A stretch of 29,433 bases of DNA from a virus: the IMG/VR virus record IMGVR_UViG_3300030103_003280, positions 2,659 through 32,091 of that record, one strand, 5' to 3'. The notes under the pieces were generated by a model, which had not been told where the DNA came from, made no database searches, and saw nothing but the letters and a program-made list of their open reading frames with translations. Of the stretch, positions 1-29,433 are shown piece after piece. The first letter of the stretch is position 1. Every line of letters begins with the position of its first letter. A program made the position numbers and the translations under genes.

Positions 1-3000
1 ATGGGTATTTCAAGTCCAACGCTTTTTAAAAATGATTGTATAGCTTGTGCAGATTCAGGGGCCCGGGCTGTTAATACGAAAACATCTTCAGTTCCTCTTG
101 CTGCTTGTATTTTTTTAGCTACATTTAACAATGGGCCTGGTTTACCATCTCTCACTACATTAAAGTCATCAAAATTAAAATCTGCTCCTTCAAATAATAA
201 TTCAGATCCACGTTCTGCAAATTGCTCAGCTGTTAATTCGCCTTTAGTTCCATCTGGCATTGTATAAAATACTAAACTATTGCTTTGAGCTAGAGTGTCA
301 TCAAAATCAAATACTCTAATTTTCTTAACAGGAGCGTCTGGATCTCTAGCTATAGACAAAGCTTTATCTAGTACTTCACTTTCAATAATTGTAATACCAT
401 TATTTTGAGTTTCAGAAGGTCTAATAACTTCACTTTTACCAACAAGCTCAACGTTTGATTTTTTAGTTTTAGGATTATTATTCATTTTGCTAAACTGGCT
501 ACTATTTTGACCTATAGTTTCACCAGTATACAAAGTAAATTGCATTACCTTTAATAAGTCATTATATCTAGTGTTCCATTGGCTATCTCCTATATTATGT
601 TCAAGACCCATTGAAGCTTGTAACCCTACTTCTTGAAGCATTCTTTTGTCAATGCCTCTTGGTATCATTATAGTATTAAAATTATCTAGTTCTTTATTAA
701 AATCAGATTTGTTTTTAGTAGAAGGATCTAGTAAATATTTATATGTTAATAAAGCCATATATTTAGCTGGTGTCATATGCTCTAAAACATAAGGATCAGT
801 ATCTTTTAAATCTAACATTTCCGCGAGTTGAGCTCTATCTAAAGTTGGATAACCAATAAAAGAAGCAGCTGTTTTAATATATCCAGACATGCTAGCTCCT
901 CCTATATAAACAAACCACCTAGCTTCAGCAGCTGTTAAATCCCCATTTCTTCTCATTTCAGCTAAGTCTTCAACTATATCTCTTAAGTTCTTTTTGTTAG
1001 CTTCACCTTTATCATGTAATTGTCTTGAAAAAGCTAAACGCTCGTTAGTAGACATACTACTCCAAAACTTTCCATTTATTTTTTGTTTATCCATAAACCA
1101 ACCTTTAGTATAGGTTTGTTTATCTATTCTTTTAGAGTCAATATCTTTAGATGATGGAACTTCTGGATTATCTAACACATTTTTTCTTAAATCTTCTACA
1201 CCTCTAAATAAACTAGATCTAGCGGTAGTTCCTTCTTCAATATATTTATTTACTGTAGATAAATTACTTTCAATATTATCTATTTTACTAGGAAAAATTG
1301 TAAGTTTATTTTTACTTAAATCTACTTGAAAACCTCTAAAATCTAGTAAATCCGCCATTGCTTGAAGTCCTTCAGGATCAGCATTAGTATATTCTATAAC
1401 ATCATTTACTATTAAAGCTTTGCCTCCTATAGCTGTAGTTGGCAAACTTCTAAGTACTTCATTTTCTGTTAAAGTTAAACCGTTAGGAACTTGATTAACT
1501 ATAAGACCACCTAACCCACCAGCTCCAGCAAAAGCATTAGTAAAGTATTTTTCAAACTTTTCTCTACCTATTCTTTTAGCTATTTTTAAAGCTAAAGTTC
1601 TACCTTCATTTATGCTGTCTCTATCTTTAGCATTAAAATTAACGTTATTAATTCCTTCAGATAACTCTAAAGCTTTATAGTCGGTTTGATAATTAACATC
1701 TCTAATAAAGGCTAAAGAAACAATATCAGCAAGTTCTTTAGAGTCTATTTTTTCTAACTTTGCTTTAACTTGTCGTGATATTGTTGGACCACTAAAATCT
1801 CTAGCTATTTGTTTAATCTGTTTATCACTTAAATTTTCAAAAGTATTATTAGGTATAAAGTGATTTTTTATAGCGTTAGCTAAAGGACTCTTTACATTGT
1901 TTTCAAAATTAGCAGCTAATAAAGATCTAAATCCGCTGCTAGCTAGGCCAGATATAAAAGTTTGTTTATCTTGATCTTTAGCAGCAGCAAGTGTGTCACT
2001 AAACTTAACAGTATCTTGCTGTAATATTTCACTAGCTGTATTATCTAACTCAGATTCTATGTCTTGTATAACATTATCTACAAACAATTCTGTTACTTGA
2101 AGATCAGTCATTCCAGTTCTATCTGCTAGATCTTCTATAAATGGTTTATCTTGTCTAAGTCTAGCTAACTCAGATCTTGTTAATTGCTGAGCCATTGGCT
2201 TTATTAAAGACCTCTGTCTTTCAATTAATGTAGTATAACCACCTCTAGTGAAATATCTTTGGAATTTTTGAGCATCTGGTTTTTCTAACTTAAATATTTG
2301 TTTTCTATAGTTAGTTACTTTACCAGTGTCTGGATTTACTTTTTTAATATCTTCCCTTCCTATTTCAGTTAGTTTAAATATTTCTGCCCAAGCTTTACTT
2401 TTTGACTTTTGCTTAATGAGATTAGTAGGCATTGAGCCTACTATAGTCATCATTTCATCTTTAATAAAATCAATATATTGCTGTGGTGCAAAACCTAAAA
2501 CACTTCTAGTAATAGGGCCCATTTTATCCTTAATTACTTTAGTCATTTCTTTTTCAATAGCAGTGTTAAGATCTGTTAATACAGATTCCGTAGATATACC
2601 TTCTGTTAGAGCTGTTCTTTTTAAAGTTCTAGTAATAATATCTTTAACTTCATCAACTAGTTCAGGTGTAATTATTTCTAAATCTTCAACTGGTTTAATT
2701 TCTCTAGCTTCTGATTCAGGAACAACACCTCTTCTAGCACTAGTTATATCTACATCAAATCTCCCAGCTTTAACATCTTCTATTTGCTTAGCTGTTTCAC
2801 TGTCTATAGAAAGATCATCCCTAACTAAATCGTTAGGTAAATAACCAGTTATTCTTTGATTCAACCTGTTGTTAATCCAATTAGGTAAAGTGATATTTCT
2901 AAAATTAGACATATTCCTATTAGCATATGATTTTACCAATCCAGGTACACCAGATCCACCAGTGGCCATATCAGAGATTACATCTTCCATAACAGCATCA

Positions 3001-6000
3001 CTCCAATTAGTCCAACTGCTTGGTCTTAAAAATTGTTTACCTAAACTATATCCTTTTATTAATCTAGATTTTACATCATTACGCCATATATTGCCTATTT
3101 CTAATGCTCTAGAGTTTAACGATTTATCTGATGTATTAAATATTTTATCTGTTTTTTGATATAAAGTTTCTGAAGCTTTTATTTCAGAAGCAGCTAATTT
3201 TTTTCCTTCAGGTTTTTTAGCTTGTTGCAATTCAATTATATCTGTTTCTTGTAATCCATCTTGTTGTAGTTTTTCACTCAAAGCTTGTCTAGTGCTAGTT
3301 ACATCTATACCACTTTTAAGAGCTTTACCTAAACCTATAAAATATTCTAATATTTCAGCTTCACCTTTAAACTTAATATCAAAAGCGTTGTCACTTGCAG
3401 TAGCTAAACTACCATTGAACATTTTACCAAGAACAGCAATTTGATTATCCATTTTTTCTAAATCAATCTTATCGTCAGCTACAGCTTCCATAAAGCTAGA
3501 CACTAATTCAGAAGAATTAAAACTACCATCTGCATTTCTTAAATTAGAATTATCCAAAGCCATTTTAGTAATTACATTATCTTGATTAGTATATTGTAAA
3601 TAATGTACTATTTGATCAGCCATTTTATCAAAAGCTTTTGGATTTGTTTTAAGAAACTCATTAGTAATACCATGAGTCATTTCATGTAAACTAGTTCTAG
3701 TTTGATTATTAGCAAACATGTTATCTTTAACTACAATACTAGTGTTTAAATTGCCATCATTTATACCATTTAAAGTTTTACCACTGAATCCATTTAATAT
3801 TCTTAATTTATCAGCTTTTAATTTATCTACCTTTGATTTATTTCCGGCTTCTTCTTCTTTTTTTATGAGCTTGTCATACTCTTTATTTATAAAAGCATTA
3901 GCTTCTTGAGCTGTTTTAAAATCTTTAAAACCTAACTTTTGTTTAACAGATATTCTTCTATCTTTAGCTATTTGCTCATCTATCTCTATGTTTTTAACTA
4001 TGTTACTACCAGCTTGATTTATTTCTTCTGTAGTTGGATCATAGTTGTTACCTTTTTCTTTTCTTATATTTTGTATAGCTTCTGTTTTAATTTTTCTAAA
4101 TTCTACTCTAGCTTTACTGAATGGAGCTGATCGTTGAGCAGCAGCTGCAAGAGCGGCAAATCCATCACCAAAAGTTTTTGAATCAGTAAAAATATTTTGA
4201 TAAGCTTGAATAGATCTATATTCATTATCTAAAGCATCTAGTTGTTTTTGTTTTTCTGTATTAGATAAAGTCTTATCTTGTGCAACAGCTTCAGCTTCAG
4301 CTCTTATTTCAGACATAGCAACCTGACTTTGTGAAAACTGTTTTACATATCTTGGTTCTCTTATACCGTTTTTCTTTATATTTATTTCTACTTGATTAAC
4401 AGCCTCAACTACTTTATTCTGCGCTTGCTCTCTTAGTTTTCTTAACTTAGAAATTTCTTTATTAATGTCAATATCTGGAGCTAAACCTTCACCTTTAATA
4501 TTAATTTTTTGATTAATAAGGTTATTTATTTTCATAGAATATTCACTAACATCTCTATTAGCTTCTTTTATTATTCTAAGTTCTTTATTGTTAGCAAAAC
4601 TTCTTTGACCAAAACTAACTACACCTACAGACCCAGACATACCAGCTCCCCAAACACCAGCTGTAAATAAAGTCTCTGTCATGTTTTCTAAAAATGGCCT
4701 ACCATCTATTAAGTTTTGTAAACCTGTAGTTAAACCTTCTGCACCCATTTCAGTTAAGGTTTCAGGTAATAATTCTTTTGTAAAAAACTTACCTAAAAAC
4801 TGCCTTCTACCTAGCTCTTCAGCTTCGTCTAAAACAGCTCTTCCAACGTTAAATCCTTTTATTTTTCCAATACCTTTACTAATCATAGGAGCTGTACTAA
4901 CAGCTGCTAAGCCACCTTCAACTACTCCATACATTAAACCTTTAAGTAATACTTCTGCGTTTGAATAAAGATCTTTACCCGTCACAAACTCATCATAATT
5001 CATGTCACTTACTTTACCACCAAAAGATGATAATCCCACAAGTGAAGAACTTGATATAGTACTTAATCTAGTAAGTTGCGCTGCTGTTAATCCAGCTGCT
5101 TCACCAGCTGCAACAGATAGACCGCCTGTAGCTACCATAGATAATATTATAGGTAATTGACTAGCTATAGATTGCAAAGAGTATTCTCCTACGTCAGCTA
5201 ATGTTTTTATTTCTCCAAACTCTTGATCTTTTTTATACTCTTCAGATACTTCATCTTTATAATTCTGCCAAGACATCATTACATTGTCTAACACAGTTCT
5301 AGAGTCCATACCTAAACCTTTAAGCATATAAACTGCTGGATTAGTTATCTCTAGCAACTTGCTCGCTCCATAGCCTACATTTATTAAAAGATCTGCAGTA
5401 CTCATAGATAATTGAGCAAAAAACTTAGCTCCATCATTGTAATTTCTTTTTATAACATCCCATTGCTCAGATTCATCTGTCATTTTTGCAACTTGATTAA
5501 AGAAATTATTTTGTTCTATTTTAGCTAGTTCAATTTTAGAACCTAGTATAGATTTTTCTTTTTGAGCATTTCTAACCAAAGCAGCAGGCACTAATCTACC
5601 GTCTATAGGGACGTACTCTTCTCCAGCTTTTATATTATAAACAATTGTTGGATTATCTATAAAATTATTTAATTCTTTTATATTGTTAGTTCCGTTTTCA
5701 ATGAAGTTATTAACCTGTCTATGTGCTATTTGAGTTATATAATTTGCTTTTTCAGCTTTATTTACAGCTTTTATTTTAGATCTACTTTTATATATTCTTA
5801 TTAGGCTTTCATCTAAAGTTGTTTCTATATCAGTTCTTCCTTCTATATAATCCTCGTATTTATTAGACTTAGTATCGTTTTCAATTTTAAGTTTTAAGTT
5901 TTCTCTAGTAAGATCTTGAACTTCTTTAGAATTAATAGTTAAAGGTTCCTCTCTTTCAACACCATTAGCAACATCTGAAATATTTAATTGTTGTAAAGCT

Positions 6001-7301
6001 TCATTTAATTCTTTTTCATAAGGCTGTATTACTATTGTAGATCTTCCAGCTGCTCCAGTCATACCACCTTGACCAGAAATAACTCTAGTTGTTGTACCAA
6101 AGCTTATATTATTAACTTCTTCTTGTATTTTAATTCTATCTTCTGCTGACAGACCTAAAACACCGCCTTTATTGCTACCACTATTTACACTATTTATTAT
6201 ATTTCTTTTTTGTTCATCAGTAGTACCTGGCGCAAATGAAAAGTCTAATGCATCATTGAATAAAGCAGCTACTTTATTTTCTTGTTCTACAGTTGTATTC
6301 TTTATTTGTTGTAGTACCGTGTCATCTAGAGATGCTCCTAGGAATTTAATAAACGCTTTCTGAGCAGCTTTAGGACTTTGATCATATGTTCCTGGATCAA
6401 ACAATGATTTAACTTCATGTACGTTACCTCTTGGATCTTGTATTATTACAAATTGTTTAGCTCCTTTTTTCTTTTGTCTTTTTACTTCATCTGGTATTTT
6501 AGTACCTGATTTTTCCATAGCATCAAGCATTTCCATAGTAAACCTACCATCCATAAATGAATTATCAGGAGTCCATATCTTAAACCCTTCTGGTAAAGAG
6601 TTTTCAAAAGCTTTTCTAAATCCTTCAGCTCCAACATCATCACCTGAACCTTTGTATGGAGTAAAAAATCCTATATCAAAAGTTTCTTCTGATAATGTTA
6701 ATTCTTCTTCTGGCTTTATTTGCCCTGACTCGTCTAAATATTTTTCTCTTTTATCTATCTCTTCTTGCGGATCTGTACCAGGTGCTAATACTTCCCCTAG
6801 ATAATTACCTTCAGGTAAGAAATTACCTCTTTTATATTCATCATAATTTACTATAGTAGCTATTTGATTATCATAACTAGGTGCTGCTATAGGGTCAGCT
6901 AAAGCTTGGTTAACATCTTGAACACTTGTTAATGGGTCTTTTTCAACTTGAGAATCTTTCCACTCTTGCCATTTTACTCTTCTCACATCCATTAAAGGTA
7001 AACTAGCATATTGCTCATCTGTCATTTCAGGCACAAAACCAGGTGCTTGAGGGTTTTCTACAACTTCTTTTTCTTCGTAAGTAATACCTCCTTTAACTGC
7101 TGCTTGACCTCCAAGATTAATTTTACCTGATAACATGTCATCTATAGTAGTTCTTACTTCATCACTATAATTATATAGTGTTCCAAAAACTTCATTTATA
7201 AACTCTCCATCATTTCTCAACATAGTTGAAAATTCTTGGGAATCATATGGGTTATCAAATGTTGAAGCATAAGCTTCATATAGTAAATCTTCTGGATTCA
7301 T
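1..7301 (-). CDS. Giant multi-domain virion/ejection-type protein with HExxH and HAD-like domains (C-terminus off window)
   Basis: The frame opens with ATG at 7301, one base after the previous stop, and stays open for 2433 codons to the left edge; the stop lies outside the window. Residues about 1-350 are acidic and unrecognised. Three Gly/Ala-rich hydrophobic segments at about 716-741, 783-803 and 876-896 could cross a membrane. A long charged helical part follows. Residues 1206-1210 read HEMTH, with acidic residues E1265 and E1272 downstream that could be the third zinc ligand, as in gluzincin peptidases. From about 2328 comes a HAD-type domain: DFDDT with nucleophile D2332 and acid D2334, then a motif II candidate LTAR with T2411. 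The gene sits last after two gp14/gp15-like internal proteins, where podoviruses keep their large ejected protein. Size and mixed domains fit the large polyvalent proteins described in phages. The frame and motifs are seen; packaging in the virion and both enzyme activities are inferred. Confidence 0.85.
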   Translation of the reverse strand, partial: MNPEDLLYEAYASTFDNPYDSQEFSTMLRNDGEFINEVFGTLYNYSDEVRTTIDDMLSGKINLGGQAAVKGGITYEEKEVVENPQAPGFVPEMTDEQYASLPLMDVRRVKWQEWKDSQVEKDPLTSVQDVNQALADPIAAPSYDNQIATIVNYDEYKRGNFLPEGNYLGEVLAPGTDPQEEIDKREKYLDESGQIKPEEELTLSEETFDIGFFTPYKGSGDDVGAEGFRKAFENSLPEGFKIWTPDNSFMDGRFTMEMLDAMEKSGTKIPDEVKRQKKKGAKQFVIIQDPRGNVHEVKSLFDPGTYDQSPKAAQKAFIKFLGASLDDTVLQQIKNTTVEQENKVAALFNDALDFSFAPGTTDEQKRNIINSVNSGSNKGGVLGLSAEDRIKIQEEVNNISFGTTTRVISGQGGMTGAAGRSTIVIQPYEKELNEALQQLNISDVANGVEREEPLTINSKEVQDLTRENLKLKIENDTKSNKYEDYIEGRTDIETTLDESLIRIYKSRSKIKAVNKAEKANYITQIAHRQVNNFIENGTNNIKELNNFIDNPTIVYNIKAGEEYVPIDGRLVPAALVRNAQKEKSILGSKIELAKIEQNNFFNQVAKMTDESEQWDVIKRNYNDGAKFFAQLSMSTADLLINVGYGASKLLEITNPAVYMLKGLGMDSRTVLDNVMMSWQNYKDEVSEEYKKDQEFGEIKTLADVGEYSLQSIASQLPIILSMVATGGLSVAAGEAAGLTAAQLTRLSTISSSSLVGLSSFGGKVSDMNYDEFVTGKDLYSNAEVLLKGLMYGVVEGGLAAVSTAPMISKGIGKIKGFNVGRAVLDEAEELGRRQFLGKFFTKELLPETLTEMGAEGLTTGLQNLIDGRPFLENMTETLFTAGVWGAGMSGSVGVVSFGQRSFANNKELRIIKEANRDVSEYSMKINNLINQKINIKGEGLAPDIDINKEISKLRKLREQAQNKVVEAVNQVEINIKKNGIREPRYVKQFSQSQVAMSEIRAEAEAVAQDKTLSNTEKQKQLDALDNEYRSIQAYQNIFTDSKTFGDGFAALAAAAQRSAPFSKARVEFRKIKTEAIQNIRKEKGNNYDPTTEEINQAGSNIVKNIEIDEQIAKDRRISVKQKLGFKDFKTAQEANAFINKEYDKLIKKEEEAGNKSKVDKLKADKLRILNGFSGKTLNGINDGNLNTSIVVKDNMFANNQTRTSLHEMTHGITNEFLKTNPKAFDKMADQIVHYLQYTNQDNVITKMALDNSNLRNADGSFNSSELVSSFMEAVADDKIDLEKMDNQIAVLGKMFNGSLATASDNAFDIKFKGEAEILEYFIGLGKALKSGIDVTSTRQALSEKLQQDGLQETDIIELQQAKKPEGKKLAASEIKASETLYQKTDKIFNTSDKSLNSRALEIGNIWRNDVKSRLIKGYSLGKQFLRPSSWTNWSDAVMEDVISDMATGGSGVPGLVKSYANRNMSNFRNITLPNWINNRLNQRITGYLPNDLVRDDLSIDSETAKQIEDVKAGRFDVDITSARRGVVPESEAREIKPVEDLEIITPELVDEVKDIITRTLKRTALTEGISTESVLTDLNTAIEKEMTKVIKDKMGPITRSVLGFAPQQYIDFIKDEMMTIVGSMPTNLIKQKSKSKAWAEIFKLTEIGREDIKKVNPDTGKVTNYRKQIFKLEKPDAQKFQRYFTRGGYTTLIERQRSLIKPMAQQLTRSELARLRQDKPFIEDLADRTGMTDLQVTELFVDNVIQDIESELDNTASEILQQDTVKFSDTLAAAKDQDKQTFISGLASSGFRSLLAANFENNVKSPLANAIKNHFIPNNTFENLSDKQIKQIARDFSGPTISRQVKAKLEKIDSKELADIVSLAFIRDVNYQTDYKALELSEGINNVNFNAKDRDSINEGRTLALKIAKRIGREKFEKYFTNAFAGAGGLGGLIVNQVPNGLTLTENEVLRSLPTTAIGGKALIVNDVIEYTNADPEGLQAMADLLDFRGFQVDLSKNKLTIFPSKIDNIESNLSTVNKYIEEGTTARSSLFRGVEDLRKNVLDNPEVPSSKDIDSKRIDKQTYTKGWFMDKQKINGKFWSSMSTNERLAFSRQLHDKGEANKKNLRDIVEDLAEMRRNGDLTAAEARWFVYIGGASMSGYIKTAASFIGYPTLDRAQLAEMLDLKDTDPYVLEHMTPAKYMALLTYKYLLDPSTKNKSDFNKELDNFNTIMIPRGIDKRMLQEVGLQASMGLEHNIGDSQWNTRYNDLLKVMQFTLYTGETIGQNSSQFSKMNNNPKTKKSNVELVGKSEVIRPSETQNNGITIIESEVLDKALSIARDPDAPVKKIRVFDFDDTLAQSNSLVFYTMPDGTKGELTAEQFAERGSELLFEGADFNFDDFNVVRDGKPGPLLNVAKKIQAARGTEDVFVLTARAPESAQAIQSFLKSVGLEIP

Positions 7302-7302
7302 A

Positions 7303-8454
7303 CTATTGATTATATGTTGTAATTAAGTCTTCTGTTAAAGCATCAAGAAATAAATCTTGAGTAAACGTGGCAGGATCATATCCCATACCTGCAAAAACAC
7401 TTCTAGGATTTTGACCTTTTACACCTTCTAATAAAAAACCAATTCCTTCAGGTGTATTTCTAAAAGCCTTAAGTTTGTTTACGTCTAACGTTACTTGATC
7501 CTCAGTAACAGGCTCCATACTGTATATAGTTTTTGATTTATCCTTAGGATCAGGTATTTTTTTCATCTGAGTTTTAGGAACTAGGTTTCCATTTTGATCT
7601 TTAACCATAACAGGTTGAGCTTCTATTGTTCCAAAGTCATATTGAGAATTTTGGTATCTTCGTAAACCAGCATCTAAAAACTCTTTACGACTTTTAAATT
7701 GTTCAGGAGAAAATATTTCTACTTGTTCAAAAAACTTAATATTTTTAGGATCTTTTTGAGCATAATTTCTATATTCAGTTAAACTTGTTGCAATTTTAGG
7801 CTTACCATAGGTAACATTACCTTGAGCATCTACTTGTTTATCAAATTTACCAATATTAAAGCTTCTTCCATTAGCATCAGGAACAATACCTACATCACCT
7901 GTGCCATTGTAGATAGATTCATATATTGGTAGCATTTCATTGAATTGAGCATCTGGATCACTTAATATAGCATCTTCTTCATTAGGGCCTAAATTTTTAT
8001 CTTTAATATCCTTATAAACTCTATATCCAGCTACAAAGTTATCCATATCTTGTTTGAAAATAGATATTTTATTATCATACTCAGCTTGTATTTTACTTAC
8101 TTCTGCCGCGCTCATATCTGGATCGGCTATCCTATCTAAAAATTCAGTTCTCATAGCCATTAAATTTTCCATAATAGCATCATCTTGAACATTTTTAGCT
8201 CCTCCTACTTCAAAATCACCTATTTTTTTAGCAACATCTTCTAAGTGAGCAAAATCTTTATCAAACTTATTTAACGCTCTATATTCTCTTTGTTCTTTTT
8301 TAGATGCAGCTTTTTCAGCTTCTTTCTTGTTTATAGCAGCTTGTCTTTGAATATTTTCACTAACGCCTTTCATAGCTGTAAAAAACTGAGCTATGTTTCT
8401 AGCCCCTTGATCTATTTTCATTCGCACTGCTTGCGGATTGTCGTATGCTCCCAT
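7303..8454 (-). CDS. Putative internal virion (cargo/ejection) protein, 383 aa
   Basis: I do not recognise a named domain. The protein is 383 residues, charged and mostly helical in appearance. A strongly Lys/Glu/Ala-rich stretch at about residues 40-75 looks like coiled coil, and a second helical stretch runs to about residue 145. The middle and C-terminal parts look more globular. It ends in TAG one base before the ATG of the giant gene and follows the gp14-like gene by 11 bases, so the three are almost certainly co-translated. In T7-like podoviruses the equivalent slot holds gp15, between gp14 and gp16, and crAss-like phages carry cargo proteins after the muzzle gene. Role as an ejected internal protein is inferred from position. 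The leader is A/T-rich (AATAAATAAATAAAAT before ATG) with no Shine-Dalgarno. Confidence 0.7.
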   Translation of the reverse strand: MGAYDNPQAVRMKIDQGARNIAQFFTAMKGVSENIQRQAAINKKEAEKAASKKEQREYRALNKFDKDFAHLEDVAKKIGDFEVGGAKNVQDDAIMENLMAMRTEFLDRIADPDMSAAEVSKIQAEYDNKISIFKQDMDNFVAGYRVYKDIKDKNLGPNEEDAILSDPDAQFNEMLPIYESIYNGTGDVGIVPDANGRSFNIGKFDKQVDAQGNVTYGKPKIATSLTEYRNYAQKDPKNIKFFEQVEIFSPEQFKSRKEFLDAGLRRYQNSQYDFGTIEAQPVMVKDQNGNLVPKTQMKKIPDPKDKSKTIYSMEPVTEDQVTLDVNKLKAFRNTPEGIGFLLEGVKGQNPRSVFAGMGYDPATFTQDLFLDALTEDLITTYNQ

Positions 8455-8465
8455 ATTTTATTTAT

Positions 8466-9137
8466 TTATTCCGATAAACCTTGCCCAACAATACCGGCGC
8501 CACTAGCAAAACCACTAACACCTGCCATCATAGCTGTATTGCCAGCTTGAGTTAAATCCATAGCTTGTTGTCCTGCTACTTGTTGTAGACCAGCAGCTCT
8601 ATTTAAAGCCATTATATCTCTTTGCTCTTGTCTACCATAAGCACCGATCTCCTCTTGAATAGCTGCTTGTTCTATAGCCATTTGCTGATTCATTTTTTGT
8701 TGCTCACCTTGTAAGTATAGTTGTTGATTTTTAAGTTCTTGGTTTTCAATACTAGCAGCTACTTGAGCTTTACTAGCTGCAGCTTGTCTAGCTAAAGCAG
8801 TTGCAGCACCAGCACCACCGCCTGATCTATTAATAGCATTTAAAGTATTAGCCAAAGCTTCATCTGTTTCTTCCATTTTTAAATTAACACCTTGCATTGC
8901 TACGGCATTGTTTTGATATGGATTAAATATTTGATCTTTCATAGCTCTTATATCACCTGATTTATCAATAACAGCTTGCCTATTAGCTTCTATTCTTCTA
9001 AGTTCAGCTGCTGCTAAGTTTTCTTTTCTTCGTTGATCTCGAGCTGCTCTTTGGTTTTGTGAATTTTGTGAAAGGCCCATACCTAAGCTACCTAAAGCTG
9101 ATACGGCTCCTACAACTATCATTCCTATTCCAGCCAT
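8466..9137 (-). CDS. Internal virion protein with N-terminal membrane segment (T7 gp14-like by layout), 223 aa
   Basis: Residues 3-20 are a Gly/Ala/Val/Met-rich hydrophobic segment that could insert in a membrane. The rest is Gln/Ala/Glu-rich and predicted helical, with a flexible Ser-Gly-Gly-Gly hinge near residues 105-110, a Gln-rich coiled-coil-like stretch around 120-175 and a Gly/Ala-rich C-terminus. This resembles T7 gp14 in size (about 200 residues), N-terminal membrane segment and position before the other internal proteins. In T7, gp14 leaves the capsid first and helps form the channel through the cell envelope. The similarity is in architecture and order, not in a residue motif I can point to. 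It could equally be a crAss-type cargo protein. The gene starts 3 bases after the cupin stop. Confidence 0.7.
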   Translation of the reverse strand: MAGIGMIVVGAVSALGSLGMGLSQNSQNQRAARDQRRKENLAAAELRRIEANRQAVIDKSGDIRAMKDQIFNPYQNNAVAMQGVNLKMEETDEALANTLNAINRSGGGAGAATALARQAAASKAQVAASIENQELKNQQLYLQGEQQKMNQQMAIEQAAIQEEIGAYGRQEQRDIMALNRAAGLQQVAGQQAMDLTQAGNTAMMAGVSGFASGAGIVGQGLSE

Positions 9138-9140
9138 AGT

Positions 9141-9608
9141 TTATTTTTTTGTTTTTAAATAATCATTATATTCACTTCTAGTCAAAGCAAATAATCTTTT
9201 TTCTATAATATCAATATTTCTTTCGTTATTAGGATTAGAGTGTATATTAATCCAAATAGCATCTTCTATTACCTCTATAACTCTTTGAACTCCTGGTTGA
9301 GATATTGTATAATAAGGCGCTTTAAAATAATTTACATTTTCTGCATCTGCTACTTTTACTACTCCATGCATTAAAAACCATGAATGTAGTTCTTTATGTA
9401 TAGCTCCAACAATTAAACTATCTTTTTTAACGTCCATACGGCGTATATAGACGCCCTCTGTGAACTCATCTATTATTTCTAATGATTCAGCTTCTCTAAC
9501 TGTTTTCTTGCCATCTCCGATGATATTAACACCATCTGCTACTTTTATTAAATTACTTAGTAAATTATCTATTTTAGTTTCTCTTTCTTTTATTAAATTA
9601 AATTCCAT
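9141..9608 (-). CDS. Cupin-fold phage protein, 155 aa
   Basis: The central part (about residues 42-125) has the alternating short-strand pattern of a single cupin barrel. The first metal-site motif is approximate: G68, H71, H75, then Gly at 82 after a Phe-Leu-Met-His stretch. A Pro-Gly turn at 105-106 leads to the second motif, ending in the Ile-His at 122-123, which would be the last ligand. Small cupin-like proteins of this kind occur among phage structural genes; their function is unknown, with sugar or metal binding the usual guess. The ATG follows the TAA of the 573-residue tail gene with no bases between, and the next gene starts 3 bases after its stop, so it belongs to the tail/internal protein operon. 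Flanks (1-40 and 126-155) are charged helices. Fold moderately sure, function not known. Confidence 0.7.
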   Translation of the reverse strand: MEFNLIKERETKIDNLLSNLIKVADGVNIIGDGKKTVREAESLEIIDEFTEGVYIRRMDVKKDSLIVGAIHKELHSWFLMHGVVKVADAENVNYFKAPYYTISQPGVQRVIEVIEDAIWINIHSNPNNERNIDIIEKRLFALTRSEYNDYLKTKK

Positions 9609-11330
9609 TTACATTGATGATAATACATAATTTGATGATACTGAAAACAACTGTTTAGCACCACCTACATCTGTGCTTCCATCTATTGACATTTTAACTG
9701 TCATTAAGTATCCTTTTACACCACTAACGTCACTGCCAAATATAACTTCACCTGGTCTAGCAGCACTAGCGTTAATTAAGTTTGCTACGTAGTGATTTTC
9801 TTTTCTATCAAAACCAGCTCTAAATATTGGCTCTGTTAAAGCTGCTGGATATACATTACCACTGTTGTCATATTGACCTTCAACATAGCTTTTTACAGTG
9901 CTAGTACTATCTTGGTATTGGTTAAATGTTCCTGCGTTTTGTACTTGATCAAAACCTTCAAAGTCAGATTTATAACTATCTACTTCCCAACCATTGTTAC
10001 CTTCATAAGCAATAGTATTAAAGTTTTTAACTACAGTAGGATTAGGGTTGAATATAAACTCTACAAAAGCTTCGGCAGGTGTAGTAGCACCATAAAACTT
10101 ACATCTACTATTAGAGACGGTTTCATCGTAATGTTTATAAATATTGCTATCAATAAAACTAAAAAAGTTATTTTTTAAACTACCCATAAACACAGGTTTG
10201 TAGCTATAAAAACTAGTCCAACCTTTTATTTGCTCATCATAACCTAGCGTGTCAAAAGTATTACTAGCCGCAGATACTGTTCTTGGTTTTGTTTGAAGTG
10301 ATATAGTGTAAGCGGATTGATGTGCATCCCAAGCTCCTATAGCCATACCTCTTCTGTAAGTTACAAAAGTAATATTAGTATAATCTCCAGCTGATCCAAA
10401 ATTAAAAGACCCACTTAGTGTAACAGATGTTGGTAGTGGTATATCAACAACAGTAAGACCAGTGCTTGTTACAGCACCACCAGAAGCTGTTATTTCAACA
10501 GCTGCTCCAATTTCACAACTAGCGCTGATATTGCTACCTAGATTATTTATTGTGGTTTGAACTCCAGAAGTAGTTAAACTAATAGTAGTTCCAGTTGCTT
10601 GTCTTTCATAACTATCTGATATAGTAGCTAGAGTGTCTCTAAAATAATCTTTCATACCATAGCCTGATATTTCAGTTATACCATCTCTAGATAACCTAAG
10701 AATAGCAGCTCTATCTTTATCTGCAAAATATTTTCTATATCCATATTCAGCAAAACTTTCAGGGTTCCTACTAATACCATATTCGCCTAAATAAGGAACA
10801 TCTTGGCCTAAAACATTTACATTGCCAGTTTCTAAAGAACCTTGATCGCCTGAATATATAGCATTTTTATTTATTAAAACTTTACTAACTTTAGCTTCTT
10901 GGAATACATTTAAGTTAGTGTCCTCAGTAAATAACTTTTGAATAGATCCGTTTCTAGGATCTAAATCTCTTATCAATGGATCTGCTATAGAAAAAACATT
11001 TGTTTCATTAAAACCAGTTCTAGTATTTAATAATCCAGAATATATTAAGCTGTGCTTACGATCTAAAGCGTCTATATTTAAGTTAACTGTATATGCCCTC
11101 ACTCCTAATCCAACTTGAGCATTATTGAAACCACCTTTAATTCTAGACTCTTCTAAGTAAAAATTACTTCGTGTTGCTCCAGTTTTTGGATTAGAATTAA
11201 AAGGAAAAGGCCTATAACCACTAGGGTTCCAAGGTAAACCAGGCCAAGCATCTTGTGCGGGCACAGAATTATCAAGTATTCTTTTCAACCAGAAAGCATT
11301 AAAATATTTTACTCCAATAGTATAGCTCAT
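9609..11330 (-). CDS. Tail/muzzle-associated structural protein, 573 aa
   Basis: A beta-rich, Asn/Ser/Tyr/Gly-rich protein of 573 residues without cysteine-rich or catalytic motifs. The segment around residues 140-235, with the pattern Phe-Gln-Glu-x-Lys-Val-Ser-Lys-Val-Leu-Ile-Asn-Lys-Asn-Ala-Ile and then Gly-Ile-Ser-x-Asn-Pro-Glu-Ser-Phe-Ala, is one I associate with tail (muzzle-type) proteins of crAss-like phages. Residues about 245-330 look like an inserted Thr/Ser/Gly-rich beta domain. It follows the 1286-residue gene by 35 bases, and the two probably assemble together at the tail tip. In some relatives these parts may lie on one polypeptide. Assignment is by resemblance and order; its exact place in the virion is inferred. 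Confidence 0.75.
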   Translation of the reverse strand: MSYTIGVKYFNAFWLKRILDNSVPAQDAWPGLPWNPSGYRPFPFNSNPKTGATRSNFYLEESRIKGGFNNAQVGLGVRAYTVNLNIDALDRKHSLIYSGLLNTRTGFNETNVFSIADPLIRDLDPRNGSIQKLFTEDTNLNVFQEAKVSKVLINKNAIYSGDQGSLETGNVNVLGQDVPYLGEYGISRNPESFAEYGYRKYFADKDRAAILRLSRDGITEISGYGMKDYFRDTLATISDSYERQATGTTISLTTSGVQTTINNLGSNISASCEIGAAVEITASGGAVTSTGLTVVDIPLPTSVTLSGSFNFGSAGDYTNITFVTYRRGMAIGAWDAHQSAYTISLQTKPRTVSAASNTFDTLGYDEQIKGWTSFYSYKPVFMGSLKNNFFSFIDSNIYKHYDETVSNSRCKFYGATTPAEAFVEFIFNPNPTVVKNFNTIAYEGNNGWEVDSYKSDFEGFDQVQNAGTFNQYQDSTSTVKSYVEGQYDNSGNVYPAALTEPIFRAGFDRKENHYVANLINASAARPGEVIFGSDVSGVKGYLMTVKMSIDGSTDVGGAKQLFSVSSNYVLSSM

Positions 11331-11365
11331 ATTATAAATATTACTTGTTTTTTCATATTATTACA

Positions 11366-14300
11366 CTAACTTAATAATCTTATTTCTTGAAGACAACTAG
11401 CTTGTAAGCCACCGCCGTCTGTAACAGTTACATTAAAAGTAAAAGGCCCAGCTCCAATGTTATTATAAGCATTTGCTAAAACATTTAATTTTCCAGTAGT
11501 TGCTCCAGATCCAGATGTGTAATCAACTGAAAAATAAGTATTAACAACTTCATCAGCAATTACAGCTTGCACACTTAGATCTTCACCTCTACCAGAAGTA
11601 TTTAATAAATTAGTTCCATTAAATACTTGAAATTCATAGACCTCTTGATCTCCACTTACAGTGTCAGCAACATCAACGCTACTTCCACAACCAGCTCTTG
11701 TTCCACTTGTTGTAGCGCCATAGCTTTGTATTGCTATAGTAGGTATTCTGTTTGTTAAAGCTAATGTAGGATTAACACCAGATGTTCCAGGAGCTACAAT
11801 TAGTCCTAAGTCACTAGTTAACAATGTTCCATCGCTTAAGTATGTAGAGCTAGGCGTTGTAACTCTTATAGTAAAATTATATATGTCATTAGTAGATGAA
11901 TTAGATCCAAAATATTTATAAACTGAATTTCTTATTGCAAATCTTCCGCCGCCTAAGCTTAAAATATTAAAATCACTAGTAACGTCATTTGGAGTGCTTG
12001 CAGAATCTGTAGCACTAATAAGCGTAAAGGTTGGATTTATAGGATAAGTAGTTGGATCTAGTGTATTACTTATAGGATCTCCTAAATAATCAGTAACATA
12101 ACCATCAAATAAGTTATTATTCAAAGGTACGTTCTCAGGAAATGCCCAAGCTATAGCTACTGGCGTTGTACCAATGTTTGTTTGACTTCTAAAACCGTAA
12201 GGCGTATAGTTATCATTAAGAGCTATATTAGTATTTAGCTCAGATATTTTACCTGAAGTAGATGTTTCCCAATATATATCAAGTTTTGAATCAAGTGGAT
12301 TAGTCTCAAAAACTGAAAACATTGGCCTCATAGCTAGTGGATTATTAGAAGTGCCACCCTGAGTTCCTAAAGCTTTTCTAGTTACAGTTATTCCAAATTT
12401 ACAATTAGCATCTCCAGCGGCTGCTATTGTTGCAAGAGCTGAAATACTTCCACCCATAGGTATATCAGCAGTGTCCCAACCTGAACCTTCATTTGTAATT
12501 ATTACTTGAGACACAACACCTGGTGCAGCGGAATTTATTTTAAAAGTTATTTGTATTCCTTTATTTCTAAACTTTACATCGTCTGTACCAGTTCCTTCAA
12601 AAACAACAGGAACTCCAGAGCCACCAGCCCCTGGATAATTTGTTCCTCCACTTCCTCCAGTAGCACCTACCCCATCACACTTTACTATATATTCAGAAGC
12701 GTCTTTACTTGGACCTGTTAAACCAAAGTTGTTTGGTTGTATGGTAGTAGCTGTATTAGCACTGTATATATTTATTTTAGCTATAAATGGGTTTTGTTCG
12801 TAATTATAAAAAACAGGTGCTGCATTATAAGGATATTTAGCAACATTACCTATAGCAAATAACCCTAAATCAGATCCAGTTCCTATAGCTGTTACTATTT
12901 CACTTTTTTGTTCTGGATAATATTGTGTTGAAAAAGTAGTTGTAACTTCACCAGCATTTAACACTCTAGTAAATAGTTCAACTGAAGCGTTGTTTACTTG
13001 ACTTCCTGAATCTAAATCTCTTTCTCTATCTCTAGTTTTTAATAACTGTTCTCCTTCTTCAGAGTAAGGATCAACTTGGAATAAATTACCATTAGTATCA
13101 GTAAATTGATAATAATCAGGATCTTCACTAAATGATGGCCTAGCTGTTCTAAACACGTTTTGATTAGGACCTACTAAACTAGTATCTTTTGGTATTTTAC
13201 TTAAATTATCAGAGTGTAAAACAAAATGTCCAACTGGCTCTTGTAAACTAGCATTAAGTGGACTTGGAGTTTCACCATCTATGTAACCATTTAAAACACC
13301 TGGGCAATATACATTATAATAATCTACTTCAGTTTGTTTAACTACTATTTTATAGCTATACCAACCAAGAGGATTAGTAGTACTATATAAACCTGGAGTA
13401 CCTAAAGAACTATTAAAAGTAGAACTAATAAGTTCATTAAATCTAATTCTTAATTGATCACCTGGCCAAGTGTCACCAGCGCCTGAAAATAAATTATTAG
13501 TAAGAGGTAATGCTGGATCAGTAGGGCTAGTATAATAACTAAAAGTGTTAGCTGTTGATTGAGCTGTACCACCTAGTTTTTCACCATCTTTATATGGATG
13601 ATATATAGTAGATCCTTTTAAAATAGTGTTTTGAGAATTATCATCAACTGTAGATAATATAGTATCAGATTGTCTACCATATTTATCTGATAATACTACT
13701 CCTACTTGATAAGTTCTATTTTGTTTAAGTGTATGATTTTGATATTCTCTTCTTACGAGTGACGATTCAGTTCCAGTAGCTGCAGATTCTTCTACTTTAA
13801 AACCTGATTGTGTGTTAAAATTCAATAAGTTAGGAGGAGTGTGCTTATCTACTATATTGCCAAATACTAATCTATTACCTACTACTTCTTGAGCTAGTGC
13901 TCTTACAGGTACTTGATCATATACTCTTAATAAATCTCTTGTTGGTAAAGTTCTAAAAGGTTTTCTAGATTGATATTCATATATTAATAATGGACTTGTA
14001 GATGTAGAAAAGTCAGAGGCAGGTATAGTTTCAATTAGCTTTAATGTAGTTTGAGAATCATCTTTAAATATTACTTCAACTTCACTTATTTTTAAATCTG
14101 TAGTTGCGTCTGACCAATTACTGCTTTCTGCTGGGGAAGGTATTAATAGCTTTATATTATTAACTTTATTTTGCATAAAGTCAACTTCTGTAGACTTAAA
14201 AGTTTTATCTTTATCATCATCTATGAAATATCCATCTTGCTGTGGTATAAAGCACGCTTGCGTAAAAGGTGATATTAGAGAATATTCTCCATCATCAAAT

Positions 14301-15226
14301 TTAAACCTATAAGCAAACCTTACAAATTTATCTTTTAAATAGTTTTTATCACCAGGCCAATTAGCATTGTAATAAGGGTTTATAAAACCATCTGGTAAAC
14401 GTGGTGATGTTACATCTTGCATAGTAGTTATTTCTTGAACTACAATAGTGTATGGACCAGCCCCAGTACCACCGCCGGTCCTTAGTATAGGAATAATTGT
14501 TTCACCATTTACATATCCAAAACCAGGATTTCTTAAAGTTAAACTACCATTTGCCGCTATATCAACAGTTAATCCAGTTCCAGAACCACCTGTAGTTTGT
14601 AAGTTAATGTCTGGTGTATAACCACTTCCTGCAGATACACTATTTACATTAGTAACTAAAGCAGCTATTAACGATATAGGTTCATAAGGATAATACTTTG
14701 ATAAAGATATTTGGTCTTCTGTAGTGTAATATGTTGAGCTTCCTAAAGCTCTATCTACATTAATTTTTCTTGGTTGATTTCTATTATCTGTAAAATATAA
14801 ATTGCTATTAATTAAATTAACACTTAATACAGGACTTGTTTTTGAAAAGTTTAAAAAGTTACCACTAACTAATAATGATGCAGTGCTATTACTTATATTG
14901 TAAACGCCTATGTGACACTGTGCAGCAGAAGGAGCAAAATTAGATAATCTATCAGAAGAAGTATCAACATAGTTACTCATAAAAACAAATATCCTATTAT
15001 TGTTTAAATCCATAAAAAATCCAACAACGTCAATATTTGCAGCTGTTAAGCCAAAATCAGTTAAGGATATGTTACCTAGTACATTTTCTAATGATCCTAC
15101 GTCTGCACCTTCAGATTTACTTACAGAAACATTTTGAGCGTCTCTATATTCACCTGGAGGTACAAGCCTAGCGTCTAAGTCTCTGTTCATTTTAGACTTG
15201 ATAAAACTATTCCTTGCTTCAGCCAT
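11366..15226 (-). CDS. Tail stabilisation/muzzle-type protein, 1286 aa
   Basis: The N-terminus (residues 1-55, with Ser-Lys-Met-Asn-Arg-Asp-Leu-Asp and Pro-Gly-Glu-Tyr-Arg-Asp-Ala-Gln-Asn) is a pattern I know from stabilisation or muzzle proteins of crAss-like and marine podoviruses. Short aromatic strands at about 65-160 look like blades of a beta-propeller. Residues about 193-265 form a Gly-Ser-Gly-Tyr-Thr module with Gly-Gly-x-Gly-Thr-Gly turns, and a related Gly-rich module recurs at about 845-950. The last 140 residues look like Ig- or cadherin-like strands. Such proteins cap the short tail and hold the DNA in the head. The gene starts 4 bases after the 395-residue ring protein gene. Length fits a large tail-tip protein. 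Family is moderately sure; the domain boundaries are estimates by eye. Confidence 0.8.
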   Translation of the reverse strand: MAEARNSFIKSKMNRDLDARLVPPGEYRDAQNVSVSKSEGADVGSLENVLGNISLTDFGLTAANIDVVGFFMDLNNNRIFVFMSNYVDTSSDRLSNFAPSAAQCHIGVYNISNSTASLLVSGNFLNFSKTSPVLSVNLINSNLYFTDNRNQPRKINVDRALGSSTYYTTEDQISLSKYYPYEPISLIAALVTNVNSVSAGSGYTPDINLQTTGGSGTGLTVDIAANGSLTLRNPGFGYVNGETIIPILRTGGGTGAGPYTIVVQEITTMQDVTSPRLPDGFINPYYNANWPGDKNYLKDKFVRFAYRFKFDDGEYSLISPFTQACFIPQQDGYFIDDDKDKTFKSTEVDFMQNKVNNIKLLIPSPAESSNWSDATTDLKISEVEVIFKDDSQTTLKLIETIPASDFSTSTSPLLIYEYQSRKPFRTLPTRDLLRVYDQVPVRALAQEVVGNRLVFGNIVDKHTPPNLLNFNTQSGFKVEESAATGTESSLVRREYQNHTLKQNRTYQVGVVLSDKYGRQSDTILSTVDDNSQNTILKGSTIYHPYKDGEKLGGTAQSTANTFSYYTSPTDPALPLTNNLFSGAGDTWPGDQLRIRFNELISSTFNSSLGTPGLYSTTNPLGWYSYKIVVKQTEVDYYNVYCPGVLNGYIDGETPSPLNASLQEPVGHFVLHSDNLSKIPKDTSLVGPNQNVFRTARPSFSEDPDYYQFTDTNGNLFQVDPYSEEGEQLLKTRDRERDLDSGSQVNNASVELFTRVLNAGEVTTTFSTQYYPEQKSEIVTAIGTGSDLGLFAIGNVAKYPYNAAPVFYNYEQNPFIAKINIYSANTATTIQPNNFGLTGPSKDASEYIVKCDGVGATGGSGGTNYPGAGGSGVPVVFEGTGTDDVKFRNKGIQITFKINSAAPGVVSQVIITNEGSGWDTADIPMGGSISALATIAAAGDANCKFGITVTRKALGTQGGTSNNPLAMRPMFSVFETNPLDSKLDIYWETSTSGKISELNTNIALNDNYTPYGFRSQTNIGTTPVAIAWAFPENVPLNNNLFDGYVTDYLGDPISNTLDPTTYPINPTFTLISATDSASTPNDVTSDFNILSLGGGRFAIRNSVYKYFGSNSSTNDIYNFTIRVTTPSSTYLSDGTLLTSDLGLIVAPGTSGVNPTLALTNRIPTIAIQSYGATTSGTRAGCGSSVDVADTVSGDQEVYEFQVFNGTNLLNTSGRGEDLSVQAVIADEVVNTYFSVDYTSGSGATTGKLNVLANAYNNIGAGPFTFNVTVTDGGGLQASCLQEIRLLS

Positions 15227-15230
15227 TTAA

Positions 15231-16418
15231 TTAGTGTTTAATCCACTTTGATTTGCCTCTCATTACTTGGACAAACTCTTGTAGTTTTATATTTGATAAT
15301 CTTATTTTAGCATTTCTAAGAGCAGCTCGTCTTTCAATTTTATATCTTCTTACTATATACTCAGGTATATTAGCTTTAGTTGATAAAACAGCGTGTAGCA
15401 TGTGCATGTATAAAGCTTCTTCAGCCATTTTAGATATTCTCATATCTCCATCAGCAGCTAATCCATCTGATATATAATTAAATATAATAAGTTCATTAGC
15501 TAAGTTACTACTAAACATTATTTTACCTTCTCTATAGTTTATATTAAACCAACCGTTATTTTGAGAAGTTTCAGGATTTAACCCGTATCTTTGACCATAA
15601 GCTACTTTTTCCCAACCCCAGTCATATACACCTTCGTTGTACATTTGATTACTATAAGCACCTGATATTTTGTAATCTTCAGCGTCTGCCCATCTTGAAT
15701 TAGATAACGATGTTCCTTCTAAGTTATCACTAGCATCGTCTTGAGTAGGTATACCATTAGCGTCTTGTACTGGAACTTGTTGAGGGCTTTGATGTAGTAA
15801 GTTTGTAGGATATATAGGTCTTTGAACACCTAAACTATCTACTCTAAAAAAACTTACATAATTTACGTAGTCTTGTGGTATTAATAAAGATAAACTAGCT
15901 GGTATTGTAAGCTCTTGAGATTTAGTACTTTTTAAAGTATCATAGCTAAACTCTTGTAAACCTCTTTTAGCGTGAAACATTAAGTCAGTTCTTTTAACAC
16001 TTGGTATTAGTTTACCAGCGCCAACATAAGCCACTTGAAAATTACTAATAATATCGTTTATAGTTATAGTAGAATAAGTATCGTGATTATCCCATTGACC
16101 GGTTTTAGTATCTGTTAAAAGAATTTTAATTACATCTCCAGGTACGCTTACTCCTGTACCTATCAAAGTAACAGAGTTTCCGCTTACAGTATATTGCGTT
16201 GCAAACGTTAATTCAACATTATTTTTTAATACTTTAAAATTAGTAACGCTAACTCCAGCAACTGCAGCTATTAAATCTACTCCTATAGAATTATAACCTG
16301 CTCCACTTTGATCTGTCCCTCCAGTCCAATTAAACACTTGTGTTACTACTGGATTAGGTTGAGTAAATACTTGAGAGCTTGCGTAATATTGTTCGTTAGT
16401 TTGAGTTACTTGTGCCAT
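15231..16418 (-). CDS. Connector/ring (tail tube-like) protein with N-terminal beta domain, 395 aa
   Basis: From about residue 110 on, the pattern Asp-Ile-Ile-x-Asn-Phe, then Arg-Thr-Asp-Leu-Met-Phe-His-Ala-Lys-Arg-Gly-Leu-Gln-Glu-Phe, and Pro-Gln-Asp-Tyr-Val-Asn-Tyr, is typical of head-to-tail connector and ring proteins in crAss-like and marine podoviruses. The very basic C-terminus (about 355-395, many Arg/Lys, ending Lys-Trp-Ile-Lys-His) is typical too and may contact DNA or the portal. Residues about 20-108 look like an extra beta-sandwich with the tail-fibre-type strand pattern Asn-Asn-Val-Glu-Leu, Tyr-Thr-Val-Ser-Gly-Asn-Ser-Val-Thr-Leu and Pro-Gly-Asp. It starts 3 bases after the preceding ring protein gene and ends 4 bases before the muzzle gene. 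Structural role is fairly sure; which ring of the connector it forms is not. Confidence 0.8.
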   Translation of the reverse strand: MAQVTQTNEQYYASSQVFTQPNPVVTQVFNWTGGTDQSGAGYNSIGVDLIAAVAGVSVTNFKVLKNNVELTFATQYTVSGNSVTLIGTGVSVPGDVIKILLTDTKTGQWDNHDTYSTITINDIISNFQVAYVGAGKLIPSVKRTDLMFHAKRGLQEFSYDTLKSTKSQELTIPASLSLLIPQDYVNYVSFFRVDSLGVQRPIYPTNLLHQSPQQVPVQDANGIPTQDDASDNLEGTSLSNSRWADAEDYKISGAYSNQMYNEGVYDWGWEKVAYGQRYGLNPETSQNNGWFNINYREGKIMFSSNLANELIIFNYISDGLAADGDMRISKMAEEALYMHMLHAVLSTKANIPEYIVRRYKIERRAALRNAKIRLSNIKLQEFVQVMRGKSKWIKH

Positions 16419-16421
16419 TTA

Positions 16422-17150
16422 TTAACTTTTTTCGTTTACAGTGTCTTGTTGAACAAGCTGTGCAGCTGTTTGTACTATTTGTGGATCTCTTATTATAATG
16501 CCACTGTATTGTAATATCTTTAAAATTATTTCCGTTTGTTCTGAAACATCTAGTTCAAAATTTTGCGCTCCAGTATCAGTAAAAATATAAGCACCAACAC
16601 CATTTACAGTAAACGCCCAATTTATTTGAGCTGGCGTTTTAACATAACTACATTTAATACCAGACTGTATACTAGTTGGATATACAAATATTTTATCATG
16701 TAATACTGGTGGTGGTCCTGCAGCTGATGTATGTTCGCCACGTTGTACGTATATTGGATGAGTAACCGTTGGAGAAGTTAACGGTGATTTATTGATTAAT
16801 AAATATTCATTTTGTTGTACAGGTTGTACAATAGTTGCATCATTGTAATATATTTCACCTAATCTGTGTAAATCAGATGGTAAGTAAAAGAAGCTAGTAT
16901 CAAATGTAGCTGTGCCTTCTACTTCAAATGTTGCAATTTTATTTTGTATTTGCTGAACTCTATCAGAAAATTCAGTATTAGTTTGTGGCTGTCTTTGTAG
17001 TTGATTTAATTCTTCAAAGTAAGCTTCAAATATTTCTAATTGAACTTGTTGACCTACCTTGTTAAATTCATCAGGCGTCATATAACCTCGTTGTTCTTTG
17101 TTCAGTATATATAATACTGTTTTATAAACCGTGTCTACGTTTACTGCCAT
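16422..17150 (-). CDS. Head-to-tail connector/ring protein, 242 aa
   Basis: The N-terminal helix pair (residues 5-52: Asp-Thr-Val-Tyr, Asn-Lys-Glu-Gln-Arg-Gly-Tyr, Pro-Asp-Glu-Phe-Asn, then Gln-Leu-Glu-Ile-Phe-Glu-x-Tyr-Phe) is a pattern I recognise from ring/connector proteins next to the portal in crAss-like phages. After a linker come beta strands (about 70-180) with a Pro-Ser-Asp-Leu-His-Arg segment, and a C-terminal helical region (about 205-242) ending in Gln-rich sequence. Such proteins stack under the portal and lead to the tail. It is the first gene after a strong terminator hairpin; only 12 bases lie between that U-tract and the ATG. It is followed 3 bases later by the second ring protein, so the two are translated together. 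Confidence 0.8.
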   Translation of the reverse strand: MAVNVDTVYKTVLYILNKEQRGYMTPDEFNKVGQQVQLEIFEAYFEELNQLQRQPQTNTEFSDRVQQIQNKIATFEVEGTATFDTSFFYLPSDLHRLGEIYYNDATIVQPVQQNEYLLINKSPLTSPTVTHPIYVQRGEHTSAAGPPPVLHDKIFVYPTSIQSGIKCSYVKTPAQINWAFTVNGVGAYIFTDTGAQNFELDVSEQTEIILKILQYSGIIIRDPQIVQTAAQLVQQDTVNEKS

Positions 17151-17162
17151 ATTTTATTATTT

Positions 17163-17193
17163 AAAAAAAAAGGTGGCGATTAAACCACCTTTA
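17163..17193 (-). terminator. Intrinsic terminator after the 261-aa gene
   Basis: Read on the minus strand, an 8-base-pair stem (AAAGGTGG with CCACCTTT; plus-strand arms 17169-17176 and 17185-17192) has an 8-base loop and continues into an unbroken run of at least six more T (17163-17168). This is a textbook rho-independent terminator for transcription coming from the 261-residue gene, whose stop lies 14 bases upstream of the stem. The next ATG (17150) is only 12 bases beyond the T-run, which leaves no room for a new promoter, so expression of the tail genes must rely on read-through or on an overlapping promoter. Confidence 0.85.
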
Positions 17194-17206
17194 TTATAAT
17201 CACTTG

Positions 17207-17992
17207 TTATTTAAGTTTTTTATCTATAGACTTATAAACTTCTAAACCTTCGTCTGTTTTAAACCATGCAGCCATAGCTGAGTAAGGGTTTTCATCAAAA
17301 GGTACTGTCATTAACTTCTTACCGTTAGTAGCCCATGTAAATGTTCTTTGATCAGAAGCTAATTTAATTATACCGTTATCAACAGCATTTATAGCAAAAT
17401 TTCTAAGTATAACATTTTCATCATTAGCTAAATCTATAAATAGTCTAGGATTTTGTCTAGCAAACAACAATAAATCTCTTTTTAATTCTTTTGTAGACAT
17501 ATTGTTTACATTAGAACCAAGTTCAACTCTTAATATTGCTTCAGCTTGTTCTACATCCATTGATCTAGCAGCATTTAAAGCATCTAATTGTAAATCTAGT
17601 TCTTCTAATTGATCTACAGCTTCTACTTGCCTATCTAGTTCATTAAATATAATTCCTTTATGAGGATGGTGATTTAAAAACTCTTGTAAACTTCTTTTTT
17701 CTTTAGGTATATGTAAAACACCATTTTCAAAAACTATATGTTTTAGTGTTACACTTCCTTTTTGTTCATCTACAAATATACTTTTTTGATTTGTAGCATA
17801 TCTAAGTTCTCTTTCATATCCTTTCTCTTGATCAAACCAAACTAAAGGATACCTTTGAGTATGCTTACTAGGTATAGTATATGTTAAAGGTTCTTTATCA
17901 CCTAATAAGTAATAGTGTCTATCTTTATATTCCCAAGTGTCTTTTTTAACCTCTTGCTTGGGAGCAAGAGCCTTTTTTACTTTTGTTTCCAT
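17207..17992 (-). CDS. Conserved head-region phage protein of unknown function, 261 aa
   Basis: I do not recognise a named domain. The N-terminal 15 residues are Lys-rich. Residues about 20-95 look like strands carrying Tyr/His/Arg. At about 100-125 is a motif Leu-Gln-Glu-Phe-Leu-Asn-His-His-Pro-His-Lys-Gly followed by Phe-Asn-Glu-Leu-Asp, then acidic helices (about 125-195) rich in Leu/Glu/Ala. The C-terminus (about 215-261) has a Trp-Ala-Thr-Asn-Gly-Lys-Lys-Leu-Met-Thr-Val-Pro segment and a helix. A similar arrangement occurs in other phages near the capsid gene, without known function to my knowledge. The gene stands alone between two terminator hairpins (18015-18039 and 17163-17193), which sets its dosage apart from its neighbours. 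Head completion or DNA-associated roles are possible but unproven. Confidence 0.8.
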   Translation of the reverse strand: METKVKKALAPKQEVKKDTWEYKDRHYYLLGDKEPLTYTIPSKHTQRYPLVWFDQEKGYERELRYATNQKSIFVDEQKGSVTLKHIVFENGVLHIPKEKRSLQEFLNHHPHKGIIFNELDRQVEAVDQLEELDLQLDALNAARSMDVEQAEAILRVELGSNVNNMSTKELKRDLLLFARQNPRLFIDLANDENVILRNFAINAVDNGIIKLASDQRTFTWATNGKKLMTVPFDENPYSAMAAWFKTDEGLEVYKSIDKKLK

Positions 17993-18006
17993 AATATAAT
18001 ATAATA
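17990..18006 (-). repeat. TATTA-repeat leader, copy 1 (before the 261-aa gene)
   Basis: On the minus strand the ATG of this gene is directly preceded by repeats of ATTAT. The 17 bases TATTATATTATATTATG are identical to those ending at the start codon of the scaffold gene (21750-21766). The stretch has no purine-rich Shine-Dalgarno. It may be an unstructured ribosome landing site or, because TATTAT resembles a -10 box, part of a promoter. Low complexity in an AT-rich genome could also explain the match. Confidence 0.4.
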
Positions 18007-18014
18007 TAATAATT

Positions 18015-18039
18015 AAAAAGATCCCGCCTAAACGGGATC
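18015..18039 (-). terminator. Intrinsic terminator after the 208-aa gene
   Basis: On the minus strand a 7-base-pair G/C-rich stem, GATCCCG with CGGGATC (plus-strand arms 18020-18026 and 18033-18039), has a 6-base loop and is followed by five T (18015-18019) and more A/T. The stop of the 208-residue gene is 10 bases before the stem. The ATG of the next gene is 22 bases past the T-run. In this AT-rich sequence such a G/C stem stands out clearly. Confidence 0.85.
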
Positions 18040-18049
18040 ATTATTTTGT

Positions 18050-18676
18050 TTAAGTTAACTCAACTTTACTGACTTTTACTCCCGCAGGAAGTCCAGTTAC
18101 AGTAATGTTTTCGTTAGGTCTTTGAGCAGCTTTAACCATAGCTTTATCAAAAGCTACAGCCACATCATTATGATTATCCGCACTACCACCAGTTATAGTA
18201 ATTTTCCAATCTCTCTCATGACCTGATTCAATCTGAGAAATATAAAGAATATTAAAACTATCACCAGCTTCAGGAGGAAAAACACAATTCCAAAAACCAC
18301 CAGCTCCAGGAGAAGCAATAAAACCTTCAGACTCATCGCCTAAAAGATCTTCTTCTATCACTGTTAAAACAATTGTACCTGTGAACTGTGCTCCACTAGT
18401 TTGACTTATTGTGATTACATCACCTACTTTAACTCCAGTACCAGCGGTAAAAGTTAATAATGTTCCAGTTTTACTACCACCAGTCGTAGTGACTGTAACT
18501 ACTAAATCAGTAGAGCTACCAGTTGTTGTTATATCGCCAGACGCTTGTGTTATTGAAGGAGTGCCGTTCGCGACCCAAGTCATATTGTCTATGTCTAGCT
18601 GCGTGTCAGTAGCAGCAGGTCCAATATCACCACTAATAAAGGCTCCACTAAGTGGAATTATAATACCATTTTGCAT
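18050..18676 (-). CDS. Putative head decoration/accessory structural protein, 208 aa
   Basis: No family is recognised. The protein is beta-rich: residues about 45-95 are a Thr/Gly/Ser/Val-rich run with strand pattern resembling small phage decoration or fibre domains, followed by an acidic stretch (Glu-Glu-Asp at about 107-109) and a Gly/Pro-rich loop. The C-terminus (about 165-208) has a helix Asp-Lys-Ala-Met-Val-Lys-Ala-Ala and ends in a strand. It follows the 112-residue gene by 19 bases, downstream of the capsid gene, and is closed by its own terminator. Location between capsid and connector genes suggests a head-associated protein; this is inference from order. Its leader is TATATATATATT directly before ATG. 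Confidence 0.75.
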   Translation of the reverse strand: MQNGIIIPLSGAFISGDIGPAATDTQLDIDNMTWVANGTPSITQASGDITTTGSSTDLVVTVTTTGGSKTGTLLTFTAGTGVKVGDVITISQTSGAQFTGTIVLTVIEEDLLGDESEGFIASPGAGGFWNCVFPPEAGDSFNILYISQIESGHERDWKITITGGSADNHNDVAVAFDKAMVKAAQRPNENITVTGLPAGVKVSKVELT

Positions 18677-18695
18677 AATATATATATTTTAAAGG

Positions 18696-19034
18696 TTAAG
18701 ACGGTTGAGGTGTATCATCTACTGAAAATGGAGCTGTAGCTGATAAGAAAACAGTGTCACCTATTACATCTTTTGCCTCTACAATACCACCTGGCCTTTG
18801 ATTTACTTTTCTTACAAGAGCTTCTAGTTGTGTAGCTTTTAATTGTGTTATAGCCGAAGCTAATGTCACTTTTGCAGCCCAAACCTTCGTATTAGATGTT
18901 GAAGCTACGTTGTAATAAAACAACAAGTCAGCATCTGTAGGAGTGTTTGCTTCTAGTCCTACTCTGTATACATTTTCAACATTTAAATGTAAATCCTTAT
19001 CAGCATCTACTTTAAACTTCATAAAATTTGCCAT
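18696..19034 (-). CDS. Small protein encoded after the capsid gene, 112 aa, function unknown
   Basis: A 112-residue protein with no recognised domain. It begins with a basic strand-like segment (Phe-Met-Lys-Phe-Lys-Val-Asp), has a Tyr-Tyr-Asn motif near residue 41, a central helix of about residues 57-80 rich in Leu/Ala/Lys, and a Pro-rich acidic end. Small beta-rich proteins in this position are often head accessory or decoration proteins. The gene follows the capsid gene, but a terminator hairpin lies between them, so it is likely made in smaller amounts than the capsid protein. The ATG lies 20 bases beyond the T-rich tail of that hairpin. Existence is well supported by the tight operon layout; function is open. 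Confidence 0.7.
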   Translation of the reverse strand: MANFMKFKVDADKDLHLNVENVYRVGLEANTPTDADLLFYYNVASTSNTKVWAAKVTLASAITQLKATQLEALVRKVNQRPGGIVEAKDVIGDTVFLSATAPFSVDDTPQPS

Positions 19035-19054
19035 AATTTCTATTATTTAAGGGT

Positions 19055-19079
19055 TAATAAAGTGGGGATTTCTCCCCAC
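19055..19079 (-). terminator. Terminator-like hairpin after the major capsid gene
   Basis: On the minus strand a 7-base-pair stem GTGGGGA with TCCCCAC (plus-strand arms 19062-19068 and 19073-19079) encloses a GAAA loop, a stable GNRA-type tetraloop, and is followed by TTTATTAA. The T-tract is interrupted, so termination is probably partial. The capsid stop codon is 9 bases before the stem. Terminators directly after major capsid genes are common in phages and let the capsid be made in excess. Confidence 0.75.
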
Positions 19080-19088
19080 ATTATGTAA

Positions 19089-20579
19089 TTATACAGTCTT
19101 AAATAACACAAAGTTATTAGCAGCTTGTGTTACTAAACATCTTTCAGTTAAGAAGTGTACGTCCATAGCATCTAAAGCATCAGTATACGCTCCACCAACT
19201 GAACCAGTAATCCAGTTTTTGTAACGTCTATCTTCAGTTTCAGAAGCTCTATATCTCACGTGTAAGAAAGGTCGTCTTATGTTTGATCCTAACATTTGAT
19301 CGTATACTGTAGTAGTTCCAGCAGGAATTAATACACCATCAATAGAGTTAGATAAACCTCTTGTAGAAGCATCGTTTAGATATTTCCAGTCAGTTTTATA
19401 GAAGTCATAAGAACCTCTTCTAAATCCAGTAAAACCAAAGTTAAGTGCCATTTCTGATTCATTATCAAATAAACCGTAAGAAGCAGCAGCAGAAGAAGCA
19501 AAAGCTCCGTTCATTGCAGCAATCATATCATCAAAGTCTAAAGCAGTAGCTCTTTGTAAGAAAAGCATATTTTCTTCGATAGCTCCTTGCTTATCTAGAT
19601 TTTTAAGTATTTCATCGAAATCACCTAAAGCACCAGAACCAGGAGCAGCAGCTCCAGCAAATCCTTGATATACATTACCTCTTGCTTCGATAGCAGCAAA
19701 TAAACCTTGTGTACCTTTTAAATTAACAGTACCTTGATTAGGCATAGCAACCGTATGTCCAGCTAATTCACCTTCAACCATTGCCATTTCCATATAGTCT
19801 TCAAATCTTAGTCTTGTTTCAGACTCAGCTTTTAAATACCATAAGTAACCAGATGTGCCATCTTCAGTAGCAACTTCAATCCAACCAATTTGAGCAGCGT
19901 CAGAACCATTTACTTGGTACTTGTCTCTAATGATAATTGGAGAGTTGTTAAACTCACTAAAGCTAGGCTCAATTGAATCCATAGTAGCATCTGTAGACCC
20001 TTTACCAAATTCAGAACCGTAAACAAATAAGTTAATATCGTTAGCTGTAGTTAAAGCTTGTAAGTTAGCTGGAAAAGCAGCAGCAGCATAAGGCACTACA
20101 ACTATCTCAGCTACGGTAGCAGGGGCAGTTGGTTGTGTCACTGTTGATACAATAGCTTTAGAAGTAATTAAACCTGTTGCATTGTCTGCAATTAAAATAG
20201 TTTGATTTTCTTTAATAGCTACAGTATTGTTACCTCTACCATTAGTTGTTGGGTTAGCATTAGCTAATTCAATTTGAATAGTATTAGTAGGAGCAGCGGC
20301 TTTAACGTTACACTCGTTATAAGATACATGTAATCTATTTTGTTCAGACCATAATACTTGATCTGATGTCATTGGCATTTCAGCGCCAACCATTCTTAAG
20401 AAACCTGCTAACGTTCTGTTACCATATCTCTCAACTTCAGCTTCATAAAGCTCAGGTAAATACTGTTGAGCCCAGTCAGACGTACCGTCTGCAAAGTTCA
20501 AATAGTTATTATCTAATGCTTGTTTCTTTTGAGCTGGAATTAAACTTGCAGGAAAACTCCCACTTGTTGCAAAACTCAT
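19089..20579 (-). CDS. Major capsid protein (HK97-fold, crAss-like type), 496 aa
   Basis: Position after portal and scaffold, length near 490 residues and composition all fit a major capsid protein. The C-terminal third has the segment Phe-Arg-Arg-Gly-Ser-Tyr-Asp-Phe-Tyr-Lys-x-Asp-Trp-Lys-x-Leu-Asn-Asp (about residues 395-415), which I associate with crAss-like capsid proteins. Residues about 85-210 form a Thr/Ala/Val-rich beta stretch that may be an inserted surface domain. A helix-rich core (about 250-360) includes a Gly/Ala-rich loop. It builds the icosahedral shell together with the scaffold protein encoded 21 bases upstream. The leader (AAAAATATAAATT before ATG) has no Shine-Dalgarno even though this should be the most abundant product. 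HK97 fold is known for the family, not shown here. Confidence 0.85.
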   Translation of the reverse strand: MSFATSGSFPASLIPAQKKQALDNNYLNFADGTSDWAQQYLPELYEAEVERYGNRTLAGFLRMVGAEMPMTSDQVLWSEQNRLHVSYNECNVKAAAPTNTIQIELANANPTTNGRGNNTVAIKENQTILIADNATGLITSKAIVSTVTQPTAPATVAEIVVVPYAAAAFPANLQALTTANDINLFVYGSEFGKGSTDATMDSIEPSFSEFNNSPIIIRDKYQVNGSDAAQIGWIEVATEDGTSGYLWYLKAESETRLRFEDYMEMAMVEGELAGHTVAMPNQGTVNLKGTQGLFAAIEARGNVYQGFAGAAAPGSGALGDFDEILKNLDKQGAIEENMLFLQRATALDFDDMIAAMNGAFASSAAASYGLFDNESEMALNFGFTGFRRGSYDFYKTDWKYLNDASTRGLSNSIDGVLIPAGTTTVYDQMLGSNIRRPFLHVRYRASETEDRRYKNWITGSVGGAYTDALDAMDVHFLTERCLVTQAANNFVLFKTV

Positions 20580-20600
20580 AATTTATATTTTTAGTTTAAG

Positions 20601-21752
20601 TTATTTTTTTGTTTTTATTTTTAACTTAGAACTATCTACACCACTAATTGCTTTTATTTTTAATCCATTAATAAACATTTCACCAGAGCTAGTAGCTCTA
20701 ATTTCATTTGTTATATTTTTAGATTTAGCATTAACATCTCTTATAGCGTCAGTTTTACCTTGCTCGTAAAAATGTTTTGCTATTTTATCAGCGTTATTAG
20801 CAGTATACAAGGCTTTGTGATAACCTCTATAATCTTCGATTTCACCTTTTTTATCTAGGAACTTCCCAACAAAATTATTTAAATCAGATTGATTTTGAGC
20901 AACATCATTCTTGTTATTTACATTATATCTAAAAGCTTTTTCTCCAACATTATATTCAAAACCTTTGAATTCATCAGAGAATAATTTTTTAGTATTTTTT
21001 GTAAAACTTTCGTGACGTTGTTGAATCACCTTCTGTTCTTCGTTGTATCTATTGAAAAAGTCATTAGCTTTTTTTTGTTCTTTAGATACTGAAGGTTTCA
21101 ACTTGATCTCTTCATAGTATTTTTCTTTAGAACTATTTAAAAAGCTTTTGGCTTTGGCAATTTCTTCTTTGTAAGCTAGTTTTTTCTTTTTAACCACTCT
21201 TTCTTCTTCATCTTCATCCCATGCAAAATTATCATCCATTAAGAATTCTATTTCTTCTGAATTTAAATGTGGCTTGCTTACACTGTAATATTCTTTAAGT
21301 AATTGTTCTCCGTTTAACTTACTATAATCTTTATTTAGCTTGACATAGTCTTCAACAGTTCCACCAGTATTTTTCATAAAGTCTACTAACTTTTCAATGT
21401 TTTCTGGTAGTTCTATTTGTGGATTTTCTTTTACTTCTTCTTTAATTTCTTCTACAACCTCTTCAGTTTGTTTAACTTCTTTATCTGTTTCTTCTACTTT
21501 TATTTCTTCAATAATTGGAGATTCCTCAGTTTTAGTTTCTTCTACTACAGGTTGTTCAACCTTAACTTCTTCCACTTTAGTTTCTTCAACTACTTCTGGT
21601 TCAGTTTTAGTTTCTTCTTTTGGCTCTTCTTTTTTAGCCATATCTAGCTTAGTTACTTCTTTATTAGTAACTAATTTTTTAGGTTTCTTTTTTATTTTAA
21701 AGTCACCTTGTTCTAGTTCGCCAGCGGCGGTTTCTTTTATTTGTTCTGACAT
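20601..21752 (-). CDS. Putative capsid scaffolding protein with Glu/Lys-rich repeats, 383 aa
   Basis: The gene lies between portal and major capsid genes, the usual place for a scaffold. The protein is extremely charged and helical: residues 1-50 are Lys/Glu-rich, residues 54-107 hold imperfect Val-Val-Glu-Glu-Thr/Ile-Lys units, and residues 120-300 look like long helices with Asp/Glu-rich (about 173-190) and Lys-rich blocks. The last 40 residues are compact and basic, ending Lys-Ile-Lys-Thr-Lys-Lys, which could bind the acidic side of the shell as scaffold C-termini do. No protease motif is visible. The leader carries the same TATTA repeat as another gene in the window. Scaffold role is inferred from position and composition; sequence alone would not prove it. 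Confidence 0.7.
   Translation of the reverse strand: MSEQIKETAAGELEQGDFKIKKKPKKLVTNKEVTKLDMAKKEEPKEETKTEPEVVEETKVEEVKVEQPVVEETKTEESPIIEEIKVEETDKEVKQTEEVVEEIKEEVKENPQIELPENIEKLVDFMKNTGGTVEDYVKLNKDYSKLNGEQLLKEYYSVSKPHLNSEEIEFLMDDNFAWDEDEEERVVKKKKLAYKEEIAKAKSFLNSSKEKYYEEIKLKPSVSKEQKKANDFFNRYNEEQKVIQQRHESFTKNTKKLFSDEFKGFEYNVGEKAFRYNVNNKNDVAQNQSDLNNFVGKFLDKKGEIEDYRGYHKALYTANNADKIAKHFYEQGKTDAIRDVNAKSKNITNEIRATSSGEMFINGLKIKAISGVDSSKLKIKTKK
21432..21593 (-). repeat. Imperfect repeat region encoding VVEETK-like units
   Basis: Within the scaffold gene, four related units (VVEETKVEE at residues 54-62, VVEETKTEE at 69-77, IIEEIKVEE at 80-88, VVEEIKEEV at 99-107) form a low-complexity stretch. The DNA is purine-rich on the coding strand, so the opposite strand shows long Phe- or Ser-rich open frames that are artefacts. 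Such repeats can change length by slippage. Confidence 0.8.
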
Positions 21753-21766
21753 AATATAATATAATA
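21750..21766 (-). repeat. TATTA-repeat leader, copy 2 (before the scaffold gene)
   Basis: The same 17 bases, TATTATATTATATTATG on the minus strand, end at the ATG of the scaffold gene as at the 261-residue gene (17990-18006). Only 26 bases separate portal stop and scaffold start, and the repeat fills half of them. A role in ribosome recruitment or as a -10-like element is possible; chance in AT-rich DNA is not excluded. Confidence 0.4.
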
Positions 21767-21778
21767 GTTAATATAAAA

Positions 21779-24187
21779 TTATCTAGGGGCAAATTGGTCT
21801 AAACTAACTCCGCCTAAATTATCGTTACCCTTAGATTCAAAGTTGATAGGTAAACCATCTTGCTTTCTTTGGGTTATCATTTCACTCTGTTGAGTACCTT
21901 GAAGCTTAATTCTTTTGTCTTTTCTATCTTCAATTTCTTTTTCTTTTTGAGACATAACTCTAGACTGCTCTTTAGCTAGCTTAATGTTATAGTCAAATTC
22001 TTGTTGCATTAAACCTCTTTTTATCTCTGCTTCAGTCTGCATTCTTTGTATCTCAAACTGTGACTTGGCTTGTTCTACCTGGACTTTACTATTAGTTAAA
22101 GCTTCTTGTTTTTGCAACTCAGCTAAAATCGTTTTTTCTGCAGTTTCAGCTTGAGCTTGAGCTTGAGACTGTATTTGCTGAAGTTTTAGCTCTTGATCTT
22201 TAGCTTGCTTTTCTTGTCTTCTTTTCTTAAGTAAAGTATTTGCTAATTTTAAATTGTTTACATTTCTGATGTCAATAGCGTCTTCTAAATCTATAGATTG
22301 AGTAGATAAAGCTACTTGAATGTTTTGTTCTAATTTAGCTTTTTCTTCGTCATCAGGTTCTAATTCTATAAATATACCAAAATCGTGCATGTTGACACTA
22401 GTTAATTCGTCTAGTGTATTAGTATTAAAATTAGATATACTATTTATCAAAGACATTCTAGTCAAAGGAAACATTAGAGAGTCACTAACTCTTAATGATA
22501 TATTTTCACAAGTTCTAAGTGTTAAATATAAACTTGCTTGAAGAATATGTCTTGTAGCCGTATTTGAATTAGCTGCAGCAAGCTTTTGTATACCTACTAA
22601 AGAATTTTTATCTGGAACACTACCATCTCTAGCTTCATTAAGCCCGGTAACATCTCTAATCATTTGTAAATAGTAATTATACGTCTGAATTAAAGAATTT
22701 ATTTTGGCTCCTCCAGAAGAAGATTGAAGTTCTTGTACAGGTATTTTACCTCTGTTAATTTCACCATCTTGAGTTAAAGATCTACCTATAACACTACCAG
22801 TTTGAAAATACATATTCAAAGCTTCAGCTGGATTATAGTTAGTACCATTACCTAGATCTACTTCTGCTAAACCATCCATGTCTAAATAAACTCCATCAGG
22901 AACCATTCTAGACATTACTTGTTGAAGTTTTAAATGAGTGAGCTGTATCATGTCAGCAAACCCAGTTACTCTACTTACTAAGCTTTCTATTCTACCTTGA
23001 TACATTCTAGGTGCCGTTATAGTATAACTAAGATTTACTTTACTTGTATCAGCATAAGGTCTTGTCATATTTTCTGCCAAACGCCAATCAAGCATTTCTT
23101 CCATGCCTAACACTTTAGCTCCACTATATAGTGTTTCTATACTTCTAGAAGCTTTTTTAAAGTTGTCTGTTTCTTTTACTTCTAAAAAAGTATCTTCTTT
23201 TTCAATAGTTTTTTCTAACCCTGTAGCAGTAGTTTTTATTTTAAACACTTGGTCAATATAACTTTTCCACTCAAAATATAATACTTGAACTGTATTCTGA
23301 TCGTATCTACCATTAAAATTAGGCGAATAAGCTGTGTTACCTGTGTAGTTTTGTAGTTTTTTAACTTGTTCTGGAGTTAAACTAGGAAATTGTTTTTTAA
23401 GTTCTACTATAGGAACATTTTTAACTTCACCTACGTAGTATACATCTTCAAAGTTAGGATCGTTAGTATATGAGTATACTATGTTAGAAGGATCAACATA
23501 ATCAATAACTATTCCTTCAGCTGGATTCCATGAAGTTTTAACACAAGATATTCCTAAAACTGTTAAATCATAATTAAGTCTTTTTCTAATTAAATGATAT
23601 TTGTTTTTATCTAATATTTGTGAAATAAGTTCTTCTTCTGCAACTTCTATAGATTGTTTATAATCCATTTGCATATGTGCTGGAATATCTTCTAATGTTT
23701 CAGGAGTATTTTTAGCAGTGGATTCAGATAGATCTATACCAAATTGCTGCATAACCATTTCATTAAACTTTTTAGCCTCTATGTCCATCATTATTCGCTG
23801 AGCATATAAAGTTCTTTTTCTTAATGAGGTAGGATCTTGAGCTAAAGCTTTTACTTCATAAGATCTTTGAGACATGCCATTAACAACAATATCTACAAAC
23901 TTAGGAATAATAGGTACAGGTTTCCAGTCTAGGTTTAAATAAGATAAATCTCCATTTATAGCTAGTTCATCTTTATATTTTTGTACTGGCTGTTCTGCTC
24001 TAGCGTAAAGTCTTAAATTATGAAAGTTATTGTAGTTTGTCATGTATCTATAACCAACTCCTTGTGAATTTCTAAACCATTCACCTTCAATAGCTCTCGC
24101 AACTTTTAAACCATATTCGTAAGTAGCTTTCTCAGCAGCAGGTACGACCTGGTCCGGAAATGTACTATATGTAGTTGTAGCTTGCAT
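21779..24187 (-). CDS. Portal protein (crAss-like type), 802 aa
   Basis: Directly after TerL (3 bases) and before scaffold and capsid, with the large size (about 800 residues) seen in crAss-like portals. The N-terminal part contains the segment Asn-Gly-Asp-Leu-Ser-Tyr-Leu-Asn-Leu-Asp-Trp-Lys-Pro-Val-Pro-Ile-Ile-Pro-Lys-Phe (about residues 77-96), which I recognise from that family. A wing/stem region follows through about residue 600. Residues about 650-770 are an uninterrupted Gln/Glu/Lys/Ala-rich helix, as in portal barrels that reach into the capsid. The dodecameric portal is the DNA entry and exit channel and the docking site for TerL and the ring proteins. Function is well supported by order and resemblance; the barrel reading is from composition. 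Confidence 0.9.
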   Translation of the reverse strand: MQATTTYSTFPDQVVPAAEKATYEYGLKVARAIEGEWFRNSQGVGYRYMTNYNNFHNLRLYARAEQPVQKYKDELAINGDLSYLNLDWKPVPIIPKFVDIVVNGMSQRSYEVKALAQDPTSLRKRTLYAQRIMMDIEAKKFNEMVMQQFGIDLSESTAKNTPETLEDIPAHMQMDYKQSIEVAEEELISQILDKNKYHLIRKRLNYDLTVLGISCVKTSWNPAEGIVIDYVDPSNIVYSYTNDPNFEDVYYVGEVKNVPIVELKKQFPSLTPEQVKKLQNYTGNTAYSPNFNGRYDQNTVQVLYFEWKSYIDQVFKIKTTATGLEKTIEKEDTFLEVKETDNFKKASRSIETLYSGAKVLGMEEMLDWRLAENMTRPYADTSKVNLSYTITAPRMYQGRIESLVSRVTGFADMIQLTHLKLQQVMSRMVPDGVYLDMDGLAEVDLGNGTNYNPAEALNMYFQTGSVIGRSLTQDGEINRGKIPVQELQSSSGGAKINSLIQTYNYYLQMIRDVTGLNEARDGSVPDKNSLVGIQKLAAANSNTATRHILQASLYLTLRTCENISLRVSDSLMFPLTRMSLINSISNFNTNTLDELTSVNMHDFGIFIELEPDDEEKAKLEQNIQVALSTQSIDLEDAIDIRNVNNLKLANTLLKKRRQEKQAKDQELKLQQIQSQAQAQAETAEKTILAELQKQEALTNSKVQVEQAKSQFEIQRMQTEAEIKRGLMQQEFDYNIKLAKEQSRVMSQKEKEIEDRKDKRIKLQGTQQSEMITQRKQDGLPINFESKGNDNLGGVSLDQFAPR

Positions 24188-24190
24188 ATA

Positions 24191-26413
24191 TTAATTAATT
24201 TTTGATATTACGCCGGTATTATCATAAGTTCTAATACCAAGATTTATTTTATTAGTAATTTTGTTAGGCACAGGTCTATATAAATTTTTATTACAAGCCA
24301 TTATAGCAAGTCCTGAGCTTATAGTAGCATCGTGCTTAGTTCTACTGTTTATATTAAAAACAGCCCAATCTTCTAATGTTCTTTGATGATACATATCACC
24401 ATATGAATTATCTTTAGATCCTACAAATTTTTCAATATAACTTTCCACAGCAGCGGCGTGAGCTTGCTTTATATCCTCACTTGAGTTAGGTATTCCACCT
24501 ATCTCTCTCTCCGTTATAGATAATTTATTAATAAGCTTATCAGGCCTATTCATTGAAAAACCTCTATAACCTCTACGCTTAAAATAGTACAGTAGTCTTG
24601 GTTTGTTGTTTTCGCAAAGTAAAGGCATGCCGTAAAATACACAAGCCATTAACACATCTTCAAAGAATATCTCAGCAGTTTGAGGTCTAGCTATATACTC
24701 TAAGAAGAAATGATTAGAAGGAGCTTCCTCCATAGAAAACTTAGTTAAACCATGAAGCGCTCCATTAGAACCTTTACCATCAACAGTACCACTAATATCA
24801 TAACTATCACAACCAAAAGCACCAATATGTTCGTTACCAGGGTATTTAATTCCATTTTTTATAATCACTCGATTTTGAAGATTTTTAGGTGGAACCCAGC
24901 TAATTCTAAATCTACCATCATTATTAGGATGAAAAATAACACTGGTATCTTTAATACCGTTCACCCAACTAAAACTTCCTTTAGTTACATTTAAGCTATT
25001 ATTTAAAGAATCATTATAATCTATTTGTTCATAGATTTTTACTAAATTAAATAAACTTTGTTTTGTTTCATCTCTAAAAGCATGAGCTTCAGTTCTTGGG
25101 AATTGTCTATAATACTCGTTTAAACTATCTTGATCAGACTTTAAGCCTTCAACCTCGTTTTCCCAGTGTTCAATAACGCCTGTTGTAATTTCAAAACCGT
25201 CAACTCCTTTGATTGGATCTTCTTTTCCAATGAAAACAGGTGATCCGTAAGAATCCATGAATCCTTCGTAGTTCCATTCCATAGGGACGAACAAAGAATA
25301 GAGTCCAGAAGAAGTTTGTCCATTTCTATTTCTTTTTGTAACGTCTGAATTATAGTATAATTTTTTGAAGTTGTTTCCACCTTTGTCTAATGAGTTAGAT
25401 GTTGAGCCCATCATACACTTACCTACGATTCTAGAACCAAGACGCAATGTAGTTTTTGTAACTCTCCAGTTATTTAATATATTATCAGGTCTCTCCCATT
25501 TGCCACTTTCATCATGTGCTAATAGCTTTAACTTTTCACCGTCATAAGAGTTGTCACCAGTATTTTTCCAGTCAATAGTTGTATCAAGCCCGTCTAGTTC
25601 TCTTAATTGTTCATTGCTTTCAAGCTTCCTTCTAGTAAACTTTGAAGCTGGAACTCTGTATGCAAGTTCTGTTTTAGGACGATCCATACCGTCTTGTATC
25701 GGTTTGAAGAAAAACGGATAGTTAACGGATATTGGAACGACTTTATCTGTAAACATTTTTTTAGCATCTGCTCCAGATTTAGACAATATACCGAATCTGG
25801 AGTCACTAGATATTGTTGCTTGGTTAACAAGCTCGGCCGAGGACATAAATGAAAATCCAGATCGTCTGTTTTTAAGATAGCACATGCCGTAACATCTGTT
25901 ATCTGCCTTGCATGCTTCCCAAAATAAAAAGAATAATCTATTTGCTTCTCTGTAATCTGGTGCTCCAACGTCGATCTTTGACCATTGTAAGTACATGTAA
26001 TGAGTACCAGTAATATAAGTAGGAGTACCGTTATTATAGAACCAGTAACCTTGCTCTCTTCTTTTAAATTCTTCATCTATATAATCGTACCATTTTTCTT
26101 TAAAATCAGCTGGATATTCTTCCCAGTCAAACCTATTTTTAATCCTACTTAACTCTTTTGGATATTCTGCTTTTTCCCAGCGTTGCTCCGCTTTTTCTTT
26201 ACTTCGTTTAAACGGTTCATCTGCTGTTGGTAGAGCAATTCTGAGATTCTGTATTTCAATGATTTGTCCAATTTTTCCAGTTTTACTTATTACTATAAAA
26301 TCATAATCAGAGTTATAACCATACTCCCATTTTTTAAATCTATTGTTTTTAGCTAGTATCTTAGGATTTACAACGTCTTTAATTTCTTTCCAAAGGGTTT
26401 GTTTGTAACTCAT
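24191..26413 (-). CDS. terL: Terminase large subunit, 740 aa
   Basis: The packaging motor: an N-terminal ATPase that drives DNA into the head and a C-terminal RNase H-fold nuclease that cuts it. Seen in order: a divergent Walker A, KNRRSGFSFM at 181-190; Walker B LLAHDE at 297-302 with catalytic E302; coupling motif MGSTSNS at 335-341; nuclease aspartate D536 in Phe-Gly-Cys-Asp-Ser-Tyr-Asp; a second acidic residue E601; and D695 in Lys-His-Asp-Ala. The Walker A lacks the Lys next to the Ser (Gly-Phe-Ser). The first 120 residues are a charged extension. The ATG overlaps the small upstream gene by four bases (ATGA). This is the only gene with a fair Shine-Dalgarno-like sequence (GGGAG six bases before ATG), which lies inside the upstream gene. 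Length and motifs fit crAss-like and marine podovirus terminases. Confidence 0.93.
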   Translation of the reverse strand: MSYKQTLWKEIKDVVNPKILAKNNRFKKWEYGYNSDYDFIVISKTGKIGQIIEIQNLRIALPTADEPFKRSKEKAEQRWEKAEYPKELSRIKNRFDWEEYPADFKEKWYDYIDEEFKRREQGYWFYNNGTPTYITGTHYMYLQWSKIDVGAPDYREANRLFFLFWEACKADNRCYGMCYLKNRRSGFSFMSSAELVNQATISSDSRFGILSKSGADAKKMFTDKVVPISVNYPFFFKPIQDGMDRPKTELAYRVPASKFTRRKLESNEQLRELDGLDTTIDWKNTGDNSYDGEKLKLLAHDESGKWERPDNILNNWRVTKTTLRLGSRIVGKCMMGSTSNSLDKGGNNFKKLYYNSDVTKRNRNGQTSSGLYSLFVPMEWNYEGFMDSYGSPVFIGKEDPIKGVDGFEITTGVIEHWENEVEGLKSDQDSLNEYYRQFPRTEAHAFRDETKQSLFNLVKIYEQIDYNDSLNNSLNVTKGSFSWVNGIKDTSVIFHPNNDGRFRISWVPPKNLQNRVIIKNGIKYPGNEHIGAFGCDSYDISGTVDGKGSNGALHGLTKFSMEEAPSNHFFLEYIARPQTAEIFFEDVLMACVFYGMPLLCENNKPRLLYYFKRRGYRGFSMNRPDKLINKLSITEREIGGIPNSSEDIKQAHAAAVESYIEKFVGSKDNSYGDMYHQRTLEDWAVFNINSRTKHDATISSGLAIMACNKNLYRPVPNKITNKINLGIRTYDNTGVISKIN

Positions 26414-26685
26414 TTGCTTCTCCCTTCTGCAAAACCTTTAAAAGTTTTTTGTTCTTTAAGTTCTTTTGGTTTTTCATTTAACATATCTTCTTCTAGTTGG
26501 ATTCTGTTAAGTATTTCAAAAGCATCGAATATAGCAAGTTTTTTTGTTGCGGCAGCATTTTTTAATCTATCAGCGCTTACATCATCGTCTGAGTCAACAA
26601 TCTTTTCTTTTGCTACCTTAATAAGTTCCTCAACTGCTTTTTGCCCAGCTTGGATTATTTTCTTCTTCGTTTCCTTGGTATTCAT
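26410..26685 (-). CDS. Small helical protein in the terminase small subunit position, 91 aa
   Basis: A 91-residue, all-helical, charged protein encoded directly upstream of TerL and overlapping it by ATGA. A helix with Lys-Lys-Leu-Ala-Ile-Phe-Asp-Ala-Phe-Glu-Ile-Leu (about residues 48-59) follows a stretch Ala-Asp-Arg-Leu-Lys-Asn-Ala-Ala-Ala-Thr, and the C-terminus is basic (Gly-Phe-Ala-Glu-Gly-Arg-Ser-Lys). I associate this helix pattern with small proteins before TerL in marine phages. A terminase small subunit would bind the packaging site and regulate TerL; that role is inferred from position and size. The ATG at 26685 is the only one that keeps the N-terminal helix, but it makes the gene overlap the previous one by 56 bases in another frame. 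Confidence 0.65.
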   Translation of the reverse strand: MNTKETKKKIIQAGQKAVEELIKVAKEKIVDSDDDVSADRLKNAAATKKLAIFDAFEILNRIQLEEDMLNEKPKELKEQKTFKGFAEGRSK

Positions 26686-27223
26686 GAGTTAAAGCTATAT
26701 CATTAGATTTCATACAATAAAGTCGTTCACCTTCTATAATAAACTCAAACTCAGAGTTAGGTGTAAACGTAATAAGTGTTCCAGGTGTTATTCCTAGTGC
26801 TTCTAAGGAACTATTAGAATATTTTACTATACCAACATTAGGTTGTTCTTTTCTGTTCTCTAAAAAGCTTTGGTTTTTTAAGGGTTTTACAAAACAATAA
26901 TCTAAATGCGTTTTTAGATTATACATATAAATCTGTCCTGGTGAAACAAAATACAAGTCATCTTTAAAATAAGTCGAGCTGTTTCTTTCGTTACCTTTTT
27001 GATCATACCATCTTCTAAATATATTGTGATGAACATAAAGTTCATCTCCTATATTTATTTTAGTTTTATAAGCTGAAGGCGTAGAAACAACAATAGCTTT
27101 TTTACTAATAAACTTGTGATCTTCAATACTAGTGTTAACAATGAAGGTTTTATCATTGATCTTCTTTGTATTATCATACCTTTTATTAAACGGCTTAATA
27201 ATAAAATTATATAAACTTTTCAT
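26630..27223 (-). CDS. GroES-like protein with two apparent Cpn10 folds, 197 aa
   Basis: The C-terminal half (about residues 107-182) follows the GroES plan: Asp-Tyr-Cys-Phe-Val-Lys-Pro-Leu, a polar stretch in the mobile loop position (117-129), Gly-Ile-Val-Lys, Ile-Thr-Pro-Gly-Thr-Leu-Ile-Thr-Phe, then Ile-Glu-Gly-Glu-Arg-Leu-Tyr-Cys-Met-Lys-Ser-Asn-Asp-Ile-Ala-Leu, matching the GroES end where Gly-Glu-Glu precedes Met and Asp-Ile-Leu-Ala. The N-terminal half (about 25-103) repeats the plan: Ala-Ile-Val-Val-Ser-Thr-Pro, Ile-Gly-Asp-Glu-Leu-Tyr-Val-His-His-Asn, and Asp-Leu-Tyr-Phe-Val-Ser-Pro-Gly-Gln-Ile-Tyr-Met. Phage co-chaperonins such as T4 gp31 replace GroES for capsid folding. Here a similar job is inferred, near the packaging genes. 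The start overlaps the previous stop by one base (TAATG), and the end overlaps the next gene by 56 bases. Confidence 0.6.
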   Translation of the reverse strand: MKSLYNFIIKPFNKRYDNTKKINDKTFIVNTSIEDHKFISKKAIVVSTPSAYKTKINIGDELYVHHNIFRRWYDQKGNERNSSTYFKDDLYFVSPGQIYMYNLKTHLDYCFVKPLKNQSFLENRKEQPNVGIVKYSNSSLEALGITPGTLITFTPNSEFEFIIEGERLYCMKSNDIALTHEYQGNEEENNPSWAKSS

Positions 27224-27447
27224 TAATAACTTAAGTCATACTCAACTGAAATAGCCATATTAGAATTAAACTTTTTCCAAGGAAGTACTTCATCGTTTTT
27301 TATTATGTATATATTATAAGATCCATCTTGATCTTCAAATATTATATCATTAATTATATGTCTACCATATACTTCTTGGCCTAAAGAATAATGCATAGCT
27401 TCGTTTTTATAATCAGCACCTATACTAATCTTTCTTATCTTCTTCAT
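27223..27447 (-). CDS. Small conserved phage protein, unknown function, 74 aa
   Basis: A 74-residue protein with a basic start (Met-Lys-Lys-Ile-Arg-Lys-Ile-Ser-Ile-Gly), then Tyr-Lys-Asn-Glu-Ala-Met-His-Tyr and Gly-Gln-Glu-Val-Tyr-Gly, short strands with Ile/Tyr, and an acidic tail. I have an impression of similar small proteins in marine phage genomes but know no function. Its start lies inside the previous gene (23-base overlap in another frame) and its TAA overlaps the next ATG as TAATG, both signs of translational coupling and of a real gene. It may act with the GroES-like neighbour or in packaging; nothing in the sequence decides this. Confidence 0.7.
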   Translation of the reverse strand: MKKIRKISIGADYKNEAMHYSLGQEVYGRHIINDIIFEDQDGSYNIYIIKNDEVLPWKKFNSNMAISVEYDLSY

Positions 27448-27673
27448 TTTCTACAGGTGTGTAAGTGCCGTCTTCAAGATTTATATTAACGTGGCCATAT
27501 TTTTCTTCTAATACTTTTTTAAGTTCTTCAATCTCAGTATTTATATCTGCTATTTGATGTAGCATTGCGTGTTTTTTAGTTTCAATAACACCTATATCTA
27601 ATATTACTTTTTGAAGATTTTCTTGTTGTGTTTTAGCTTTTTCAAGCTCTTCTTTAGTTATTTTATTTTCCAT
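27425..27673 (-). CDS. Small coiled-coil protein, unknown function, 82 aa
   Basis: Residues about 4-60 are a continuous helix with heptad-like Leu/Ile spacing and many Glu/Lys, very likely a coiled coil. A short strand segment follows (Val-Asn-Ile-Asn-Leu-Glu-Asp-Gly-Thr-Tyr, about 62-71), then an acidic Glu/Asp-rich tail. I recall small coiled-coil proteins of this layout from marine phages, without known function. It starts after a 45-base A/T-rich gap, the longest without a hairpin in the right half, and overlaps the next gene by 23 bases. It ends in TAG. Confidence 0.75.
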   Translation of the reverse strand: MENKITKEELEKAKTQQENLQKVILDIGVIETKKHAMLHQIADINTEIEELKKVLEEKYGHVNINLEDGTYTPVENEEDKKD

Positions 27674-27718
27674 TTTATTTAATTTAATTGTATTTTAATT
27701 TTAAAACCTACGAATTTA
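27674..27718 (-). promoter_or_regulatory. A/T-rich 45-base gap, possible promoter or leader
   Basis: This gap between the LamG gene and the coiled-coil gene is almost pure A/T on both strands and includes the inverted TTTTAATTTTAAAA. No G/C stem for a terminator is visible and no clear -35/-10 pair or Bacteroidota TAnnTTTG box was found. It is the best place by spacing for a promoter ahead of the packaging genes, but the evidence is weak. Confidence 0.2.
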
Positions 27719-28432
27719 TTATGGTACGAGGCTTGAATATGTAGCTCCATTAACTAATGTTGCTGGGTTATTTCCTGAGCCTGAATCATTTCCATTATCT
27801 TCAAACCTCCACCAATTAATTGGATTTAAACTTGAAACGTCTGTTGGAGTTCCACCATTCCAAATGCTTGCAATTTGCGTACTAGACAAAGCATAATCAT
27901 ACGTGGAAAACTCATCAAGGTTACCGATCAATCCAAATCCAGTTCCAACATAAGATGGTAAACCTCCAATTACAGCGATATTTGCTGCATAAGTGTCTGA
28001 GTCAGTTCCTGTACTACTATCTGGTTGACCATTTATAAAAAAGTTTATAGTTCCTGATGTTTTTCTAAGTACAATATGATTCCAAGAGCCAGTATTAATT
28101 GCTGTATTAGAAGTAAATTCTCCATTAGTATGTCCGTAAACAATTTTTGTTGCAGTTCCATTGTCAAAAGCTGAAAGATAAGGTACAACAGCATTAGATG
28201 AATAAGCAACACTATAACCAGATGATGTTGTTAAATTTATCCATACTGACCAAGTATAACTTGTGCCCCAGCCGTTATTATTTGTATTTGCTACGGCACC
28301 GCTGGTAGGAAGTAATAAACTTTTTGTGTTAGGAAAAGGTGGTGCAGGAGGTGTTCCTCCACCGCCTCCAGGCCTTGAAGGCCCAGGTAAATTAGATAAA
28401 TCGGGGATTGGCATCCCCATTCCCATCTTCAT
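27719..28432 (-). CDS. LamG/concanavalin A-like lectin-fold protein, 237 aa
   Basis: Residues 1-36 are a Met/Pro/Gly-rich flexible lead with a Gly5 run and a Pro-rich stretch. Residues about 37-235 read as a LamG-type beta sandwich: Thr-Trp-Ser-Val-Trp-Ile, then Gly-Ser-Trp-Asn-His-Ile-Val-Leu-Arg, Ile-Asn-Phe-Phe-Ile-Asn-Gly, and Gly-Asn-Leu-Asp-Glu-Phe-Ser-Thr-Tyr with the following Leu-Ser-Ser-Thr-Gln-Ile. The last three match the standard LamG pattern of N-H-hydrophobic, F-hydrophobic-N-G and D-E-hydrophobic. In phages such domains are found on fibres or decoration proteins and probably bind glycans on cells or in the habitat. No signal peptide is seen. It starts 3 bases after the spike-base-like gene. 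Fold is fairly sure; ligand and place on the virion are not known. Confidence 0.8.
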   Translation of the reverse strand: MKMGMGMPIPDLSNLPGPSRPGGGGGTPPAPPFPNTKSLLLPTSGAVANTNNNGWGTSYTWSVWINLTTSSGYSVAYSSNAVVPYLSAFDNGTATKIVYGHTNGEFTSNTAINTGSWNHIVLRKTSGTINFFINGQPDSSTGTDSDTYAANIAVIGGLPSYVGTGFGLIGNLDEFSTYDYALSSTQIASIWNGGTPTDVSSLNPINWWRFEDNGNDSGSGNNPATLVNGATYSSLVP

Positions 28433-28435
28433 AAT

Positions 28436-28792
28436 TTAAAATAAAGCTATTATATCAGTTGCTGTAGTTGTTTGTGCTGGTACGCTATTATAACCGTATA
28501 TTTTAGTAGCTAATATAGGTAAAAAAGATCCAGCCGTAACACCTTTAAATATTACTCTATCGCCGCTTTCTAGTTCTACGTCAATATCTCCTGCGCCACC
28601 AACATATATACAGGCTCCTCTTGACATGACAACTGCCGTGTCTGCTGGAGGTGTTGGGTATGTATATACAAAAGCATCAGCCGCTGATGCCGGTAGTGTT
28701 ATAGCATTAGCTGCATGAGCAAATACTCTTGGTTGAGCTGCTTCATTACCTTCTAAGCCAGCTATATCTATTGTTGTTGTTCCTGCTGCCAT
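28436..28792 (-). CDS. Spike-base-like small structural protein, 118 aa
   Basis: The second half reads like the small spike base proteins known from gene transfer agents and phages (RCAP_Rcc01079 type): Arg-Gly-Ala-Cys-Ile-Tyr-Val-Gly-Gly-Ala-Gly-Asp-Ile-Asp-Val (about residues 58-72), then Val-Ile-Phe-Lys-Gly-Val-Thr-Ala-Gly-Ser-Phe-Leu-Pro-Ile (about 82-96) and a C-terminal Thr-Thr-Ala-Thr-Asp-Ile-Ile-Ala-Leu. Length near 100-120 residues fits. Such proteins sit at the base of a head or tail spike. It lies between the holin-like gene (2-base gap) and the LamG gene (3-base gap), so it might anchor the LamG protein; that is inference. The leader ATAAATAAATAAAA is much like that of the 383-residue internal protein gene. 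Confidence 0.6.
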   Translation of the reverse strand: MAAGTTTIDIAGLEGNEAAQPRVFAHAANAITLPASAADAFVYTYPTPPADTAVVMSRGACIYVGGAGDIDVELESGDRVIFKGVTAGSFLPILATKIYGYNSVPAQTTTATDIIALF

Positions 28793-28794
28793 TT

Positions 28795-29244
28795 TTATTT
28801 ATTTATTTTTGTTATTTTTTCTGCGCCTCTTGATCCAAAGTACGCTACATAAACTGTTACCAGTAATGTTTTTAATAAGTTTATCCAAGCATCATCTACG
28901 TCGAACTGCAAATGAAAAGAATCTACAGCCATCATAAACACGGCTGATCCAGTTAAGAACACTAAAGCTAGTGGTCTAGTATTTTTACTTAACCAAGAGT
29001 CAGACTTCATGTCGGCTCTCCATCTGCTAGATATTTCTTTCATTTCAGCTATATCTTGTTCTATAAGTTTCATAGCTTGCTCTTTGTCAACAGCTTTAAT
29101 CTTACTATCACTTGATATAAGATTTTTTACCACACCAAGTGTTCCTTGATTAGGTAATATATCCCCAAGAGCTTGTAGTACTTTAGGAGCTTTGCTTGAA
29201 AGAAAAGCGCCAATTTTTGTTTCTTTTAATGTTTTCTTTGACAT
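28795..29244 (-). CDS. GTA-type holin-like membrane protein, 149 aa
   Basis: Residues about 74-91 (Arg-Trp-Arg-Ala-Asp-Met-Lys-Ser-Asp-Ser-Trp-Leu-Ser, then Thr-Arg-Pro) just before a first membrane segment (91-109) and a second one (about 119-137) match the GTA/3TM holin family. The end is basic (Gly-Ser-Arg-Gly-Ala-Glu-Lys-Ile-Thr-Lys). A polar helical N-terminal part (1-70) contains a weak hydrophobic stretch at about 12-44, possibly the third segment. Holins make the inner-membrane holes that let lysins out. I chose ATG 29244, one base after the previous TAA; an in-frame GTG at 29268 would overlap the upstream gene and add eight residues. No lysin gene is seen next to it in the window. 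Family membership is moderately to well supported. Confidence 0.75.
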   Translation of the reverse strand: MSKKTLKETKIGAFLSSKAPKVLQALGDILPNQGTLGVVKNLISSDSKIKAVDKEQAMKLIEQDIAEMKEISSRWRADMKSDSWLSKNTRPLALVFLTGSAVFMMAVDSFHLQFDVDDAWINLLKTLLVTVYVAYFGSRGAEKITKINK

Positions 29245-29245
29245 A

Positions 29246-29433
29246 TTAACATTTTTGCCCAAACACACATAGTGTTGCAGATTTTGTTGAATATTGAGGT
29301 TTTCTATTTTTCTTCTTGTATTTAGTTTGTTTAGGTCTTCTTGATGATCCAGAACCTTTTTTCTTTTTTGTAGTAGTAGTTGTAGTAGTAGGTTTTTTTG
29401 TAGTTTCTATAGTTCTAAGTTTCGGTTCAGATG
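29246..29433 (-). CDS. C-terminal part of a Thr/Lys-rich basic protein (start off window)
   Basis: The frame is open from the right edge (first full codon at 29431) and ends with TAA at 29246-29248, giving the last 61 residues of a longer or short protein. It has a run of seven Thr followed by four Lys, a Gly-Ser-Gly-Ser-Ser linker, a very basic stretch (Arg-Arg-Pro-Lys-Gln-Thr-Lys-Tyr-Lys-Lys-Lys) and ends Cys-Val-Phe-Gly-Gln-Lys-Cys. The stop sits one base before the holin-like ATG, as expected of an operon neighbour. The composition suggests a nucleic-acid- or cell-surface-binding tail, but no family is recognised. Confidence 0.65.
   Translation of the reverse strand, partial: SEPKLRTIETTKKPTTTTTTTKKKKGSGSSRRPKQTKYKKKNRKPQYSTKSATLCVFGQKC

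Follow-up and report, generated by a model that had tools for sequence, protein, structure and literature searches.

The stretch of DNA analyzed here (the window; 29,433 nucleotides of the IMG/VR virus record IMGVR_UViG_3300030103_003280) begins with a giant minus-strand gene whose product reads HEMTH at residues 1206-1210. A preliminary description took this motif, together with two downstream glutamates, for a gluzincin pattern in a protein likely to be injected with the DNA. This raises the questions whether the motif is real, whether it belongs to an enzyme, and on what such an enzyme would act. The following features describe the gene and its immediate neighborhood:

3..7301, minus strand: putative giant virion or ejection-type protein, first 2433 aa (open reading frame; relatives L003 and L004 62% identical over these residues)
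3..326, minus strand: HAD-phosphatase-like domain with FDFDDT...LTAR, truncated at the window edge; one of the best conserved regions of the giants
4881..4952, minus strand: hydrophobic segment, residues 784-807, which may insert into a membrane (hydropathy)
5112..5168, minus strand: hydrophobic segment, residues 712-730, which may insert into a membrane (hydropathy)
7303..8454, minus strand: 383-aa protein directly upstream, in the position of elemo gp19 and phi38:1 gp100 (synteny; ejection role presumed)
8466..9137, minus strand: 223-aa protein, in the position of elemo gp20 and phi38:1 gp99 (synteny; weak match to the virion structural family phrog_2867, E=0.016)

The giant gene runs past the window edge. 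The complete record (G000) extends 2658 bases beyond the window, and the gene appears broken there because four N (G000:C1, about 2655-2658), across which the record was joined over an assembly gap, interrupt it; the genes of the relatives are intact and encode 3265 aa (L003) and 3431 aa (L004). The remainder is readable after the gap, in L002:292-2487. Within the protein, the two hydrophobic segments are followed by the zincin-like domain and, about 1100 residues further downstream, by the HAD-phosphatase-like module. Only 9 of the 2433 residues are histidines. A tblastn search of phage records with the giant protein gave no match, an Rfam search of the window returned nothing, and a profile scan seeded with the three closest giants recovered only the same three.

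The closest terminase, portal and capsid proteins are those of flavobacterial podoviruses and their relatives (MW202828, elemo, Maribacter phage Panino, Cellulophaga phages phi38:1/Calle), and the host is probably a marine, flavobacterial bacterium; matches in cellular MAG contigs have labels (Bacteroidetes, Flavobacteriaceae, Aliivibrio, Woesearchaeota and others) too varied to decide the host. The giant gene is the last of the structural module, the place occupied by elemo gp18 and phi38:1 gp101, both of which are annotated 'structural protein', a label only. By analogy, the two smaller genes that precede it may recall the T7 14-15-16 order. Given the position at the end of the module, the two smaller preceding genes and the two hydrophobic segments, the giant protein is likely to be packed in the virion and ejected with the DNA, and the gene position thus fits the ejection-type protein that had been proposed.

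The numbering given earlier for HEMTH, E1265 and E1272 agrees with the codon positions, and the leucine before and the glycine after the motif are indeed present in the window, while neither is kept in relatives. The positions of the site are as follows:

3267..3956, minus strand: zincin-like domain, residues about 1116-1345 (alignment A6, AlphaFold2 models)
3672..3686, minus strand: HEMTH motif, residues 1206-1210 (translation of the open reading frame; H1206, E1207 and H1210 in 67/67 aligned HExxH domains)
3507..3509, minus strand: E1265, likely third zinc ligand (Glu in 67/67)
3486..3488, minus strand: E1272, possible second-shell residue (acidic in 63/67)

By analytic calculation, 0.0026 HExxH motifs are expected in the giant protein of the window. 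Two further six-frame matches occur in the window, both in stop-interrupted frames. To place the motif among relatives, 80 loci were collected by a scan that used the HAD-like domain downstream as its anchor. In 72 of these, HExxH precedes the HAD motif by 853-1716 residues; composition shuffles predict 0.26 such cases across all 80 loci. The eight loci without HExxH upstream comprise five that read EExxH, one without a recognizable domain (L171), and L179 and L172. The last two were counted as not readable over the zincin-like region, which leaves 78 readable loci: L179 is truncated at the 5' end, and the HAD-bearing open reading frame of L172 begins about 900 residues before HAD and shows HExxH motifs only past HAD. 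Conservation of HExxH among homologues, which the preliminary description had named beforehand as the test that could refute its reading, amounts to 72 of the 78 readable relatives, so this test did not refute the reading. The motif is also found in eight diverged giants from viral contigs and, as in the window, in Elemovirus elemo gp18 and the MW202828 giant. The latter (L100:741-12320, minus strand) carries two HExxH motifs, both HEFGH, about 885 residues apart. HEMTH is therefore a real motif. Its arising by chance in a long helical protein is ruled out by these counts and by the independent, full conservation of E1265, and we assign that reading a negligible probability.

In the three close relatives of the window giant the motif is HEITH and both E1265 and E1272 are retained, even though this region ranks among the less conserved of the protein. 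Over 67 non-redundant domains, H1206, E1207, H1210 and E1265 are invariant. As this set was chosen by requiring HExxH, the invariance of E1265 constitutes independent evidence, and it makes E1265 the likely third metal ligand. In the 57-sequence alignment A6 the same four residues are the sole invariant columns, at a mean column identity of 15%. Between the second histidine and E1265 lie 54 residues in the window protein and 46-106 across relatives. Both E1265 and E1272 had been put forward as third ligand; the former is borne out, whereas E1272, with 35 Glu and 28 Asp among the 67 domains against 67/67 Glu at position 1265, is ruled out in that role.

The fold was predicted with AlphaFold2 for residues 1016-1365, using 57 aligned relatives (pLDDT 84.4, pTM 0.78); a tighter construct gave a weaker model (pLDDT 77). 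In the model, helices are followed by a strand, two helices, two strands, the HExxH helix, further helices and the helix bearing the glutamate:

3918..3929, minus strand: predicted first strand, residues 1125-1128 (AlphaFold2)
3729..3767, minus strand: predicted beta hairpin immediately preceding the HExxH helix, formed by strands 1179-1182 and 1187-1191 (AlphaFold2)
3645..3695, minus strand: predicted helix bearing HExxH, residues 1203-1219 (AlphaFold2)
3477..3515, minus strand: predicted helix bearing E1265, residues 1263-1275 (AlphaFold2)

Foldseek searches of the PDB with both models yielded no significant match and no solved zincin, and a search of BFVD with the first model yielded weak matches only, the best being an uncharacterized protein of an uncultured virus (E 0.02). 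The structure prediction suggested in the preliminary description thus returned the helix and strand order of a zincin, without a match to a solved one. Since the order fits and Foldseek retrieved no solved zincin, the predicted fold is compatible with a zincin, not proven to be one.

Searches with the window protein against Pfam, PHROGs and PDB gave no peptidase match above curated cut-offs. Some members of the family come closer to known peptidases: 2 of 57 match Peptidase_M78 (Pfam) over the HExxH segment (best E 0.0028), one domain matches eCIS_core (Pfam; E 0.0028) and one giant matches a PHROG metallo-protease (E 2.6e-6). A subgroup consensus matches Peptidase_M78 at E 0.06, and the best consensus reaches 13.6 bits, below the Pfam cut-off of 22; the IrrE structure 3dte matches weakly over the HExxH segment (E 3), and the window domain itself does not match Peptidase_M78. 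The likeness to the IrrE-like zincins of M78 is weak and lies over the HExxH segment. The context differs as well, M78 proteins being free-standing regulators and toxin-antitoxin partners. Of the gluzincin pattern recognized earlier, what holds is the conserved HExxH...E site; for membership of a MEROPS gluzincin clan no match was obtained, neither in Pfam or PDB sequences nor among solved zincins by Foldseek.

The nearest parallel in function is offered by the virion RNA polymerase of coliphage N4 (vRNAP, gp50) and its Schitoviridae homologues, which likewise hold an internal HExxH domain in a virion-carried, ejected giant of ~3500 aa, encoded, like the window giant, near the portal and capsid gene module. 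Iyer et al. (2017, PMC5512222) treat the N4 domain as a zincin-like MPTase, and a recent N4 vRNAP structure contains a conserved HExxH subdomain (PMC12633501). Profiles of the giants were compared with eleven N4-like vRNAP HExxH domains using hhalign, with 60 shuffles that kept the motif in place as null. The best subgroup scored 37.3 against a null maximum of 30.8, whereas the margin of the window's own subgroup was negligible (29.04 against 28.97). These scores suggest, but do not prove, remote homology beyond the motif, the similarity being weak; the N4-type domain also has a similar hairpin-like stretch ahead of HExxH and, further on, a conserved glutamate of NEFMAW type. Unlike N4 vRNAP, the window giant has a HAD-phosphatase-like module downstream and no detected RNA polymerase domain; the giants gave no match to such a domain in Pfam or PHROGs, searches that a very diverged copy could escape.

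The MPTases of polyvalent proteins also belong to large multidomain proteins of mobile elements with an HExxH...E domain, and are described as a three-stranded sheet, the HExxH helix and a second helix with a glutamate, with variable inserts between (PMC5512222). The order predicted for the window domain (three strands, HExxH helix, later Glu helix) is in line with that account, a likeness by description. PF18818 (MPTase-PolyVal) matched none of 14 related records, nor did it match the control, and no match to other Pfam polyvalent domains (LPD, ART-PolyVal) was reported in the giants.

The exceptions among the relatives are informative. EExxH replaces HExxH in five of them (L122, L152, L155, L156 and L163), in which the domain is still recognizable (28-54 bits), E1207, H1210 and E1265 are kept, and the position aligned with 1272 is Asn. 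All five form one clade (97/93), and the tree needs a single change where shuffling gives 4.9, so the putative first zinc ligand appears to have been swapped for glutamate once, with a single origin, and catalysis looks dispensable in this clade. Furthermore, the HExxH domain is absent from the shorter giants of Panino (1829 aa) and of Callevirus phi38:1, whose gp101 (1691 aa) occupies the same gene position as the window giant. Together with L171, these domain-less relatives and the EExxH clade suggest that the activity is not essential everywhere. The overall layout of the giant is unchanged in the EExxH clade, which speaks against obligatory self-cleavage. Possibly, an injected protease turned there into a pseudo-enzyme, or the metal site acquired a new ligand set, in either case under selection; we put this forward tentatively. 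The clade provides a natural control for the function of HExxH domains in injected proteins.

A conserved metal-site domain is well supported by this pattern of conservation, and its being an enzyme moderately so. We consider it fairly probable that the domain is a zincin-type metallopeptidase whose activity, in cis or against a host protein, follows delivery. In this scheme, the giant would be packed in the virion and ejected with the DNA into the host, as are polyvalent proteins and N4 vRNAP; H1206, H1210 and E1265 would hold one zinc ion, according to the standard zincin arrangement, and E1207 would serve as general base that activates water. Once delivered, the domain would cut the giant itself, freeing the downstream modules, or cut a host protein. 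Because it sits between other modules of the giant polypeptide, self-processing is placed slightly ahead, itself only a tentative choice. The second branch, in which the delivered domain cleaves a host protein, for instance one of defense, envelope or transcription, to the benefit of the phage while the giant stays whole, is possible and a little less favored. It would account for an accessory-like distribution, the site being conserved family-wide amid strong divergence, lost in the EExxH clade and absent from related phages, and it is among the alternatives considered by Iyer et al., who report that N4 vRNAP is packaged unprocessed (PMC5512222). There is, however, no substrate signal, and the presence of a single such domain between modules in most giants fits self-processing equally.

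That the packaged N4 vRNAP is whole also weighs against a virion maturation protease, which would cut the giant or its neighbors during head assembly, before packaging. Prepackaging autocleavage was inferred for DdrB of phage P1 (Iyer et al., PMC5512222), yet the EExxH clade and the domain-less relatives presumably assemble without an intact site, and we regard this reading as decidedly improbable. Somewhat less improbable, but still unlikely, is a non-peptidase domain in which HExxH...E binds metal for folding or for other chemistry. The lack of a solved zincin among the Foldseek matches is consistent with such a domain, as is the retention of the domain with E1207, H1210 and E1265 in the EExxH clade, and radical SAM enzymes also contain HExxH motifs (PMC12633501). 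On the other hand, the predicted succession of helices and strands agrees with what is described for MPTases (PMC5512222), and a general-base glutamate with three ligand-like residues, one of which (E1265) is found in 67/67 domains though unselected, amounts to a peptidase signature.

The idea that the peptidase opens cell-wall cross-links, as raised in the preliminary description, proved unsupported; no match to wall-peptidase families was obtained. Wall-degrading domains do occur in ejection proteins such as T7 gp16, and a cell-wall endopeptidase could ease the ejection channel through peptidoglycan; phage wall metallo-endopeptidases, however, usually employ other folds and motifs (M15, M23), and related phages have separate genes annotated peptidase M15 or endolysin. 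We therefore give this role very little probability.

HExxH domains of injected proteins being already known, what the giants add is a new, widespread and unannotated zincin-like family, in which a conserved peptidase-like site precedes a phosphatase-like module. Phages related to this one abound in viral metagenomes, with at least 600 matches in a terminase scan and 466 stretches confirmed in the HAD scan. Isolated relatives with the site exist as well, namely the elemo phages on Flavobacterium sp. BAL314. With these isolates and the solved N4 giant (entries 9pnr, 9pnt and 9pnw) at hand, the role of HExxH domains in injected proteins is directly testable.

The giants are multidomain polypeptides that combine zincin-like and HAD-like domains. 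In L003, the counterpart of the HAD-phosphatase-like domain is located at L003:16054-16461. The polynucleotide kinase family phrog_415 matches 10 of 14 giants, presumably in the HAD region, suggesting that the module may be an injected nucleic-acid end-processing activity; a HAD profile retrieved nothing useful from the PDB. L109 holds a P-loop kinase in addition: in its giant (L109:1429-12267, minus strand) a P-loop kinase segment (GGPGSGKS) directly follows HAD motif I and parts this motif from the remainder of the HAD-like domain. Zeta_toxin/AAA_33 matches one of the 14 scanned giants, most likely that of L109.

The muzzle protein of the window matches Pfam crAss_MUZ above cut-off. By its setting, the giant can be likened to the cargo proteins gp45-gp50 of crAss001 (PMC10172136), virion cargo encoded beside a crAss-type muzzle; the terms zincin, protease and peptidase are absent from the main text of that paper. 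The muzzle is split over two adjacent minus-strand genes, 9609-11330 and 11366-15226, the larger of which corresponds to the N-terminal part of crAss_MUZ/phrog_14478 and the smaller to the C-terminal part. L003 and L004 have similarly sized genes in matching order, while elemo gp22 is one gene of 1470 aa.
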